Assembly (NCBI RefSeq): GCF_016863135.1
Contig: NZ_BOOH01000045.1
Location: forward strand, 1-64,000
Source: Planobispora longispora
GTDB taxonomy: Bacteria; Actinomycetota; Actinomycetes; Streptosporangiales; Streptosporangiaceae
Length of the DNA: 64,000 bases
Direction of reading: 5' to 3'
Under the pieces are notes generated by a model. The model worked only from the letters and a program-made list of their open reading frames with translations. It searched no databases and was not told the DNA's origin. This document shows, piece by piece, positions 1-64,000 of the stretch (the first letter of the stretch is position 1; each line of letters begins with the position of its first letter). A program made the position numbers and the translations under genes.

Positions 1-40
1 CTAACTTACCAGCCATTGAGCGGCTCTGCGAACCGATCTC

Positions 41-57
41 TGAAACCGTTGGTTTCA
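41..57. promoter_or_regulatory. Short palindrome upstream of the S9 peptidase gene
   Basis: Seven-base arms TGAAACC and GGTTTCA flank a GTT centre, about 165 bases upstream of the first gene. It could be an operator or a small hairpin; nothing identifies a regulator. The rest of positions 1-223 shows no gene that I recognise. Confidence 0.3.
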
Positions 58-223
58 AGGGGTTATCGACATACACAGGACAGCCCACATCACAGTCACC
101 TGAGTGATGGGAGTGGGTTGCGCCGGATCTTGCCGACACCAAAAGATTAGCAGTCCCCGCCGACCGCTCGGGACGGAACGTCGGAACCTGAGCCCGGCGG
201 GGCCGGAATCATAGACTCGGCGG

Positions 224-2284
224 GTGAGCATCGAGACGCCGCCTACGGCGAAGAAGGTTCCCAGCGAGCGCGTGCACCACGGGGACACCGTGGTCGATGA
301 CTACGCCTGGCTGACGGTCAAGGACGATCCCGAGACGATCGCCTATCTCGAGGCCGAGAACGCCTACACCCAGCAGGTGACATCACACCTGAAGCCCCTC
401 CAGGAAACGATCTTCCAGGAGATCAAGGGACGCACTCTGGAGACCGACCTCTCCGTCCCCACCCGCAAGGGTGACTGGTGGTACTACTCCCGCACCGAGG
501 AAGGCAAGCAGTACGGCATCCAGTGCCGGGTCGCGGCCGAGGGCGACACCCCTCCCGAGCTGAAGCCGGACGAGTCGCTGCCCGGGGAGCAGGTCATGCT
601 CGACGCCAACGAGCTGGCCGGCGACAGCGACTTCTTCTCCCTCGGGACCAGCGCGGTGAGCCCCGACGGCACCCTGCTGGCCTACTCCGTCAACTTCACC
701 GGCGACGAGCGCTTCACCCTGAAGGTGAAGAACCTCGTCACCGGCGAGACCCTCCCCGACGAGATCCCCGGCATCTTCTACGGCGGGGCCTGGTCGGCCG
801 ACGGCACCACGTTCTTCTACACGACGGTCGACGAGACGTGGCGGCCGCACAAGGTCCACCGGCACGTGATCGGCACCCCGGCCGCCGCCGACGTCCTCGT
901 CTACGAGGAGACCGACGAGCGGTTCTGGATCGGCATCGGACTGACCCGCAGCGAGCGCTACCTCGTCCTCTCCGCGGGCAGCAAGATCACCAGTGAGGTC
1001 CGCATCCTGGAGGCGGACGACCCGACCGGCGAGTTCCGCGTCGTACGGCCCCGCAAGACCGGCGTCGAGTACGGCATCGACCACGCGGGCGACCGCTTCC
1101 TGGTCCTGCACAACCGCAACGCCGAGAACTTCGAGCTGGCCACCGCCCCGATCGACGATCCGGGCGCCTGGACGCCGCTGATCGAGCACCGCGAGGACAC
1201 CCGCCTGCTCGACGTCGACGCCTTCGCGGGCCACACCGTCGTGCACTTCCGCCGGGACGGCCTGACCGGCATCCGCGTCCTGCCCGCGGACGGCGAGCCG
1301 TACGAGATCTCCTTCCCCGAGCCGATCTACGACGCGGCCCCCTCGGGCAACCCCGAGTTCGTCACCGGACGGCTCCGCCTCGGCTACACGAGCATGATCA
1401 CTCCGCCCTCGGTCTACGACTACGACCTCCAGGCGCGCGAGCTGATCCTGCTCAAGCGCAGGCCCGTGCTCGGCGGCTACGACCCGGACGACTACGAGCA
1501 GTTCCGGGAGTGGGCCACCGCCTCGGACGGCACCCGCGTCCCGATCTCGATCGCCGTCAAGAAGGGCGCCGCCCGGCCGGCGCCCACCGTCCTGTACGGC
1601 TACGGCAGCTACGAGATCTCGATGGACCCGTCGTTCTCGGTGGCCCGGCTGAGCCTGCTGGACCGGGGGTTCGTCTTCGCCGTCGCGCACGTCCGGGGCG
1701 GAGGCGAGATGGGCCGCCGCTGGTACGAGGACGGGAAGTTCCAGCAGAAGAAGAACACCTTCACCGACTTCGTCGCCTGCGCCGAGCACCTCAAGGCCGG
1801 GGGCTGGTCCTCCGAGATCATCGCGCGGGGCGGCTCGGCCGGCGGGCTGCTGATGGGCGCGGTGGCCAACCTCGCCCCGGAGGTCTTCGCGGGCGTGGTC
1901 GCCGAGGTGCCGTTCGTGGACCCGCTGACCTCGATGCTCGACCCGTCGCTCCCGCTCACCGTCATCGAGTGGGACGAGTGGGGCGACCCGCTGCACAACC
2001 CGGACGTCTACCACTACATGAAGTCCTACTCGCCGTACGAGAACGTGGACGAGAGGGTCTATCCGCCGATCCTGGCGATCACGAGCCTCAACGACACCCG
2101 CGTCCTCTACCACGAGCCGGCCAAGTGGATCGCCAGGCTCCGCGACACCGCGCGGGGCGGGCCGTTCCTGCTCAAGACGGAGATGGGCGCCGGGCACGGC
2201 GGCCGCAGCGGCAGGTACGACTCCTGGCGCGAGGAGGCGTTCACCCTCTCCTGGATCCTCGACACCGCGAAGGTCTCCGAATGA
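224..2284 (+). CDS. S9 family prolyl oligopeptidase / oligopeptidase B-like serine peptidase
   Basis: Cytosolic serine peptidase predicted to cleave short peptides after proline or basic residues. The 686-residue length is normal for the family. Roughly residues 1-400 form the beta-propeller that gates the active site, and the C-terminal third is the alpha/beta-hydrolase domain. The catalytic triad is visible: Ser538 in GGSAGG, Asp624 in NDTRV and His658 in GAGHGG. The N-terminal start of the fold (HGDTVVDDYAWL) is typical of the family. No signal peptide is present. The start is GTG at 224. The stop overlaps the ATG of the downstream reductase (ATGA), so the two are probably co-translated. 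Whether it prefers proline or basic residues cannot be decided by eye. Confidence 0.93.
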   Translation: MSIETPPTAKKVPSERVHHGDTVVDDYAWLTVKDDPETIAYLEAENAYTQQVTSHLKPLQETIFQEIKGRTLETDLSVPTRKGDWWYYSRTEEGKQYGIQCRVAAEGDTPPELKPDESLPGEQVMLDANELAGDSDFFSLGTSAVSPDGTLLAYSVNFTGDERFTLKVKNLVTGETLPDEIPGIFYGGAWSADGTTFFYTTVDETWRPHKVHRHVIGTPAAADVLVYEETDERFWIGIGLTRSERYLVLSAGSKITSEVRILEADDPTGEFRVVRPRKTGVEYGIDHAGDRFLVLHNRNAENFELATAPIDDPGAWTPLIEHREDTRLLDVDAFAGHTVVHFRRDGLTGIRVLPADGEPYEISFPEPIYDAAPSGNPEFVTGRLRLGYTSMITPPSVYDYDLQARELILLKRRPVLGGYDPDDYEQFREWATASDGTRVPISIAVKKGAARPAPTVLYGYGSYEISMDPSFSVARLSLLDRGFVFAVAHVRGGGEMGRRWYEDGKFQQKKNTFTDFVACAEHLKAGGWSSEIIARGGSAGGLLMGAVANLAPEVFAGVVAEVPFVDPLTSMLDPSLPLTVIEWDEWGDPLHNPDVYHYMKSYSPYENVDERVYPPILAITSLNDTRVLYHEPAKWIARLRDTARGGPFLLKTEMGAGHGGRSGRYDSWREEAFTLSWILDTAKVSE

Positions 2285-3300
2285 TGACGTACATCGCCGC
2301 GGACGACCGCTACGACGGGCGGCAGCCGTACAACCGGGTGGGCCGGAGCGGGCTCAAGCTGCCCGCGGTCTCGCTCGGGCTCTGGCACAACTTCGGTGAC
2401 GACAAGCCGCTCGGGGTGCAGCGGGACATCCTGCGCCGGGCCTTCGACCTCGGGGTGACCCACTTCGACCTGGCCAACAACTACGGCCCGCCGTACGGCT
2501 CGGCGGAGACCAACTTCGGGCGGCACTTCCGCGAGGACTTCGCGCGCCACCGCGACGAGCTGATCATCTCGACCAAGGCCGGGTACGACATGTGGCCCGG
2601 GCCGTACGGCGAGTGGGGCTCCCGCAAGTACCTGCTGGCCAGCCTGGACCAGTCGCTCAAGCGGATGGGCCTGGACTACGTCGACGTCTTCTACAGCCAC
2701 CGGTTCGACCCGGACACGCCGCTGGAGGAGACGATGGGCGCGCTGGACCACGCGGTCCGCTCGGGCCGGGCGCTGTACGCCGGGATCTCGTCCTACTCGC
2801 CCGAGCAGACCGCCGAGGCCGCGCGGATCCTGCGCCAGATGGGCACGCCGCTCTTGATCCACCAGCCGTCCTACTCGATGCTCAACCGGTGGATCGAGGG
2901 CGGGCTGCTGGACGTGCTGGAGGAGGAGGGCGTGGGCTGCATCGCCTTCTCGCCGCTGGCGCAGGGCATGCTGACCGACCGCTATCTCGGCGGGATCCCG
3001 GAGGGGTCGCGGGCCTCGCTGGGACACTTCCTCAAGCCGGAGATGCTCACCGACGAGGTCATGCGGCACGTCCGCAGGCTCAACGAGATCGCGGCGGCGC
3101 GGGGCCAGTCGCTGGCGCAGATGGCCCTGGCGTGGGCGCTGCGCGACCGGCGGGTGACGTCGGTGCTGATCGGCGCGAGCAGCGTGGCGCAGCTGGAGAA
3201 CAGCCTCGCGGCGGTGGAGAACCTCTCGTTCACCCCGGAGGAGCTCGCGGCCATCGACAAGGACGCGGTCGAGGCCGGCATCAACCTCTGGGCGGTCTGA
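2281..3300 (+). CDS. Aldo/keto reductase, YghZ (L-glyceraldehyde 3-phosphate reductase) type
   Basis: NADPH-dependent reductase of 339 residues. The N-terminus (YIAADDRYDG, then GRSGLKLPAVSLGLWHNFG) is characteristic of the YghZ/Gpr branch, which reduces L-glyceraldehyde 3-phosphate and methylglyoxal. The aldo/keto tetrad is visible: Asp in FDLANNYG with its Tyr, Lys in STKAGYDMW and His in YSHRFDPD. The C-terminal NADPH-binding part contains VLIGASSVAQLENSL. I chose the ATG that overlaps the stop of the upstream peptidase. Longer in-frame extensions run inside that gene and do not look like protein. The reading frame is intact; the physiological substrate is inferred from the family only. 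Confidence 0.92.
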   Translation: MMTYIAADDRYDGRQPYNRVGRSGLKLPAVSLGLWHNFGDDKPLGVQRDILRRAFDLGVTHFDLANNYGPPYGSAETNFGRHFREDFARHRDELIISTKAGYDMWPGPYGEWGSRKYLLASLDQSLKRMGLDYVDVFYSHRFDPDTPLEETMGALDHAVRSGRALYAGISSYSPEQTAEAARILRQMGTPLLIHQPSYSMLNRWIEGGLLDVLEEEGVGCIAFSPLAQGMLTDRYLGGIPEGSRASLGHFLKPEMLTDEVMRHVRRLNEIAAARGQSLAQMALAWALRDRRVTSVLIGASSVAQLENSLAAVENLSFTPEELAAIDKDAVEAGINLWAV

Positions 3301-3310
3301 CCGTTCCCGT

Positions 3311-3341
3311 GAGCCCGGTCCCCCCGCAGGGGTCCGGGCTC
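3311..3341. terminator. Hairpin between convergent genes
   Basis: Thirteen-base arms (GAGCCCGGTCCCC and its near-perfect complement, one mismatch) flank a short loop. It lies between the aldo/keto reductase and the convergent membrane-protein gene, so it can terminate both. Confidence 0.65.
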
Positions 3342-3355
3342 GCGGGCTCAGGGGC

Positions 3356-5779
3356 TCACAGGGCCTCGTTGCGCTGCAGATAGGTGAACGAGGCCCAGCC
3401 GGGCAGGACCGGGAACCAGAAGGTGAGCAGCCGGAACAGCAGCACGGCGGGGGTGGCCACGTCGGGGTCCAGGCCGGCGAGGGTGAGACCGGCCGAGAGC
3501 GCGACCTCCACCGCCCCGAGGCCGCCGGGGGTGGGGACGGCCGAGCCGATGGCGTTGCCCGCGAGGAAGACCACGGCCACGGCGGCGAGGTTCAGGGAGC
3601 CGCCGAAGGCCCGGACGCAGGCGTCGAGGCAGGCGATGAAGAAGACCGTCAGCAGCAGGGTGCCGGTGAACCCTTCGGCGATCTTCCGGGGGGACTGGAG
3701 GACGTCCAGCAGGCGGGGCAGGACGCCCGAGAACAGCGAGCGCAGGCGCGAGGTGACCATGCGGCGCAGGCGCGGGATCCCCAGGAGGACGACCAGCAGC
3801 AGGGCCACCGCCAGCAGCACGAACACCAGCGTGCGGGACGGGGTGAAGGACGCGGCCGTGCTGGAGCCGGTGATGTAGGCGAACAGCAGCAGCAGCCCGA
3901 TGTGGAAGGCCAGGCCGGTGACCTGCGAGGCGCCCACGCTCGCCATCGCCGGCCCCGGCGGGATCCCGCGTTTCTGCAGGTAGCGGGTGTTGATGGCGAC
4001 GCCGCTCACCGCGGCCGGGGCGACCAGCTTGACGAACGAGCCGGCGAACTGCACGAGCACGGTACGGCCGAGCGGCAGTTTCTCCGGCACGAAGCCCATC
4101 AGCATCAGCGCGGCGGCGACGTAGCTCAGCATCGCGGCGACGAACGCGATCCCGGTCCAGCCCCAGTTCGCCGAGGTGACCACGGTCAGGTTGATCTGGG
4201 TCAGGTAGGAGAGCACGAGATACGCGGCGAAGGCGCTGGCGATGATCGTGACCAGGGTGCGCGGGCGGAACCGCTCCAGGCGCACCTCGCCGACCTCGAC
4301 CTTGGGTTCGAGCCCGACGATCTGCTCCCGGATGGCGGTCAGCAGCCCCTTGTTCTTCTTCAGCGCCGCCCGGGTCTCCCGGGTGAGCGCGATCCGCTGC
4401 AGCAGCGGGAGCGCGGTGGCCAGCGTGTTCGGACCGGTCACGGCCGCCGCGGCGCGGACCGAGCGCTCGGCGCCGACGCGCAGGCTGAGGTAGGTGACCA
4501 GCTGGGCGACGTCGAGGCTGAGCAGCAGGTCCCCGGCGGCGATCTCACCGCTGCGGGCGTCCATCAGGACGACCCGCCCCTCGTCGTCGACGTGGATGCT
4601 GTCACCCGTCAGCCGGCGGTGGGCCAGCCGCTGGACCTGCAGGAGCATGACCTGCTCCCAGATCTGGGCGAGCAGGTCGTCGCCGATCTCCTCATCCGGG
4701 ATGTCGGCGAGCGCCCGGGTGGGGACGTGCTCGTAGATGAGGATCGCGGCCTCGGAGCCGATCTCGCCCGTGCCGACCAGCCGGGGGCTGCCGACCCCGG
4801 CGGCCTGCGAGGCGTAGGCCATCAGCGCCTCGCGCTCCAGCTCGGCGCGGAGCGAGCGGATGGCCTTGCGCCGGGTCTCGGAGTTGAGCCGGATCCGGCG
4901 CCAGAGGCGGTAGAGCAGCCCGGCGACCTGCCGGTCGCGGTCGAGGACGGTGACGTCGAGGCGGGTGCCGTCCTTCAGCCCGATGGCGTATCTGCGGCTG
5001 TCCTGGGGGTCGTCCTCCATCCGGTGGGCCTTGACCGGGTGGAACCCCAGTTTGCGGACCGCGGCGACGATCGTGCTGCCGGGCGGGCGGGTGTTGGGGC
5101 TGCCCAGGCCGTACAGCGTGGCGTATCCGACGGCGAGCCCGACGATGATGGAGACGGCGATGCCGGGGATGGTGGCCGCCAGCCCGGCGAACAGCGCGAC
5201 CGAGTTGATCGCGACCGCCGTCCACAGGGCGGCGCGCCAGGTGGGGCGGCGGGAGATGCGCATCGCGGTGACGTAGGCGATGACCGAGGTGAGCAGCGCG
5301 TTCAGCGGCTCGACCCCGGAGCGGCCCCCGGTGAGCAGCAGCCGCAGGTCCTCCGGGCCGGGACCGAGGATCCACTCGCCGAGGGCGAAGGAGAGCACCA
5401 TCCCGGCGATCGCCGCGAACAGTCCCTCGGCGACGCGCAGGCCGTCGCGGTGGAGCACCCGCTCGACCGCGTACGCGGCGGGGACGGCGAGCATGGCGAC
5501 GCCGCCCAGGCCGCCGACCAGGCCGCTCACCAGGAACGGGACGCGCCGGGTGCCGTCGGCGACGTCGGCTTCCAGGCCGTTGAGGGTCTTCCTCGCCACC
5601 AGGGCGAGGAGGATGACGGCTGTCAGCCCCAGCAGCGTGGCCAGGAAGCGCAGCGCGTCGGAGGGGCGCCGGAGCCGCTGCGGGAGCAGCGGCTCGACGA
5701 CGAGCACGGCGGTCTCCCCGCCCGGCGGCGGTGCGCCGCGGGCGACGGCCGTGTCGTCGCGTTCCTTGATGTCCTTCAC
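3356..5779 (-). CDS. Kinase-like plus flippase-like (LPG synthase TM family) membrane protein
   Basis: A large polytopic membrane protein of 807 residues. After a soluble start (about residues 1-40) there are several N-terminal membrane segments (residues 40-220). A cytoplasmic region (about 240-470) follows with an aminoglycoside-phosphotransferase/ABC1-like look (LIYEHVPTRAL, RLAHRRLTGDSIHVDDEG, VVLMDARSGEI). The C-terminal half (from about 500) resembles the lysylphosphatidylglycerol-synthase transmembrane/UPF0104 family (FVKLVAPAAVSGVAINTRYL; SAVPTPGGLGAVE). The family is usually annotated as flippase-like, so transport or modification of a lipid-linked substrate is a guess. There is no C-terminal lysyltransferase domain, so this is not a complete MprF. 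The start is GTG at 5779. Confidence 0.8.
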   Translation of the reverse strand: MKDIKERDDTAVARGAPPPGGETAVLVVEPLLPQRLRRPSDALRFLATLLGLTAVILLALVARKTLNGLEADVADGTRRVPFLVSGLVGGLGGVAMLAVPAAYAVERVLHRDGLRVAEGLFAAIAGMVLSFALGEWILGPGPEDLRLLLTGGRSGVEPLNALLTSVIAYVTAMRISRRPTWRAALWTAVAINSVALFAGLAATIPGIAVSIIVGLAVGYATLYGLGSPNTRPPGSTIVAAVRKLGFHPVKAHRMEDDPQDSRRYAIGLKDGTRLDVTVLDRDRQVAGLLYRLWRRIRLNSETRRKAIRSLRAELEREALMAYASQAAGVGSPRLVGTGEIGSEAAILIYEHVPTRALADIPDEEIGDDLLAQIWEQVMLLQVQRLAHRRLTGDSIHVDDEGRVVLMDARSGEIAAGDLLLSLDVAQLVTYLSLRVGAERSVRAAAAVTGPNTLATALPLLQRIALTRETRAALKKNKGLLTAIREQIVGLEPKVEVGEVRLERFRPRTLVTIIASAFAAYLVLSYLTQINLTVVTSANWGWTGIAFVAAMLSYVAAALMLMGFVPEKLPLGRTVLVQFAGSFVKLVAPAAVSGVAINTRYLQKRGIPPGPAMASVGASQVTGLAFHIGLLLLFAYITGSSTAASFTPSRTLVFVLLAVALLLVVLLGIPRLRRMVTSRLRSLFSGVLPRLLDVLQSPRKIAEGFTGTLLLTVFFIACLDACVRAFGGSLNLAAVAVVFLAGNAIGSAVPTPGGLGAVEVALSAGLTLAGLDPDVATPAVLLFRLLTFWFPVLPGWASFTYLQRNEAL

Positions 5780-6514
5780 CGCCAGCGATTCTGCCTGTTT
5801 CGCATTACAGGTGCGTCACCGATCTTTCCGTCCAGTCTCCACGATCGGAGTCATGCGTATCTCGCGGCCGCCGGCGGTCTCGGCGGCGTGGCTCCCATTC
5901 TGATCTCTGAGCCCGGGGAGCGCGGGCACCGGGTCGTCCCGGAGCGGCGCCGCGTGCGGACGCGGAGACCGCCGCGGGGGCGCGGAAGCGGAACGACGCC
6001 GGCGTTCCGGTGATCCGCCTCCGGCCGGCCTCGCCACCTCCGCTGAAGAAGATCCTGGACGTCTGGTTCACCGGGAGTGTCAGCACCGACGAAGCGGACA
6101 TCGCCAACGTCTCCTCTATCTCCGAGATGGAGAATTGACCCGCCGATCTGCGATAACCGGGAAACAAACGGTGGCTTCCTGGAAAGCTGACCCCATGGAC
6201 CGGCATCCCGCCTTCGACCGCGGCCCGCCCCGGGTCACCTCCCGCCCCGGCCATGACCGCCCGGTCCGGGCACGCCGTACGTCCTTCCCGGCGTCACCGC
6301 GCTTCCGGCCGCCGTCGCGGGCACGACGACTGAGATCATTACTCCATCCGCGCCGCCGCCGTCAAGTACTCCCCGAGAACGCCGGGAACGCTGATTCGAC
6401 TCCGCTCGATAACAAATGTTGAGAGGGTCTTACAGAATCCCATTCGCCCCACTAAGTTCCGATTATCGCGATCACGGGGGATTTCCTGCTTCATTGGTGT
6501 TAGAGGAGTTTCGC
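5780..6514. other. 735-base intergenic region, mostly non-coding
   Basis: Between the divergent flippase-like and M28 peptidase genes. The left part is GC-rich. The last 150 bases are AT-richer and probably hold the peptidase promoter. Reading plus, 6010-6138 gives a 42-codon frame ending in a protein-like string (KKILDVWFTGSVSTDEADI); it has no ribosome site and no recognised relative. Other frames here are arginine- or proline-rich and look random. Confidence 0.5.
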
Positions 6515-8068
6515 ATGCGCGTACGCGCGTACAAGGGCCTGCTGGCCGCCGTCACCGCGGCTTCCGCCCTGGTCCTGCCCGTCATCTCCGCCACCCCGGC
6601 CGCCGCTGACCCGGATCCCCGCGCCCTCAGCAAGTCGGTCACCGGGCTCGGCGTCAAGCGGCATCTCGTCAAGTTCCAGCAGATCGCCGACGCCAACGGC
6701 GGAACCCGCGCCTCGGGCACCGCCGGCTACGACGCCTCGGTCGCCTACGTGGCCGACAAGCTCCGCAGGGCCGGATACAAGGTCACCCTGCAGGAGTTCG
6801 AGTTCCCGTTCTTCCGCGAGATCACGAAGTCCTCGCTGGAGCGGGTCGCCCCGTCGGCCAAGACCTACGTGCGCAACACCGACTTCAGGACCATGACCTA
6901 CTCCGGCTCGGGCAACGTCACCGCCGCCGTGCAGGCCGTGGACGTCATGATCCCGCCGAGCCCGACGCCCAACACCTCCACCTCCGGCTGCGAGGCGAGC
7001 GACTTCGCCGGCTTCACCCCGGGCAACATCGCCCTCATGCAGCGCGGCACCTGCGGCTTCCAGGTCAAGGCCGAGAACGCCCAGGCCGCCGGGGCCAAGG
7101 GTGTGATCATCTTCAACGAGGGCCAGCCCGGCGAGGGCGCGGCCGACCGCCGCACCCTGCTCCTCGGCACCCTCGGCGCCCCCACCGTGAACATCCCGGT
7201 CGTCGGGACCACCTACGCCGTCGGCGAGGAGCTGGCCGCCGCCGGGACGACGGTCACCCTGGTCACCGACACCGAGAGCGACCTGAACCGCAAGACGCAC
7301 AACGTGCTGGCCGAGAGCCGCTGGGGCGACCCGGACAAGGTCGTCATGGCGGGTTCGCACCTGGACAGCGTCGTCGAGGGCCCCGGCATCAACGACAACG
7401 GCTCGGGCAGCGCGGGCGTGCTGGAGACGGCGCTGAAGGCCGGCCTGTTCCCCACCAAGAACAAGCTGCGCTTCGCCTTCTGGGGCGCCGAGGAGCTGGG
7501 CCTGCTCGGCTCCGAGCACTACGTGGCCAACCTCTCCGCCGAGGAGAAGGCCAAGATCAAGCTGTACCTGAACTTCGACATGATCGCGTCCCCGAACTAC
7601 ACCTTCGGCATCTACGACGGTGACGACTCCGACGGCGTCGGCGCCCCGGCCGGACCGGCGGGCTCGGACCAGATCGAGAAGCTCTTCGAGTCGTACTTCA
7701 AGGCCATCGGCGAGCCGTACACCGGCACCGACTTCACCGGCCGCTCGGACTACGGCCCCTTCATCGAGGTCGGCATCCCCGCGGGCGGCCTGTTCACCGG
7801 CGCCGAGGGCATCAAGACCGCCGAGGAGGCCGCGAAGTTCGGCGGTGAGGCGGGTGTCGCCTACGACAAGTGCTACCACCTGGAGTGCGACACCATCGAC
7901 AACATCAACGACAAGGCGCTGCGGGTGAACACCGGTGCGATCGCCACCGCGACGTTCGTCTACGCCTACAGCTCGCAGCTGCCCGGCGGCGGCGCCCCCG
8001 GCGCCAACCAGCCGGGGACCGGCGGCGGCGGCCACGACGACCACGACCACGACGGCGTGGAGATGTAG
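6515..8068 (+). CDS. Secreted M28 family metallopeptidase (aminopeptidase) with PA domain
   Basis: Exported zinc aminopeptidase of 517 residues, like the Streptomyces aminopeptidase S group. The start is ATG at 6515, preceded six bases upstream by GAGGAG. It gives a clean Sec signal peptide (Arg/Lys N-region, hydrophobic stretch, ATPAAA cleavage zone). A protease-associated domain is inserted around residues 130-260 (GNIALMQRGTCGFQVKAENA). The zinc site is visible in GSHLDSVVEGPGINDNGSG, in AFWGAEELGLLGSEHY (catalytic Glu pair), in NFDMIASPN and in the final YHLECDTIDNIN. The tail is Gly/Asp/His-rich (HDDHDHDGVEM), possibly extra metal binding. It likely feeds amino-acid scavenging outside the cell. 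Confidence 0.92.
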   Translation: MRVRAYKGLLAAVTAASALVLPVISATPAAADPDPRALSKSVTGLGVKRHLVKFQQIADANGGTRASGTAGYDASVAYVADKLRRAGYKVTLQEFEFPFFREITKSSLERVAPSAKTYVRNTDFRTMTYSGSGNVTAAVQAVDVMIPPSPTPNTSTSGCEASDFAGFTPGNIALMQRGTCGFQVKAENAQAAGAKGVIIFNEGQPGEGAADRRTLLLGTLGAPTVNIPVVGTTYAVGEELAAAGTTVTLVTDTESDLNRKTHNVLAESRWGDPDKVVMAGSHLDSVVEGPGINDNGSGSAGVLETALKAGLFPTKNKLRFAFWGAEELGLLGSEHYVANLSAEEKAKIKLYLNFDMIASPNYTFGIYDGDDSDGVGAPAGPAGSDQIEKLFESYFKAIGEPYTGTDFTGRSDYGPFIEVGIPAGGLFTGAEGIKTAEEAAKFGGEAGVAYDKCYHLECDTIDNINDKALRVNTGAIATATFVYAYSSQLPGGGAPGANQPGTGGGGHDDHDHDGVEM

Positions 8069-8137
8069 TCTCCGCCCCGTGACGAGCGCCTGACGAGCAC
8101 GTGACAGGCGCCGCGGTCACCGCTCCGTGACGTGACG

Positions 8138-8169
8138 AGGGGGTACGGCCGGGTCCGGCCGTACCCCCT
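8138..8169. terminator. Terminator of the M28 peptidase gene
   Basis: Thirteen-base perfect arms (AGGGGGTACGGCC and its complement) around a six-base loop, followed by TT. It lies about 70 bases after the stop. Confidence 0.75.
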
Positions 8170-8249
8170 TCCCGTGCGCTTCCCGGTGCGCCGCGGGCCG
8201 TCCCCGCACCCCGTGAGTCCCGCTCTGCCCGCGCCGGTAAAGTCAAGCT

Positions 8250-10256
8250 ATGTCGGGTGAAGTGCAGATTTTGGGGGCGTGTCCGCTGGACTGCCCGGAC
8301 ACATGCTCGTGGGTCGTCACGGTCGAAGACGGCCAGGCCGTCAAGATGCGCGGCAACCCCGACCACCCCTACACCCGCGGCGCGCTCTGCGTGAAGGTCA
8401 ACCGCTACCTGGAGCACACGAAGGCGGCCGACCGCATCCTCCACCCGCTGCGCAGGGTCGGGCCCAAGGGCTCGGGCACATTCGAGCGGATCTCCTGGGA
8501 CGAGGCCCTGGAGGAGATCTCCGTACGGCTGCGCGCGATCGTCGACGAGCACGGCGGCGAGGCGATCTGGCCCTACAACGGCACCGGGAACCTCGGCTAC
8601 CTTCAGGGATCCGAGGGCATCGCGGGCCGGCGGTTCTGGAACGTCCTCGGCGCGTCCCGGCACTACCTGAACATCTGCTCCGAGGCGGGCAACTCCGGCC
8701 TGAAGGCGATCAACGGCACGCCCGGCGGCATGGACCCCGAGAACTTCGCCCTGTCGAAGCTGATCCTGCTCTGGGGCACCAACACCCTGACCAGCGGGCA
8801 CCACCTGTGGAAGTTCATCCAGGACGCCCGCGCGGCCGGGGCGCACGTGGTGGCGATCGACCCGATCCGCACCCGCACCGCCGAGCAGGCCGACGAGCAC
8901 CTGCCGATCCGGCCGGGCACCGACGCGGCGCTGGCGCTCGGGCTGCTCCACGTCGTGCTGGAGGAGGGCGCGGAGGACCGCGACTACCTGGAGAACCACA
9001 CGGAGAACTGGGAGGCGTTCCGCGAGGAGATCCTCCGGTATCCCCCGGCGCGCGTCGCCGGGATCACCGGGCTGCCCGAGACGGACATCCGGGCTCTGGG
9101 CCTGCGCCTGGCGCGCACCCGGCCCACCGGCATCCGCGCCACCATGGGGATCCAGCGGCACTCCGGCGGCGGGGCGACGCTGCGCGCGCTCGCGGCCCTC
9201 CCCGCGGTGACCGGTGACTGGCGCCACCCCGGCGGCGGGATCGCCTACTCCACCAGCGGCCACGTCCACCTGAACATCGACACCCGCGACGACCTGCTGC
9301 CCGCGCCGGTCCGCACGCTCGCCATGACCCGGCTGGCCGGGGACCTGGACGAGTCGGTGAAGTGCCTGTGGGTCGCCATGGCCAACCCGGTGGGATCCTC
9401 CCCCGACCAGAACCGCATCCGCGAGAAGCTCCTGCGCGAGGACCTGTTCACGGTCGTGATGGAGCAGTTCCCCACCGACACCGCGGACTACGCCGACATC
9501 GTGCTGCCCGCGACCATGCAGATCGAGAACACGGACCTGCACGCCGGCTACGGGCACATGTACCTGATGTGGAACGAACCGGCCGTCGAGCCGCCGGGCG
9601 AGTGCCTGTCCACCACCGAGACGTTCCGCCGCCTGGCCCGGCACATGGGGCTGACCGAGCCGTCGCTGTTCGACTCCGACCTGGAGCTGGCCGAGCAGCT
9701 GCTCTCCTCCGGGCATCCGTCCCTGGACGGGATCACGGTGGATCGGCTGCGGAAGGAGGGCTGGGTCCGGCTCAACGTGCCGCAGCCGTTCGCGCCGTTC
9801 GCCGACGGCGGCTTCCCCACCCCCTCGGGCCGCCTGCGCTTCCCCCGGGGGTCCGCCTACACCCCCTCCCACACGGCCTCGGCGCCGGGCGGGCCGTACC
9901 CGCTGGCGCTGGTCACGCCCGCCCCCCACACCTTCCTCAACACGACCTTCGGCAACAATCCCGAGCTGCGACGCCGCGCCAAGGGGCCGCGGGTCCTGGT
10001 CAACCCGGCCGACGCCGCGGACCGGGGCCTGACCGACGGGCAGCGGGCGCGGGTGTTCAACGCCGGCGGCGCGTTCGAGGCCGAGGTGGAGATCAGCGAG
10101 AGGGTACGGCCCGGCGTGGTGGCCTCAGCCAAGGGGAACTGGCCCAAGCTCAGCCCCGGTGGCGCGACGGTCAACGCCGTGGTGGAGCAGCGCGACGCCG
10201 ACATGGGCCGCGGCGCCGTCTACCACGACAACTTCGTGGAGATCGCCCCCGTCTGA
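8250..10256 (+). CDS. Molybdopterin-dependent oxidoreductase
   Basis: A 668-residue molybdopterin (bis-MGD) enzyme of the formate dehydrogenase/DMSO reductase superfamily. The N-terminus carries a cysteine cluster (ACPLDCPDTCSW, with a fourth Cys in GALCVKVN) that fits a [4Fe-4S] cluster. Cofactor-binding segments follow (SWDEALEEI; LILLWGTNTLTSGHH; VAIDPIRTRTAEQADEHLPI). The C-terminal molydopterin dinucleotide-binding domain ends with VRPGVVASAKGNW. There is no Tat signal, so it is probably cytoplasmic. No electron-transfer subunit or maturation gene is adjacent, so the substrate and redox partner are unknown. It stands as a single gene. Confidence 0.88.
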   Translation: MSGEVQILGACPLDCPDTCSWVVTVEDGQAVKMRGNPDHPYTRGALCVKVNRYLEHTKAADRILHPLRRVGPKGSGTFERISWDEALEEISVRLRAIVDEHGGEAIWPYNGTGNLGYLQGSEGIAGRRFWNVLGASRHYLNICSEAGNSGLKAINGTPGGMDPENFALSKLILLWGTNTLTSGHHLWKFIQDARAAGAHVVAIDPIRTRTAEQADEHLPIRPGTDAALALGLLHVVLEEGAEDRDYLENHTENWEAFREEILRYPPARVAGITGLPETDIRALGLRLARTRPTGIRATMGIQRHSGGGATLRALAALPAVTGDWRHPGGGIAYSTSGHVHLNIDTRDDLLPAPVRTLAMTRLAGDLDESVKCLWVAMANPVGSSPDQNRIREKLLREDLFTVVMEQFPTDTADYADIVLPATMQIENTDLHAGYGHMYLMWNEPAVEPPGECLSTTETFRRLARHMGLTEPSLFDSDLELAEQLLSSGHPSLDGITVDRLRKEGWVRLNVPQPFAPFADGGFPTPSGRLRFPRGSAYTPSHTASAPGGPYPLALVTPAPHTFLNTTFGNNPELRRRAKGPRVLVNPADAADRGLTDGQRARVFNAGGAFEAEVEISERVRPGVVASAKGNWPKLSPGGATVNAVVEQRDADMGRGAVYHDNFVEIAPV

Positions 10257-10336
10257 GCCTCCGGTGCTCCCGGCCGCGCCCGGCCGGCTCTCGATCGGGT
10301 TCTCGGCCGGGCTCCGGACTCCCGCGGGCCGGTCTC

Positions 10337-10786
10337 TCAGTCGAGGGCGAGCTTGTAGCCCTCGTGGGAGGCGGCGAAGCCGAGGGAGTCGTAGAACCGG
10401 TGGGCGTCCTCGCGCCGCTTGTCGGTGGTGAGCTGGACCACGGCGCAGCCGCGTTCGCGGCCCCGCTCGATCGCCCACCCCATCATCTTCCGGCCGAGCC
10501 CCTGACCGCGCAGGGCGGCGGTGATCCGTACGGCCTCGATCTGCAGGCGGAGGGCGCCGCGCCGGGAGATCCCCGGGATGTAGGTGAGCTGCATGGTGCC
10601 CACGACCTCGCCGTCCCGCTCGGCCACGATCAGCTCGTTGTTCGGGTCGGCCGCGATGGCCTCGAACGCGGCGCGGTGCTCGGGGCCGTACGTCCCGGTG
10701 CGGGCCGCGGCGATGGAGTCGTCGGCGATCATGGCGACGACGGCCGGGAGATCCTCGAGGCGGGCGGTGCGGAATTCCACTGACAT
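10337..10786 (-). CDS. GNAT family N-acetyltransferase
   Basis: A 149-residue acetyl-CoA-dependent acetyltransferase. The acetyl-CoA pyrophosphate loop is visible in RGQGLGRKMMGWAIERG, preceded by the beta-strand LQIEAVRITAALRG. The C-terminal RFYDSLGFAASHEGYKLAL is the usual ending of small-molecule GNATs. I start at the ATG giving MSVEFRTARLEDLP; an in-frame codon three residues upstream is possible. Its substrate cannot be deduced and neighbours give no clue. Confidence 0.88.
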   Translation of the reverse strand: MSVEFRTARLEDLPAVVAMIADDSIAAARTGTYGPEHRAAFEAIAADPNNELIVAERDGEVVGTMQLTYIPGISRRGALRLQIEAVRITAALRGQGLGRKMMGWAIERGRERGCAVVQLTTDKRREDAHRFYDSLGFAASHEGYKLALD

Positions 10787-10876
10787 GACGATCAACCTAG
10801 TCCGGGGCGGAGGTCAGGGCAGGGTCAGGGTTGCTCCCGGATGTGGATGAGGGGTCCGAAAGCGCACCCTGATGTC

Positions 10877-11344
10877 ATGAAAGAAGAACTGACTCGACGT
10901 GACGAGATGTCCCTCGCCGGCGCGGCCCTGCACGGGGCGCCCTGGAAGAGCGCCGCGGTGACCGGCGGCGCGGTGGCGGCGACCAGCTTCGGGCTGGGCG
11001 TGATCCTGCCCGGGGCCGCCAGCCTGACCTGGGCCCTCTGCCTGGGCGTCAGCCTGTTCGCGCTGGTCGCGGCGGTCGGTGCGATCTCCAGGCCCGGCGC
11101 CGGCGACCGGGTGACCCGGCAGGCCCGGTCCTGGGCGCTGCGCCACCCGTGGCGCTTCTCCCTCTACCCGTCGCTCGGCGCCGCCGCGCTGATGTACCCG
11201 GTGCAGCTCGTCATCGACGGCGAGGGCCCGTTCGGCGCGGCGCTGGACGCGCTCCAGGGCGGCGTCGCGGTCTACCTGATCACCGCGGTGCTGGCGCTGA
11301 CCATGAAGGGCCGGGGCCAGTCGTCCCTGCCTCCCGGCCGCTGA
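10877..11344 (+). CDS. Small membrane protein of unknown function
   Basis: A 155-residue protein with a hydrophilic N-terminus (MKEELTRRDEMSLAG) and three to four predicted membrane segments (around residues 25-45, 48-68, 95-115 and 125-145). I do not recognise a family. The start is ATG at 10877; an upstream in-frame ATG would add 12 residues without improving the ribosome site. It is divergent from the acetyltransferase and convergent with the SRPBCC gene only three bases away. Confidence 0.7.
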   Translation: MKEELTRRDEMSLAGAALHGAPWKSAAVTGGAVAATSFGLGVILPGAASLTWALCLGVSLFALVAAVGAISRPGAGDRVTRQARSWALRHPWRFSLYPSLGAAALMYPVQLVIDGEGPFGAALDALQGGVAVYLITAVLALTMKGRGQSSLPPGR

Positions 11345-11347
11345 CCC

Positions 11348-11815
11348 TCAGGGCCGTTCCGCGACGGCCTTGAGGCTCTCCAGGGTCCGGCGCATGTTGA
11401 CGGCGTTGTGGCCCGCCCGGTCCGCCACCCCGGTGGCGAGGCCGCCCACGACGCGCATGAACCGGCCCCGCCTGTCCCAGGTCTTCTGCTCCACCCGGCA
11501 GCCGTTCTCCGTCTCCGTGATGTCGAACCGCCAGATCGCCACGTCGAGCACGCCCTCCGCGCGCACGTGGTAGGCGAAGGTGCGGCCCGGCTCGGCGGCG
11601 GTGATCGTGCAGATCGTCGACCAGCGCCGCCACCCGTTGCGGTTGATCCCCCGGAACCTGGCTCCCGGCCGCGGCTCCCGGACGGGGCCGACCCAGCGGA
11701 TCCGCTCGCACTCGGCGTTCCAGGCGCTCATGTCGGTGATGTCGGCGATCAGGTCGTAGACCGCCTCGGGCGGTGCGGAGATCTCGATGCTCGCCGACGC
11801 GCTGGGGACACTCAT
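11348..11815 (-). CDS. SRPBCC (START/polyketide cyclase-like) family protein
   Basis: A 155-residue lipid- or polyketide-binding fold protein. The diagnostic start is ASIEISAPPEAVYDLIADI, with the core RIRWVGPVREPRPGARFRG and FAYHVRAEGVLDVAIWRFDI. The family binds hydrophobic ligands or acts as cyclase/aromatase; no catalytic residues are recognisable here. The ATG at 11815 is chosen because the domain begins right after it. It forms a small minus-strand run with the VOC gene and methyltransferase. Confidence 0.85.
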   Translation of the reverse strand: MSVPSASASIEISAPPEAVYDLIADITDMSAWNAECERIRWVGPVREPRPGARFRGINRNGWRRWSTICTITAAEPGRTFAYHVRAEGVLDVAIWRFDITETENGCRVEQKTWDRRGRFMRVVGGLATGVADRAGHNAVNMRRTLESLKAVAERP

Positions 11816-11958
11816 GTCCGCAGCATGACCGTCAGAACATCGTTCCGGCAAGAGCCGATCCCTCCCGTCCGCGACGGGACCGCCGCGGGATCAGCTCCGC
11901 GGAACCGACTCCGTGCGAAACTCCGTACGATCAACCTTGCGAGATAAGCCCTGCGAGG

Positions 11959-12333
11959 TCAGCCCTGCTCGCGCTCCGCCTCGCTCCGGCAGACGCAGAA
12001 CTCGTTGCCCTCCGGGTCGAGCATGGTCACCCAGCCGGTCCCGTCGGGGTTGCGGTGGTCGCCCTGGATCGTGGCCCCGAGGCCGAGCAGCCGCTCGACC
12101 TCCTGGTCGCGGGTGGAGCCCTCGGTGCCGTTGACGTCCAGGTGCACGCGGTTCTTGACGGTCTTGCCCTCGGGGACCTTGATGAAGAGCAGATTGATCT
12201 TGCCCACGAGCAGGACCTCGTCGTCGTCCTTGTCGGTCTCCGGGTGGAATTCGAACCCGGTGGCGTCGCGCCAGAAGGCCGCCAGCTCGTACGGCCGCGC
12301 GCAGTCGAAGGTCACGTAGTGAACGTCAATCAT
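11959..12333 (-). CDS. VOC (glyoxalase/bleomycin resistance-like) family protein
   Basis: A 124-residue single-domain vicinal-oxygen-chelate protein. The start (MIDVHYVTFDCARPYELAAF) is typical of the actinobacterial glyoxalase-like group, as is the end (WVTMLDPEGNEFCVC). The fold often binds a divalent metal and works as a dimer. Possible metal ligands (His in the first strand, Glu in GNEF) are present. The function is unassigned: this group includes many uncharacterised proteins. Confidence 0.87.
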   Translation of the reverse strand: MIDVHYVTFDCARPYELAAFWRDATGFEFHPETDKDDDEVLLVGKINLLFIKVPEGKTVKNRVHLDVNGTEGSTRDQEVERLLGLGATIQGDHRNPDGTGWVTMLDPEGNEFCVCRSEAEREQG

Positions 12334-12424
12334 GCGTCCACCCAACCGCGACACCATCTAACCCGTCAAGCCGGTGTTGTGGCTCCCCGTACGGCCGGGC
12401 CGGTCACTCCGGCGGCCCCGGGCG

Positions 12425-13306
12425 TCATGCCACGTCCCACCAGAGCGTGATCCAGCGGTCTCTCGGCACCGGCCACATGTCCAGCTCGGCCACGGCCGCG
12501 ATGACCTCCTCCGCCCGGTCCGGATGGAGGCAGAGCCTGCGGCAGGCGCTCTCGGCCAGCTCCGCCACGTCCGTGAACCGGCTCAGCGGGGCCAGGCGCT
12601 CCTGGCGGCCGACGCCGTACCCCAGCCGCTCGGCGATGGCGACCACGTCGTCGGCCGTGGGTCCCCCGGGACGGCTGATGCCGTGGAAGTGGGCCCAGAG
12701 CGGGTCGAGCCAGCTCATCGGGTGCCGGTACGGAAGCTCCAGGACGACCCGGCGGCGGGCGTGACGGGTCAGCTCGGTCAGGAAGCCCACCAGGCCGGGC
12801 ACGTTGTAGACGACGTGGGCCGCCACCGCGACGTCGGCCTCCGGGGTCTCCCCGGCGACGTCGGGCCAGCGGCCCCGGATCGTCCGCGCCGGGACGCTCA
12901 GCGCCTCGGCCCGGGACGCCAGCTCGGCCAGCATCTCCCCCGAGGTGTCGACCGCGATCAGCTCGCCGAGGGTCCCGGCCCCGCCCCGCGCGCCGGAGCC
13001 CCCGGGGCCGTCCGTGACACCGGAGCCCCCGGGACCGTCGCCGCGGCCCAGGCGGGCCAGCGGGAGCGAGGCCGCGCCGGTCCCGGCCCCCACGTCGAGG
13101 ACGACCCCCTGATCCGGCAGCGCCTCGGCGATCCGGGCCAGGGTCGGCCCCTCGGGGGCCTCCAGCGCGCGGTCGGTGCGCTCGGCGAAGCGGGCGGGCG
13201 AATGCCGCCACGGATCGGCCGGCGCCTTCGCCGCGATCTCCTCGGGGATGCCCCATCCCGCCAGGTCCGACCGCCAGCGCCCGGCCATTTCCTCCAGCTC
13301 GTCCAT
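12425..13306 (-). CDS. Class I SAM-dependent methyltransferase with a Gly-rich insertion
   Basis: A 293-residue Rossmann methyltransferase. SAM motif I is VLDVGAGTGAASLPLA (about residue 68), motif II is ELIAVDTSGEML, and a later motif is DVAVAAHVVYNV. The C-terminal part (VVLELPYRHPMSWLDPLWAHFHG) probably forms the substrate side. Between motif I and motif II lies a stretch of about 25 residues with GPGGSG written twice, encoded by a near-repeat of about 36 bases (roughly 12985-13045). Motifs I and II are normally close together, so this is an in-frame expansion in a loop next to the SAM pocket. The substrate is unknown. Confidence 0.85.
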   Translation of the reverse strand: MDELEEMAGRWRSDLAGWGIPEEIAAKAPADPWRHSPARFAERTDRALEAPEGPTLARIAEALPDQGVVLDVGAGTGAASLPLARLGRGDGPGGSGVTDGPGGSGARGGAGTLGELIAVDTSGEMLAELASRAEALSVPARTIRGRWPDVAGETPEADVAVAAHVVYNVPGLVGFLTELTRHARRRVVLELPYRHPMSWLDPLWAHFHGISRPGGPTADDVVAIAERLGYGVGRQERLAPLSRFTDVAELAESACRRLCLHPDRAEEVIAAVAELDMWPVPRDRWITLWWDVA

Positions 13307-13357
13307 GTCCTCAGAGCCTAGAAGACGCCGGAAGCCCGAGCCCCCGGAGCCTGGAAG

Positions 13358-13397
13358 GCGGCCGGGGCCCGGGTCTCGGGTCTCGGGCCCCGGCCGC
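13358..13397 (-). terminator. Terminator of the Nramp-like transporter gene
   Basis: Fourteen-base perfect arms (GCGGCCGGGGCCCG) around a twelve-base loop, just past the transporter stop. Confidence 0.75.
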
Positions 13398-13408
13398 GTC
13401 CGACGGAT

Positions 13409-14791
13409 CTAGAAGAGCTTGCCGAACTGGTCGATCACCGTCAGCACCGAGAAGTAGCCGAAGAACGCGAAGACCAGCAGCACGATCACCATGCGGTAGC
13501 CGCGGACGCGGATGGCCTCGGGGACCAGCTTCCGGTTGAGGATGACGAGCAGCACGGAGTAGAGGAACATCATGATCCCGCCGACGCTCGCGGAGATCAC
13601 CAGCAGCGTGATGGGCTGGTCGAAGCCGATCACGAGCATCGTGATGCCGAACAGCACGATGAACCAGACGACCAGGCTGTAGATGCGGCTCTCGGTCCAC
13701 CGCGCGCTGTTGGGCAGGTAGACCGTCTTGACGATGTCGGCGACCATCCGGCCGACGTAGTCGCAGATCCCCATGCTGGCCGCGAACAGCGACAGCGCCC
13801 CGATGGCCCAGAAGAACGTGCCGAACCACGACAGCCGCTGGTTGAGCACCTCGCCCTCGGTCCGCAGGAACGTCACGTTGTTCGCGGTGTCGGCGCCGAA
13901 GACCGTGGAGTAGGCCAGCATCGACATCAGGAAGATCGTGAAAATGGTGATGGCCACGAACGAGACGAGCTGCTCGATGTTGGCCACCCGCCACCACCTG
14001 CGCCAGCGGGCCAGGTTGGCCTCGTCGGGCTCGAAGGTGTAGCCGGTGGCGGGGGCGGCCTGGTCCTCGCCGGTCACCGGGGAGACCAGGCGCGGGATGC
14101 GCGCGCCCATGCCCATGTTCTTGTCGCGGATCCAGTTGCTCTGCACCAGGTTCTGCCCGCCGCCCGCGCCGGCGAAGGCCATCGCGCCGAGCACGAGCGC
14201 CGCGCCGAGCTGGGCGGGGACCTGGCCGACGTGGGTGACCGCCTCGCCCAACCCCCGGTAGGCGTCCCCGGTGATGGCCAGGAACACCGCGACCACCAGG
14301 AAGACGAGGACCGCGCCCACCTTGACGAACTGGGTCGCCTCCACGGTCCGGTAGATGACCGGCGACAGGGTGAGCGCCGCTGCGATCACCAGCAGCTCGA
14401 CCACGGCGATGACGGTGATGTCTCCCCCGCCCACGGCGTAGGTGAGGACGGTGGCCGAGCTGGTGGCCCAGCCGGGCCAGATGTTGGCCAGCACCGCCAT
14501 GAACGCGAACAGCAGGCCCCAGTGCCGCCACAGGCGGCTGAACCCGGTCAGCGCGGTCTCCCCGGTGGCGAGCGTGTACCGCTCGATCTCCATGTTGAGG
14601 AAGTACTGGGCGACGACGCCGACCACGGCCGCCCAGAGGAAGACCAGGCCGACGTTGGCGGAGATGTAGGGCCAGATGACGAACTCGCCGGAGGCGAGGC
14701 CGACCCCCGCCGCGATGACTCCCGGGCCGAGCACCTTCCGCAGCGGCTGAGGGTCCGGGAGCTCAGCCGGGCGTAACGGAGGAAGAGCCAT
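13409..14791 (-). CDS. Nramp-like divalent metal transporter
   Basis: A polytopic inner-membrane protein of 460 residues with about eleven hydrophobic segments. The first has the Nramp-type start LGPGVIAAGVGLASGEFVIWPYI. Canonical metal-selective Nramps have a DPGN motif in helix 1; here the equivalent reads VGLASGEF, so the usual Asp and Asn are missing. A later helix reads GAMAFAGAGGGQNLVQSN instead of the MPHN-type motif. It therefore belongs to a divergent Nramp-related group, and Mn/Fe transport should not be assumed. It is divergent from the acyl-CoA dehydrogenase gene across a palindrome-bearing region. Confidence 0.82.
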   Translation of the reverse strand: MALPPLRPAELPDPQPLRKVLGPGVIAAGVGLASGEFVIWPYISANVGLVFLWAAVVGVVAQYFLNMEIERYTLATGETALTGFSRLWRHWGLLFAFMAVLANIWPGWATSSATVLTYAVGGGDITVIAVVELLVIAAALTLSPVIYRTVEATQFVKVGAVLVFLVVAVFLAITGDAYRGLGEAVTHVGQVPAQLGAALVLGAMAFAGAGGGQNLVQSNWIRDKNMGMGARIPRLVSPVTGEDQAAPATGYTFEPDEANLARWRRWWRVANIEQLVSFVAITIFTIFLMSMLAYSTVFGADTANNVTFLRTEGEVLNQRLSWFGTFFWAIGALSLFAASMGICDYVGRMVADIVKTVYLPNSARWTESRIYSLVVWFIVLFGITMLVIGFDQPITLLVISASVGGIMMFLYSVLLVILNRKLVPEAIRVRGYRMVIVLLVFAFFGYFSVLTVIDQFGKLF

Positions 14792-14869
14792 AAGAAACGT
14801 CTTCCCCCGGCCGATGTGACAAACGTCCCCAGTCTCGCTGTTTTCTAGGGGTTACTGGCGGGTAGCATT

Positions 14870-14887
14870 GTCAGTAAGGTTACTGAC
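14870..14887. promoter_or_regulatory. 18-base palindromic operator before the acyl-CoA dehydrogenase gene
   Basis: Perfect eight-base arms GTCAGTAA and TTACTGAC around GG. A second overlapping dyad, TACTG-AC-CAGTA, occupies 14881-14892, and TTACTGGCGGGTAG lies just upstream. It is about 50 bases before the dehydrogenase ATG. Size and symmetry suit a TetR-type fatty-acid regulator, but none is adjacent. Confidence 0.6.
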
Positions 14888-14939
14888 CAGTAGACCACCT
14901 GTCGCGAGTCCCGGTTCCCGGTTTCAAGGAGCAGAGCCC

Positions 14940-16763
14940 ATGGGCCACTACAAGAGCAACATCCGTGACCTGGAGTTCAATCTCTTCGAGGTGTTCGGAC
15001 GCCGGGAGATTCTGGGCACCGGCCGCTACGCCGAGCTGGACGAGGACATCGTCCGCAGCATGCTCGACGAGCTCAACCGCATGGCCACGGGCGTGCTCGC
15101 CGACTCCTTCGAAGAGGGCGACCGCACCCCGCCGGTGTTCGACGCCGCGACCGGCACGGTGAAGATGCCCGAGGGCATCAAGAAGTCCTTCTTCGCCATG
15201 CGCGACGCCGGCTGGACCAACCTCGACCTGCCCGCCGAGATGGGCGGCCCGGGCGTGCCGCGCAGCGTGGCCTGGGCCCTGGCCGAGCTCGTCCTCGGCT
15301 CCAACCCGGCCCTGTGGATGTACTCCAGCGGCCCCGGCTTCGCCCACATCCTGCACACCGTCGGCAACGACGAGCAGAAGCGCTTCGCCGAGCTGGCCAT
15401 CGAGCGCCAGTGGGGCGCCACCATGGTGCTCACCGAGCCCGACGCGGGCTCCGACGTGGGCGCCGGCCGGGCCAAGGCCGTCCAGCAGCCCGACGGCACC
15501 TGGCACATCGAGGGCGTCAAGCGCTTCATCACCAGCGCCGAGCACGACATGGCCGAGAACATCTTCCACCTGGTGCTGGCCCGCCCCGAGGGCCACGGCC
15601 CCGGCACCAAGGGCCTGTCGATGTTCCTGGTGCCCAAGTACCACGTGGACCTGGAGACCGGCGAGCTCGGCGAGCGCAACGGCGTCTACGTCACCAACGT
15701 CGAGAAGAAGATGGGCCTGAAGGTCTCCACGACCTGCGAGCTCACCTTCGGTGACAAGCACCCGGCCGTCGGCACGCTCGTCGGCGACGTGCACGAGGGC
15801 ATCAAGCAGATGTTCATGGTCATCGAGCAGGCCCGCATGATGGTCGGCACCAAGGCCATCGCCACCCTGTCCACCGGCTACCTGAACGCGCTGGAGTACG
15901 CCAAGTCCCGCGTGCAGGGCGCCGACCTGACCCAGATGGCCGACAAGACCGCCCCGCGCGTGACCATCACCCACCACCCGGACGTACGCCGCGAGCTGAT
16001 GCTCCAGAAGTCGTACGCCGAGGGCATGCGGGCGCTGGTCCTGCTGACGGCCTCCTACCAGGACGCCGTGCAGATCGCCGAGTTCGAGGGCCGCCGGGAC
16101 GAGCACGCCGAGGCGATGAACGACCTGCTGCTCCCGCTCGTCAAGGGCGTCGGCTCCGAGCGTTCCTACGAGATGCTCGCCCGCTCGCTGCAGACCCTGG
16201 GCGGCTCCGGCTACCTGCAGGAGTACCCGATCGAGCAGTACATCCGGGACGCCAAGATCGACTCCCTCTACGAGGGCACCACCGCGATCCAGGGCCTGGA
16301 CCTGTTCTTCCGCAAGGTCCTGCGCAACCAGGGCAAGGCGCTCGGCTCGCTCTACACCGACATCAAGGCCTTCGCCGACTCCGAGGCGGGCAACGGCCGG
16401 CTGAAGCAGGAGCGCGCGCTCCTGGCCGAGGCCGCCGACGAGGTCAAGGCCATGGCCGACACCCTGGCCGGCTGGGCGCTCGGCTCGCTGGAGAAGCCCG
16501 CCGAGGTCTACAAGGTCGGCCTGAACACCACCCGCTTCCTGCTCTCCCTGGGCGACCTGGTGATCAGCTGGCTGCTGCTGCGTCAGGCCGAGATCGCCCT
16601 GGCCGCGCTGGGCGCCTCGGACGAGGACCGGGCCTTCTACACCGGCAAGGTCGCCGCCGCCTCGTTCTTCGCCCAGACCGTTCTGCCGCGCCTGGCCGCC
16701 GAGCGCCGCGTCCTGGCCGCCACCGACCAGGACCTGATGGAGCTCCCGGAGGACGCGTTCTGA
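14940..16763 (+). CDS. Acyl-CoA dehydrogenase (FadE-like, long C-terminal form)
   Basis: FAD-dependent enzyme of 607 residues that introduces the first double bond of an acyl-CoA in beta-oxidation. The N-terminal extension ([19 protein letters not shown]) is typical of the actinobacterial FadE5/DmdC-like group. FAD-binding segments are [13 protein letters not shown] and [13 protein letters not shown]. The catalytic Glu lies in [11 protein letters not shown], in the position used by this long subclass. A C-terminal helical extension (from about residue 470) is also family-typical. The ATG at 14940 follows AAGGAG; an in-frame upstream codon would run through the operator. Probably controlled by the palindromes directly upstream. 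Confidence 0.93.
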
Positions 16764-16808
16764 CCCGGATGGGCGACTAGATCACCTGCTCCCGCGGCAG
16801 GTCGGCGA

Positions 16809-16844
16809 TGAGGGGCGGTCCCGTGTCAACGGGACCGCCCCTCA
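16809..16844 (+). terminator. Terminator of the acyl-CoA dehydrogenase gene
   Basis: Sixteen-base perfect arms (TGAGGGGCGGTCCCGT) with a GTCA loop. It isolates the dehydrogenase from the next operon. Confidence 0.85.
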
Positions 16845-16860
16845 CCCGTTCTCCCGGGGG

Positions 16861-16889
16861 TTGACTCCGCCCTCTGTTATTCTCATACT
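16861..16889 (+). promoter_or_regulatory. Predicted promoter of the NUDIX/J-kinase/VWA/PurA-like operon
   Basis: TTGACT (16861-16866) and CATACT (16884-16889) are separated by 17 bases, a good fit to a housekeeping sigma promoter. Transcription would begin near 16896, the middle of the overlapping palindrome. Confidence 0.55.
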
Positions 16890-16910
16890 GAGACTATCTC
16901 AGATTGAGAA
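16880..16910. promoter_or_regulatory. 31-base palindromic operator, probably bound by the NUDIX regulator it precedes
   Basis: Nested inverted arms: outer TTCTCA/TGAGAA and inner CTGAGA/TCTCAG, centred on 16895. Twelve of fifteen base pairs are symmetric. It covers the predicted -10 box, the transcription start and the ribosome site of the NrtR-like gene. Autoregulation by that protein is inferred from position and family habit. Confidence 0.7.
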
Positions 16911-16918
16911 GGACTGGC

Positions 16919-17653
16919 ATGGATGAACGCGAGTATCTGGCGGCCTACGACCCCCGGGCATATCCGGCGATCGCCGTGACCGTCGACGTGGTCGCGCTCA
17001 CGATCATCGGGGGCGTGCTGCACGTGCTCCTGGTCGAGCGGGGGGAACCGCCCTTCCTGGGGCGGTGGGCGCTGCCCGGCGGGTTCATCCGGCCCGGAGA
17101 GGATCTGGACGAGGCCGCGGCCAGGGAACTGGCCGAGGAGACGGGCATGACCGACCGGGTCCACATCGAGCAGCTGGCCAGCTACGGATCACCGGGCCGC
17201 GATCCCCGGATGCGGGTCGTGTCGATCTCCTACCTGGCCTTCGCCCCCGACCTGCCCGACCCGCAGGCGGGCTCCGACGCCACCGACGCCGCATGGTACG
17301 GCGTGGACCGCCTGCCGAAGCTCGCGTTCGACCACGAGCGCATCCTGGGGCATGCGCTTGAGCGGGCGCGGGCCAAGCTGGAGTACACCCCGCTGGCCAC
17401 CGCGTTCGTGGGCCCGATGTTCACGATCTCCGAACTGCGCGGGGTCTACGAGGCGGTGTGGGGGGCGCCGCTGCACGCGGGCAACTTCCACCGCAAGGTC
17501 CTGTCGGTCCCCGGGTTCGTGGAGAGCACCGGCGAGACCACCGAGAGCGGCGGAGCCCGGGGCGGCCCGCGGGCCAAGCTCTACCGCGCGGGGGACGCCC
17601 GGCTCCTCCATCCCGCTCTGCTGCGGCCGGAGCGGGAGGAGGAGATCCGGTGA
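16919..17653 (+). CDS. NrtR-type transcriptional regulator (NUDIX domain plus winged helix)
   Basis: A 244-residue protein. The N-terminal NUDIX domain has an intact Nudix box (GFIRPGEDLDEAAARELAEE then TGM, about residues 58-80). The C-terminal winged helix is of NrtR type (FTISELRGVYEAVWG ... NFHRKVLSVPGFV). Known NrtR proteins repress NAD-related genes and respond to ADP-ribose. The intact box means hydrolysis is still possible here. The ATG at 16919 is chosen because GAGAAGGA precedes it. The 31-base palindrome overlaps that ribosome site. It is the first gene of a four-gene operon with a J-domain/kinase-like protein, a VWA protein and a PurA paralogue. It therefore probably senses a nucleotide-like ligand that gates the operon. 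Confidence 0.85.
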   Translation: MDEREYLAAYDPRAYPAIAVTVDVVALTIIGGVLHVLLVERGEPPFLGRWALPGGFIRPGEDLDEAAARELAEETGMTDRVHIEQLASYGSPGRDPRMRVVSISYLAFAPDLPDPQAGSDATDAAWYGVDRLPKLAFDHERILGHALERARAKLEYTPLATAFVGPMFTISELRGVYEAVWGAPLHAGNFHRKVLSVPGFVESTGETTESGGARGGPRAKLYRAGDARLLHPALLRPEREEEIR

Positions 17654-17765
17654 GCACGACGGCGACCGCGCCGAGGGGGACCCGATGACCATGACCGCGA
17701 CCGGACCGAGGGGAGATCCGATGACCGACGAACCCACCGGGGCCAGAGGAGACCCGGTGACCACG
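17637..17765 (+). repeat. 35/36-base tandem repeat, each unit with a ribosome site and a start codon
   Basis: Four degenerate units place a purine-rich GAGGGGA-like site just before GTG 17650, ATG 17685, ATG 17721 and GTG 17757. Spacing is 35, 36 and 36 bases. The first unit covers the stop of the NUDIX gene. The one-base-short first step puts GTG 17650 out of frame with the other three. Confidence 0.75.
17650..17688 (+). CDS. Possible 12-codon coupling mini-ORF
   Basis: GTG at 17650 overlaps the NUDIX stop (GTGA). The frame (VSTTATAPRGTR) ends at a TGA that overlaps ATG 17685 of the next gene (ATGA). It may be only a by-product of the repeat, but its placement would pass ribosomes from one gene to the next. 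Confidence 0.35.
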   Translation: MSTTATAPRGTR

Positions 17766-18785
17766 ACCGCCGAGGCGATCGCCCTGGTGAAGGCCGCCGT
17801 GGATCCGCAGGACCTGTTCTCCGGGGACGCCCCGGAGCGCACCTACCGGCGGCTCGCCCGGCTCCTCCACCCCGATCTCGCCTCCGGTCCGGACGCCGCG
17901 GCCGCCTTCGTCAGGCTGGCCCGGCTCTGGGCGGCCCGCCACGGGAGCGCGGGCCGTCCGAGAACGATCACCACCGGGCGGGGGACCTACCGGATCGCCG
18001 GGGTTCACCGGCGGGGCTCCACCGCCGTGCTCTACAAGACCGGCGGGGACACCCTGGTCAAGCTGGTCCGGAGCCCGGCCGACAACGACCTCCTCCGGCG
18101 CGAGGCCGACGCGCTCAGAACGATCGAGCGCAAGGGCGTTCCCCTGCTCCTGCCGTACGTGCCCCGGCTGGTGGAGTCGTTCCGCTACCGTTCGGGCGGG
18201 GTGGAGCGGCAGGCCAACGTGATCAGCAGGGTGCCGGACGGGTTCCTGACCCTGGACGAGATCACCCGGCGGCGGTCACCGCTGGACCCGCGGGACGCGG
18301 CGTGGATCTGGCGGCGGCTGCTGGTGGCGGTCGGCGTGGCCCACCGCGCCGGGATCGCGCACGGCGCCGTCTTCGGCCACCACGTGCTGGTCCACCCGAT
18401 CGAGCACGGCCTGGTCCTGATCGACTGGAGCCAGTCGGCGCCGCTGGGCACGCCGCTGACCGCCCTGGTGACACGGCACCGCGACGACTACCCGCCCGGC
18501 GTCCTCGCCCGGGAACCGGTCACCGAGACCCTCGACATCCGCCTCGCCACCCGCTGCGTCGCCACGCTCATGGGCTACCGCGCCGGCCGTCCCGCCGCCC
18601 CCGGCGGGCGCGGCCCGGCCCAGGACCCCGGAGGCGCCCCCCGCGGCGTCCCCGCCCGGATGCGCGCCTTCATCAGGGGAAGCCTGCTGAGCCCTCCGCG
18701 TGACGCCTGGGGACTCCTCGCCGAGCTCGACGAACTCCTCGACGACCTCTACGGCCCACGGCTGTACCGCCCCCTCCACCTGTGA
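17685..18785 (+). CDS. J-domain plus degenerate protein-kinase-like protein
   Basis: A 366-residue protein joining two domains. Residues about 40-90 look like a DnaJ J-domain (LARLLHPDLASGPD, HPD at 62-64). From about residue 100 there is a kinase fold with beta-3 Lys126 (TLVKLV) and Asp247 (LIDWS, at the DFG position). The catalytic loop reads IAHGAVFGHHVLVHP: the HRD Asp is Ala228 and the Asn is His. Phosphotransfer is thus doubtful, and it may bind nucleotide or client protein as a pseudokinase. Start choice is hard: ATG 17685, ATG 17721 and GTG 17757 are all in frame, each with its own ribosome site. The J domain begins after the last one. The VWA gene follows 31 bases later. Confidence 0.75.
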   Translation: MTMTATGPRGDPMTDEPTGARGDPVTTTAEAIALVKAAVDPQDLFSGDAPERTYRRLARLLHPDLASGPDAAAAFVRLARLWAARHGSAGRPRTITTGRGTYRIAGVHRRGSTAVLYKTGGDTLVKLVRSPADNDLLRREADALRTIERKGVPLLLPYVPRLVESFRYRSGGVERQANVISRVPDGFLTLDEITRRRSPLDPRDAAWIWRRLLVAVGVAHRAGIAHGAVFGHHVLVHPIEHGLVLIDWSQSAPLGTPLTALVTRHRDDYPPGVLAREPVTETLDIRLATRCVATLMGYRAGRPAAPGGRGPAQDPGGAPRGVPARMRAFIRGSLLSPPRDAWGLLAELDELLDDLYGPRLYRPLHL

Positions 18786-18816
18786 CAAGCCTGACACCCG
18801 CGAGACGGAGACCCCC

Positions 18817-19776
18817 ATGGGAAGCGGAATCTGGTCCACCGACGTATACACCGCGGCCAAGCGCCTGCGCGCGGTCAGCGGCGCCAGCGCCTTCGCCTAC
18901 AGCGACGGCGGCGCCCGCACCGTGCACGCCGATCTCGACCCCCACGGCGTGACGGCCCGCGAGAGCCGCGACTCCGACGAGCACCCCGCCTCGCTGGCCG
19001 TCGCCGTGCTCTTCGACGTGACCGGCTCGATGGGCGACGTGCCGCGCACACTCCAGACCAAGCTGCCCGACCTGCTCGGCCTGCTGCTGCGCAAGGGGTA
19101 CGCCACCGACCCGCAGATCCTGTTCGGCGCGATCGGCGACGCCACCTGCGACCGGGCGCCGCTGCAGATGGGGCAGTTCGAGTCTGACAACCGCATGGAC
19201 GGGCACCTCGGCAACATCCTGCTGGAGGGCGGAGGCGGCGGGCAGATGAGCGAGTCCTACGAGCTCGCCATGTACTTCATGGCCCGGCACACCTCGATCG
19301 ACTGCCTCGAGAAGCGGGGACGGCGGGGCTACCTGTTCATCATCGGGGACGAGCTCCCCTACCCGAAGGTGAGCCGCCACCAGGTCGCCGCGGTCATCGG
19401 CGACCACCTGGAGCGCGACATCCCCATCACCGACGTCGTCGCCGAGCTGACCCGCATGTACGACGTCTACTACATCATCCCCGCCGGGGCGTACCACGCC
19501 GGGGAGGGCAAGGTGCTCAAGCGCTGGCGCGAGCTGCTCGGACAGAACGTCCTGGAGCTCGACGACCTGAGCATGGTCTGCGAGACCATCGCGCTCACCG
19601 TGGGGCTCGGCGAGGCCGCCATCGACCTCGACGAAGGTCTCAGCGACCTGGACGACCTCGGCTCCGCCGCCGGGGCCGCGGTCTCCAGGGCACTGGCCAG
19701 ACTGGACCGCGGCGCGCTCGTGGTGGACGACGGGCCCGGTCTCGAGATCGGCGAGAGCGGGGTGACGCGGCTGTGA
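18817..19776 (+). CDS. VWA-like domain protein with MIDAS motif
   Basis: A 319-residue soluble protein. The von Willebrand A-type metal site is seen in LFDVTGSMGDVP (Asp67, Gly70, Ser71; the usual first Ser is Thr). Further acidic positions lie in GAIGDATCD and FIIGDELPY. It has a Gly-rich loop (LLEGGGGGQMSESYELA) and an acidic tail. No signal peptide is present. Such cytoplasmic VWA proteins usually act as metal-dependent protein-protein adaptors, often with ATPases or chaperones. The J-domain partner upstream fits that. The ATG at 18817 is chosen because the conserved-looking MGSGIWSTDVY starts there. The last codons overlap the PurA-like ATG by four bases (GTGA/ATG region), so the genes are coupled. 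Confidence 0.8.
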   Translation: MGSGIWSTDVYTAAKRLRAVSGASAFAYSDGGARTVHADLDPHGVTARESRDSDEHPASLAVAVLFDVTGSMGDVPRTLQTKLPDLLGLLLRKGYATDPQILFGAIGDATCDRAPLQMGQFESDNRMDGHLGNILLEGGGGGQMSESYELAMYFMARHTSIDCLEKRGRRGYLFIIGDELPYPKVSRHQVAAVIGDHLERDIPITDVVAELTRMYDVYYIIPAGAYHAGEGKVLKRWRELLGQNVLELDDLSMVCETIALTVGLGEAAIDLDEGLSDLDDLGSAAGAAVSRALARLDRGALVVDDGPGLEIGESGVTRL

Positions 19777-21110
19777 AAGATCACATGATCGTCGTCGATC
19801 TGGGGTACGGCGACGCCGGCAAGGGCGGCGTCGTGGACTGGCTCTGCGCCCGGGGCGACGTCACCGCCGTGATCAGGTTCAACGGGGGCGCGCAGGCCGG
19901 GCACAACGTCGTCCTGCCCGACGGACGGCACCACACGTTCGCGCAGTTCGGCTCCGGAACGTTCCGGGGCGTGCCCACCCATCTCTCCCGGCACATGGTG
20001 GTGGATCCCTTCGCGCTCTCCGCCGAGGCCGACCACCTGCGCCGTCTCGGCGTCTCCCAGCCGTACGGCATGCTCACGATCGACCGCGAGGCCCTGCTCG
20101 CCACGCCGTACCACATCGCGGCCGGACGGGACCGCGAGCGGGAACGCGGCGAGAGCCGGCACGGCTCCTGCGGGATGGGCGTCGGCGAGGTGATGGCCTA
20201 CGCGCTGGAGAACCCGTTCGTGGCTCCCAAGGTCGGCGACTGCGAGCGGCCCGGGCTGCTGGCGCAGAAGCTGAACCTGCTGCGCGACCGGCTCGGCGAC
20301 CGGATCGGCGCGGACGCGCCCCCGGTCGCCGACTGCCTCGCCGCCTACCTGGCCTTCGCCCAGCGGGTGCGGTTGGTCGATCCCTCCTACGTCAGCGAGC
20401 TGCTGCGCAGGCGCCCCGTGGTCTTCGAGGGCGCCCAGGGGGTGCTGCTCGACGAGTGGCACGGCTTCCACCCCCACACGACCTGGAGCACCACGACCTT
20501 CGACAACGCCTTCTCCCTGCTCGACGGGGAGCACGCCGTCCGGCTCGGCGTGCTGCGCACCTACACCCCCCGGCACGGGCCCGGCCCCCTGGTCACCGAG
20601 GACCCGGAGCTGAGCCTGCCCGAGCCGCACAACCGGTCCGGCCCCTGGCAGGGACCGTTCCGGATCGGCCACTTCGACGCCGTGGCGCACCGCTACGCCC
20701 TGGCGGCGGCGGGCGGGGTGGACCTGCTGGCCCTGACCCACCTGGACGCGCCGGTGTCGCGGATGTGCGACTCCTACGACATCGGCGAGCTCCCGGTGGA
20801 GGAGAAGAGCGAACCGGTCGACCAGGCCGGGCTCGCCGCCCGCCTGGCCCGGCAGTCCGAGCTCACCGCCCGGCTGGACAAGGCCCTGCCCCACTACGTG
20901 GACGGGATCAGCGACTGGCCCACGGCGGTCTCCGAGGCGCTGGGCGTGCGCGTCTGGCTCGGCTCCTCCGGCCCCACCGCCCACGCCAAGTCGCTGATCC
21001 CGTCCGCCTCGTCGCGGAAGACCGGGGTGAGTTTCATGGGGGGCGCGCGGGCGCTGCGGGAGCGGACGGAGCGGGCGGAGGCGGGCTACCGGGCGCTGCG
21101 CTGGGCGTGA
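19773..21110 (+). CDS. Adenylosuccinate synthetase (PurA) paralogue, divergent
   Basis: A 445-residue PurA-fold protein, slightly longer than housekeeping PurA (about 430). The GTP and catalytic loop is kept as GDAGKGG (Asp14), and catalytic His44 is kept in AGHN. The later FEGAQGVLLDEWHG and THLDA segments match the fold. The Arg-rich loop that grips aspartate in normal PurA (GRRRRTG) is replaced by WQGPFRIGHFDAV. The IMP-binding TTGRGIGP reads SCGMGVGE. A GTP-dependent phosphoryl-activation chemistry is therefore plausible, but with another nucleotide or amine substrate. It is the last gene of the NrtR-regulated operon. This is unlikely to be the purine-pathway PurA. The reading frame is intact. 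Confidence 0.82.
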   Translation: MKDHMIVVDLGYGDAGKGGVVDWLCARGDVTAVIRFNGGAQAGHNVVLPDGRHHTFAQFGSGTFRGVPTHLSRHMVVDPFALSAEADHLRRLGVSQPYGMLTIDREALLATPYHIAAGRDRERERGESRHGSCGMGVGEVMAYALENPFVAPKVGDCERPGLLAQKLNLLRDRLGDRIGADAPPVADCLAAYLAFAQRVRLVDPSYVSELLRRRPVVFEGAQGVLLDEWHGFHPHTTWSTTTFDNAFSLLDGEHAVRLGVLRTYTPRHGPGPLVTEDPELSLPEPHNRSGPWQGPFRIGHFDAVAHRYALAAAGGVDLLALTHLDAPVSRMCDSYDIGELPVEEKSEPVDQAGLAARLARQSELTARLDKALPHYVDGISDWPTAVSEALGVRVWLGSSGPTAHAKSLIPSASSRKTGVSFMGGARALRERTERAEAGYRALRWA

Positions 21111-21116
21111 ACCGTC

Positions 21117-21410
21117 CTAGACGGTGAACTGCACGGCCGCGCGGGCGGCCAGGATCGGCTTGATGTGCTCGGCGATCACGGCCTGGTGCTCCGGGTGGTC
21201 GCGGTAGACCAGGTAGTCGTCCACGGAGTCGAAGTCCGCCACGAGCGCGAACTCGTGGTTGCCCGGGTTCACCCCCGCGTCGGAGCCCAGGGCGTAGGCG
21301 CGGATCTCCGGGATGGCGCCCGGGAGCCTGCCCAGCTCGGCGGCGACGGCGGCCTTCTGCTCGTCGGTGGCGTCCTCGGCCCAGGTGAACAGCACGACGT
21401 GGCGGAACAT
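21117..21410 (-). CDS. Dabb (stress-responsive A/B barrel) family protein
   Basis: A 97-residue dimeric ferredoxin-like barrel protein. The start MFRHVVLFTWAEDATDEQK and the end VDDYLVYRDHPEHQAVIAEH are diagnostic of the Dabb family. Plant and bacterial members include olivetolic acid cyclase-like proteins, and many are uncharacterised. It is convergent with the PurA-like gene, six bases away, and has its own promoter side facing the E2 gene. Confidence 0.9.
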   Translation of the reverse strand: MFRHVVLFTWAEDATDEQKAAVAAELGRLPGAIPEIRAYALGSDAGVNPGNHEFALVADFDSVDDYLVYRDHPEHQAVIAEHIKPILAARAAVQFTV

Positions 21411-21524
21411 GATCGTCCTTTCGGTTCGGATGCCCGCCAGCGTACGGCCGCCGCCCGCGGTCCCCCGCCCCGGGTCACGCCCCCGGGGCGGGGTGGGTCT
21501 CCCCGCGGGATCCCGTGCTCCGGG

Positions 21525-23015
21525 TCAGCCCCAGGCGAGCATCCGGAGGGGGTCCTCCAGCATGGCGCCGACGTCGCGCAGGAACAGCGAGCCGAGCTCG
21601 CCGTCCACCACCCGGTGGTCGAAGGAGAGCGCGAGCGTGCACACCTTGCGCGGCACGATCTGCCCGTCCACGACCCAGGGCATGTCCCTGACCTGCCCGA
21701 AGGCCAGGATCGCCGACTCGCCCGGGTTGAGGATCGGCGTCCCGGCGTCCACCCCGAACACGCCCACGTTGGTGATCGTGAACGTGCCCCCCGCCATGTC
21801 GGCGGGCTGGGTGCGGCCGGCCCTGGCGGTCTCGACGAGGCCGCCGAGCGCCGCCGCCAGCTCCGGCAGCGACAGGGCGTGGGCGTCCTTGACGTTGGGG
21901 ACCAGCAGGCCGCGCGGGGTGGCCGCGGCGATGCCCAGGTTCACGTAGTGCTTGACCACGATCTCCTGAGCCGCCTCGTCCCACGCCGAGTTGATCATCG
22001 GGTGGCGCCGGGCGGCGACGAGCACGGCCTTGGCGACCAGGAGCAGCGGCGAGACCTTGACCTCGGCGAAGTCCGGCAGGGCGCGCAGGCGTGTCACCGC
22101 CTCCATGGTCGCGGTCACGTCCACCTGGAGGAACTCGGTGACGTGCGGCGCGGTGAACGCCGAGGCCACCATGGCCTGCGCGGTCGCCTTCCGCACCCCC
22201 TTGACCGGGATGCGCTCCTCGCCGCCGGACGGCACGGCGCGCATCCCCGGGCGGGCGGTCCCGGCGTCCTGCCCGGGCGCCGCGTTCGCGGCCGTGTGCA
22301 CGTCGTCCCGGGTGATCGAGCCCTGCGGCCCGGTCCCGGTGAGCGTGGCGAGATCGACCCCGAGGTCCTTGGCCAGCTTGCGCACCGGCGGCTTGGCCAG
22401 CACCGCGACCCGGCCCGCCCCGGCGGGGGCCGACGCGGGAGCGGGCTGCGGCTGAGACTGCGGTACGGCGCCGGCCCGGGACAGTCCCTCGGGAGCCCGC
22501 GCGCCACCCGGGGCGGAGGACCCGGTAGAGGGCCCTGTTGAGGGCTGCTTGCGGGCGCGGCGCTTGGCGGCGCCCATCTTGACGCCGTACCCGACCAGGA
22601 CGGGCTGGCGTTCCTCCTTGGGCTTCCCCGACCCCCCGGGCCCCCCGGCCTCCTCGGGGACCGCCGGGACCATGTCGTCCGCCAGAGCCTGGCCGCGCCC
22701 CGCGGGCTCGGCGGCCCCGCCGTCCCGGCCGCCCGCCGCGCCGGACAGGGCCGCGCCGCCGGCGGGGGCCGCGGGGGCGGAGCCGTCGTCCACCCTGATG
22801 ATGGGCTTGCCCACGTCGACGGTCTCGCCCTCGTCCGCCAGCAGGGCCGAGACCACGCCCTCGAACGGGCAGGGCAGCTCGACCACGGCCTTGGCGGTCT
22901 CGATCTCCACGATGGTCTGGTTGACCTTGACCGGGTCGCCGACCTTCACGTGCCAGCGGACGATCTCCGCCTCGGTCAGTCCCTCGCCCACGTCGGGGAG
23001 CTTGAACTCCTTCAT
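21525..23015 (-). CDS. Dihydrolipoamide acyltransferase (E2) of a 2-oxoacid dehydrogenase
   Basis: A 496-residue E2 core enzyme that transfers the acyl group from lipoamide to CoA. The N-terminal lipoyl domain carries the lipoylated Lys in EIETAKAVVELPCPF (about residue 42). A long Pro/Ala/Gly-rich linker follows (residues 80-210). The peripheral subunit-binding domain is VRKLAKDLGVDLATLTGTG. The catalytic domain ends with the active site FDHRVVDGE. One lipoyl domain and this architecture fit branched-chain (Bkd) complexes as well as some pyruvate complexes. The genes E1alpha-E1beta-E2 are transcribed in that order on the minus strand; no E3 is present. Confidence 0.92.
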   Translation of the reverse strand: MKEFKLPDVGEGLTEAEIVRWHVKVGDPVKVNQTIVEIETAKAVVELPCPFEGVVSALLADEGETVDVGKPIIRVDDGSAPAAPAGGAALSGAAGGRDGGAAEPAGRGQALADDMVPAVPEEAGGPGGSGKPKEERQPVLVGYGVKMGAAKRRARKQPSTGPSTGSSAPGGARAPEGLSRAGAVPQSQPQPAPASAPAGAGRVAVLAKPPVRKLAKDLGVDLATLTGTGPQGSITRDDVHTAANAAPGQDAGTARPGMRAVPSGGEERIPVKGVRKATAQAMVASAFTAPHVTEFLQVDVTATMEAVTRLRALPDFAEVKVSPLLLVAKAVLVAARRHPMINSAWDEAAQEIVVKHYVNLGIAAATPRGLLVPNVKDAHALSLPELAAALGGLVETARAGRTQPADMAGGTFTITNVGVFGVDAGTPILNPGESAILAFGQVRDMPWVVDGQIVPRKVCTLALSFDHRVVDGELGSLFLRDVGAMLEDPLRMLAWG

Positions 23016-23027
23016 CCCTCTCCCTCT

Positions 23028-24008
23028 TTAGAACGTGAACGCGCGGTCGACGGCGTCCAGGACCCGGTCCAGGTCGGGCAGGTAGTGCTCCTCCAGGCGG
23101 GAGGGCGGGTACGGGGTGGACGGCCCGCCGACGCGCAGGACCGGCGCCTCCAGGCTGTAGAAGCACTCCTCGGTGATCCGGGCGGCCAGCTCCGCGCCGA
23201 AACCGCCGAAGACGGGAGCCTCGTGCACCACGACGCACCGCCCGGTGCGCCGTACCGACTCCGCGATCGCCGCCGTGTCCAGCGGGTTGAGCGAGCGCAG
23301 GTCCACGATCTCCAGCGAGCGGCCGTCCTCCTCGGCCGCCGCCGCGGCCTCCAGGCAGGTCTTCACCATCGGGCCGTAGGCGAGCAGGGTGACGTCCGTG
23401 CCGGGCCGTACCACGCGGGCCCGGTCGAGCGGGAACCACTCCTCCGCCGCGGCCGTGTCGACCTCGGCCTTCTCCCAGTAGCGCCGCTTGGGCTCGAAGA
23501 AGATGACCGGGTCGTCGCAGCGGATCGCCTGCTGGATCATCGCGTAGGCGTCCGCCGGGTTGGAGCAGGCCACCACCCTCAGGCCCGCGGTGTGCGTGAA
23601 GTACGCCTCGGGGGACTCGCTGTGGTGCTCCACGGCCCCGATGCCGCCGCCGCACGGGATGCGCACGACCACCGGGAGCTTGAGCGCGCCCAGCGAGCGC
23701 AGCGGCATCTTGGCGAGCTGGGTGATGATCTGGTCGGCGGCCGGGAAGACGAAGCCGTCGAACTGGATCTCGCAGACCGGGCGGTAGCCGCGCAGCGCCA
23801 GGCCGATGGCCGTGCCGACGATGCCGGACTCCGCCAGCGGGGTGTCGATGACCCGCTCCTCGCCGAAGTCCTTCTGCAGCCCGTCGGTGACCCGGAACAC
23901 GCCGCCGAGCTTGCCCACGTCCTCGCCCATGACCAGGACCTTGGGGTCGTCCTCCATGGCCTTGCGCATGCCCTCGTTCAGGGCCTTGGCCAGAGTCAGC
24001 GTCGTCAT
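23028..24008 (-). CDS. 2-oxoacid dehydrogenase E1 component, beta subunit
   Basis: A 326-residue transketolase-type subunit that shapes the thiamine-diphosphate site with E1alpha. The start is MTTLTLAKALNEGMRKAM, followed by MGEDVGKLGGVFRVTDGL, which contains the conserved GEDV. EHHSESPEAYF and AYGPMVKTCLEAA are also family-typical. The ATG at 24008 overlaps the E1alpha stop (ATGA), so the subunits are co-translated. A longer open frame upstream is only the shadow of E1alpha. It lies 12 bases before the E2 gene. The EHHSESPE string and the order of genes favour the branched-chain type, but pyruvate is not excluded. Confidence 0.92.
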   Translation of the reverse strand: MTTLTLAKALNEGMRKAMEDDPKVLVMGEDVGKLGGVFRVTDGLQKDFGEERVIDTPLAESGIVGTAIGLALRGYRPVCEIQFDGFVFPAADQIITQLAKMPLRSLGALKLPVVVRIPCGGGIGAVEHHSESPEAYFTHTAGLRVVACSNPADAYAMIQQAIRCDDPVIFFEPKRRYWEKAEVDTAAAEEWFPLDRARVVRPGTDVTLLAYGPMVKTCLEAAAAAEEDGRSLEIVDLRSLNPLDTAAIAESVRRTGRCVVVHEAPVFGGFGAELAARITEECFYSLEAPVLRVGGPSTPYPPSRLEEHYLPDLDRVLDAVDRAFTF

Positions 24009-25123
24009 CGGCCGCCCTCCTCGGTCTCGAACCCGGAGAGGTAGGAGGCGAAGGCCGCGCGCTCCTCGTCCATCAGCCGGTGCGGCTCCGTGTAGACGTG
24101 ATCGAAGATCGCCAGCGGCTCGGGGTCGGGCATCTCCAGGCAGCGCTTGCGCACGTCCCTGCCGAGCTCGTCGGCCTCGGCGTCGACCTCGTCGAAGAAC
24201 GCCTGGTCGGCGAGCTGGTTCTTGAACAGGTAGGCCCGGACCCGCTCGATCGGGTCCTTGAGCTTCCACGCCTCCAGCTCGTCCTGCACGCGGTAGCGGG
24301 TCGGGTCGTCGGAGGTGGTGTGCGCGCCCATGCGGTAGGTGAAGGCCTCGATCAGCACCGGGCCCTGCCCGGACCGGGCGTCGGTCAGCGCCTTGCGGGT
24401 GACCGCGAGGCAGGCGAACACGTCGTTGCCGTCCACCCGCACGCCGGGGAAGCCGAACCCGCTGGCCCGGCGGTAGAGCGGGATCCGCGACTGCTTCTCC
24501 AGCGGCTCGGAGATCGCCCACTGGTTGTTCTGGCAGAAGAACACGACCGGCGCGTTGAACACCGACGCCCAGATGAACGACTCGTTCACGTCGCCCTGGG
24601 AGGTGGCGCCGTCGCCGAAGTAGACGATCGTGGCGGCGCCGTTCTCGCCGACCGCGCCGTCGCGCTGGATGCCCATGGCGTAGCCGACGGCGTGCAGGGT
24701 CTGGCTGCCGATCACGATCGTGTACAGGTGGAAGTTGTGCTCGGCGGGGTCCCAGCCGCCGTGGTTGACCCCGCGGAACAGTCCGAGGAGGTTCACCGGG
24801 TCGACGCCGCGGCACCAGGCCACGCCGTGCTCCCGGTAGGTCGGGAAGGCCATGTCCGCGTCGGTGAGCGCCCGGCCGGAGCCGATCTGCGCGGCCTCCT
24901 GGCCGAGCAGCGAGGCCCAGATGCCCAGCTCGCCCTGGCGTTGCAGGGCCACGGCCTCCAGGTCCACGCGGCGCACCAGGACCAGGTCCCGGTAGAGCGC
25001 CCGGATCTCCTCCGGGGTCAGGTCGATGTCGTAGTCGGGGTGTTCGACCCGCTCGCCTTCGGGGGTCAGCAACTGGACGAGCTCGGGGGGTGCTTGCGCA
25101 CCACGAGAGGCGTCGGCTGTCAC
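24005..25123 (-). CDS. 2-oxoacid dehydrogenase E1 component, alpha subunit
   Basis: A 372-residue subunit that decarboxylates the 2-oxoacid on thiamine diphosphate. The TPP-binding motif is VYFGDGATSQGDVNESF, ending near CQNNQWAIS. The phosphorylation-loop equivalent is YRMGAHTTSDDPTRYR. The N-terminus LVLVRRVDLEAVALQRQGELG is typical. The start is GTG at 25123; it leads a three-gene operon with E1beta and E2. The 287 bases upstream are shared with divergent purS. With valine dehydrogenase elsewhere in the window, oxidation of branched-chain 2-oxoacids to fatty-acid primers is the likely role. Confidence 0.92.
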   Translation of the reverse strand: MTADASRGAQAPPELVQLLTPEGERVEHPDYDIDLTPEEIRALYRDLVLVRRVDLEAVALQRQGELGIWASLLGQEAAQIGSGRALTDADMAFPTYREHGVAWCRGVDPVNLLGLFRGVNHGGWDPAEHNFHLYTIVIGSQTLHAVGYAMGIQRDGAVGENGAATIVYFGDGATSQGDVNESFIWASVFNAPVVFFCQNNQWAISEPLEKQSRIPLYRRASGFGFPGVRVDGNDVFACLAVTRKALTDARSGQGPVLIEAFTYRMGAHTTSDDPTRYRVQDELEAWKLKDPIERVRAYLFKNQLADQAFFDEVDAEADELGRDVRKRCLEMPDPEPLAIFDHVYTEPHRLMDEERAAFASYLSGFETEEGGR

Positions 25124-25410
25124 GTGCCGCTCCTGTGTGCTCGGGGCCGTCCGAGTGGGTTCGCCACTCCCGTCCGGCCGGTTAGCGACGCATCCGATCC
25201 GTTGTGGTGGGGTTCGTCTGCGGTTATGGACATCGTGGCAGAGGTCACATACCTGAGCGCAAGACCTCGCGTGACGTCCATGTCCTCCCCGTTCCCACTC
25301 CGCCTGTTTTCACCCCAGGGAGCGCGAGCCCGGACCCGGCGACAGAACGCTTCCGGGGCCCGTTACGCTTGAGTCGCCTGACCGTCCCCGCATCAACCTG
25401 GAGGAACACC

Positions 25411-25656
25411 GTGGCGCGCGTCATCGTCGACGTCATGCTGAAGCCGGAGATTCTCGACGCGCAGGGCCAGGCCATCGCCCGCGCGCTCCCGCGGCTCGGC
25501 TTCTCCGGTGTGTCCTCGGTACGGCAGGGCAAGCGGTTCGAGGTCGAGATCGAGGGCCCGGCCGACGAGGCCGCGCTCGCGGAGGTCCGCAAGATGGCCG
25601 AGACCCTGCTCGCCAACACGGTGATCGAGGATTTCACCGTCACCGTCGCCGGCTGA
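25411..25656 (+). CDS. purS: Phosphoribosylformylglycinamidine synthase subunit PurS
   Basis: An 81-residue subunit that bridges PurQ and PurL and helps ammonia transfer in the fourth step of purine synthesis. The sequence VARVIVDVMLKPEILDAQG and the RQGKRFEVEIEG core are diagnostic. The GTG start follows TGGAGGAAC by six bases; longer upstream frames run into the promoter. Unusually it is separated from purQ by a HATPase gene and a repeat array, instead of being directly coupled to purQ. Confidence 0.95.
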   Translation: MARVIVDVMLKPEILDAQGQAIARALPRLGFSGVSSVRQGKRFEVEIEGPADEAALAEVRKMAETLLANTVIEDFTVTVAG

Positions 25657-25828
25657 ACAGTCACAATAGCCACAGGAAATTCCGGTAGAGCCAGGAGAAT
25701 TCCAACGCGGCAGGACACAAACACCACGACCTGACCAACAGTAGATAACATCACAGTTATTTTGCGGTTAGCCCCGATTGTGTCAGGGAAGCCTTTCGAG
25801 GGTGACGTCTGGCCCCGGGAGGAAACCG

Positions 25829-26269
25829 GTGGATATCGAGTTCTCGCTGGCTCTGCCAAGGGAGGCCATCGGCATCCCGATGGTCCGCAGGGTCCTCGGA
25901 GACTCTCTGCGCTCCCTCCACGTCACGGAGAACTGCGTCTCCGACATCCTGCTCGCGGTGAGCGAGGCGTGCGGCAACGCGGTGCGCTACGGCGGCCCGG
26001 CCAACCGCTACCAGGTCGAGGCCGCCATCGGCTACGGCCGCTGCGACGTGCGCATCATCGACAAGGGCCGCGGGCTGATGCGGATGCCCGAGCGCTATCC
26101 CTCCCCCGACCTCGAGAACGGCCGCGGCATCCTCATCATGCGGGCCGTGGTCGACGAGATCTTCTTCGACATCGCCCCCGGCCAGGGCACCACGGTGCAC
26201 CTGAGCAAGCGGCTCGACGTGGAGGAGGGAGCCCGCGCCCCCGGCCGCAGGGAGCTCGCCTCGGTCTGA
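25829..26269 (+). CDS. HATPase_c (RsbW/SpoIIAB-like) ATP-binding regulatory protein
   Basis: A 146-residue GHKL ATPase domain like anti-sigma factor kinases. The N box is ILLAVSEACGNAVRYG, the G1 box is VRIIDKGRGL and the G2 box is ENGRGILIMRAVVDE. Streptomycetes carry many such proteins, which partner anti-sigma antagonists. No sigma factor or antagonist gene is adjacent. GTG 25829 follows GGGAGGAAA; a frame open from 25778 is longer but lacks a ribosome site. The AT-rich 170 bases upstream probably hold its own promoter. Its position inside the purS-purQ interval is odd. Confidence 0.85.
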   Translation: MDIEFSLALPREAIGIPMVRRVLGDSLRSLHVTENCVSDILLAVSEACGNAVRYGGPANRYQVEAAIGYGRCDVRIIDKGRGLMRMPERYPSPDLENGRGILIMRAVVDEIFFDIAPGQGTTVHLSKRLDVEEGARAPGRRELASV

Positions 26270-26283
26270 GCGCGCGTCCGGGC

Positions 26284-26408
26284 GATCACGTCGATGCGAT
26301 CACGCCCGGGGATCACGTCCGGGCGATCGCGTTCATGTGATCGCGTTCATGTGATCGCGTTCGCGTGATCGCCTCCATACGATCGCGTTCGTGCGATCGT
26401 GTTCGTGC
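26284..26408. repeat. 14-base tandem repeat array (about nine units)
   Basis: Consensus GATCGCGTTCATGY, with one 13-base unit. Units 4-6 and 8-9 are nearly identical. It starts 15 bases after the HATPase stop and ends about 160 bases before purQ, filling much of a 302-base gap. No CRISPR features. The remainder up to 26571 is the purQ leader. Confidence 0.85.
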
Positions 26409-26571
26409 GATCCTCCAACGGCGCGCCCCCTTCCGGCGCGGCCGATCGTGCGATCCGACGACTCCGCGTGCGACTCTCTCATGCGGAGCGGATAGCCTGG
26501 GCGCACCGCCGCAGACCGCCGTCCGCCGTGAGACGTCGGCGCGGTGCTCGTTTGTGGAGGGAAACGCTGTC

Positions 26572-27248
26572 ATGAGTGCTGCCCGCGTGGGCGTCGTCAC
26601 TTTCCCCGGAACCCTTGACGATCAGGACGCGGCCCGCGCCGTACGCCATGCGGGCGGCGAGGCCGTCCCGCTCTGGCACGCGGACCCCGACCTCAAGGGT
26701 GTGGACGCCGTCTTCCTGCCCGGCGGTTTCTCCTACGGGGACTACCTGCGGTGCGGTGCGATCTCCCGGTTCGCGCCGCTGATGGAGGAGCTGATCCCCG
26801 CCGCCCGGGCCGGGCTGCCGGTGCTGGGCACCTGCAACGGCTTCCAGATCCTCTGCGAGGCCCACCTGCTGCCCGGCGCGCTGATGCGCAACGCCAGCCT
26901 GCACTACATCTGCCGCGACCAGGGCGTCGTCGTGGAGAACACCGCCACCCCCTGGACCGCCGACTTCACCGAGGGCCAGAGGATCGTGCTCCCGATCAAG
27001 CACGGCGAGGGCCGCTACGTCGCCGACGAGGCGACCCTCGCGGCCCTGGAGGCGAACGGCCAGGTCGTCTTCCGCTACGTCGGGAACCCCAACGGCTCCC
27101 TGAACGACATCGCGGGCATCCGCAACGAGGCCGGCAACATCGTCGGCCTGATGCCCCACCCCGAGCACGCCGTCGAGGATCTGACCGGCGCCCCGAGCAC
27201 CGACGGCCGCGGGTTCTTCACCTCGATCCTGAAGAAGCTGGTGAACGC

Positions 27249-27252
<4 letters not shown>
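26572..27252 (+). CDS. purQ: Phosphoribosylformylglycinamidine synthase subunit PurQ (glutaminase)
   Basis: A 226-residue class I glutamine amidotransferase that supplies ammonia to PurL. The nucleophile Cys is in GTCNGFQ and the His/Glu pair is in PHPEHA near the end. The N-terminus [19 protein letters not shown] is typical of PurQ. ATG 26572 follows GGAGGGAAA. Its stop overlaps the purL GTG (GTGA), so the two subunits are co-translated. Sits downstream of the 14-base repeat array. Confidence 0.96.
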
Positions 27253-29516
<2,264 letters not shown>

Positions 29517-29529
29517 TCGGCGGACGCGG

Positions 29530-29565
29530 AGGAGGGGTACGGCCCGCGCGGGCCGTACCCCTCCT
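29530..29565 (+). terminator. Terminator after purL
   Basis: Seventeen-base perfect arms (AGGAGGGGTACGGCCCG) with a minimal loop, followed by TCC. It lies 14 bases after the purL stop. Confidence 0.88.
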
Positions 29566-29723
29566 TCCATCCGGCGCCCCGATCGTGACCGGGTGTCGAT
29601 GGAAACCGCGTTGGCGACAACGGCGGCGTATCGCAATAATCGGATCGTTCGGGGGAGCCCCGTCTGCGGACGGGGGCGGACGCACAGGGGGTTACGCGAC
29701 TCCCGTTGAATACGGAGGCCACC

Positions 29724-31778
29724 GTGCCGACGAACGACCCGACGGCCACCTCGCTCGTGGGCAGCGCCGGGCCTGAGCCCTACCTCCCTCCGGCCACGCA
29801 GCCGGTCCGCTCGGTCGTCTGGGTGATCCACCTGGCGCTGCCGATGCTGGGACTCTGGCTGCTGCTCGCCAACCACGACCACATCAACGTCAAGTGGCAG
29901 CACAATCCCAGCCACTTCCTACTGATCATCGTCGTCGCGGGGATCAACTTCGTCCTGGGCACCATGATCAGCCAGACGGCGGCCCGGCGGTCGGACGCCC
30001 GGCTGCTCCTGCTCTCACTGGTCTTCCTGAGCAGCTCCGGATTCTTCCTCATGCACGGCCTGGCCACCCCGAAGGTCATCCTCCCGGCCGGCAGCTACGG
30101 GTTCGACCTGTCCCAGCCGGTCGGTCTCCTGCTGGCCTCGGGGTTCGCCTTCGCCTCGGCGCTGCCGCTGAACGACCGCGCCGCGGCCGCCGTCCTGCGC
30201 TCGCAGATCTGGCTCCGCGGCGGGCTCGCGCTGCTGCTGGTGCTGTGGGGGGTGCTCTCGCTCGTCCCCGGTCTCACCCCGCTGTCCAGCAAGCCCCCGG
30301 AGCTGGGGGCCGGCCTCGGCGGGGCCGAACTGCTCGGGCTGGCCCTGTACGGCGCGGCCGCGGTGCTGCTCTTCCAGCATCACCGCAGGCGCCCGGCGGC
30401 GATGCTGATCAGCATGATCACCGCCTACGCCCTGCTCGCCGAGGCGATGCTCGCCGGGATGTACCACCGCAACTGGCACCTGTCGTGGTGGCTGTGGCAC
30501 CTGCTGCTCACCTTCGCCTTCGTGTTCGTCGCCTACGGCGCCCACATCCAGTCGCGCCGCGAGGGCACCACCGCCGGGCTGTTCGACTCGATCGCCCTGA
30601 CGGCGACCGTCCGGAGGATCCGGGCGGACTACGAGCGGGCGCTGGAGGAACTGGTCGGCCATCTGCGGCGCCGGGCGGACAGCCGGGTCCCGGTCGCGAC
30701 CCGGCTGGCGGGCAAGTTCGGGCTCACCGAGGCGCAGGCCGCCGTGCTCGACCGGGCGGGCGAGGCGCTGGCCAACGAGCGCGAGCTGTCGGAGCGGCTG
30801 GCCGCGCTGGTGGACCTGGGCAACCGGGCCCGCGTCGGCCTCCCCGAGGACGAACTGCTCGTGCAGTCGCTGGAGCGGGCGCGGCAGGCGTACGGGGACG
30901 TGCGCATCGCGCTGGTCTCGGACGGGCGGGTCTCCCTCGGCGCGGCGGAGTACCGCGCGGACGACTTCCCCGCGGGCGGGCCGATCCGGGCCGACGGCTC
31001 GGTCGTCCACCCGCTGACCGTCAAGGGACGGCTCGCCGGGGCCCTGCGGGTGCCGGTGGGCCGGACGCCCCAGGACGACGCGCTCGCGGCCACCCTGGCC
31101 GGCCAGATGTCCATCTCCCTGGAGAACGCCCGGCTCTACCAGGAGCTGGAGACCCTGTTCCGGCAGTACATGTCGCCGGATGTGGCCAAGTCGCTGCTGG
31201 CCGATCCGCGGACCGCGGAGCTCGGCGGCGAGCTGGTCGAGCTCACCGCGCTCTTCGCCGATCTGAAGGGGTTCACGAGCTTCTCCGAGCGGGTCGCGCC
31301 GGGAGAGATCGTGGAGATGCTGAACCGCTACCACACGGCGGCCGTCCCGATCATCCTCGGGAACGGCGGCACGATCGTGCAGTTCGTCGGCGACGCGCTG
31401 CTGGCGCTGTTCAACGCCCCGGCCCGGCAGTCCGACCACGCCGCGGCCGCGGCCCGGGCGGGCCTGGCCATGCAGGAGGCCGCCGCGGAGATCGTCGCCG
31501 ACGCGCCCGGCTATCCCCGGTTCAGGATCGGGATCAACACCGGGCCCGCCCTCGTCGGCAACATCGGCAGCCCCCAGCTGCGCGGGTTCAACGCGATGGG
31601 CGACTGCGTGAACGTGGCCGCCCGGCTGGAGGGGATCGCCGAGCCGGGCACCGTCGTGATCGGCCAGAGCACCCTCGACCAGATCGGCTCGCACGCGCGG
31701 GTCAGCTCCCTGGGGGAGCTGAGCCTCAAGGGCAAGGAGAAGCCCGTCCACGCCTACGTGCTCTCCGGGCTCTCGTGA
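29724..31778 (+). CDS. Membrane-bound class III nucleotidyl cyclase
   Basis: A 684-residue protein with about seven N-terminal membrane helices (residues 30-280) and a GAF-like linker (about 330-470). The C-terminal cyclase domain starts at VELTALFADLKGFTSFSERV. Metal Asps are 513 (FADLKGF) and 557 (VGDALLALF); the transition-state NVAAR is kept. The purine-specifying Lys is Gln553 (IVQFVGD), and the partner position is Asn623 (FNAMGDCVN). A Gln/Asn pair replaces Lys/Asp in Mycobacterium tuberculosis Rv0386, an adenylyl cyclase, so cAMP is still plausible. GTG 29724 sits five bases after GGAGG; TTG 29706 is the alternative. A CRP-like gene follows co-directionally. Confidence 0.85.
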   Translation: MPTNDPTATSLVGSAGPEPYLPPATQPVRSVVWVIHLALPMLGLWLLLANHDHINVKWQHNPSHFLLIIVVAGINFVLGTMISQTAARRSDARLLLLSLVFLSSSGFFLMHGLATPKVILPAGSYGFDLSQPVGLLLASGFAFASALPLNDRAAAAVLRSQIWLRGGLALLLVLWGVLSLVPGLTPLSSKPPELGAGLGGAELLGLALYGAAAVLLFQHHRRRPAAMLISMITAYALLAEAMLAGMYHRNWHLSWWLWHLLLTFAFVFVAYGAHIQSRREGTTAGLFDSIALTATVRRIRADYERALEELVGHLRRRADSRVPVATRLAGKFGLTEAQAAVLDRAGEALANERELSERLAALVDLGNRARVGLPEDELLVQSLERARQAYGDVRIALVSDGRVSLGAAEYRADDFPAGGPIRADGSVVHPLTVKGRLAGALRVPVGRTPQDDALAATLAGQMSISLENARLYQELETLFRQYMSPDVAKSLLADPRTAELGGELVELTALFADLKGFTSFSERVAPGEIVEMLNRYHTAAVPIILGNGGTIVQFVGDALLALFNAPARQSDHAAAAARAGLAMQEAAAEIVADAPGYPRFRIGINTGPALVGNIGSPQLRGFNAMGDCVNVAARLEGIAEPGTVVIGQSTLDQIGSHARVSSLGELSLKGKEKPVHAYVLSGLS

Positions 31779-31938
31779 CCGGCTTCTGCCGACGTAATTC
31801 TAGTGATTTATCCGAATTCACCAGGGTTTGAGGCGCAGAGTGGGAATTCCCTCGCCGGAGTGCGTTCTCCAGCGGGGGCCATACCGACATAATCGACATC
31901 TGTCACCGACACTCCGCCCGAGCCGCCAGGGGGTGCAC

Positions 31939-32607
31939 GTGAGTACTTCTTCCGAGCCGGGTGAGTTCCTCGCCCTCTTCACCCCCGACGAGGCCGCCGC
32001 GCTCCGCGCGACGGGGCGGGTCCGGCGGTGGGACCGGGGGGCGACCCTGATGACCGAGGGCGACGTCTCGGACTGGGTGCTCGTGCTGACCGCCGGCCGG
32101 GTCAAGGTCTCCTCGCACACGGCGAGCGGGACCGAGGTCGTCCTCGCCATCCGCGGGCCCGGCTCGCTGCTGGGCGAGTTCTCGGTCATCGACGGCCTGC
32201 CCCGGTCGGCCACGGTCACCGCCCTGGAGCCGGTCGAGGGCATCGCCGTCCGCGACTTCACCGCCTTCCTCCAGCAGCACGGCCGGATCGCGGTGCTGCT
32301 GCTGCAGATGGTGACCAGCCGGGTGCGCGACGCCGACCGCAAGCGGATCGAGTACGGCGCGTTCGACACCACGGGGCGGGTGGCGACCCGGCTGGTGGAG
32401 CTGGCCGAGCGGTACGGCAAGCCGGCCAACGGCGGGATCCGGGTGGAGCTCCCGCTCTCCCAGGACGAGCTGGCCGGGTGGACCGGCGCCTCGCGCGAGG
32501 CGGTCAGCAAGGCCCTGCGGTCGCTCCGGGACCGGGGCCTGATCGCGACCGGCCGCCGCCGCGTGGTCGTCCACGATCTGGAGGGCCTGCGCAGACGGGC
32601 CAGGTGA
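31939..32607 (+). CDS. Crp/Fnr family transcriptional regulator
   Basis: A 222-residue cyclic-nucleotide-binding regulator. The phosphate-binding cassette LLGEFSVIDGLPRSATVTA retains Glu, Arg and Ser in the positions used by CRP for cAMP. The C-terminal winged helix is LSQDELAGWTGASREAVSKALRS. The gene lies 160 bases after the cyclase, in the same direction, suggesting it is the cAMP receptor of that enzyme. GTG 31939 is chosen (STSSEPGEFLALF); another GTG two codons upstream is possible. Confidence 0.9.
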   Translation: MSTSSEPGEFLALFTPDEAAALRATGRVRRWDRGATLMTEGDVSDWVLVLTAGRVKVSSHTASGTEVVLAIRGPGSLLGEFSVIDGLPRSATVTALEPVEGIAVRDFTAFLQQHGRIAVLLLQMVTSRVRDADRKRIEYGAFDTTGRVATRLVELAERYGKPANGGIRVELPLSQDELAGWTGASREAVSKALRSLRDRGLIATGRRRVVVHDLEGLRRRAR

Positions 32608-32686
32608 CCGGCCCGCCGGAGGTCCGGGCGGGGATCGCCGGCACCCCGGACAAAACGGGCGTACGCCGTACGTCAGACTGGAGCCT

Positions 32687-34219
32687 ATGGTCGCGCTTCC
32701 CCAGGACCTTCCCGGCTCGCCGGAATACGTCTCGAAGCTCCGCTACGCGTGGCGGGTCTGCTCGGTCACCAGCCTCGGCCTGGTGCTGATCGGCGTCTCC
32801 GGGAGCACGCTCAACGTCGCCCTGCCGGCGGTGGTCCGGCACTTCCACGCCGACGCGTTCGCCTCCGGCTGGATCCTCCTGGCCTTCCTGCTCGTCAACA
32901 CCTCGACCCTGGTGTTCTTCGGCCGGGTGGCCGACCTCCTGGGCCGCCGGGAGGTGTACCTCACCGGGTTCGCCCTGTTCACCGCGGCCTCACTGCTGGC
33001 GGGCCTGTCGCCGAACGTCTGGTTCCTGATCGCGATGCGGGCGCTCCAGGCGATCGGCGCGGCGATGATCCTGGCCAACGGAACCGTGATCATCACCGAC
33101 GCCTTCCCGCCCGACCGGCTCAGCCAGGGCATGGGCGTCTACATCGGCACGCTCTCGGTCGCCCAGCTCGCCGGCCCCACCCTGGGCGGCCTGGTCGCCG
33201 AGGCCGCCGGATGGCAGTGGATCTTCTGGGTGAACGTGCCCGCCGGACTGATCGCCCTCGTCTGGGGGGCGTTCACCCTGCGCAAGGTCGAGCGCGGCCC
33301 CCGCGAGCCGGTGGACGCCCTGGGCAACCTGATCGTCTTCGCCGCCATGTCGGCGGCGCTCATCGCGCTGTCCGAGGCGGGCTCGCGCGGGCTGGGCAGT
33401 ACGGTCGTGCTCGCCGGCGCGGCCATCACGGCGGTCCTGATCCCGCTGCTGATCGTCGTGGAGCGCCGCGCCTCGCACCCGGTGCTCAACGTGCGCCTGT
33501 TCGGCGAGCGCATGCTGGCCTTCGCCAATCTCGCCTCGTTCTGCAACGCGCTGGCCCGCGCGTCGCTGATCCTCCTGGCCGCCCTCTACTTCCAGGCGGC
33601 CAGGGGCGTCGACGCCGTCACCGCCGCGCTGGGCGTGCTCCCGGTCCCGGTCGGCATGGCCCTGGCCTCCCCCGTCACGGGCGCCCTCGGCCGCCGGATC
33701 TCCCCCTACGCCCTGTCGGTGGGCGGCGCGCTGCTGGGCACGTGCGGGCTGGGGGTCCTGATGCTGAACACCGCGCCGGCGACGCCGTACTGGGTCATCG
33801 GGATCGGCCTGTTCCTGTGCGGCTGCGGGAGCGGAACGTTCCTGACCGGCAACACCACCCAGGTGATGAAGGCCCTCCCGCCGGGGAGCCTCGGCGTGGT
33901 CAACGGCTTCCGGCTCATGGTGATGAACGTCGGCATCGTGCTCAGCGTCGCCCTCACCCTGAGCGTGCTCACCAGCGCGGTCAGCCCCGCCCTGCGCGCC
34001 CAGGTCTACGCGGGCACGCTCTCGCGCATGTCGCCGGTCGCAGTGGACCAGCTCATGGACGGCTTCCAGAGGACGTACGGCGTGCTGTTCTGCGTCGCGG
34101 TGGCCGGGACCCTGCTGGCCGCCCTGGCGCGCTCCCGCAAGATCCCGGGCGTTCCGAGCGATGCGGGCGACGCCGGCTCCCAGAACGATCCGGACGACCG
34201 GGACTCCGCCTCGCGGTAG
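32687..34219 (+). CDS. MFS transporter, DHA2 (EmrB/QacA-like) family
   Basis: A 510-residue proton-driven exporter with about 14 helices. Motif A is GRVADLLGRREVY, and the family-typical QAIGAAMILANGTVII follows. The C-terminal tail after about residue 480 (SDAGDAGSQNDPDD) is polar and encoded by sequence that matches the antisense of an MTHFR-like gene (see the pseudogene). Drug or toxin efflux is the usual role. It starts at ATG 32687. No regulator is directly upstream; it is convergent with the TetR gene. Confidence 0.88.
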   Translation: MVALPQDLPGSPEYVSKLRYAWRVCSVTSLGLVLIGVSGSTLNVALPAVVRHFHADAFASGWILLAFLLVNTSTLVFFGRVADLLGRREVYLTGFALFTAASLLAGLSPNVWFLIAMRALQAIGAAMILANGTVIITDAFPPDRLSQGMGVYIGTLSVAQLAGPTLGGLVAEAAGWQWIFWVNVPAGLIALVWGAFTLRKVERGPREPVDALGNLIVFAAMSAALIALSEAGSRGLGSTVVLAGAAITAVLIPLLIVVERRASHPVLNVRLFGERMLAFANLASFCNALARASLILLAALYFQAARGVDAVTAALGVLPVPVGMALASPVTGALGRRISPYALSVGGALLGTCGLGVLMLNTAPATPYWVIGIGLFLCGCGSGTFLTGNTTQVMKALPPGSLGVVNGFRLMVMNVGIVLSVALTLSVLTSAVSPALRAQVYAGTLSRMSPVAVDQLMDGFQRTYGVLFCVAVAGTLLAALARSRKIPGVPSDAGDAGSQNDPDDRDSASR

Positions 34220-34279
34220 CGGGCCGCCGGGATCAGGAAGGATCCGGCGATCTCGCCGAGCGCGCCGATGCGGTGGCGG
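34190..34279 (-). pseudogene. Internally deleted remnant of a second MTHFR-like gene
   Basis: Positions 34190-34236 match 36606-36652 (3' end of the MTHFR-like gene) at 41 of 47 bases. Positions 34227-34279 match 37255-37307 (its 5' part) at 44 of 53, including 16 identical in a row. The two meet at a shared ten-base word, CCGGGAYCAG. Translated, HRIGALGEIAGSFLIP runs straight into ARYREAESRSSG. The missing part equals 612 bases, exactly 204 codons. The scar supplies the last codons of both flanking genes. Confidence 0.8.
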
Positions 34280-34919
34280 CCATGGCCTCGATGCCGCCGA
34301 TGAGCAGGTCGGCGCCGAAGGTGTCGTAGAGATCGGGGTCGATCCCCTCCGCCAGGGGGGAGGCCATCTCCACGATGTGCGGGTAGAGGCCGGACGGGAG
34401 CGACTGGAGGGTCAGGCGCTTGACGCGCACCCGCTCGGCCGCCTCCTCCTCGGTCAGGCCGGGGCAGCGGCGGTTCAGCGGCCCGGAGGCCAGGGCGATC
34501 GCGCCGTGGAGGAGATACTTCGAGATCAGGCAGCTCTGCTCGTAACCGAAGCCCGCCCGCTTGGCCAGTCCGAGCGCGGTGTCCCACACGCGCAGGAAGT
34601 TCGGCACCTCCAGGCCGTCGATCTCTTCGAGGACGGCCGCCGCGCAGGGATGGCGGCGCAGCACCCGGACGAGGCCCGCGACCAGCGCGCGGAGCTGCTC
34701 CTGCCAGGGGGCGCCGTCCTCCTCGATCACGAAGCCCTCGATCAGGTGGTCGGCCATGCCGACGGTGAGCTGCTCCTTGTTCTTGAAGTGCCAGTAGAGC
34801 GCCATCGGCGTGACGCCCAGCTCCTGGGCGAGCCGCCGGATGGTCACCGCGGCGAGCCCCTCGGCGTCACCGATCTGCAGCGCCCGCTCGACGACCGCCT
34901 CGCGGGTCAGTTTTCCCAT
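34233..34919 (-). CDS. TetR/AcrR family repressor with TetR-type C-terminal domain
   Basis: A 228-residue repressor. The HTH is VTIRRLAQELGVTPMALYWHFKNKEQL. The C-terminal ligand domain is of the tetracycline-repressor type. It is divergent from the MFS exporter at 35002, and two matching 13-base palindromes fill the shared intergenic region, so it very likely represses that exporter and itself. ATG 34919 is chosen where the HTH domain begins. The last 15 codons lie inside the MTHFR-like scar. Confidence 0.88.
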   Translation of the reverse strand: MGKLTREAVVERALQIGDAEGLAAVTIRRLAQELGVTPMALYWHFKNKEQLTVGMADHLIEGFVIEEDGAPWQEQLRALVAGLVRVLRRHPCAAAVLEEIDGLEVPNFLRVWDTALGLAKRAGFGYEQSCLISKYLLHGAIALASGPLNRRCPGLTEEEAAERVRVKRLTLQSLPSGLYPHIVEMASPLAEGIDPDLYDTFGADLLIGGIEAMAATASARSARSPDPS

Positions 34920-34932
34920 CACGCTTGACAAC

Positions 34933-34945
34933 TATACGCCGTATA
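34933..34945. promoter_or_regulatory. TetR operator 1
   Basis: Perfect palindrome TATACG-C-CGTATA, just after a TTGACA box (34925-34930). Shares the TRTACG-N-CGTAYA form with the second site 34 bases away centre to centre. Likely bound by the adjacent TetR protein. Confidence 0.7.
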
Positions 34946-34966
34946 AGCTCCACTATCCACCGTACA

Positions 34967-34979
34967 TGTACGTCGTACA
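34967..34979. promoter_or_regulatory. TetR operator 2
   Basis: Perfect palindrome TGTACG-T-CGTACA, overlapped by a second dyad CGTACATGTACG (34961-34972). It lies 22 bases before the exporter start. Two sites of the same form suggest cooperative control of both divergent genes. Confidence 0.7.
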
Positions 34980-35001
34980 AGTACACCGTAGAGGAGTGGG
35001 G

Positions 35002-36474
35002 ATGACGGACAACCGCAGGTGGTGGGCGCTGGGATCGATCTCCCTCGCCACTTTCATGACGTACCTCGACAACAACGTGGTCAACGTGGCGTTGCCGACG
35101 ATCCAGCGGGACCTCGGGCTGAGCATCTCGGGGCTGGAATGGATCGTGAGCGGCTACATCCTGGTGTTCGCCGGGCTGATGCTGGTCGGCGGGCGGCTGG
35201 CCGACGTCTTCGGCCGCAGGCGGGTGTTCCTGACCGGGCTCGGGATCTTCACCCTGGCCTCGCTGGCCGCCGGGCTCTCCCCGGACGGCGCGACCCTGAT
35301 CGCCACCCGGGCGGTGCAGGGCGTCGGGGCGGCTTTCCTGACCCCCACCGCGCTCGCGCTGATCGGCTCTGTCTTCCGCGACCCGAAGGAACGCGGCACG
35401 GCCGTCGGCCTGTGGAGCGCCGTCGGCGCGCTCGCCCTGGCGCTCGGCCCGCTGACCGGCGGGTTCATCAGCGAGCGCTGGGACTGGGGATGGATCTACC
35501 TGATCAACGTGCCGATCGGGGTCGTGACCTTCGGCCTCGGCCTGTGGGCGATCCGCCCGGCCGCCCAGGACCGGGTACGGCACAGCCTCGACGCGCCCGG
35601 CCTGGTCACCTCCAGCCTGGCCCTGTTCGCGCTGACCTACGCCCTCATCGAGGGCGAGGGCGCCGGATGGACCTCGCCGGAGATCCTGGGGGCCTTCGGG
35701 ATCGCGCTGGCGTCCGCGCTGGCCTTCGTGGTGCTGGAGACCCGGGGCCGGGAGCCGATGATCGACCTGTCGCTGTTCCGCTCCCGGGTGTTCAGCGGCG
35801 GCACGCTGTCCATGGGCCTGTGGTCGTTCGGGGTCTTCGGGATCTACTTCTTCACCGCGCTGTACCTGCAGAACGCGCTGGGCTTCACCCCCGTCGAGGC
35901 CGGAGCCGCGTTCGTGCCGATGGCCCTGGTGATGGCCGCGACCGCGACGGCCGCCCCGCGGATCAGCGGCGCCCTGGGCACCGCGCGGACGGTGGCGGCC
36001 GGACTGCTGCTGATGGCCGTGGCCGTGTTCGGGATCTCGTTCATCGGCGAGGGCGGGGCGTTCGGCGACCTGCTCCCCTGGTTCCTGACCTACGGCCTGG
36101 GCGGCGGCCTGCTGGTGCCGCTCACCACCGCCATCCTCGGCCAGCTCCCGGACGACCGCGCCGGGGTCGCCTCGGGCGTGCTGAACGTCTCGCGCGAGGT
36201 CTTCGGCCTGCTCGGCATCACGCTCCTCGGCGCGATCCTCAACTCCCGCCAGGCCGCGCTCGTCGCGGACGGGGCCCAGCCGCTGCCGGCGTTCCTGTCC
36301 GCCTACCAGTTCGCGCTGGTGCTCGCCGCGGCGATCGTCCTGGCAGGCGTGCCGATCAGCCTGTTCTCGCTGAGGTCGTCCCGAGGCTCCGCGACCGCCG
36401 CGGACTCCCGGCCCGGCCGCCACGCGGAGACGTCGGACGGCGAGGCCGGGCGCCCCGCCGTACCGGTGCCCTGA
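35002..36474 (+). CDS. MFS transporter, DHA2 family, TetR-controlled
   Basis: A 490-residue exporter with about 14 helices. The start MTDNRRWWALGSISLATFM leads into the family motif DNNVVNVALPTIQRDL. Motif A is GGRLADVFGRRRVF, and motif C-like sequence is GALALALGPLTGGF. ATG 35002 follows GAGGAG by five bases. It is divergent from the TetR gene, whose operators cover its promoter. Resistance to a drug or a self-made compound is the usual job. The C-terminal tail is charged and cytoplasmic. Confidence 0.9.
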   Translation: MTDNRRWWALGSISLATFMTYLDNNVVNVALPTIQRDLGLSISGLEWIVSGYILVFAGLMLVGGRLADVFGRRRVFLTGLGIFTLASLAAGLSPDGATLIATRAVQGVGAAFLTPTALALIGSVFRDPKERGTAVGLWSAVGALALALGPLTGGFISERWDWGWIYLINVPIGVVTFGLGLWAIRPAAQDRVRHSLDAPGLVTSSLALFALTYALIEGEGAGWTSPEILGAFGIALASALAFVVLETRGREPMIDLSLFRSRVFSGGTLSMGLWSFGVFGIYFFTALYLQNALGFTPVEAGAAFVPMALVMAATATAAPRISGALGTARTVAAGLLLMAVAVFGISFIGEGGAFGDLLPWFLTYGLGGGLLVPLTTAILGQLPDDRAGVASGVLNVSREVFGLLGITLLGAILNSRQAALVADGAQPLPAFLSAYQFALVLAAAIVLAGVPISLFSLRSSRGSATAADSRPGRHAETSDGEAGRPAVPVP

Positions 36475-36595
36475 CGAACGCGTCCCACCTCAACGGCCTC
36501 CCCCACCGGCACGGTGCCCTCGGGGCCGAGACGGACCCGAGGGCGGGCCCCGGCATGGACCGCAGACTTTCCGTACGGCGGCGCCGAGGTCGTGC

Positions 36596-37375
36596 TCACA
36601 GGATGCCGGACAACCGGGACTCCACCTCGCGGTACCTGGCCACCGGGACCAGATGAACACCGTCGAAGGCGCCCGAGTCGCGGATGCGCAGCACCTGCTC
36701 GCAGGCGGCTTCCACCCCGGCGAGGCGGTCGTCCGCCACCCGCTCCACCAGGTCCGCCGGGATGTCGATGTCCGGGATCGCGGCGGCCATGCGACGGGCG
36801 TGGTTCTCGCTGGCGACGACCATCACACCGGCGTAGACCGGCACGTCCACCGGGTTGGCCTCGCGCCAGCGCAGCAGCGCGTCGAGGGAGAAGCTGACCT
36901 GGACGAACATGAAGTCGGCCGCGCGCTTCCAGGCGGGCAGCGGGCGCAGCCCGGCGGCGGCGCCGACCTGGAAGGCCGGGATGCCGGCGAACGCGGGGTC
37001 CCCGTCGAGGGAGCGAACCTCCTCGATCATCGAACGGACGGTGAGGTCGCTGGTCCGGTTGCCGGTGGTGGGCTTGTCGCCGTACACGAACAGGAAGCGC
37101 TCCACCCCGTAGGCCGCGGCGGTCAGCAGGTCGCGGCGGAAGCCCAGCAGGTTGCGGTCGCGGGAGTTGAGGCAGGCGATACTCCGCCCGCCCATCGCCT
37201 GGACCTCGTGGGCGACGGCGACGCTGGAGACGGTGGCCCGGCCGATGTGGTTGTCCGGGATCAGGAAGGAGTCCGCGATCCGGCTGAGCGTGCCGATCTG
37301 GTGGCGGACGTGTTTGAGGTCGGGACGGGTCGGTGGCTCGACCTCGCAGATGATGTCGAAGGGGCGAGTGGTCAT
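36596..37375 (-). CDS. Methylenetetrahydrofolate reductase-like (MTHFR-fold) protein
   Basis: A 259-residue TIM-barrel protein of the MTHFR superfamily. The N-terminus DIICEVEPPTRPDL resembles the family's first strand with its catalytic Glu. ACLNSRDRNLLGFRRDLLTA matches the conserved RDRN segment, and YGDKPT the next. The length is short compared with MetF (about 290). Such stand-alone paralogues occur in actinomycetes and may act with corrinoid methyltransferases; I see none here. A deleted second copy lies 2.4 kb upstream. The reading frame is intact. Confidence 0.82.
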   Translation of the reverse strand: MTTRPFDIICEVEPPTRPDLKHVRHQIGTLSRIADSFLIPDNHIGRATVSSVAVAHEVQAMGGRSIACLNSRDRNLLGFRRDLLTAAAYGVERFLFVYGDKPTTGNRTSDLTVRSMIEEVRSLDGDPAFAGIPAFQVGAAAGLRPLPAWKRAADFMFVQVSFSLDALLRWREANPVDVPVYAGVMVVASENHARRMAAAIPDIDIPADLVERVADDRLAGVEAACEQVLRIRDSGAFDGVHLVPVARYREVESRLSGIL

Positions 37376-37449
37376 GGGGTCAACCTAGACAGCCCCACCT
37401 GCGTGAACCATCCGGTTCCACGGGATGAGACGGGTGACCGGGGACAGGC

Positions 37450-37490
37450 GATGAGGGCCGTCCCCGCACTCGGCGGGGACGGCCCTCATC
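37450..37490 (-). terminator. Distal terminator of the PhoX gene
   Basis: Eighteen-base perfect arms (GATGAGGGCCGTCCCCGC) with a five-base loop. Second of two hairpins after PhoX. Confidence 0.85.
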
Positions 37491-37559
37491 ACTGCCATAG
37501 GGAAACCGGGTCCGGACGGAACCGGAGGGGAACCGCGCAACGGCCGTGCCGGAGGGGGT

Positions 37560-37622
37560 GGTACGGCCTGCGTCCCCCGGACCCCGCCCCGGACGCCTCC
37601 GGGGCGGGACGCAGGCCGTACC
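37560..37622 (-). terminator. Proximal terminator of the PhoX gene
   Basis: A long hairpin five bases past the PhoX stop. The outer arms are seventeen bases (GGTACGGCCTGCGTCCC) and the inner stem adds CCCGCCCCGG. Confidence 0.85.
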
Positions 37623-37626
37623 GGGC

Positions 37627-39711
37627 TCAGGAACCGATCTTCTTGCCCTGGGTGTGCCAGGCCACGGCGACCGACGGGCGGGGCTGGCTGTCGCCGCCGT
37701 CGGGCCAGTGGCTCGCCGGGGTCTCGGGCGAGGCGCCGTCGACCTCGCCCGGGTGCTGCACGGCGACGAAGACGCTGCGCTGGTCCTGGGTGATCAGCGG
37801 ACCGCAGGTCTCCGCGCCGATCGGCACGGTGAGGAACTGGCGCAGGTAGCCGCGCTCCCGGCCGGTGACCGGCATGACGAACAGGCCGTCGTTGAGCTTG
37901 AAGGCGTTGCCGTCGGTGGAGATCCACAGGTTGCCGTCGCGGTCGAAGGCGACGTTGTCCGGGCAGGAGATCGGCGAGACCTTGGTCTTGTCGAACCCGG
38001 CGAAGTAGGTGGCGGGGTCGCTCGGGTCACCGCAGACCACCGGCAGCGACCAGGCGAAGGTCGTGGCCCCGGCGTCGTTGCGCCTCTCGGCGATCTCCAG
38101 GATGTGGCCGTGCTTGTTGGACGGGCGCGGGTTGGCCTCGTCCACCTGGGCCGCGGTCCGGTTGGAGTTGTTGGTCAGCGCCAGGTAGACGCCGCCGGTG
38201 ACGGGATTGCGCTCGATGTCCTCGGGCCGGTCCATCTTGGTCGCGCCGACCTTGTCGGCGGCCAGGCGGGTGAAGACCAGGACCTCGGCGGCCGTCATGC
38301 CGGGCACGTGCGAGACGTTCCCGGTGACCAACGGGATCCACTCGCCGGAGCCGTCGAACTGCCCGTCGGCGGGGAGCTTGCCCGAGCCGTCGATCTCGGC
38401 GGCCGGGCTGTCGCCGGTGAACTTGGCCACGTACAGCGTGCCCTCGTCCAGCAGGGTGCGGTTGTGGCGGTCGAAGCCGGGGATGTAGCGCTTCTTCGAG
38501 ACGAACTTGTAAACGTACTCGAACCGGGAGTCGTCACCCATGTAGGCCACGACCCGGCCGTCCCTGGCCAGGGTGGTGGTGGCGCCCTCGTGGGCGAACC
38601 GGCCCAGGGCGGTGCGCTTGACCGGGGTGGAGTCGGGGTCGAACGGGTCGATCTCCACGATCCAGCCGAAGCGGTTGACCTCGTGCGAGTGCTTGGACAG
38701 GTCGAAGCGCTCCTCGAGCCGCTCCCAGCCGCGCCCGCTGGGAGCGGTCGAGGTGGTGCTGATGCCGTACCGCGCCAGGCCGGCCTTCTCCGCCTCGGGG
38801 GCGCCGCCGCCCTTGGCGAAGTACTGGTTGAAGTTCTCCTCGGCGGTCAGCACGGTGCCCCACGGGGTGGTGCCGCCCGCGCAGTTGTTCAGCATGCCCA
38901 GGACGACGGTGCCGGACGGGTCGGCGGCGGTCTTCAGCAGGTCGCTGCCCGCGGCCGGGCCGGTGAACTTCATCGGGGTCTGCGCGGTGACGCGCCGGTT
39001 GTAGCGGCGGGAGCCCCTGGTGACCAGCCTCCACTGACCGGAGTGGCCCACCCGCTCGATCTCCACGATCGAGCCGCCGTGCGCGGCCATACCGATCTTG
39101 ATCTGCTCCTCGGTCGCGGTGGCGCCACCGGCGTACCCGCGGAACATGAGCGCCTCGTCGGTGTACTCGTGGTTGACCCACAGCAGGCCGCGGTGGCCGC
39201 CCATCGGGAAGAAGGTGACGAAGTCGCAGTTGTAGCCGAACTGCTTGGCCTGCGCCGCGGCGGTCTGGTTCTCGTAGTCGAAGGCCGGGGCGTCGGGCAG
39301 GACCGGGTCGCCCCAGCGCACGACGGCGGCCGACTGGTACCCCTCGGGGACCACGATGCGGTCCTCGCGGTTGGGCGCGACGGCGGCGAACCGGAGCGAG
39401 CCCCGGCCGCCGTGCCTGGCGGCGTCGGCGGACAGGCTCTCCGGCTGGGGCTCGGCGGCCGCCGGAACGGCCCCCGCCACACCGGCCGCGCCGGCCCCGG
39501 CGGCGATGACGCCGAGCGCGCTCGCGCGCAACATGCCCCGGCGGGAGAGCGCCGAGGCGACCACGTCACCGAAGTAGGCGTTGCCGCTGGTGTTCGAGAC
39601 ATCGTGCGCGCAGGCGTTGCCACAGCGGAATTCACAGGTCAGCGCGCTGCGCCCACCCTTGTGCGGGCTCATGAGCAGCGGGAGCGAGCGGCGCGGCGAC
39701 GGGTTCGCCAC
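37627..39711 (-). CDS. phoX: PhoX family alkaline phosphatase (DUF839), Tat-exported
   Basis: A 694-residue phosphatase of the PhoX family, calcium/iron-dependent phosphomonoesterases that release phosphate outside the cell. A twin-arginine export signal is seen at SRRGMLRASALGVIAAGAGA, after an unusual 60-residue leader with CEFRCGNACAHD. That leader is typical of actinobacterial members. Conserved stretches include FFPMGGHRGLLWVNHEY, TPWGTVLTAEENFNQYF and YMGDDSRFEYVYKFVS. I place the start at GTG 39711, six bases after GGAGG; GTG 39732 upstream is possible. Phosphate starvation control is expected, but I see no clear PHO box. Confidence 0.9.
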   Translation of the reverse strand: MANPSPRRSLPLLMSPHKGGRSALTCEFRCGNACAHDVSNTSGNAYFGDVVASALSRRGMLRASALGVIAAGAGAAGVAGAVPAAAEPQPESLSADAARHGGRGSLRFAAVAPNREDRIVVPEGYQSAAVVRWGDPVLPDAPAFDYENQTAAAQAKQFGYNCDFVTFFPMGGHRGLLWVNHEYTDEALMFRGYAGGATATEEQIKIGMAAHGGSIVEIERVGHSGQWRLVTRGSRRYNRRVTAQTPMKFTGPAAGSDLLKTAADPSGTVVLGMLNNCAGGTTPWGTVLTAEENFNQYFAKGGGAPEAEKAGLARYGISTTSTAPSGRGWERLEERFDLSKHSHEVNRFGWIVEIDPFDPDSTPVKRTALGRFAHEGATTTLARDGRVVAYMGDDSRFEYVYKFVSKKRYIPGFDRHNRTLLDEGTLYVAKFTGDSPAAEIDGSGKLPADGQFDGSGEWIPLVTGNVSHVPGMTAAEVLVFTRLAADKVGATKMDRPEDIERNPVTGGVYLALTNNSNRTAAQVDEANPRPSNKHGHILEIAERRNDAGATTFAWSLPVVCGDPSDPATYFAGFDKTKVSPISCPDNVAFDRDGNLWISTDGNAFKLNDGLFVMPVTGRERGYLRQFLTVPIGAETCGPLITQDQRSVFVAVQHPGEVDGASPETPASHWPDGGDSQPRPSVAVAWHTQGKKIGS

Positions 39712-39869
39712 AGGGGCCTCCAGGGTGTGCACGGTTGTTCCGGGCCCGGACGCTACGGGCGCAGACCGAACCCGAGGTGAACGACGTTTGCCCGGATGAT
39801 GAACCGTTTGTCACTGATGTCCTGGTGCTCTCCGGGTCCCCTGACATCCCGCGGGACGCCACGGCATGC

Positions 39870-40328
39870 ATGATGAGAGGCGTGCCACCACACAAGCCTG
39901 ACGCCGCCAAAGTCCGCGCCGCGCTGGACGCCCAGCTGGTCGCGCTCGACGAACCGCCCTACGACGGCCCCGAGACCCCCGACGCCCTCCTGGGGGCGTG
40001 CGTCATGGCGGCCCTGCGGGCGTACGAGCGGGGGACGCGGCCGGAGCGGGAGGCCGCGCGCCTGGCCGTACGGCACCTGCTGGACCGGCTCGCGGCGGCG
40101 GCCCCCGGCCGGACCGTCGAGGTGCGGGTCCCGCCGTACGCCGCGGTTCAGTGCGTGGAGGGCCCCCGGCATACCCGGGGAACCCCTCCGAACGTGGTGG
40201 AGACGGACGCGCGGACCTGGCTGGAGCTGGCCACCGGACGGCTGACCTGGGCCGAGGCCATGGCTTCGGGAAGCGTCGCGGCGAGCGGCGCCCGGGCCGA
40301 CCTGTCCGACTATCTTCCGATCGGCTGA
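39870..40328 (+). CDS. Sterol carrier-like family protein (Rv0807-type)
   Basis: A 152-residue protein. PPNVVETDARTWLELATGRLTWAEAM is the signature of the actinobacterial SCP-2-like group, of which M. tuberculosis Rv0807 is a member. In that genome it also lies next to purF and purM, as here. The function is not known. The start is uncertain: ATG 39870 and ATG 39873 are adjacent, and GTG 39882 follows a purine-rich stretch. The longer frame from 39735 runs through the divergent PhoX promoter and is unlikely. Confidence 0.8.
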   Translation: MMRGVPPHKPDAAKVRAALDAQLVALDEPPYDGPETPDALLGACVMAALRAYERGTRPEREAARLAVRHLLDRLAAAAPGRTVEVRVPPYAAVQCVEGPRHTRGTPPNVVETDARTWLELATGRLTWAEAMASGSVAASGARADLSDYLPIG

Positions 40329-40330
40329 GG

Positions 40331-40381
40331 GTCCGTCAGGGATGGGGTCCGTCAGGGATTGAGTCCGTCAGGGATTGAGTC
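40331..40381. repeat. 16-base tandem repeat (three units)
   Basis: GTCCGTCAGGGATKGG-like units start at 40331, 40347 and 40363. The last covers the stop codon of the DUF4190 gene; the first lies just past the stop of the convergent sterol-carrier-like gene. Confidence 0.8.
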
Positions 40382-41630
40382 CGGTCCTGATGCCGAACCG
40401 CTCCTCGACGCAGGACCGCTGGATCTCGGGCGGCAGGTTCAGGCAGTCGCCGACCCGGTTGGCGAACCAGACCATGAACCCGGCGAAAATGATCAGAGCG
40501 AGGGCGCTCAGGGCCAGGCCGACCCAGGCGCGGCTCCGGTTGGAGTTCTTGACGATCGCGACGATGCCGATGACCACCCCGACGAGCGCCGTCAGCGCGC
40601 CGAGCCCGCAGGCCAGGAGCAGGACGAGGCTGACGATGCCGAGCACCAGGGTCGCGGTGCCCAGCCCGCCGCCCTGCGCGCCCTTGGGCCAGTCCCCCAT
40701 CGGGGGAGCCGGATATCCCGCCGGGCCTCCGGGATAGGCGGGGACGCCCGGGGGAGGCGGGTAGCCCTGTCCCGCGCCGTAAGGCTGCGCTCCGCCGGGC
40801 ACGACGCCCGGCGTCGGGCCGCCGTAGGGACCGCTCGGCGCCGCCCCGTTGTGCGGAGCGCCCGATGCCGGAGCGCCCGATGCCGGAGCGCCCGGTGCCG
40901 GACCGCCGTAAGGACCGCTCGGCGCCGCCCCGTTGTGCGGACCGCCCGATGACGGCCCGCCGTAGGAACCGCCCGGTGGCGGACCACCGTAGGAACCGCT
41001 CGACGCCGGGCCGCCCGGTGGCGGACCGCCGTAGGAACCGCTCGACGCCGGGCCGCCCGGTGGCGGCCCGCCGTAGGAACCGCCCGGTGGCGGGCCGCCG
41101 TAAGGGTCGCCCGGCGCCGGAGCTCCGTGCGGGCTCTCCGTCACCGGGACGCCGTGCCGCCCGCCCGCCCCCGACGGCCGGTCCGGCGGGAACCCGCCGC
41201 CGACGGGTTCGGTGGCCTCGGAGGGGACGGTGGAGAAGTCCTTCGACGGGGTGGGCGGGTCGTAGCGCGAGGGCGGGGACGCGCCCGCGGACATGCCGGG
41301 AGCGCCCAGGGGCGGCCTCTGCTCCGCCTGGACCGGCGGAGGGACCTCCGGCGCGTCCGGCATGTCCGGAGTCGGCGGCACCGGCTCCCGCGGTGCGGGC
41401 TCGGGCGGCCCCGGCGGCGGCTCGCCGGGCCCCGACGGCTCCGGGGTGTACGGCGGCGGTTCACTGGGGTCCGGAGGCTCCGGGGTGTACGGCGGCATCT
41501 CGCCGGAACCGGAGTGTTCCGGGGTGTACGGCGGGTGCGAGGCGGGCTCCTCCGGCTCGGCGGGATCGGCCGGCCGGTTCCCGGGCTCCCGTCGCGGATC
41601 AGGCTGGTTTGGATCCACAGGTGATGTCAC
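40368..41630 (-). CDS. DUF4190 membrane protein with long Pro/Gly repeat region
   Basis: A 420-residue protein. The first 290 residues are low complexity: acidic/Pro-rich at first, then repeats of about 14 residues such as GGPPPGGPASSGSYGG. The C-terminus has two membrane helices (LVLGIVSLVLLLACGLGAL and LALSALALIIFAGFMVWFA), characteristic of DUF4190. Topology suggests the long tail lies in the cytoplasm. The function is unknown; such proteins often accompany signalling or cell-envelope genes. Start GTG 41630 follows GGGAGAGC. An antisense open frame over it is only its shadow. Confidence 0.82.
   Translation of the reverse strand: MTSPVDPNQPDPRREPGNRPADPAEPEEPASHPPYTPEHSGSGEMPPYTPEPPDPSEPPPYTPEPSGPGEPPPGPPEPAPREPVPPTPDMPDAPEVPPPVQAEQRPPLGAPGMSAGASPPSRYDPPTPSKDFSTVPSEATEPVGGGFPPDRPSGAGGRHGVPVTESPHGAPAPGDPYGGPPPGGSYGGPPPGGPASSGSYGGPPPGGPASSGSYGGPPPGGSYGGPSSGGPHNGAAPSGPYGGPAPGAPASGAPASGAPHNGAAPSGPYGGPTPGVVPGGAQPYGAGQGYPPPPGVPAYPGGPAGYPAPPMGDWPKGAQGGGLGTATLVLGIVSLVLLLACGLGALTALVGVVIGIVAIVKNSNRSRAWVGLALSALALIIFAGFMVWFANRVGDCLNLPPEIQRSCVEERFGIRTGLNP
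40775..41112 (-). repeat. In-gene tandem repeats coding Pro/Gly/Ser-Tyr units
   Basis: DNA repeats within the DUF4190 gene. The clearest is a 42-base unit, nearly identical at 40993 and 41035. Shorter units of about 30 bases surround it. They likely change copy number in related strains. Confidence 0.75.
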
Positions 41631-41797
41631 GTCTGCTCTCCCGACGCGTCGGTATGCCGATCTCACCCTCCCCTGGACCTGCCACCCGAAACCGGGACGC
41701 CACGCCAAAAGGCAGACGATTGTTCGGTAAAACCAGAACAAACGGAAGAGACGGACCCGGAGTACGAGCAGCCAGGAAGCGCACCTACACTGAAGCC

Positions 41798-43270
41798 GTG
41801 CTGAAGGGCGACGGCCAGCTGAGCCATGACCTTGATCCCCACGACCGTCCTCCGAAGGACGCCTGCGGCGTCTTCGGCGTATGGGCCCCGGGGGAGGAAG
41901 TCTCCAAACTCACCTACTACGGGCTGTACGCGTTGCAGCACCGCGGACAGGAGTCCGCGGGCATCGCGGTCAGCGAGGGCAGCCGCATCCTCGTCTACAA
42001 GGACATGGGCCTGGTCGCCCAGGTCTTCGACGAGTCGATCCTCGGCACCCTCCGCGGTCACCTGGCCATCGGCCACTGCCGCTACTCGACCACCGGGTCG
42101 AGCGTCTGGGAGAACGCTCAGCCGACGCTGAGCTCGACCGAGGTCGGCGGGCTCGCGCTGGCCCACAACGGCAACCTGATCAACACCCGCGAGCTGTCCC
42201 GGCGCCTCGCGCCGGGCACCACCCGCGCCACCACCGACACCGAGGTGCTGGCCGCGCTGCTGGCCCAGGACCGCAGCCAGCCGGTCGAAGACGCCGCCGC
42301 CGAGCTGCTCCCCCAGGTCAAGGGCGCCTACTCGCTCGTCTTCATGGACGAGAAGACGCTCTACGCCGCCCGCGACCCGCAGGGCATCCGCCCGCTGGTC
42401 CTGGGCCGCCTCCCGGGGGCGGAGGGGCACAGCCACGGGGGCGGGACCAAGAGCGGCTGGGTCGTCGCCTCCGAGACCGCCGCCCTCGACATCGTGGGCG
42501 CGGTGTTCGTCCGCGAGATCGACCCGGGCGAGCTCATCACCATCGACGAGAACGGGGTGCGCTCGCGCCGGTTCGCGCTGGCCGAGCCCAAGGGCTGCCT
42601 GTTCGAGTACGTCTACCTGGCCCGCCCCGACACCACCATCGCGGGACGCAGCGTGCAGTCCACCCGCGTCGAGGTCGGCCGCGTGCTGGCCCGCGAGCAC
42701 CCGGTCGAGGCCGACCTGGTCATCCCCACGCCCGAGTCGGGCACCCCGGCCGCCGTCGGCTACGCCGAGGCGAGCGGGATCCCGTACGGCCAGGGCCTGG
42801 TGAAGAACTCCTACGTCGGCCGGACCTTCATCCAGCCGTCCCAGACCATCCGCCAGCTCGGCATCCGGCTCAAGCTGAACCCGCTGAAGGAGGTCGTCGC
42901 CGGCAAGCGCCTGGTGGTCGTGGACGACTCCATCGTGCGCGGCAACACCCAGCGGGCGATCGTCAAGATGTTGCGCGAGGCGGGAGCCCGGGAGGTCCAC
43001 GTCCGGATCTCCTCGCCCCCGGTCGCCTGGCCGTGCTTCTACGGCATCGACTTCGCCACCCGGGCCGAGCTGATCGCCGGCTCGCTCAGCGTGGAGGAGA
43101 TCCGCGACTCCCTCGGCGCCGACTCGCTCGGCTACATCTCGCTGGAGGGCCTGACCGAGGCCACCACGCTCCCCTCCGACCGGCTCTGCCGCGCCTGCTT
43201 CACCGGTGAGTACCCGATCGCCGTCGACCAGGACAACGTCGGCAAGTACGTCCTGGAGGCGAAGGCGTGA
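41798..43270 (+). CDS. purF: Amidophosphoribosyltransferase
   Basis: A 490-residue enzyme for the first committed step of purine synthesis (PRPP plus glutamine). The N-terminal nucleophile Cys follows a propeptide (about residue 18, DACGVFGVW). ALQHRGQESAGI and HCRYSTTGSS complete the glutaminase. The PRPP site VVVDDSIVRGNTQ lies in the C-terminal half. The start GTG 41798 agrees with homologues that begin shortly before DACGVFG. The very long open frame upstream is a shadow of DUF4190. PurM follows after 55 bases. Confidence 0.97.
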   Translation: MLKGDGQLSHDLDPHDRPPKDACGVFGVWAPGEEVSKLTYYGLYALQHRGQESAGIAVSEGSRILVYKDMGLVAQVFDESILGTLRGHLAIGHCRYSTTGSSVWENAQPTLSSTEVGGLALAHNGNLINTRELSRRLAPGTTRATTDTEVLAALLAQDRSQPVEDAAAELLPQVKGAYSLVFMDEKTLYAARDPQGIRPLVLGRLPGAEGHSHGGGTKSGWVVASETAALDIVGAVFVREIDPGELITIDENGVRSRRFALAEPKGCLFEYVYLARPDTTIAGRSVQSTRVEVGRVLAREHPVEADLVIPTPESGTPAAVGYAEASGIPYGQGLVKNSYVGRTFIQPSQTIRQLGIRLKLNPLKEVVAGKRLVVVDDSIVRGNTQRAIVKMLREAGAREVHVRISSPPVAWPCFYGIDFATRAELIAGSLSVEEIRDSLGADSLGYISLEGLTEATTLPSDRLCRACFTGEYPIAVDQDNVGKYVLEAKA

Positions 43271-43325
43271 GCCCGCGCGCCGGGAAGCACAGCACGAAGG
43301 TCGTGCGACCGACGAAGGAAGTTGA

Positions 43326-44351
43326 ATGACCAGTTACGCCGCCGCCGGTGTGGACATCGACGCGGGTGAACGCGCCGTCGAGCTGATGAAGTCGAAGGTC
43401 GCCCGGTCGCGGCGGCCCGAGGTCGTCGACGATCCCAGCGGGTTCGCCGGCCTCTTCGACGCCTCCGCGCTGCTGGCCTACCGGCGTCCGCTGCTGACCA
43501 CCTCGACCGACGGCGTCGGGACCAAGGTCATGCTGGCCCAGCGGGTCGGAAAGCACGACACGATCGGCATCGACCTGGTCGGCATGGTCGTGGACGACCT
43601 GGTGGTCTGCGGCGCGGAGCCGCTGTTCATGACCGACTACATCGCCTGCGGCAAGGTCGTCCCCGAGCGGATCGCCGAGATCGTCGGCGGCGTCGCCGAG
43701 GGCTGCCGCCTGGCGGGGACCGCGCTGATCGGCGGCGAGACGGCCGAGCACCCGGGCGCCATGGGCGCGGACGAATACGACCTGGCGGGCGCCGCCACCG
43801 GTGTCGTCGAGGCCGACGCCATGCTGGGCCGGCACCGGGTCCGCGAGGGCGACGTGGTGCTGGCGCTGGCCTCCTCCGGCGTGCACTCCAACGGCTACTC
43901 GCTGGTCCGGCACATCATCTCGCTCGCCGGGCTCCCGCTGGAGCGGGAGGTTCCCGAGTTCGGCCGGACGCTGGGCGAGGAGCTGCTGGAGCCGACCAGG
44001 ATCTACTCCCTGGACTGCCTCGCGCTGGCCCGTTCCGTCGAGGTCCACGCCTACGCGCACATCACCGGCGGCGGTCTGGCGGGCAACCTGTCCCGCTCGC
44101 TCCCGCCCACGATGGACGCGCTGCTGGACCGCTCGTCCTGGACCCCGCCGCCCGTCTTCGGCTTCCTGGCCGAGCACGGCAAGGTCGCGCAGGCCGACAT
44201 GGACCGCACCTTCAACCTGGGTGTGGGCATGGCGGCGATCGTCCCGGCGGACGCGGTCGACGCGGCACTGGCCCTGCTGGAGGAGCGGGGCCTGCCGGCC
44301 TGGGTCCTCGGCGAGGTCGTCCCCGGCGCGGGCGAGGCCCGCTACCGCTGA
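43326..44351 (+). CDS. purM: Phosphoribosylformylglycinamidine cyclo-ligase
   Basis: A 341-residue AIR synthetase (step five of purine synthesis), ATP-dependent. STDGVGTKVMLAQRVGKHDTIGIDLVGM is the signature, with GGETAEHPGAM following. The C-terminal GLAGNLSRSLP fits. ATG 43326 follows GAAGGAAGTTGA. It forms an operon with purF. A strong hairpin 280 bases downstream separates it from DUF3073. Confidence 0.97.
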   Translation: MTSYAAAGVDIDAGERAVELMKSKVARSRRPEVVDDPSGFAGLFDASALLAYRRPLLTTSTDGVGTKVMLAQRVGKHDTIGIDLVGMVVDDLVVCGAEPLFMTDYIACGKVVPERIAEIVGGVAEGCRLAGTALIGGETAEHPGAMGADEYDLAGAATGVVEADAMLGRHRVREGDVVLALASSGVHSNGYSLVRHIISLAGLPLEREVPEFGRTLGEELLEPTRIYSLDCLALARSVEVHAYAHITGGGLAGNLSRSLPPTMDALLDRSSWTPPPVFGFLAEHGKVAQADMDRTFNLGVGMAAIVPADAVDAALALLEERGLPAWVLGEVVPGAGEARYR

Positions 44352-44693
44352 GGCGCGACACGGACGAAACGAGCGACACGGACCTCCCGGCGCCGCGCCG
44401 TACGACGGCGCCGGGAAGGCCCGTGCGCCGTCTCGCCGTACCGGCGCCACAGGAAACACCCGTGGCCGTGTCGGGCGGAGCACCGGCCCGTCCCGCGTGA
44501 GCGCGCGGCCGTCGGGCTGCGGCCCCGTGCCGGAGCCGGTCAGTCGGCCGGTCGGCCGGAGGAATGAAGTCGAAGAGCCCGTGAGTCCATGGAGACGACG
44601 AGGTCGTCAGATTCTGATTCTGACGCACGGATAGGACACCCGGTGGCCCATGGCCACCGGGTGTCCTGATTCGCCTTTCAAACGAAAATTCGC
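44352..44693. other. 342-base gap between purM and the DUF3073 gene
   Basis: GC-rich non-coding DNA, apart from the terminator hairpin at 44633-44667. The word ACGG/CGGC is frequent but no ordered repeat is seen. Confidence 0.5.
44633..44667. terminator. Bidirectional terminator between purM and DUF3073
   Basis: Sixteen-base perfect arms (AGGACACCCGGTGGCC) with a CAT loop. It is 26 bases from the DUF3073 stop. Confidence 0.9.
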
Positions 44694-44927
44694 CTACCGG
44701 CGACCGCGTGAGTCGTCATCCCGCTCGTCGTCGGAGCCGAAGTCATCGGCGTAATCGGCATAGCGATCCGCCAGCTCGTCGTAGGAGTCGTCGGCGTCGT
44801 CGTTGTGGTCGGAGTCGTCTCCGACTCCGAGTTCGTGGCGAAGACGCTCAAGATCGGTGCCACCGCTGTTGTACTTCAGCTGGCGAGCAACCTTGACCTG
44901 CTTGGCCTTTGCTCGGCCGCGCCCCAT
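44694..44927 (-). CDS. DUF3073 family small protein
   Basis: A 77-residue highly charged protein. The start MGRGRAKAKQVKVARQLKY is diagnostic of DUF3073 (M. tuberculosis Rv0810c-like); the tail is almost all Asp/Asn/Ser and Arg. Next to purM, as in other actinobacteria. The function is unknown. Confidence 0.9.
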   Translation of the reverse strand: MGRGRAKAKQVKVARQLKYNSGGTDLERLRHELGVGDDSDHNDDADDSYDELADRYADYADDFGSDDERDDDSRGRR

Positions 44928-45077
44928 TGGCTCGACCCCCTCGTGTGGGGTCGTGCCCGACCCCTCGTCGCTAACGCACCACGCACTGACGCCACCCGAC
45001 TTGAGGCGTCAGCTCTCGTTCGACTACAACCGTACCTGTTTTGCGCCCGCCTCGGTACGCCGTATGGGCGCGAGGGA

Positions 45078-46193
45078 CTACCGGCCCAGCCAAATGCCCC
45101 TAATTCGCCCGACTTCCGACATTCTGCGCTCGGCCAGCCTATCCGCTGCGACCGCCGGAGGGACGCCATCCTCCGCCGCCGTAGCGAAAATCTTGAGAGT
45201 CGTGGCGTAGATCTTGGTGGCCTTTGCCCGGGCACGGTCCATATCGAACCCGCCGATCTCGTCGGCGACCTGGATCACACCGCCGGAATTGACGACGTAG
45301 TCGGGCGCGTAGAGGATGCCGCGGTCGGCGAGTCGCTTCTCCACGCCGGGGTGGGCGAGCTGGTTGTTGGCGCCGCCGCAGACGATCGTGGCGCGCAGCC
45401 GGAGGACCGTGTCGTCGTCCAGGGCGCCGCCCAGCGCGCACGGCGCGTAGACGTCGATGTCCGCCCCGGTCAGCTCCACCTGGTCGGCGACGACCTCCAC
45501 CTGGGGGTGGCGCTGCCGTACCCGCTCGACCGCCTGCTCGCTGACGTCGCAGATCACGACCTCGGCGCCGTCCTCGACGAGGAGGTCCACCAGCCGGTGG
45601 CCGACCTTCCCGACGCCCTCGACCCCGACCCGCCTGCCGCGCAGCGACGGCGTGCCGAAGGAGTGCTCGGCCGCGGCCCGCATGCCCTGGAACACCCCGA
45701 AGGCGGTCAGGATGGAGGAGTCCCCGGCGCCGCCGTGCGCGACGGTCCGCCCGGTCACGTAGGGGGTCTCGCGGGCGACGAGGTCCATGTCCTCGCTGTA
45801 GGTGCCCACGTCGCACGCGGTCAGGTAGCGCCCGCCCAGGGAGTGGATGAACCTGCCGTAGGCGCGGAGCATCGCCTCGTTCTTGTCCCGGTCGGGGTCG
45901 CCGATGATGACGGCCTTGCCGCCGCCGAGGTCGAGACCCGCCAGGGCGTTCTTGTAGGCCATCGCCCGGGAGAGGTTGAGCACGTCGGCCAGGGCGGCCT
46001 GCTCGCTCTCGTAGGGATAGAACCTCGTGCCGCCGAGGGCCGGGCCCAGAGCGGTGTTGTAGATCGCGATGATCGCGTAGAGGCCGCTGCGCTCGTCCGA
46101 GCAGAAAACGACCTGCTCGTGCTTGGCCTGTCCGCTCATCGGGGTGCCTGCTGGGCTTGCATCCTTGTGGGAGAGCCCGAAGACGTCCGTCAC
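45078..46193 (-). CDS. vdh: Valine (branched-chain) dehydrogenase
   Basis: A 371-residue Glu/Leu/Phe/Val dehydrogenase that converts valine, leucine or isoleucine to 2-oxoacids with [17 protein letters not shown] and the catalytic Lys region [14 protein letters not shown] are family signatures. The NAD-binding [13 protein letters not shown] lies in the second half. GTG 46193 (VTDVFGLSH) is chosen by analogy with Streptomyces Vdh, whose N-terminus is similar. The longer frame to 46388 has no family support. The 2-oxoacids made would feed the E1/E2 complex in this window. It neighbours DUF3073 and precedes bldC, in a conserved order. Confidence 0.93.
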
Positions 46194-46397
46194 TGTGGTG
46201 ACTCCCGGTCGTCCGGTCCGCCGCCCCTTCGCGGCGGAGATCACTCTCAGGGTAACCACAACCGCTGGTGAACGAAGAGGGAAAGCCCCCCTTCTCACCT
46301 GCCGAGACGCGATCGAGACGCGGTCAGACCCCACCGGCCCGCACGACGGACGGGTCGATACCGGACAACAGCGGGGTCTTCGTGGCACGATGCGAGC

Positions 46398-47330
46398 GTG
46401 CTGCCCTATGCCGCGTACCTCCGCGTCTACGAACCTCTGACCGCGTTCAGCCCGCCGGAACGCGCCTCATGGGAGACCTACGCCGGCGCGCGCGACCGGC
46501 CGCGCCGCGCGACCGCGCTCCACGCCGAACACGGCGAGGCCGTCGCACGCCTGCTGGGCGTGCCCCCGATCCCGGCCCCGCCGCACGAGAGCCCCAACGC
46601 CTACCTGCGACGCGTGGAAGAGGTGCTCTACGTCTGCCCCTGGCAGAGCAGGCTGCGCTCGTGGCTGGCCTTCACGCGTTTCCGCGGGAGCACGCCCCCC
46701 AGGCTGGCCGAGCGGTTCGTGCCGATCTCCATCGCCGAGCAGACCGCCGACGACTTCGACCGGTTCAAGCGGCGCGGCGGCTCGGCCGCGCTGCGCACGC
46801 ACATCCGAACCTCGACCTGGCACATCCCCATCTCCTGGTTCGTCCCCTTCGACGGCAACGAGCGCTGGCTGGTGCTGAGCGGCGACCAGGGGCCCGCGGG
46901 CCCCACGGCCGGAGAGCCGCCGGCCGAGGACTCGACGGCCATAGACTCGGCGGCCGGGAGCTCCGCGGCCAAGACCTCCGCCGCCGGCCGCAACCTCCTC
47001 TACGTCACCACCATGGCCCACGCCCGGCGCCGCACCGCCCGGGCCCTGCAGATCATCCGCAGGCAGGTGGGCGACGCCGGGGTGACCGGCGAGGTCGAGG
47101 ACGTCGCCCGGTGGCTGGAGGAGTTCCACCCCCACTCGCTGGTCGAGCTCGACTACGGCGGCATCGTCCACCTCATGGACGACCAGAAGCTCCAGGCCGA
47201 TCAGTCCGTGGCGGAGCTCGCCGCGGCGCTCACGGGCCTGGAAACGGGACAGGAAGAGCTCGCGTTCGCCATGTACCAGCGGGTGATCCTCCGCTGGAGG
47301 TCAATACAACTTCTCGAATCAGCAAACTGA
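46398..47330 (+). CDS. Conserved actinobacterial protein of unknown function
   Basis: A 310-residue soluble protein. [19 protein letters not shown] and the C-terminal [17 protein letters not shown] seem conserved in the position just before bldC in other actinomycetes. No membrane helix, signal or motif is visible. An Ala/Ser-rich insertion (about residues 170-200, [16 protein letters not shown]) interrupts the middle and looks like a repeat expansion. The function is not inferred. Confidence 0.82.
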
Positions 47331-47648
47331 GTCGCATATCACCCCTCTGACCTGCATAAGTGGGGCTGTCAACGTCCGGGGACGCATCTGCGAACTGAGT
47401 AGTTTGCCGTTTTCACTGCGATACCACGAAACGTGTCGCTAGAATCACCGAGCGTGACTACACCGCGTACACAAGAGAGATGAGTCTCCCAAAGACTCGC
47501 CAATCGCTCTGCGTGGTTGTATGGTCACATCGGGTGATGCCGCATATGGCCCCATCAGCCGCACGCAGGGGCCGTAGGAGGACATCCGTGACAAGCGTCA
47601 AATCGCAGGATCGCTGTCGCCGGTCCACACGGAGGAGAGGCCGCACAA
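47331..47648. other. 318-base leader region of bldC
   Basis: AT-rich for this genome. A TAGAAT box sits at 47440-47445, a possible -10 without a good -35. Inverted words AGCAAACT and AGTTTGC lie at about 47321 and 47399. BldC is known to be developmentally regulated, so a long leader is reasonable. Confidence 0.45.
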
Positions 47649-47852
47649 ATGTCAGCTCGTACACCTGAGGCCGAGCCGCTGCTCACCCCGGCGGAGGTCG
47701 CAACCATGTTCCGGGTCGATCCCAAGACGGTCACCCGGTGGGCGAAGGCGGGCAAGCTCACGTCCATCCGCACCCTGGGTGGTCACCGTCGCTACCGGGA
47801 GACCGAGGTCCGCGCGCTGCTCGCGGGGATTCCGCAGCAGCGTTCCGAGTGA
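47649..47852 (+). CDS. bldC: BldC, MerR-like DNA-binding developmental regulator
   Basis: A 67-residue protein. LLTPAEVATMFRVDPKTVTR forms the MerR-type winged helix and KLTSIRTLGGHRRYRE the wing. The protein lacks an effector domain, as in Streptomyces BldC, which binds direct repeats cooperatively to hold back sporulation. The ATG follows GAGGAGAGG. Surroundings agree with the recalled S. coelicolor order. Confidence 0.96.
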   Translation: MSARTPEAEPLLTPAEVATMFRVDPKTVTRWAKAGKLTSIRTLGGHRRYRETEVRALLAGIPQQRSE

Positions 47853-48096
47853 GGGGGCACCGCGTCGGCCCCCGGGGGAGCCGTGCCCGCGCTCACCGAG
47901 CGTGAGCGCGGAGGGCACGTGATTTGCGTGGAGAGCGGCGTCGCACGCCCGGCGCCGCCCCACCATGACCCTCCCGCGACCCGTCCGGCAGCTGGATCTC
48001 CCCCTCCATGACCCAACTGCCCCGGCAGTCCGGTTCCGCCCCGCGGACTCCGGTTCCCCCGCACGCTCCGGTACGGCCGCCGTCCGCTCCCCGCCC

Positions 48097-48795
48097 CTAC
48101 AGCAACTGGTCGCGGACGAGCTCCTGGAGGAGATCCTCGACCTCCGGCGCGTGACTCGCGGCCACTCCGAGCAGCGCCACCATGTGATCCACCAGCATGC
48201 GCTCCAGCACGGGCCGCTCGATGTCCCGGTGCTCCAGCCAGTCGAGGCCGGCCGTCTCGACCGAGGCGATCCACGAGCGCAGCGTCATGCGCAGCGTCGG
48301 GCCGGGCTCCTCGACCCGCATCTGCCTCGTGATGAGGTTGAACAGGCGGTGCCGGACACTGTCGACGATCTCCCCGATCTCGCCGCTGCGGTTGGCCGGG
48401 CCGCCCTTGAGCAACGCGGCGAAGCCCGCCGCGTGCTCCTCCACGAAGTCGAAATAGCGTCCGAGCCCCAGGGCCAGCTCATCCAGCGGACGGCCGTTCC
48501 CCTGGGGGCGCAGGCGCTCTTCCAGCTGGGTCGCGGCGCTCTTCAGCGCGGCGACGTAGAGCTCCTGCTTGCCGCCGAAGTAGTGGTAGACCAGGGCGCG
48601 CGACGCCCCGGCGGCCGAGGCGACGTCGTCGATGGAGACGTCTTCGGCGTCGTGCTTGCTGAACAGCTCCAGGGCCGCGGCCATGAGTTCCTCACGGCGC
48701 CGGTCCACGCTGAGCCTGCGCCGCGCAGGACGCGCGCCGCCTGCCGCAGGTTTCTCCTGCTTGGCGGCTCCGGATGTCGAACCCACATCCCGCAC
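48097..48795 (-). CDS. TetR/AcrR family transcriptional regulator
   Basis: A 232-residue regulator. The HTH is VSIDDVASAAGASRALVYHYFGGKQEL. The C-terminal part resembles actinobacterial fatty-acid type regulators. A basic Ala/Pro-rich leader precedes the HTH. The start is unsure: GTG 48795 and GTG 48786 are both possible, and neither has a good ribosome site. It is divergent from the LacI gene 172 bases away. Target unknown. Confidence 0.82.
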   Translation of the reverse strand: MRDVGSTSGAAKQEKPAAGGARPARRRLSVDRRREELMAAALELFSKHDAEDVSIDDVASAAGASRALVYHYFGGKQELYVAALKSAATQLEERLRPQGNGRPLDELALGLGRYFDFVEEHAAGFAALLKGGPANRSGEIGEIVDSVRHRLFNLITRQMRVEEPGPTLRMTLRSWIASVETAGLDWLEHRDIERPVLERMLVDHMVALLGVAASHAPEVEDLLQELVRDQLL

Positions 48796-48967
48796 ACTAT
48801 CGGAGTCGGAGCCCCCAGGCGCCGCTGTCAAGATCCGGGGCCGCCGCACGAAAGCTGTACCCCATCCGGAACAAAGCCGTACCCCAAACGGAAGTGGATC
48901 GTTTTGTGGGAGAGGGCATCCAGACACCCGCACAGGTGCCCACCCACCATTTCCGGGGGAGAGGCCA

Positions 48968-50059
48968 ATGTCAGGACCGCCGGTCGACATCACCACCACC
49001 AGCCGAGCCCGTGCGCTCGACATCCCCGTCCCGACGGACGGCGCCGCACCGCGTCCGCGTCCCACGATCCGCAACGTCGCTGAGCGAGCCGGCGTCTCCA
49101 AATCGCTGGTCTCCCTGGTGCTCCGCGGATCACCGCACGTCAGCGAGCACCGCAGGCAGGCCGTGCTGCAAGCGGCCAGGGAGCTGGGCTACCGCCCCAA
49201 CGCGGTCGCCCGGAGCCTCGTCGAGGGCCGCACCCACCTGGTCGGCGCGCTCGTCGCCGACCTGCACAACCCCTTCTACGCCGAGTTCCTCGACGGTCTG
49301 CAGGAAAGCCTGCACGGCGACGGGCTCCGGCTGCTCATCGGCAACAGCCAGTGGGATCCCGCCTTCGAGGACGAGGCGGTCGAGGCCTTCCTGGAACTCC
49401 GGGTGGACGGGCTCGTCCTGCTCGGCATCCCGCCCACCAGCGAGACGCTCATCGAGGCGACCGCCTACACGCCGACGGTCGTGGTGGGCGAGCGCGAGAC
49501 CGACCTGGGCGGCGTGGACATCGTCGTGGACGACGACCAGCTCGGCTCCCGCCTGGCGATCGACCACCTCGTGGAACTCGGCCACCGCAGGATCGCCCAC
49601 ATCGAGGGCGCCTGCTCCTCCGCTGGAAGGTTCCGGTGCGAGGGCTACCTGGTCGCGATGCGGCGGCACGCGCTGGCGCCGTACATCACGGTCGAGCAGG
49701 GCGAGGCCACCGAGGAGGGCGGCGCCCGGGCGGCGCACAGCCTGCTGACCCGCGACCCGCGTCCCACCGCGATCTTCGCCGCCAGCGACAGGGTGGCCAT
49801 GGGCGTGCTGTCCGCCGCGGCCGAACTCGGCCTGCGCGTGCCCGAGGACCTGTCCGTGGTCGGCTACGACAACTCCCAGCTGTCGGGCCTGCTCCCGATC
49901 TCCCTCACCACCGTCGACCAGCCCCGCCGGGCCATGGGCCGCTCGGCCGCGACGCTGCTCAGCGACCGGATCGGCGACCCCGGCAAGGCCTCCCGCCTGC
50001 GCCAGGTGACCCCCCGCCTGGTCGTACGGCGCACCACCGGCCCCGCCAGCGGATCGTAA
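48968..50059 (+). CDS. LacI family transcriptional regulator
   Basis: A 363-residue regulator. After a 30-residue leader the HTH is TIRNVAERAGVSKSLVSLVL, and the periplasmic-binding-like domain contains LVGALVADLHNPFYAEFLDG and FAASDRVAMGVLSAAAELGL. ATG 48968 follows GGGGAGAGGCC. No sugar transporter is adjacent, so the ligand is unknown. Confidence 0.92.
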   Translation: MSGPPVDITTTSRARALDIPVPTDGAAPRPRPTIRNVAERAGVSKSLVSLVLRGSPHVSEHRRQAVLQAARELGYRPNAVARSLVEGRTHLVGALVADLHNPFYAEFLDGLQESLHGDGLRLLIGNSQWDPAFEDEAVEAFLELRVDGLVLLGIPPTSETLIEATAYTPTVVVGERETDLGGVDIVVDDDQLGSRLAIDHLVELGHRRIAHIEGACSSAGRFRCEGYLVAMRRHALAPYITVEQGEATEEGGARAAHSLLTRDPRPTAIFAASDRVAMGVLSAAAELGLRVPEDLSVVGYDNSQLSGLLPISLTTVDQPRRAMGRSAATLLSDRIGDPGKASRLRQVTPRLVVRRTTGPASGS

Positions 50060-50062
50060 ACA

Positions 50063-50097
50063 GCCCGCCTGGAGCGTTACACCGTTTCCAGGCGGGC
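50063..50097 (+). terminator. Terminator of the LacI gene
   Basis: Eleven-base perfect arms (GCCCGCCTGGA) with a thirteen-base loop, directly after the stop. Confidence 0.75.
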
Positions 50098-50171
50098 GCC
50101 AAGGCTGGGCAAATCCCTTCGGGTGCCAGAGGCCCCTGGTGTTGACTCTGGTCCTGATAAGGGGGGTAACC

Positions 50172-50420
50172 ATGCGTGATCCAGAACTGGTTTCATGCGC
50201 TCAGCGCGCCGCCTCCGAGCTGGAGCGGGCGTGGGCGCAGTGGCGCACCAGCCGCGGCCGGAACGGAGAGTCGGCATCCGACTCGGTGGCGAGTTACGTG
50301 GCCCACTCGATCGACCACCCGTGGGGCCGCCCACGCGTGGTCCTCGGCGTCGACGCCGAGGACGCCCGCGAGCTCGCCGCGCTGCTGCAGCGGCAGGAGG
50401 TCGGAGAGCACGTCTGGTGA
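50172..50420 (+). CDS. Small conserved protein of unknown function
   Basis: An 82-residue soluble protein (MRDPELVSCAQRAASELERAW ... VDAEDARELAALLQRQE). It looks helical with a central VASYVAHSIDHPWGRPRVVLG. The frame has good codon use and an ATG after a GGGGGG stretch. I do not recognise the family. Confidence 0.65.
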   Translation: MRDPELVSCAQRAASELERAWAQWRTSRGRNGESASDSVASYVAHSIDHPWGRPRVVLGVDAEDARELAALLQRQEVGEHVW

Positions 50421-50560
50421 CCTGACACCGGACACCCCGGGAATCCGGCACCGGGCACGCACGGAGGCCACGCCGCCGCACGTGCCCGGGAACCCGCCAG
50501 CGGGCGCGGTACCTGTACGCGTAGATTGGGGGGCTGACGGTTCCTACGGGGGGATTGAGC

Positions 50561-51523
50561 GTGACTGGCAGAGCATTCACGGCGGCCCTTGTCCTGTGCG
50601 GTCTGACCGCGACGGCCTGCGGCGGCGCGCCGGACGACACCGACGCGGCTCCGCAGCGGGCGAGCGAGTCCGCCGCGAGCCCGGCGGAGACCGCCGACGG
50701 CGGCCCGCCCGACGACACGGAATCCGCCTCCCCGTCCGGCTCCGGCTCCGGCCCCGAGAGCACCGCCGATCCGGAAACCTCCGAGGGGACCTCCTCCGCG
50801 CTCCCGGAGGCCACCGTCACCGGCACCGCCGAGGCGCCCGCGACGGGCGGCGCCACCGGCGTCAAGCCCCTGCAGGGCAAGGTCGTGGTCATCGACCCGG
50901 GGCACAACGAGAACAACCACCGGCACACCGCGGAGATCAACAGGCAGGTCGACGTCCTGACCCAGAAGAAGGCCTGTGACACCACCGGGACGGCCACCAC
51001 GAGCGGCTACAGCGAGGCCGCGTTCGCCTGGGACGTCTCCCAGCACCTGGCCAGGATCCTGCGGGCCAAGGGCGCCACGGTGAAGCTGACCCGCAGCAGG
51101 AACACGGCGTTCGGACCGTGCATCACCGAGCGGGCGAGGATCGGCAACCAGGCCCGGGCGGACGCGGCGATCTCGGTGCACGCCGACGGCTCCGCCGCAG
51201 GCAACCGCGGCTTCCACGTGATCATGCCGAAGAAGATCGGCGGCAAGGTGGACGCGGTGGTGGACGACTCCAGGAGGCTCGGCCTCAACGTGCGGAAGGC
51301 CTTCCGCGAGGGCACCGGGCTGCCGTACTCCACCTACATCGGGAACAACGCCCTGGACTACCGGAGCGACCTCGGCGGTCTGAACCTCTCCACGGTCCCG
51401 AAGGTCTTCATCGAGTGCGGGAACATGAAGAACTCCGGCGAGGCGGCGAAGTTCCAGGACGCCAGGTTCCGGCAGCGGATCGCCCTCGCCCTGGCCAACG
51501 GGGTGGAGCAGTACCTGCGGTAG
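50561..51523 (+). CDS. N-acetylmuramoyl-L-alanine amidase (Amidase_3), lipoprotein
   Basis: A 320-residue cell-wall hydrolase. A lipobox LTATACGG follows a hydrophobic signal, so it is probably a membrane-anchored lipoprotein. A Ser/Glu/Pro-rich linker is followed by the zinc amidase domain. Zinc and catalytic residues are seen in VVIDPGHNENN (His), YSEAAFAWDVS (Glu), ISVHADGS (His) and FIECGNMKN (Glu). It cleaves the bond between muramic acid and the peptide stem. GTG 50561 follows GGGGGGAT; TTG 50555 is an alternative. Confidence 0.9.
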   Translation: MTGRAFTAALVLCGLTATACGGAPDDTDAAPQRASESAASPAETADGGPPDDTESASPSGSGSGPESTADPETSEGTSSALPEATVTGTAEAPATGGATGVKPLQGKVVVIDPGHNENNHRHTAEINRQVDVLTQKKACDTTGTATTSGYSEAAFAWDVSQHLARILRAKGATVKLTRSRNTAFGPCITERARIGNQARADAAISVHADGSAAGNRGFHVIMPKKIGGKVDAVVDDSRRLGLNVRKAFREGTGLPYSTYIGNNALDYRSDLGGLNLSTVPKVFIECGNMKNSGEAAKFQDARFRQRIALALANGVEQYLR

Positions 51524-51612
51524 AACCGGCGCCCGGCACCGGGGTCCCGCGCGGGCTTCCGCCGCGAGGCCCCGGACGCGGATGACGTCCAGCGCGGCAT
51601 CGGCTCGGTATC

Positions 51613-51668
51613 GGGCTTCGGGCTTCGGGCTTCGGGCTTCGGGCTTCGGGCTTCGGGCTTCGGGCTTC
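51613..51668. repeat. Heptanucleotide microsatellite (GGGCTTC)8
   Basis: Eight perfect copies, in the gap between the amidase and hexosaminidase genes. On the minus strand it reads as Ser-Pro-Lys-Pro-Glu-Ala-Arg, a mere open frame. Copy number likely varies by slippage. Confidence 0.9.
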
Positions 51669-51746
51669 GCGACGATCATGGTCGCTATGCACAACATTCG
51701 ACTGGTTCCCGGAGGGTTCCGGGGAGATTTGACATGATTTAGGGCC

Positions 51747-53381
51747 ATGACCGACCTCCTGCCCCGTCCCACGTCCGCCGAGTCCGGTTCAGAATCCTTC
51801 ACCCTCTCCCCCGGTGACTCCGTCTCCGGCCCCGCCGAACTGGTGGACGCCGTACGGCAGGCGCTCACCACGCTGGACCTGCGCCCCGCCGAATCCGGCA
51901 CGGTCACGATCGAGCGCGACGCGTCGCTGGGCCCGGAGGCCTACCGGCTGGAGGTGACCGCGCAAGGCGTGCTCATCGCGGCGGCCGACCGGTCCGGCGC
52001 CTTCTACGCCGGGCAGACGTTGCGCCAGCTCCTGCCCGACACGGCGTTCCGGAGCGTCCCGGCCGGCGGGGAGGTGCCGCTGGTACGGGTGACCGACGCG
52101 CCGCGGTTCCCCTGGCGCGGGACGCACCTGGACGTGGCCCGGCACTTCCTGCCCAAGCGGGAGGTGCTGCGGATGATCGACCTCATGGCGGCGCACAAGC
52201 TGAACCGGCTCCACCTGCACCTGGTGGACGACCAGGGCTGGCGGTTCGAGAGCCGGGCCTACCCCCGGCTGCACGAGGTCGCCTCGCACCGGCCCCAGAC
52301 GACCACCAGCTACTACCGCGAGGAGCCGTCCTTCGACGGCGTCCCGCACGGCGGTTACTACACCCTGGACGACCTGGCGGAGATCGCCGCCTACGGCAGG
52401 GCCCGGGCCGTGACGATCGTGCCGGAGATCGACGTGCCCGGCCACGCCTCGGCCGTCCTCGCCGCCTACCCGGAGCTCGACGCGCGGGCGACCGGCGGCC
52501 GGGAGCCGGAGCCGTTCCCCGTGCTGGAGCGGTGGGGCATCTCCCCGGCGATCCTCTCCCCCCTCCCGCCGACGATCGACTTCCTGACCGTCGTGCTCGA
52601 CGAGCTGCTCGGGGCGCTCGGCGAGACTCCGTACGTGCACCTCGGCGGGGACGAGTGCGTTCTCGACGACTGGGCGGCCTCGCCGGAGATCACCGCGTTC
52701 CAGGCCGAGCTGGGCCTGCCCGACCTGGCCGGTCTGCACGCGTGGTTCCTGCGGCGGCTGGCGGACGTGCTGGCCGAGCGGGGCAGCCGCGCGGTCGTCT
52801 GGGACGAGGCGTTCGTCAGCGGCATGCTCCGCCCCGACACGGTCGTCATGCCGTGGCGCGGGCTCGGCGTGGCCCGGCGGGCCGCCGCGGCCGGGCACGA
52901 CGTGGTGCAGACGCCGATCTTCCCGCTCTACTTCGACTACGCGGAGGCGTCCTCGGAGGAGGAGCCGGTCGCCATCGGCGACGCGACCACGGTGAGCGAC
53001 GTGGCGGGGTTCGCGCCGATCCCCGAGGCGTGGACCGCCGAGGAGGCCGGGCACGTGCTGGGCGCGCAGTTCCAGCTGTGGAGCGAGCGCCTGCCCGACG
53101 GCCGGGCCGTCGACTACCGTGCCTGGCCGCGGGGATGCGCGCTGGCCGAGGTCGCCTGGGCGGGATCCGCCGACGCCTCGTTCCCCGCCCGGCTGGAGCG
53201 GCACCTGCGGCGGCTGGACGCGCTGGGCGTCGAATACCGCCCGCTGGACGGGCCGCGCCCCTGGCAGCGCGGCGGGTCCGGATGGCGCCGGCACCGGCCG
53301 GGCGTCATCGACGTGCGCGAGAGCATGAAGCACGTGGAGGAGCTGACCCTCACCGCCGACTCCACCCGCCCCAGCATCTGA
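51747..53381 (+). CDS. Beta-N-acetylhexosaminidase (GH20)
   Basis: A 544-residue hydrolase that removes terminal GlcNAc or GalNAc from chitin oligomers or cell-wall fragments. An N-terminal GH20b domain (residues 1-125) precedes the TIM barrel, beginning FPWRGTHLDVARHFLP. The catalytic Asp302-Glu303 pair is in HLGGDECVLDDW, and the substrate-positioning HLHLVDDQGWR and PEIDVPGH are present. No signal peptide is seen, so it may act inside the cell on imported sugars. Together with the amidase it suggests cell-wall recycling. Confidence 0.93.
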   Translation: MTDLLPRPTSAESGSESFTLSPGDSVSGPAELVDAVRQALTTLDLRPAESGTVTIERDASLGPEAYRLEVTAQGVLIAAADRSGAFYAGQTLRQLLPDTAFRSVPAGGEVPLVRVTDAPRFPWRGTHLDVARHFLPKREVLRMIDLMAAHKLNRLHLHLVDDQGWRFESRAYPRLHEVASHRPQTTTSYYREEPSFDGVPHGGYYTLDDLAEIAAYGRARAVTIVPEIDVPGHASAVLAAYPELDARATGGREPEPFPVLERWGISPAILSPLPPTIDFLTVVLDELLGALGETPYVHLGGDECVLDDWAASPEITAFQAELGLPDLAGLHAWFLRRLADVLAERGSRAVVWDEAFVSGMLRPDTVVMPWRGLGVARRAAAAGHDVVQTPIFPLYFDYAEASSEEEPVAIGDATTVSDVAGFAPIPEAWTAEEAGHVLGAQFQLWSERLPDGRAVDYRAWPRGCALAEVAWAGSADASFPARLERHLRRLDALGVEYRPLDGPRPWQRGGSGWRRHRPGVIDVRESMKHVEELTLTADSTRPSI

Positions 53382-53403
53382 TCCCGCCCCCTCCCGCCCC
53401 ACC

Positions 53404-53500
53404 CGGCATCCGGCTTCAGCTCGGCCTCCGCCCCACGGCCCGGTATCCGGCTCGGCGTCCGGCCCCGCCGCGACCCGGCATCCGACTCTGGCCTGGCCGG
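53404..53500. repeat. Degenerate repeat after the hexosaminidase gene
   Basis: Three CCCGGYATCCGRCT-like words about 35 bases apart just past the stop. Weak. Confidence 0.4.
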
Positions 53501-53589
53501 ACCGGGTTGGAGGCGGGGCGGGTCAGGGTGAGGCGGGCCGGGTAAAACGGCTGGCTGGGGCATCGCCCCGCTCAGTACGCTCCGGAGGC

Positions 53590-54069
53590 ATGAGCGCTGC
53601 CCTCTCCCCCTCCTCGAACGCTCCCGCCCCCCGGAGCGCGCCCAAGGCGCCCTCCGTCTCCTGCGTGTTCGTCTGTCATGACGGCGCGGGCCGGGTGCTG
53701 CTGGCCCGGCGCGGCGCCGGGGCGCGGGACGAGCCCGGGACGTGGGACTGCGGCGCCGGGGCACTGGAGTACGGCGAGACGTTCGAGGCGGCGGTCGCCC
53801 GGGAGGTCCGCGAGGAATACTCCGCCGAGGCGCTGGAGATCGAGACGATCGGCGTCCGCAACGTCCTGCGCGGCGACCCGGTCACCTCCCACTGGGTCGC
53901 GGTGGTCTTCGCAGTCAAGGTGAACCCCGGCGAGGTCGCGATCGGGGAGCCGCACAAGTTCGACGAGCTGGGCTGGTTCACGCCCGACGCGCTGCCCGGC
54001 CCGCTGCACTCGCAGCTCCCCGGGAGCCTCGAACTCCTTCACGCGCACCACCGCCTCCGGACGGCGTAG
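53590..54069 (+). CDS. NUDIX hydrolase
   Basis: A 159-residue pyrophosphohydrolase. The Nudix box is GALEYGETFEAAVAREVREE followed by YSAEAL; the last position is Ala rather than Gly, a mild deviation. The preceding CVFVCHDGAGRVLLARRGAG is typical. Substrate unknown (nucleotide sugars, dNTPs). ATG 53590 follows GGAGGC. Confidence 0.88.
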   Translation: MSAALSPSSNAPAPRSAPKAPSVSCVFVCHDGAGRVLLARRGAGARDEPGTWDCGAGALEYGETFEAAVAREVREEYSAEALEIETIGVRNVLRGDPVTSHWVAVVFAVKVNPGEVAIGEPHKFDELGWFTPDALPGPLHSQLPGSLELLHAHHRLRTA

Positions 54070-54162
54070 CCCGAGGCCCGCCGTCTCCGAACGGTGTGAC
54101 CAAGGACCGCCGCCTCCGGGCGGCATGATCCGGGGCCCGCCGCCTCTCCGGCGGATCCCTCG
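54051..54162. repeat. 30-base tandem repeat spanning the NUDIX stop codon
   Basis: Four degenerate units, each beginning CCGCCTCCGGRCGG, start at 54051, 54081, 54110 and 54140. The stop codon (54067-54069) is inside the first unit. Confidence 0.65.
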
Positions 54163-54256
54163 CGGGACCGTTCGCCCGGACCCGTCTCTCCCGGGGAACC
54201 GTTCGGGGCGTTCTCGGCAACAACGGATGATCTGATCCAGAGCCGAGAGGCACAGA

Positions 54257-54856
54257 ATGAGTGAGAGCAGCCGGGCGGAGGACGACGATGTCTCCTTCAT
54301 CGAACGGTCCCGGCATGACCCGGAGGCGTTCGCGGAGCTCTTCCGGCGGTACGCCCCCGACATCGCCCGCTACGTCACCCGCAGGCTGGGCGGCCACGCC
54401 GCCGACGACATCGTGGCGGAGACGTTCCTGACGGCCTTCCGGCAGCGCGGCGGTTACGACGCGGCCCGTCCGAACGCGAGGCCGTGGCTGTACGGGATCG
54501 CGACCAATCTGATGAGACGGCACGTGCGCACGGAGGTCCACCAGCTGCGTGTCGTGGAGCGCACCGGGACCGACCCCGTGCTGGCTCCGTTCACCGAGCG
54601 CAGCAACGAACGGCTGAGCGCCGAGGCGGCCCACCGCCGCCTCGCGGGCGCGCTGGCGGCTCTGCCGCGAGGCCACCGTGACGCGTTGCTGCTGGTCGCC
54701 TGGGGCGGCCTCACCTATCCGGAGGTCGCCGAGGCACTGAACGTCCGGCTGGGCACGGTCCGCTCACGCGTCAACCGGGCGCGCACCAGGCTCAGGAGCG
54801 AACTCGGCGGGGTCAACCCGCTTACCGCCGTCAGCGAGGAGCCCGTCCATGAGTGA
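54257..54856 (+). CDS. ECF-type RNA polymerase sigma factor
   Basis: A 199-residue sigma-70 of the extracytoplasmic class. Region 2 is FAELFRRYAPDIARYVTRR with DDIVAETFLTAFRQR. Region 4 is LPRGHRDALLLVAWGGLTYPEV. ATG 54257 is chosen. Its stop overlaps the ATG of the next gene by eight bases, so sigma and partner are co-translated. Confidence 0.92.
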   Translation: MSESSRAEDDDVSFIERSRHDPEAFAELFRRYAPDIARYVTRRLGGHAADDIVAETFLTAFRQRGGYDAARPNARPWLYGIATNLMRRHVRTEVHQLRVVERTGTDPVLAPFTERSNERLSAEAAHRRLAGALAALPRGHRDALLLVAWGGLTYPEVAEALNVRLGTVRSRVNRARTRLRSELGGVNPLTAVSEEPVHE

Positions 54857-55766
54857 GATGACCCATCTTGAGCGTTTCCGCGCGGAGGTCCCGCGCCCCG
54901 GCCTGGCCGACCTGCGCGACCAGGAACGGCGGCTGCTGACCGCCATCGCCGGGACCGGCCCGGACGCCGCCGGAACCGGCCCGTCCGGGCCGGTCAGGCG
55001 CCGCGGCGCGATGCCCCGCCTGGTGGCGGGCCTGGCGGTCACCACCGTGCTGGCCGTGGCCGCCGTGATCGGGTTCACGCTGGTGCAGGAACGCGCCGGC
55101 ACGGCGACCTCCTACGCCAACGCGGCCATCGACATCGAGCTGCGCGGCGACGAGTACGTGGCGACGATCAAGGATCCGTTCGCCGACCACGCCCTGTACT
55201 CCGAGGGGTTCAAGGCGCTGGGCCTCGATGTCGGCCTGCAGCTGGTGCCCGCCTCGCCGACCCGGGTGGGCGACATCGTGCGGTACGGGTCCTCCGGCAC
55301 GAACGGCGACGACAAGCTGGGCGGCGGCCTGTCCCCGGAGGGGTGCGCCCCGGGCTCCCCCGGCTGCGCGCTGACCGTGACGGTCTCCAAGGGGTTCAGC
55401 GGCAAGGGGACCGTCTACCTGGGCCGGCCGGCCCGGCCGGGTGAGCGGTACGGCGCCCATGCGATGGCCGAGGCGAAGGGCGAGATGCTGGAGGGTTACG
55501 ACCCCGTCGAGCGCACCGTGGGCGAGGTCGCGGCCGAGGCGCGCAAGCGCGGCCTGACCGTGGTCTACCAGATCATCACACCCGACGAGGGCGGCGACGG
55601 CTTCTCGGTGAGCCCGGACGAGCAGTCCGCCCGGGTCGGCGACCACTGGGTCGTGTGGGCGGCCGAATCGGAGAGCGCCGGAACGGTCCGGCTGCTGGTG
55701 TCGGAGAAGCGGGTGGCGAAGAACCCGGTCTACGGCGACTCCAGGCCGAACGCCCCGAGTGATTGA
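54849..55766 (+). CDS. Membrane-anchored partner of the ECF sigma factor
   Basis: A 305-residue protein. A short cytoplasmic part (about 55 residues) precedes one membrane helix (LVAGLAVTTVLAVAAVIGFTLV) and a 220-residue external domain. It resembles the actinobacterial CU044_5270-type proteins that follow sigma genes. No zinc-binding anti-sigma motif (HxxxCxxC) is visible, so an anti-sigma role is inferred only from position. The gene's final codons are the first unit of a 28-base repeat. Confidence 0.75.
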   Translation: MSEMTHLERFRAEVPRPGLADLRDQERRLLTAIAGTGPDAAGTGPSGPVRRRGAMPRLVAGLAVTTVLAVAAVIGFTLVQERAGTATSYANAAIDIELRGDEYVATIKDPFADHALYSEGFKALGLDVGLQLVPASPTRVGDIVRYGSSGTNGDDKLGGGLSPEGCAPGSPGCALTVTVSKGFSGKGTVYLGRPARPGERYGAHAMAEAKGEMLEGYDPVERTVGEVAAEARKRGLTVVYQIITPDEGGDGFSVSPDEQSARVGDHWVVWAAESESAGTVRLLVSEKRVAKNPVYGDSRPNAPSD

Positions 55767-55845
55767 CCTCCGACCGAACGCCCCGAGTGATTGACCTCCT
55801 ACCGGACGTCCCGGCCGATTGATCTCCGGCCGGACGGCGTCGCGG
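55746..55845. repeat. 28-base tandem repeat spanning a stop codon
   Basis: Units start at 55746, 55774, 55802 and (partial) 55830. The first two are almost identical (CCGAACGCCCCGAGTGATTG at their start). The stop codon of the membrane protein (55764-55766) lies within unit one. Confidence 0.9.
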
Positions 55846-56092
55846 CGCGGGGCGGCGCGCCCGAGGAGCGTGGGGTGACGGGCCGCGCCCCGGTCGGCGG
55901 GTGGCGGTGACCGGGGCGGAGCCGTACGGAGAAGCACGGGTCACCGAACACGGACGTACCAGAAGCACAGGTCACCGAACACGGGCGTACCGGAAGCACA
56001 GGTCACGGCCGTATCGGAAGCGCAAAGCACGGCCGTGCCGGAAGCACAGGGCACGGCCGTGCGGAGCGTTCGGAACGGAGTGCTCGGTCTCC
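55767..56092. other. 326-base gap between convergent genes
   Basis: Filled almost completely by two unrelated repeat arrays (55746-55845 and 55921-56075). No gene is supported. Confidence 0.7.
55921..56075. repeat. 24/31-base tandem repeat downstream of copZ
   Basis: Six units of the form GCCGTACCGGAAGCACAGGK-CACG. The first two have a seven-base extension. On both strands it gives long open frames, which are artefacts. Confidence 0.85.
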
Positions 56093-56296
56093 TCAGCCCG
56101 CCACCGAGTAGCCGGCTTCCTCGATGGCGGCGCGGACGGCCCCGTCGTCGAGGTTGTCGCCGGTCACCTCGACCCGGCCGGACTGCAGGTCGACGTCGAC
56201 CCCGGTGACGCCCGGGACTTCGCCGACCTCCTCCTTGACCGAGCTGACGCAGTGGCCGCAGGTCATGCCGGTGACGGTGTATGTGGTCACGCTCAT
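56093..56296 (-). CDS. copZ: Copper chaperone CopZ-like heavy-metal-associated protein
   Basis: A 67-residue ferredoxin-like HMA domain. The metal motif is GMTCGHCVSSVKEEV. The end EEAGYSVAG is typical of CopZ. It delivers Cu(I) to an exporter, which is not in the window. ATG 56296 follows GGAGG. A CsoR-like operator lies 22 bases upstream. Confidence 0.92.
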   Translation of the reverse strand: MSVTTYTVTGMTCGHCVSSVKEEVGEVPGVTGVDVDLQSGRVEVTGDNLDDGAVRAAIEEAGYSVAG

Positions 56297-56311
56297 CACG
56301 CCTCCAGGTCT

Positions 56312-56332
56312 GTGGGTTACCCACCCAGGGTA
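56312..56332 (-). promoter_or_regulatory. CsoR-like copper operator of copZ
   Basis: TACCC-N5-GGGTA (56318-56332) overlaps GTGGG-TTA-CCCAC (56312-56324). CsoR repressors bind TACCC/GGGTA-type inverted repeats, so this likely gives copper induction. It sits between copZ and pyrD. Confidence 0.6.
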
Positions 56333-56336
56333 TAAC

Positions 56337-57404
56337 TCAGCGCGCCGTACGGCCGATGATCTCGCGGAGATCGTCGACGCCGTGGCGGCGCATGCGCCGG
56401 GCGAGCTGCCGGTGGATGCGGTGCGCCCACAGCGGGCCCTTGTAGATCATGGCGGTGTAGCCCTGGACCAGGGTGGCTCCGGCGAGCAGGCGCTCCCAGA
56501 CGTCGTCGACGTCCTCGACTCCGCCGACGGAGACGAGGGTGAGCCGGTCGCCCACCCGGACCCGGAGCCTGCGGAGCACCTCCAGCGACCGGGCCTTCAG
56601 CGGGCGCCCCGACAGGCCGCCGGTCTCGTCGCTGGCGACGCCCTCGCGGCTGATCGTGGTGTTGGTCGCGATGATGCCGTCGAGCCCGAGCTCCAGGGCG
56701 AGGTCGGCGACCGCGTCCACGTCCTCGTCCGCCAGATCGGGAGCGATCTTGACGAGCAGCGGGGTGCGCTTCGGGGTGCCGTCGGCGACCTCCTTGACCG
56801 CCTGGAGCAGCGGGCGCAGCAGTTCCACGGCCTGGAGGTTCCGCAGGCCCGGAGTGTTGGGCGAACTCACATTGACGACCAGGTAGTCGGCGAGCGGCGC
56901 CAGTCGCTTGGCGCTGGCCACGTAGTCGTGGACGGCCTCGGACTCGGGCACGACCTTGGTCTTGCCGATGTTGATCCCGACGATCGCCGGCACCCCGCGG
57001 GTCCTGCTCAACGTCCTGGCCGCGGCGTCCGCGCCCGCGTTGTTGAAGCCCATCCGGTTGATGACCGCCCGGTCCTTCACCAGCCGGAACAGCCGGGGCC
57101 TGGCGTTGCCCGGCTGGGCGTGGGCGGTGATCGTGCCCACCTCGACGTGGCTGAAGCCGAGCGCGGACATGGCCTCCACGCATCCGGCGTCCTTGTCGAA
57201 GCCCGCCGCCAGCCCGAACGGGCCCGGGAAGTGCACGCCGAACGCCTGCACCCGCAGCGCCGGGTCACGGGGCGCGAGGCGACGATGGAGGACCTTCTTG
57301 GCCACCGGCGCCGCGGAGAGCACGCGGAGCCCCCGGACCGTCAGGTGGTGGATGTCCTCCGGGTCGAGGCGGCTGAGAATCTGCGTGAAAAGGAATCGGT
57401 ACAT
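56337..57404 (-). CDS. pyrD: Dihydroorotate dehydrogenase (quinone)
   Basis: A 355-residue class 2 enzyme that oxidises dihydroorotate with a membrane quinone, the fourth step of pyrimidine synthesis. The N-terminal helices [19 protein letters not shown] bind the membrane and quinone. FMN-binding segments are [32 protein letters not shown] (catalytic Ser) and [29 protein letters not shown]-like end. ATG 57404 is preferred over the GTG just before it. Confidence 0.94.
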
Positions 57405-57480
57405 CACCGGTCAGGTTAGCCCCCCGGCCGGGCGCCGGATCACCCCGGCCCGCCGTACTAGCTGTACTCGGCCAGCAGGG

Positions 57481-58188
57481 TCACCCCGGCTCGCCCGCCG
57501 CCTCGGCGAGCACTTCGGCCGCCAGGTCGGCCACCCTGCGGCGGCTGTCCCTGGCCCGCTTGCGCAAGCCGGTGAACGCCTGCGCGGCGGTGAGGTCGTG
57601 CTTGCCCATCAGGTAACCGATGGCCCGCTCGATGACCACCCGGTAGTCGAGAGCGTACTGGAGCTGGTCGGCCAGGACGCTCTTCTCCTCGGCCGCGATC
57701 ACGGAGGTGAGTATCTGCTCGACGACGCCGGCGTAGGCGTGGAGGGACTCCAGGTCGGAGCCGTTCCAGTCGTAGGGGGCGGACCGGTAGACGTTGAGCG
57801 TGCCGACCGGCCGCCCGCCGAGCCGTACCGGCACTCCGGCGACCGCGCGCACGTCGGGGTGGAGCCGCTCGGCGAGTTCCGGCCAGCGCGGATCGTTCCG
57901 CACGTCGCAGGAGGTGACCGCGGTCCCCCCGGCGAAGGAGGAGATGCACGGGCCCCGGCCGGTGTGGAGCTGAGCCCCTTCGAGGCTGTGACCCGCCTCG
58001 TCGGTGGTGACCAGGTAACGGAGTTCCCCCTGCTCCCCGCTGAACATCAAGCCCGCACCCGAGTGTCCGAGCAAGACGTCGACGACCCCGACCGTCCGCT
58101 CGAGCTGCTCGACGATGCCCGGGGCCGGGACCGTCGGCTGAAGCCCTCTGAGGCCCGCGACCAGCGTGTCGTGGTCAGTGCGCGTCAT
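57481..58188 (-). CDS. GAF and ANTAR domain protein (RNA-binding antiterminator)
   Basis: A 235-residue protein. The GAF domain (residues about 30-165) senses a small ligand. The C-terminal ANTAR three-helix domain (QLQYALDYRVVIERAIGYLM ... AFTGLRKRARDSRRRVADLA) binds tandem RNA hairpins to prevent termination. Targets are unknown. ATG 58188. Confidence 0.92.
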   Translation of the reverse strand: MTRTDHDTLVAGLRGLQPTVPAPGIVEQLERTVGVVDVLLGHSGAGLMFSGEQGELRYLVTTDEAGHSLEGAQLHTGRGPCISSFAGGTAVTSCDVRNDPRWPELAERLHPDVRAVAGVPVRLGGRPVGTLNVYRSAPYDWNGSDLESLHAYAGVVEQILTSVIAAEEKSVLADQLQYALDYRVVIERAIGYLMGKHDLTAAQAFTGLRKRARDSRRRVADLAAEVLAEAAGEPG

Positions 58189-58352
58189 ATCGGGGGATGC
58201 CTTTCGTCATGCTCGGGGATCTGTTCTGAGGCTTACATCTGCCCCGGGGAAGGAGATTTAGGCGAGTGTCCGGGACCCGGCCGATCCACGCCGCATATGA
58301 TCGTCAACACCTTGTTAAACATTCGGCAAGCGAAGATCGGCAAGCTGTGGGC

Positions 58353-58736
58353 ATGGACATCCCCTCGCGTTCCACCGCCGTCCGCCGCCGGCGCACCCTG
58401 GCGCACGTCATCCTGCGCGATCTCATCGAGACCGGGCACACCACCGTCCCGCCTTGGTGGGAGGCCGAGATCGAGCAGGAGTTCGGCGGGCTGGGCGGGT
58501 TCCTGGCGGAGCTGAGCCGCCAGTGGTGGACGGCCTACGCCGCGCACCTGGACACGCTGATCGAGCTGGGCATGGGCGGCCCCGACCAGGCGTGGGCCGA
58601 TGTGACCGAGCAGATGCCGCACCTGCGGGCCGTGCTCGACGCCTACTCCGGCGAGCCCACCCTCGGCGAGGCGGAGCGGCGCCACTGCGACGTGCTGCGC
58701 TGGACCACCCGCCGCGAGGCCCGCCACGCCGCTTGA
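58353..58736 (+). CDS. Conserved small protein of unknown function
   Basis: A 127-residue soluble protein. It starts MDIPSRSTAVRRRRTLAHV and is rich in Trp in the middle (PPWWEAEIEQ; RQWWTAYAAH). No known domain is recognised. ATG 58353 is chosen; longer upstream frames read through AT-rich promoter sequence. Confidence 0.65.
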   Translation: MDIPSRSTAVRRRRTLAHVILRDLIETGHTTVPPWWEAEIEQEFGGLGGFLAELSRQWWTAYAAHLDTLIELGMGGPDQAWADVTEQMPHLRAVLDAYSGEPTLGEAERRHCDVLRWTTRREARHAA

Positions 58737-58770
58737 AGGCGGTTTCCCGGATCCCTGTCGCCGGGATCCG

Positions 58771-58890
58771 AGCCGTCCGAGCCTCCGTCCTTCGAATCCG
58801 TGTCGTCCGAGCCTCCATCCTTCGCGCCTCTGCCGTCTGGATCCCCGCAGGTCGAGTCCCTGCCGTCTGCACTCTCCCTTCCCGAACTCC
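58771..58890. repeat. 30-base degenerate tandem repeat
   Basis: Four units starting at 58771, 58801, 58831 and 58861, the first two most alike (core CGTCCGAGCCTCC). It lies just after the previous stop and before the PAP2 gene. Confidence 0.7.
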
Positions 58891-58949
58891 CAGCGGACTC
58901 TCATCCGCCGTCCCATGCATGAACCCCCGCATCGGGGTAGCCATAGGTG

Positions 58950-59741
58950 ATGGTCAGATTGCTCGATCGCCAGGGGACGAACCAGCGGCTGGGTGTACGG
59001 CTCACGCTCGCCACGGTGGCCGTCACCCTGTTCGCGATGCCGTTCATGCTGCTGCTGGTACTGGTGCTGTCCTCGTTCGAGCCGCTGAACAACTTCGACG
59101 AGGGCATGGCCCGGCTCTTCTACGGGCACGCGCTCTCCATCCCGGGCTACACGGACTTCCTCAGCGTGGCGACCGAGGTGTTCGGGCCGTGGACGTGGCG
59201 CGTCCTCGCGGTGCTCGCGGCGATCTGGCTCTGGGTGCGGGGGTGGCCGCGCCTGGCGGTCTGGTCGGTCGTCACGATCACCGTCAGCGGGCTGCTGAAC
59301 CTCGCGGTCAAGGAACTGGTCGACCGGGCCCGTCCCATCCTGCCCGACGCGGTGTCGTGGGCGCCCGGGCCCTCGTTCCCCTCCGGCCACGCGATGGCCG
59401 CGGCGACGGGGACGAGCATGCTGGTTCTCCTCCTGCTCCCCGTCCTCAAGCACCGGTGGACCCACCTGGCGGCCTGGATCACGGCGGCGGCGATCACGGT
59501 CTTCGTCGCCTACAGCAGGGTGGGGCTCGGCGTGCACTGGGTCAGCGACGTGGTCGCCGGGGTCGCGCTGGGTCTGGCGACCGTCGCGGCCACCGCCACG
59601 GGTTACGAGACCTGGCGCCGTGACGAGGGCCACAGACCGGCCGTGCCGTACGAAGAGGGCGTCGAGCCCGAGGTCTCCGAGGCTCCCGAGGAGGCGGATT
59701 CCGTCGAGGGGCGGGGCTTCCCGAGGGGCCAGACCTCTTAG
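58950..59741 (+). CDS. PAP2 family phosphatase (membrane), first of two
   Basis: A 263-residue membrane protein with about six helices. The acid phosphatase motifs are KELVDRARP, SFPSGHAMAAA and SRVGLGVHWVSDV. It likely dephosphorylates a lipid phosphate such as undecaprenyl pyrophosphate or phosphatidate. The C-terminus is a charged tail. GTG 58947 lies one codon before ATG 58950. Confidence 0.9.
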   Translation: MVRLLDRQGTNQRLGVRLTLATVAVTLFAMPFMLLLVLVLSSFEPLNNFDEGMARLFYGHALSIPGYTDFLSVATEVFGPWTWRVLAVLAAIWLWVRGWPRLAVWSVVTITVSGLLNLAVKELVDRARPILPDAVSWAPGPSFPSGHAMAAATGTSMLVLLLLPVLKHRWTHLAAWITAAAITVFVAYSRVGLGVHWVSDVVAGVALGLATVAATATGYETWRRDEGHRPAVPYEEGVEPEVSEAPEEADSVEGRGFPRGQTS

Positions 59742-59918
59742 GCGAGACGTCTCAGGCCGGCAGTCCCCCCAGGGGAAACCCCTCGGCCTCTTCGGGGGCT
59801 CCTGCGGAAGGCGTCTGTCTGCAGCAGGAAACCTCTGGACGTGTCGCGTACGGAAAACCCGTCGCTTTGATGTGAAGTTGAGCGTTCTCTAGTCCCTTTT
59901 TGGGGTAGCTGGGGCACC

Positions 59919-60626
59919 ATGTCGAGGATGCCGATCGATGGCAGGAGCGCTCTCCGCCTCATCCTGTTACCGCTGTCCATCATGGCCGCTCTGACGATCG
60001 GCGTCGGCCTGCTGATCACCAAGGTCCTGGAGACGACCACCATCGGCGCCAACGACCAGGGGGTCAACGAGGAACTGGCCGACGGCCGTACGACCTTCTG
60101 GAGCGACGTCACGGACGTGCTGTCGAAGCTGTCCGACACACCCGTGATCGTCATAGCCACCGCCGTGCTCGTGGTCGTCTTCCGGCTGGTGTTCAAGCGC
60201 TGGAACGAGTCGCTCTTCCTCGTGGTGGCCGTGTGGTCGCAGTCGATCATCTTCCTGCTCTCGACCGTCCTGGCCAAGCGCGACAGGCCCGAGGTCGAGC
60301 GGCTGGACCCGGCCCCACCCACCTCCAGCTTCCCCTCCGGGCACACCAGCGCCGCGGTCGCCTTCTACTGCGGTGTGGCCCTGGTGCTGACCCTCCACAC
60401 CCACCGCTACAAGATCTTGAATGTGCTGTGGTGGCTGGTCGGCCTGGGGATCCCGCTGGGAATCGCCTACTCCCGGATGTACCGCGGCATGCACCACCTG
60501 AGCGACGTCGCCTGGGGCTTCCTGCTCGGCCTGGTCTGCGTCGCGGTGGCCGCCAAGGCACTGCTGAGCACGCGGCACACGACCCGGGAGGGAGTCAGAA
60601 CAACTCGGACGGCGTGGCCACCCTGA
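59919..60626 (+). CDS. PAP2 family phosphatase (membrane), second of two
   Basis: A 235-residue membrane protein with about six helices. Motifs are AKRDRPEVERLD, SSFPSGHTSAA and YSRMYRGMHHLSDVAWG. Only weakly like its upstream neighbour, so not a recent duplicate. The final 32 bases overlap the convergent isochorismatase-like gene. Confidence 0.9.
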   Translation: MSRMPIDGRSALRLILLPLSIMAALTIGVGLLITKVLETTTIGANDQGVNEELADGRTTFWSDVTDVLSKLSDTPVIVIATAVLVVVFRLVFKRWNESLFLVVAVWSQSIIFLLSTVLAKRDRPEVERLDPAPPTSSFPSGHTSAAVAFYCGVALVLTLHTHRYKILNVLWWLVGLGIPLGIAYSRMYRGMHHLSDVAWGFLLGLVCVAVAAKALLSTRHTTREGVRTTRTAWPP

Positions 60627-61098
60627 CGCCCGCCGCGGTCAGCTCCTCTTCAACCTTCCGGGAGATGTCCGCGGCGGGTTCATCCCCGTCATAGGTCGCG
60701 TGCGCGCCCCGCACGAGCGTGACCGTGTGCCCCCGTTCCAGGGCGGCCAGGGAGGTCTCGCGAACGCACCACTCGCTCTGCATCCCGGCGACCACGACGG
60801 GCGCCGCGGGCGGGAGGAGCCAGGCGAGGCTGGTGCCGGCGAACGCGTTGGGGGCGTGCTTGTCGACCACGTGCTCCCCCGGAAGCAACTCGTGGACCAG
60901 CTCCCAGCCCGGCGTCCCGGGGGCGTCGGGGTCGTCCGCCCCACCGTTGTTCCGCACGAAGACCACCGGCATCCCGGTGGCGCGGGCGCGCTTCAGCAAC
61001 GTGTCGATCGCGGCCGAGATCTCTTCCGCGCCGGGCACCGGTTCGGGAGGCTGAAGCATGTTCCGCTGAACGTCGATGAGGAGCAAGACGGGATTCAT
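60595..61098 (-). CDS. Cysteine hydrolase (isochorismatase-like)
   Basis: A 167-residue amide/ether hydrolase. The triad is Asp in LLIDVQRNM, Lys in DKHAPNAF and Cys in GMQSEWCVRET. Substrates include nicotinamide, isochorismate and carbamoyl compounds; not assigned here. The 3' end overlaps the PAP2 gene by 32 bases on the opposite strand. Confidence 0.9.
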   Translation of the reverse strand: MNPVLLLIDVQRNMLQPPEPVPGAEEISAAIDTLLKRARATGMPVVFVRNNGGADDPDAPGTPGWELVHELLPGEHVVDKHAPNAFAGTSLAWLLPPAAPVVVAGMQSEWCVRETSLAALERGHTVTLVRGAHATYDGDEPAADISRKVEEELTAAGVRVATPSELF

Positions 61099-61198
61099 AT
61101 CCGAACTCTAGTTCCCATCCCCTGCTCGGAGAAGCCTTTCCCAAGATCCCACAGTGGCTGCCGGAGATCCACCGAAAGTTCCGGATCCGGCTCGCGAC

Positions 61199-61347
61199 TC
61201 CGCCCGCCTCCGCCCGCCTCTGACCGCCCGCCTCTGACCCCACCCGCACCCGTTCGGGTCTGCCCGCCTTTGACCGCCCGCCTTTGGCCACGCCCGCACC
61301 CGTCCGGGTCCGCCCGCCTTTGACCGCCCGCCTTTGGCCACGCCCGG
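61199..61347. repeat. 50-base tandem repeat downstream of the response regulator gene
   Basis: Units begin TGACCGCCCGCCT at 61221, 61271 and 61321. The second and third share 25 identical bases. Shorter CGCCCGCCTC words precede it. Confidence 0.85.
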
Positions 61348-61363
61348 GTCTCCCGGGACCGGC

Positions 61364-62008
61364 TCAGGACTCCAGGAAGCGCAGCACGGCCAGCACTCGC
61401 CGGCTGTATCCGGACACGTCCAGGAGCTGGAGCTTGTCGAAGACCGCATTGATGTGCTTCTCCACCGCGCTCTGCGAGACGAACAGCCGGTCGGCGATCG
61501 AGGCGTTGGTCAGGCCCTGGGCCATGTGCTCCAGCACCTCCCGCTCCCGTGGGGTGAGCCTGGAGACCGGATCGGCCTGTGTGGTGCGGGCCAGCAGCTG
61601 CCGCACCACCTCCGGGTCGAACGCCGCGCCCCCGGCGGCCACCCGCTCCAGCGCGTCCAGGAAGTCTCCGACCTGCGCCACCCGATCCTTGAGCAGGTAG
61701 CCGACGCCGTTGACGTCGCCGCTCATCAGCTCGGTGGCGTACTTCTTCTCCACGTACTGCGACAACACCAGCACCCGCGCGCCGGGATGGCGCCGGCGGA
61801 TCTCCAGAACCGCCCGCAGTCCCTCGTCGGTGTGGGTCGGCGGCATCCGCACGTCCGCCACCACGATGTCGGGCGAGTGCTCTGCCACGGCCGCCATCAG
61901 CGCCTCGCCGTCCCCGACCGCGGCCGGAACCTCGTGACCCTCCTCCAGCAGGAGCCGTACCAGCCCCTCGCGCAGCAACGTGGAGTCTTCCGCCAGAACC
62001 ACCCTCAT
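61364..62008 (-). CDS. NarL/LuxR-type response regulator
   Basis: A 214-residue two-component regulator. The receiver has MRVVLAEDSTLLREGLVRL with phosphoacceptor Asp in DIVVADVRMP. The HTH is LTPREREVLEHMAQGLTNAS. Partner of the adjacent histidine kinase. ATG 62008 is chosen over a codon two residues upstream. Confidence 0.93.
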   Translation of the reverse strand: MRVVLAEDSTLLREGLVRLLLEEGHEVPAAVGDGEALMAAVAEHSPDIVVADVRMPPTHTDEGLRAVLEIRRRHPGARVLVLSQYVEKKYATELMSGDVNGVGYLLKDRVAQVGDFLDALERVAAGGAAFDPEVVRQLLARTTQADPVSRLTPREREVLEHMAQGLTNASIADRLFVSQSAVEKHINAVFDKLQLLDVSGYSRRVLAVLRFLES

Positions 62009-62009
62009 G

Positions 62010-62100
62010 ACCACCCCGCCACTCTCACGACCATCCCACCGGCCTCATGGCCGTCCCACCACCCTCACGTCACCCCGCCGAGCCCTCACGACCATCCCGC
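62010..62100. repeat. Degenerate repeat between kinase and regulator genes
   Basis: CTCACGACCATCCCRCC-like words repeat with about 20-base spacing, spanning the histidine-kinase stop at 62086. Confidence 0.5.
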
Positions 62101-63291
62101 CATCCCAGGCGAGCGCTCCGGCGTCGCGGCCGCCCCGTCCGGTCCGGGCGACCGCTCCCGCGTCATGGCAGCCGAGGCGCAGAGGAGCTCCGCCGTCACC
62201 ACTGTCGGCCCTCCGGCCGGGCTGATCACGCTGAAGTGCCCGTCCAGCGCGGCGACCCGGCGGGCCAGACCCGACAACCCGCTCCCCGAGAGGACCGCGC
62301 CGCCCTTGCCGTCGTCGATCACCTGCACCAGGATCCTGCCTTCCTCCGATGCGACCCGGACGGTGATCAGATCCGCCCCGGCATGCTTCGCCGCGTTCGT
62401 CACGGCCTCGCACACCACGAAGTAGGCGGCCGTCTCGACCGTCGTGGTGGGCCGCCCGTCCAGATCGTAGGAGATCCGCACGGGCACGGCGGAGCGCTCG
62501 GCCACCCCGGCGAGCGCCTCGCGCAACCCCAGGGAGTCGAGTGCGCTCGGGTAGACCCGCCAGGCCACCTCCCGTAGGTCGGACAGGGCCTGCTGCGCGT
62601 CTTCGTGCGCCTGGCGGAGCAGGTCGTCCAGGAGCTCGGGCGAACGGCCGCGCCTGGCCCGGCCGATCAGCATGGCGAGGGCGACGAGGCGTTGCTGCAG
62701 CCCGTCGTGCAGGTCACGCTCGATCCTGCGCCGCTCGACGTCCACCGCGGCCACGATCCCGGCGCGGGTCTCGGCCAGCTCGGCGATCCGGCGTTCGAGG
62801 ATCTCCGTGGGACTGAGCCTGAGAAGGTGGGTCACCAGCCATCGCTCCAGTGTCACCACCCCGGCGATGCCGGTCAGGTTCAGGAACAGCAGGACCGTTC
62901 CCAGCACCGCGATGTAGATCACGACCGGCGCGGTCGGCTCGATGCCGTCCGGACTCTCCCCCGCCAGCCAGCCGGTCACCAGCCACAGCCCGGTCCCCGC
63001 GCCGACGCCCAGAGTCAGCAGGACCAACCCGCCGAGCACGCCCGCGGCCCAGCGCACGGAGAGATAGCGGTGCGCCCGCACACCGTTGTAGCCGCCCGCC
63101 CCCATCCCCAGCCGCCGGGCCTCGAACGAGGCGATCCGGGCCGAGGCCTCCAGCACCTCGGGGCGCAGGCGCGGCAGAGCGAGGCACGGGGTGGCGGCGA
63201 GCAGCCAGAGCAGTTCCATGGCCGCGGTGAGCGTCCCCACCAGCAGTGTGAGAACCATCAGGCCGCCACGGCGCAGCCCATCACGAGGCAT
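62086..63291 (-). CDS. Sensor histidine kinase (HisKA_3 type)
   Basis: A 401-residue membrane kinase. About three to four membrane helices fill residues 10-160. The phosphoacceptor His lies in RRIERDLHDGLQQRLVALAM. The ATPase has VCEAVTNAAKHA and GSGLSGLARRVAALDG. It activates the NarL-type regulator 77 bases downstream. ATG 63291 is chosen; a TTG at 63324 is possible. Confidence 0.91.
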   Translation of the reverse strand: MPRDGLRRGGLMVLTLLVGTLTAAMELLWLLAATPCLALPRLRPEVLEASARIASFEARRLGMGAGGYNGVRAHRYLSVRWAAGVLGGLVLLTLGVGAGTGLWLVTGWLAGESPDGIEPTAPVVIYIAVLGTVLLFLNLTGIAGVVTLERWLVTHLLRLSPTEILERRIAELAETRAGIVAAVDVERRRIERDLHDGLQQRLVALAMLIGRARRGRSPELLDDLLRQAHEDAQQALSDLREVAWRVYPSALDSLGLREALAGVAERSAVPVRISYDLDGRPTTTVETAAYFVVCEAVTNAAKHAGADLITVRVASEEGRILVQVIDDGKGGAVLSGSGLSGLARRVAALDGHFSVISPAGGPTVVTAELLCASAAMTRERSPGPDGAAATPERSPGMAGWS

Positions 63292-63485
63292 GGCCGCCCC
63301 CGCGCCGCGCCGGTCGCCGTACAACTGGGATCCCCCTCATGGGAAGCAGGTTACGAGGGGGAGCCTCCAGCGGCGATGGGGTCGGCCGCCGGAGGCTCCT
63401 GGGGAAAACCGCACCTCTCATGAAGGGGCTTTCAACGGCTGTTCTCGTGGGGCTTTTCAGCGGGACTTCTCACGGACCCGGCGGG

Positions 63486-63540
63486 CCTTCTCGCGGATTC
63501 AGCGGTCCTTCTCGCGGATTCAGCGGTCCTTCTCGCGGAG
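63486..63540. repeat. 21-base tandem repeat spanning the epoxide hydrolase stop
   Basis: TTCTCGCGGATTCAGCGGTCC twice, then TTCTCGCGGA; starts at 63488, 63509 and 63530. The stop codon is at 63520-63522. Confidence 0.85.
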
Positions 63541-64000
63541 GGCCCGGAAGAACGCCCGCACGTCCCCGATGAGCAGGTCCGGCTCCTCCATGGCCGCGAA
63601 GTGGCCGCCCCGGTCGAACTCGGTCCAGTGCACGATGACCTCGGACCGCTCGGCGAGCTTGCGGACGGACGGCGCGACCTCGTGGGGGAAGATCGCGATG
63701 CCGGTCGGGACGGTGGAGACCTCCGGCATGCTCCAGGCGCGCGCGAACTCGTAGTACAGCTGCGCGGACGAGCCGCCCGTGTTGGTCAGCCAGTACAGCG
63801 TCACGTTCGTGAGCATCCGGTCGCGGTCGACGGCGTCCTCGGGAACCTTCTCCGAGTCCGTCCACTCCCGGAACTTCTCCACGATCCAGGCCAGCTGCCC
63901 GGCCGGGGAGTCGGCCAGGCCGTACGCCAGGGTCTGGGGCCGCGTGGACTGGATCTTCATGTATCCGGACAGGTCGTTCATGAAGCGGTCGAGGCCCTTC
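63520..64000 (-). CDS. Epoxide hydrolase, C-terminal part (cut by window end)
   Basis: The last 160 or so residues of an epoxide hydrolase of the EHN family (alpha/beta-hydrolase). LAYGLADSPAGQLAWIVEKF is the family's lid region, FPHEVAPSVRKLAERSEV the metal-free core, and the catalytic His is in RGGHFAAMEEP. The 5' end lies beyond position 64000. Confidence 0.88.
   Translation of the reverse strand, partial: KGLDRFMNDLSGYMKIQSTRPQTLAYGLADSPAGQLAWIVEKFREWTDSEKVPEDAVDRDRMLTNVTLYWLTNTGGSSAQLYYEFARAWSMPEVSTVPTGIAIFPHEVAPSVRKLAERSEVIVHWTEFDRGGHFAAMEEPDLLIGDVRAFFRALREKDR

Follow-up and report, generated by a model that had tools for sequence, protein, structure and literature searches.

NrtR regulons of NAD metabolism are governed by proteins that join a NUDIX domain to an NrtR winged helix, with the regulatory site overlying the promoter of the operon that encodes the regulator. 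According to passages of PMC6800001, the mycobacterial operator is GTTTTCGA-N7-TCGAAAAC, and NrtR-family regulators may also control pathways other than NAD metabolism, such as xylose genes. The NUDIX/WYL operons predicted around the ARG domain (PMC9503650, section 3.8) likewise combine a NUDIX transcription factor with a vWA protein under an ADP-ribose theme, and PurA is absent from the operons of that section. PurZ, the 2-aminoadenylosuccinate synthetase of Z-DNA phages, is a phage-borne, redirected paralogue of PurA (adenylosuccinate synthetase) and carries Ser at position 13 in 147 phage sequences (a passage of PMC12884076). Phages also salvage or reconstitute NAD through NAMPT/NMNAT, NARP1 or NARP2, of which NARP1 goes via a pyrophosphate intermediate (PMC12774641, in part). 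Here we describe a locus from Planobispora longispora that resembles each of these systems in part; the window is the whole 64,000-nucleotide stretch analysed. Its four genes differ from the ARG-centred operons in having a PurA-like core and a J-domain pseudokinase and in lacking ARG, the phosphatase and ARPP. A published set of NUDIX, VWA and PurA-like genes that the sequence-only reading mentioned could not be located, section 3.8 of PMC9503650, without PurA, being the nearest, and no description of the four-gene set was found in one open-access library.

The genes occupy positions 16919-21110 of the window behind a single promoter-like site and a single putative operator; both the same-strand arrangement and the single promoter had been proposed from the sequence, correctly. 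The features are as follows:

16861..16889, + strand: promoter-like site TTGACT-17-CATACT (1 found, compared with a mean of 0.1 in shuffles)
16880..16910, no strand assigned: putative operator, read from sequence, of two CTCAnnnnGAG elements 16 bp apart that jointly form one palindrome with 14-nt arms
16919..17653, + strand: NrtR-type regulator, 244 aa (PF00293 and PF21906 above cut-off)
17641..17782, + strand: imperfect direct repeats of 35 nt in four copies, containing sequence that resembles ribosome-binding sites and starts (63-77% identity to the first copy)
17757..18785, + strand: J-domain pseudokinase (start set from its ribosome-binding site and by comparison with relatives)
18817..19776, + strand: VWA-like protein, 319 aa, without a Pfam family (identified by motifs)
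19773..21110, + strand: PurA-like ligase family member, 445 aa (PF00709 fold)

The -10 hexamer of the promoter-like site falls inside the putative operator, whose arms are 86% complementary and whose right arm extends into the ribosome-binding site. Where "one large palindrome" was first noted, there are two inverted repeats upstream; the perfect one, with 16-nt arms at 16809-16824 and 16829-16844, is a GC-rich hairpin of its own that follows the upstream gene. Similarly, the description of the genes as mostly coupled applies to the VWA-like stop and PurA-like start, which overlap by 4 nt, but not to the pseudokinase, which most likely starts at GTG 17757, 103 nt past the regulator (other in-frame ATGs lie at 17685, 17691 and 17721).

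The regulator exceeds the Pfam cut-offs for both NUDIX (75 bits) and NrtR_WHD (45 bits), and its Nudix box appears intact by eye. Its score against the NCBIfam equivalog NF050029, 125 bits for a cut-off of 400, marks it as a member of the NrtR family rather than as that equivalog. At least two CTCAnnnnGAG elements spaced by 15-17 bp were present in 68 of 79 NrtR upstream regions, the window included, compared with 3 of 5663 other blocks, and in a dedicated control the only perfect operator match in the 8.8-Mb genome was this site, seen on both strands. The domain pair and the site over its own promoter match the NrtR regulons of NAD metabolism, whereas the CTCAnnnnGAG array, with its period of about 16 bp, differs from the mycobacterial operator and the genes that follow are not nad genes.

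The sequence-only reading had staked its case on the four genes being neighbours in other genomes and on the PurA-like gene not being the organism's sole purA, and both expectations were borne out. Among actinobacterial loci found via the VWA gene (the best 80 of at least 547 confirmed candidates), 79 have NrtR, 77 the pseudokinase and 79 the PurA-like gene; the gaps at L107 and L093 fall at contig ends, while L114 and L122 have no pseudokinase match though uncut. A normal purA is present elsewhere in 20 of 20 triad genomes tested, including that of the window. Triads of pseudokinase, VWA-like and PurA-like genes were likewise found on plasmids of alpha- and betaproteobacteria and in many large phages, among them Mycobacterium phages, of which Pleione is one. 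In viral PurA-like loci (the best 80 of at least 515 confirmed candidates), 76 have a VWA gene nearby, the remaining four being cut by contig ends, and 54 have a pseudokinase. Clustering of the viral neighbours, which relied on crude gene calling, yielded no additional constant gene; bacterial neighbour clusters track lineage, as with a Dabb-like gene in Streptosporangiaceae. A catalogued defence system was ruled out by PADLOC, whose models gave no match for the PurA-like and VWA-like proteins and weak ones for the regulator and pseudokinase (27 bits to PDC-S07; 26 bits to MkoA and lower to PD-T4-6).

The VWA-like protein carries the motifs DVTGSM, GDATCD, EGGGGGQ and GDE. Its initial designation as a VWA protein derives from the MIDAS-type DVTGSM, in which D67, T69 and G70 are invariant over 47 family rows and S71 is kept in at least 90%, and from a weak DUF444 match in 1 of the 47 members, rather than from a fold; the window protein has no Pfam match. 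In profile comparisons, just the MIDAS stretch aligned with YeaH (probability 23%) and Ro (9%), and YehP and YehQ gave no match. The pseudokinase passes the Pfam cut-off for a kinase-like (Kdo) family at 34 bits and falls below that for DnaJ (PF00226; 16.2 bits, cut-off 27.8). As first read, it contains HPD (LHPDL) and has lost the HRD aspartate (HGA). Across 32 aligned pseudokinases, the H, P and D columns are kept in 26, 27 and 27, the aspartate is replaced by Ala in 30 and Ser in 2, and the Lys and alpha-C Glu are present in all 32. A pattern match to [HY]PD is present in 51 of 55 pseudokinases from bacteria and in 15 of 25 from viruses.

In PurA, D13 and Q224 face the base, and Asn38, Thr129 and Arg143 contact the 5'-phosphate of IMP. 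The window PurA-like protein matches PF00709 above cut-off (176 bits) and has the GDAGKG loop and catalytic His44 ascribed to it at the outset. Residues were counted, in E. coli PurA numbering, over 168 PurA-like sequences from which near-copies had been taken out and to which no motif filter was applied. D13 (166, the other two being gaps), K16 (167), H41 (167), Q224 (168), R272 (168) and D333 (165) are kept, as is T239. In contrast, N38 is replaced by Gln in 166, V273 by His in 168 and T129 by Cys in 153, such that the 5'-phosphate contacts Asn38, Thr129 and Arg143 are retained in only 1, 5 and 7 sequences. Thr301 and Arg305 of the aspartate loop occur in none of the 168, and a different conserved loop takes the place of T301-R303, in agreement with the altered substrate loops proposed earlier. 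Arg at aligned position 303 is found in 3 of 169 or 0 of 168 sequences depending on the alignment, as the two place the 301-303 loop one column apart; the 169-row version includes near-copies and demanded GDxGKG of its added viral rows. Judged by these alignments, the family keeps the phosphoryl-activating residues and has lost the 5'-phosphate, ribose and aspartate contacts, several to strongly conserved new residues.

An ordinary purA paralogue acting as a second, stress-induced adenylosuccinate synthetase would explain the fold and the retained catalytic Asp and His, but was rejected as very improbable in view of the residue losses and of the separate normal purA in the 20 triad genomes tested. 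The protein also misses both NCBIfam PurA equivalog cut-offs (135 of 402 and 94 of 396 bits), PurA-like and housekeeping PurA proteins are set well apart by score (422-545 bits versus no more than 233), and canonical PurAs form one clade with support of 100/100. The phage-rich distribution, the PF00709 fold and a PHROG and record label of "2-aminooxy adenylosuccinate synthetase" would suit a PurZ-like pathway, with an altered (deoxy)nucleotide as its product, destined for phage DNA or serving as a metabolite. PurZ identity itself was rejected, given Asp rather than the PurZ Ser (PMC12884076, in the passage cited above) at position 13 and a score of 30 bits for the PurZ model NF038379, whose cut-off is 300. 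The TTGRxRR aspartate-loop motif is found in 0 of the 80 viral PurA-like loci (best 80 of at least 515), and the NrtR-linked operon occurs in bacteria, which leaves such a pathway unlikely. On these comparisons, the PurA-like proteins are a new PurA-fold family that is neither PurA nor PurZ; they also differ from PurA in that the gene adjoins a VWA-like gene and is extra to the housekeeping copy.

In a protein-modifying system, a rather unlikely reading, the PurA-like enzyme would activate a protein amide or carboxylate, the VWA-like protein would bind the client, the J-domain pseudokinase would recruit Hsp70, and NrtR would do no more than report stress. The near-constant VWA neighbour in the best 80 viral loci, the frequency of [HY]PD and the loss of small-molecule group contacts are compatible with it, and vWA proteins have been proposed as peptide-binding chaperones in NUDIX-regulated operons (within PMC9503650). 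Several phage pseudokinases, however, have no visible HPD, and near-invariant D13 and Q224 fit a nucleobase-like substrate. Of the original interpretation, what is supported is a regulated module whose PurA-fold enzyme has altered substrate loops; the module may also produce a modified nucleotide, and the VWA/J pair may act on a protein client. The occurrence in phages and the NAD-salvage clusters lay beyond what the sequence-only reading could see.

A link to NAD metabolism is suggested by the NrtR regulator and by the minority of phage clusters that enclose NAMPT, in one case together with an NMNAT-NUDIX-like gene. The gene order at L165 is NrtR, VWA, NMNAT-NUDIX-like gene, NAMPT, PurA-like, pseudokinase, where the NMNAT-NUDIX call reflects motifs and matches far under NCBIfam cut-offs (35 bits, cut-off 409); at L167 and L160 it is NrtR, NAMPT, VWA, other small genes, PurA-like, pseudokinase. 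NAMPT was found in 8 of the best 80 of at least 515 viral PurA-like loci (7 with the matching pair L204/L205 taken as one) against 1.3 expected from NAMPT density (Poisson 0.0003), a density taken from the triad phages themselves and applied to non-independent loci; the other 72 have no NAMPT in the available flanks. In the reciprocal scan of viral NAMPT loci (best 80 of at least 558 confirmed), the triad appeared in four, three being seed contigs of the query alignment and the fourth, L315, a twin of one, and in 0 of the remaining 76; a single-protein NAMPT scan gave nothing beyond seeds and that twin. Since each positive locus was a seed or the twin of one, this is not strong support, and NAMPT is an occasional rather than general partner. 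No NAMPT match occurred in the actinobacterial loci (best 80 of at least 547) or in four plasmid loci. NUDIX/NrtR-like genes adjoin the triad on three of the four plasmids inspected (Agrobacterium, Acetobacter and Rhodococcus, not Variovorax). The triad differs from phage NAD salvage and reconstitution in that none of its own genes is NAMPT, NMNAT, Adps or Namat. One-step synthesis of NAD from ADP-ribose and nicotinamide by a single phosphorylation was rejected, as energetics speak against it.

The explanation we tentatively favor, with somewhat below even confidence, is a self-contained, NrtR-repressed operon in which the PurA-fold enzyme and its VWA-like partner repair or remodel the NAD/ADP-ribose pool. 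The NrtR-type protein would repress the operon that encodes it and, if it behaves like the NrtR proteins already studied, may release once ADP-ribose or a similar product of NAD breakdown accumulates. At its core would stand the PurA-fold enzyme, probably in complex with the near-constant VWA-like companion, and the pseudokinase, a frequent third part, might serve as an ATP-binding scaffold for recruiting Hsp70. Having kept machinery predicted to phosphorylate a lactam-type oxygen with a nucleotide triphosphate, and lost or rebuilt the 5'-phosphate, ribose and amino-acid contacts, the enzyme may act on a larger NAD-related molecule, activating a lactam group in it, purine-like or otherwise, and joining that group to a partner other than aspartate. 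In a bolder and decidedly doubtful version, the pair would be a new NAD-pool enzyme whose target is a lactam in a dinucleotide of the NAD or ADP-ribose type, which it would phosphorylate and then substitute, repairing deaminated cofactor or making an NAD variant unusable by host NADases; in large phages it would serve as metabolic counter-defence, and bacteria would have acquired it from phages more than once and placed it under an NrtR switch.

A conserved and widely shared enzyme family without the known aspartate and IMP-phosphate contacts is now defined, together with a near-constant, unnamed partner. Since the family occurs in phages of laboratory M. smegmatis and in cultured actinobacteria, its function is directly testable. 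If the NAD link is true, it would represent new chemistry in the phage-host contest over NAD. In the phage and plasmid records examined, its members are labelled adenylosuccinate synthetase.

The four genes of the operon, and the direct repeats between the first two of them, were assigned as follows:

16919-17653, + strand: NrtR-type regulator, with a NUDIX domain and an NrtR winged helix
17641-17782, between the regulator and pseudokinase genes: four imperfect direct repeats of 35 nt, containing sequence that resembles starts and ribosome-binding sites
17757-18785, + strand: J-domain pseudokinase, with an HPD motif and a kinase-like match
18817-19776, + strand: VWA-like protein, with a MIDAS-type motif
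19773-21110, + strand: PurA-like enzyme, with a PurA fold match

The 35-nt repeats possibly offer several usable starts. A perfect 16-nt inverted repeat (16809-16844) lies 3' of the upstream acyl-CoA-dehydrogenase-like gene and is possibly its terminator; a terminator scan did not list it.

The PDB matches listed for the PurA-like protein were adenylosuccinate synthetases throughout. The sequence-only reading had hinged in part on a housekeeping purA existing elsewhere in the genome, and one was found: the window's genome carries a 610-bit purA in addition to the 176-bit PurA-like gene. In all, 20 of 20 triad genomes, chosen among the matches and including the window's, hold a canonical purA (590-615 bits) besides the PurA-like gene, and canonical PurAs form a single clade in a 68-row tree (100/100). 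The PurA-like gene is not the housekeeping enzyme.

In E. coli PurA, active-site residues serve phosphoryl activation and the recognition of 5'-phosphate, ribose and aspartate. We compared this reference with 168 PurA-like sequences: the window's, 70 actinobacterial, seven from named phages or plasmids, and 90 viral frames (<95% mutual identity). Retained were D13 (166), K16 (167), H41 (167), Q224 (168), T239 (163), R272 (168), R306 (165) and D333 (165). N38 is replaced by Gln in 166/168, T129 by Cys in 153/168, V273 by His in all 168, and K331 by His or Cys in 162/168, while R305 is retained in none and R143 in seven. In a profile alignment, R143 and R303 are also positions at which the wild-type E. 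coli chain differs from the chains of 1cg3 and 1cg4. Most sequences carry W-Q-G in the 301-303 stretch, the exact register of which differs between two alignments. The alignment says that the phosphoryl activation machinery has been kept, and that recognition of 5'-phosphate, ribose and aspartate has been lost or rebuilt. Because several of the replacement residues are themselves fixed, this pattern speaks for a new substrate rather than decay.

The PurA-like and VWA-like pair is the core of the module. At 47 viral loci found by the VWA protein, the PurA-like gene was recovered at 44, the pseudokinase at 33 and, by single-sequence search, NrtR at four; PurA-like was not found at L162, L187 and L188, the VWA match being partial at the latter two. 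At the best 80 of 515 viral PurA-like loci, which share contigs with the first set, VWA was found at 76, the pseudokinase at 54, NAMPT at eight, NrtR at six and NMNAT at one, and the four loci without VWA (L223, L227, L244, L275) start at contig edges. IMG/VR contigs are predicted viruses, and firmer evidence comes from phage isolates that have names. VWA occurs in 207 phage records (188 Mycobacterium, 10 Rhizobium, 6 Vibrio) and PurA-fold matches in 221 (189 Mycobacterium), with a weak tail that includes apparently canonical genes. In the Bixzunavirus Pleione the gene order is kinase, VWA, small gene, PurA-like.

Among bacteria, VWA matches were found in 43/394 genomes of the class (41 after discounting two weak ones at 26% identity) and in 2/246 genomes drawn from the phylum, including the window's own. 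PurA-like matches at E up to 1e-60 occur in 40/150 genomes of the family, and the PurA-like profile scored 422-545 bits in 10/118 class genomes, all other matches reaching at most 233 bits. The best 80 of 547 confirmed candidates from a genome collection scan were, by record title, Actinobacteria without exception. Among plasmid records, 13 carry a PurA-like match (E up to 1e-40) and 21 a VWA match (E up to 1e-5), including Rhodococcus, Agrobacterium, Acetobacter and Variovorax, whose four loci were inspected. In the 68-row tree, bacterial PurA-like rows are interspersed with those of phages at two or more points, and the starred branches require at least three changes of bacterial label; with long branches and unsettled bootstrap making finer claims unsafe, the tree suggests, but does not prove, that the gene moved between phages and bacteria more than once.

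The kinase-like protein of the window bears out the proposed loss of the HRD aspartate, with Ala in its place, together with the HPD motif. Across an alignment of 32 rows, Lys and the alpha-C Glu never vary, Ala (30 rows) or Ser (two rows) takes the place of the HRD aspartate, and Gly that of the DFG aspartate in seven rows; on this pattern the family as a whole is one of pseudokinases. A pattern count, cruder than the alignment, on 80 sequences of suitable length found [HY]PD in 51/55 bacterial and 15/25 viral pseudokinases; its HRD triplets were discarded since the pattern picked up an upstream 'HRA'. At the actinobacterial loci L114 and L122, NrtR, VWA and PurA-like genes are present with no pseudokinase match between them.

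The Nudix box of the window's NrtR-type protein is intact by eye; a strict pattern matched 47/81 relatives, and a looser RE-x-x-EE pattern 19 of the remaining 34. The -10 of a promoter-like site (16861-16889) falls within the 31-bp operator (16880-16910). At least two copies of CTCAnnnnGAG (loose match) at 15-17 bp spacing were found in 68/79 NrtR upstream regions (80 loci plus the window, minus two without enough sequence or score), in 3/5663 other blocks and in 0/1580 mononucleotide shuffles. A pattern search of both strands of the host genome matched the operator perfectly at 16880-16910 alone, three further places matched at two mismatches, and a reversed control pattern had one match. As the array is nearly restricted to NrtR upstream regions and no second perfect site exists in the genome, the regulator appears, from these patterns, dedicated to its own operon.

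A link between the triad and NAD metabolism is supported by the NrtR regulator family itself and by NUDIX or NrtR-like genes accompanying the triad on three plasmids, each of another genus. Additionally, NAMPT was found in 8/46 triad-carrying records searched, and four of these eight genes lie about 5 kb or less from the VWA gene versus 0.37 expected (Poisson 0.0006, or 0.005 without the near-copy L167, with NAMPT density drawn from triad phages and loci treated as independent). At the viral locus L165, an NMNAT-NUDIX-like gene and NAMPT sit between the VWA and PurA-like genes, and among 132 neighbour proteins scanned the commonest families were NAMPT (3) and NUDIX (3), with NADAR once. Against this, no NAMPT was found beside 72 of the best 80 of 515 viral PurA-like loci, the best 80 of 547 actinobacterial loci or the four inspected plasmid loci, and the triad was found at 0/76 viral NAMPT loci (best 80 of 558, minus seeds and a seed's twin). 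On this balance, a NAD link stands at about even, and the chance of any particular chemistry is clearly lower. Two of the viral NAMPT loci (L317, L350) have a high-scoring NrtR-type match and no triad in their flanks. In Rhizobium phage TM40 (L192:905-3241), genes for a HAD hydrolase, a ComF-like phosphoribosyltransferase and a NUDIX protein lie a few kb ahead of the VWA and PurA-like genes.

Within the open-access literature and family libraries searched, no description of the module or of the PurA-like enzyme family was found. The set of genes is named in none of Pfam, NCBIfam, PADLOC and PHROGs; the VWA protein matched nothing in Pfam or PADLOC and nothing over cut-off in NCBIfam, and PHROGs holds the triad as three separate families, one PurA-named, one kinase-named and one unknown. 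The closest published idea found in that literature is an ARG-centred NUDIX-regulator operon (PMC9503650). In phage records, including Pleione (L190:5992-7320) and other Mycobacterium phages, the gene is annotated either as '2-aminooxy adenylosuccinate synthetase' or as 'PurA-like'. The former label looks unfounded, as the Pleione protein, the one aligned among these records, has neither the aspartate loop nor the PurZ serine. Pleione also carries an annotated polynucleotide kinase gene immediately upstream of the triad (L190:2290-2811) and, away from it, an annotated Ro-like RNA-binding protein gene (L314:29633-31291).
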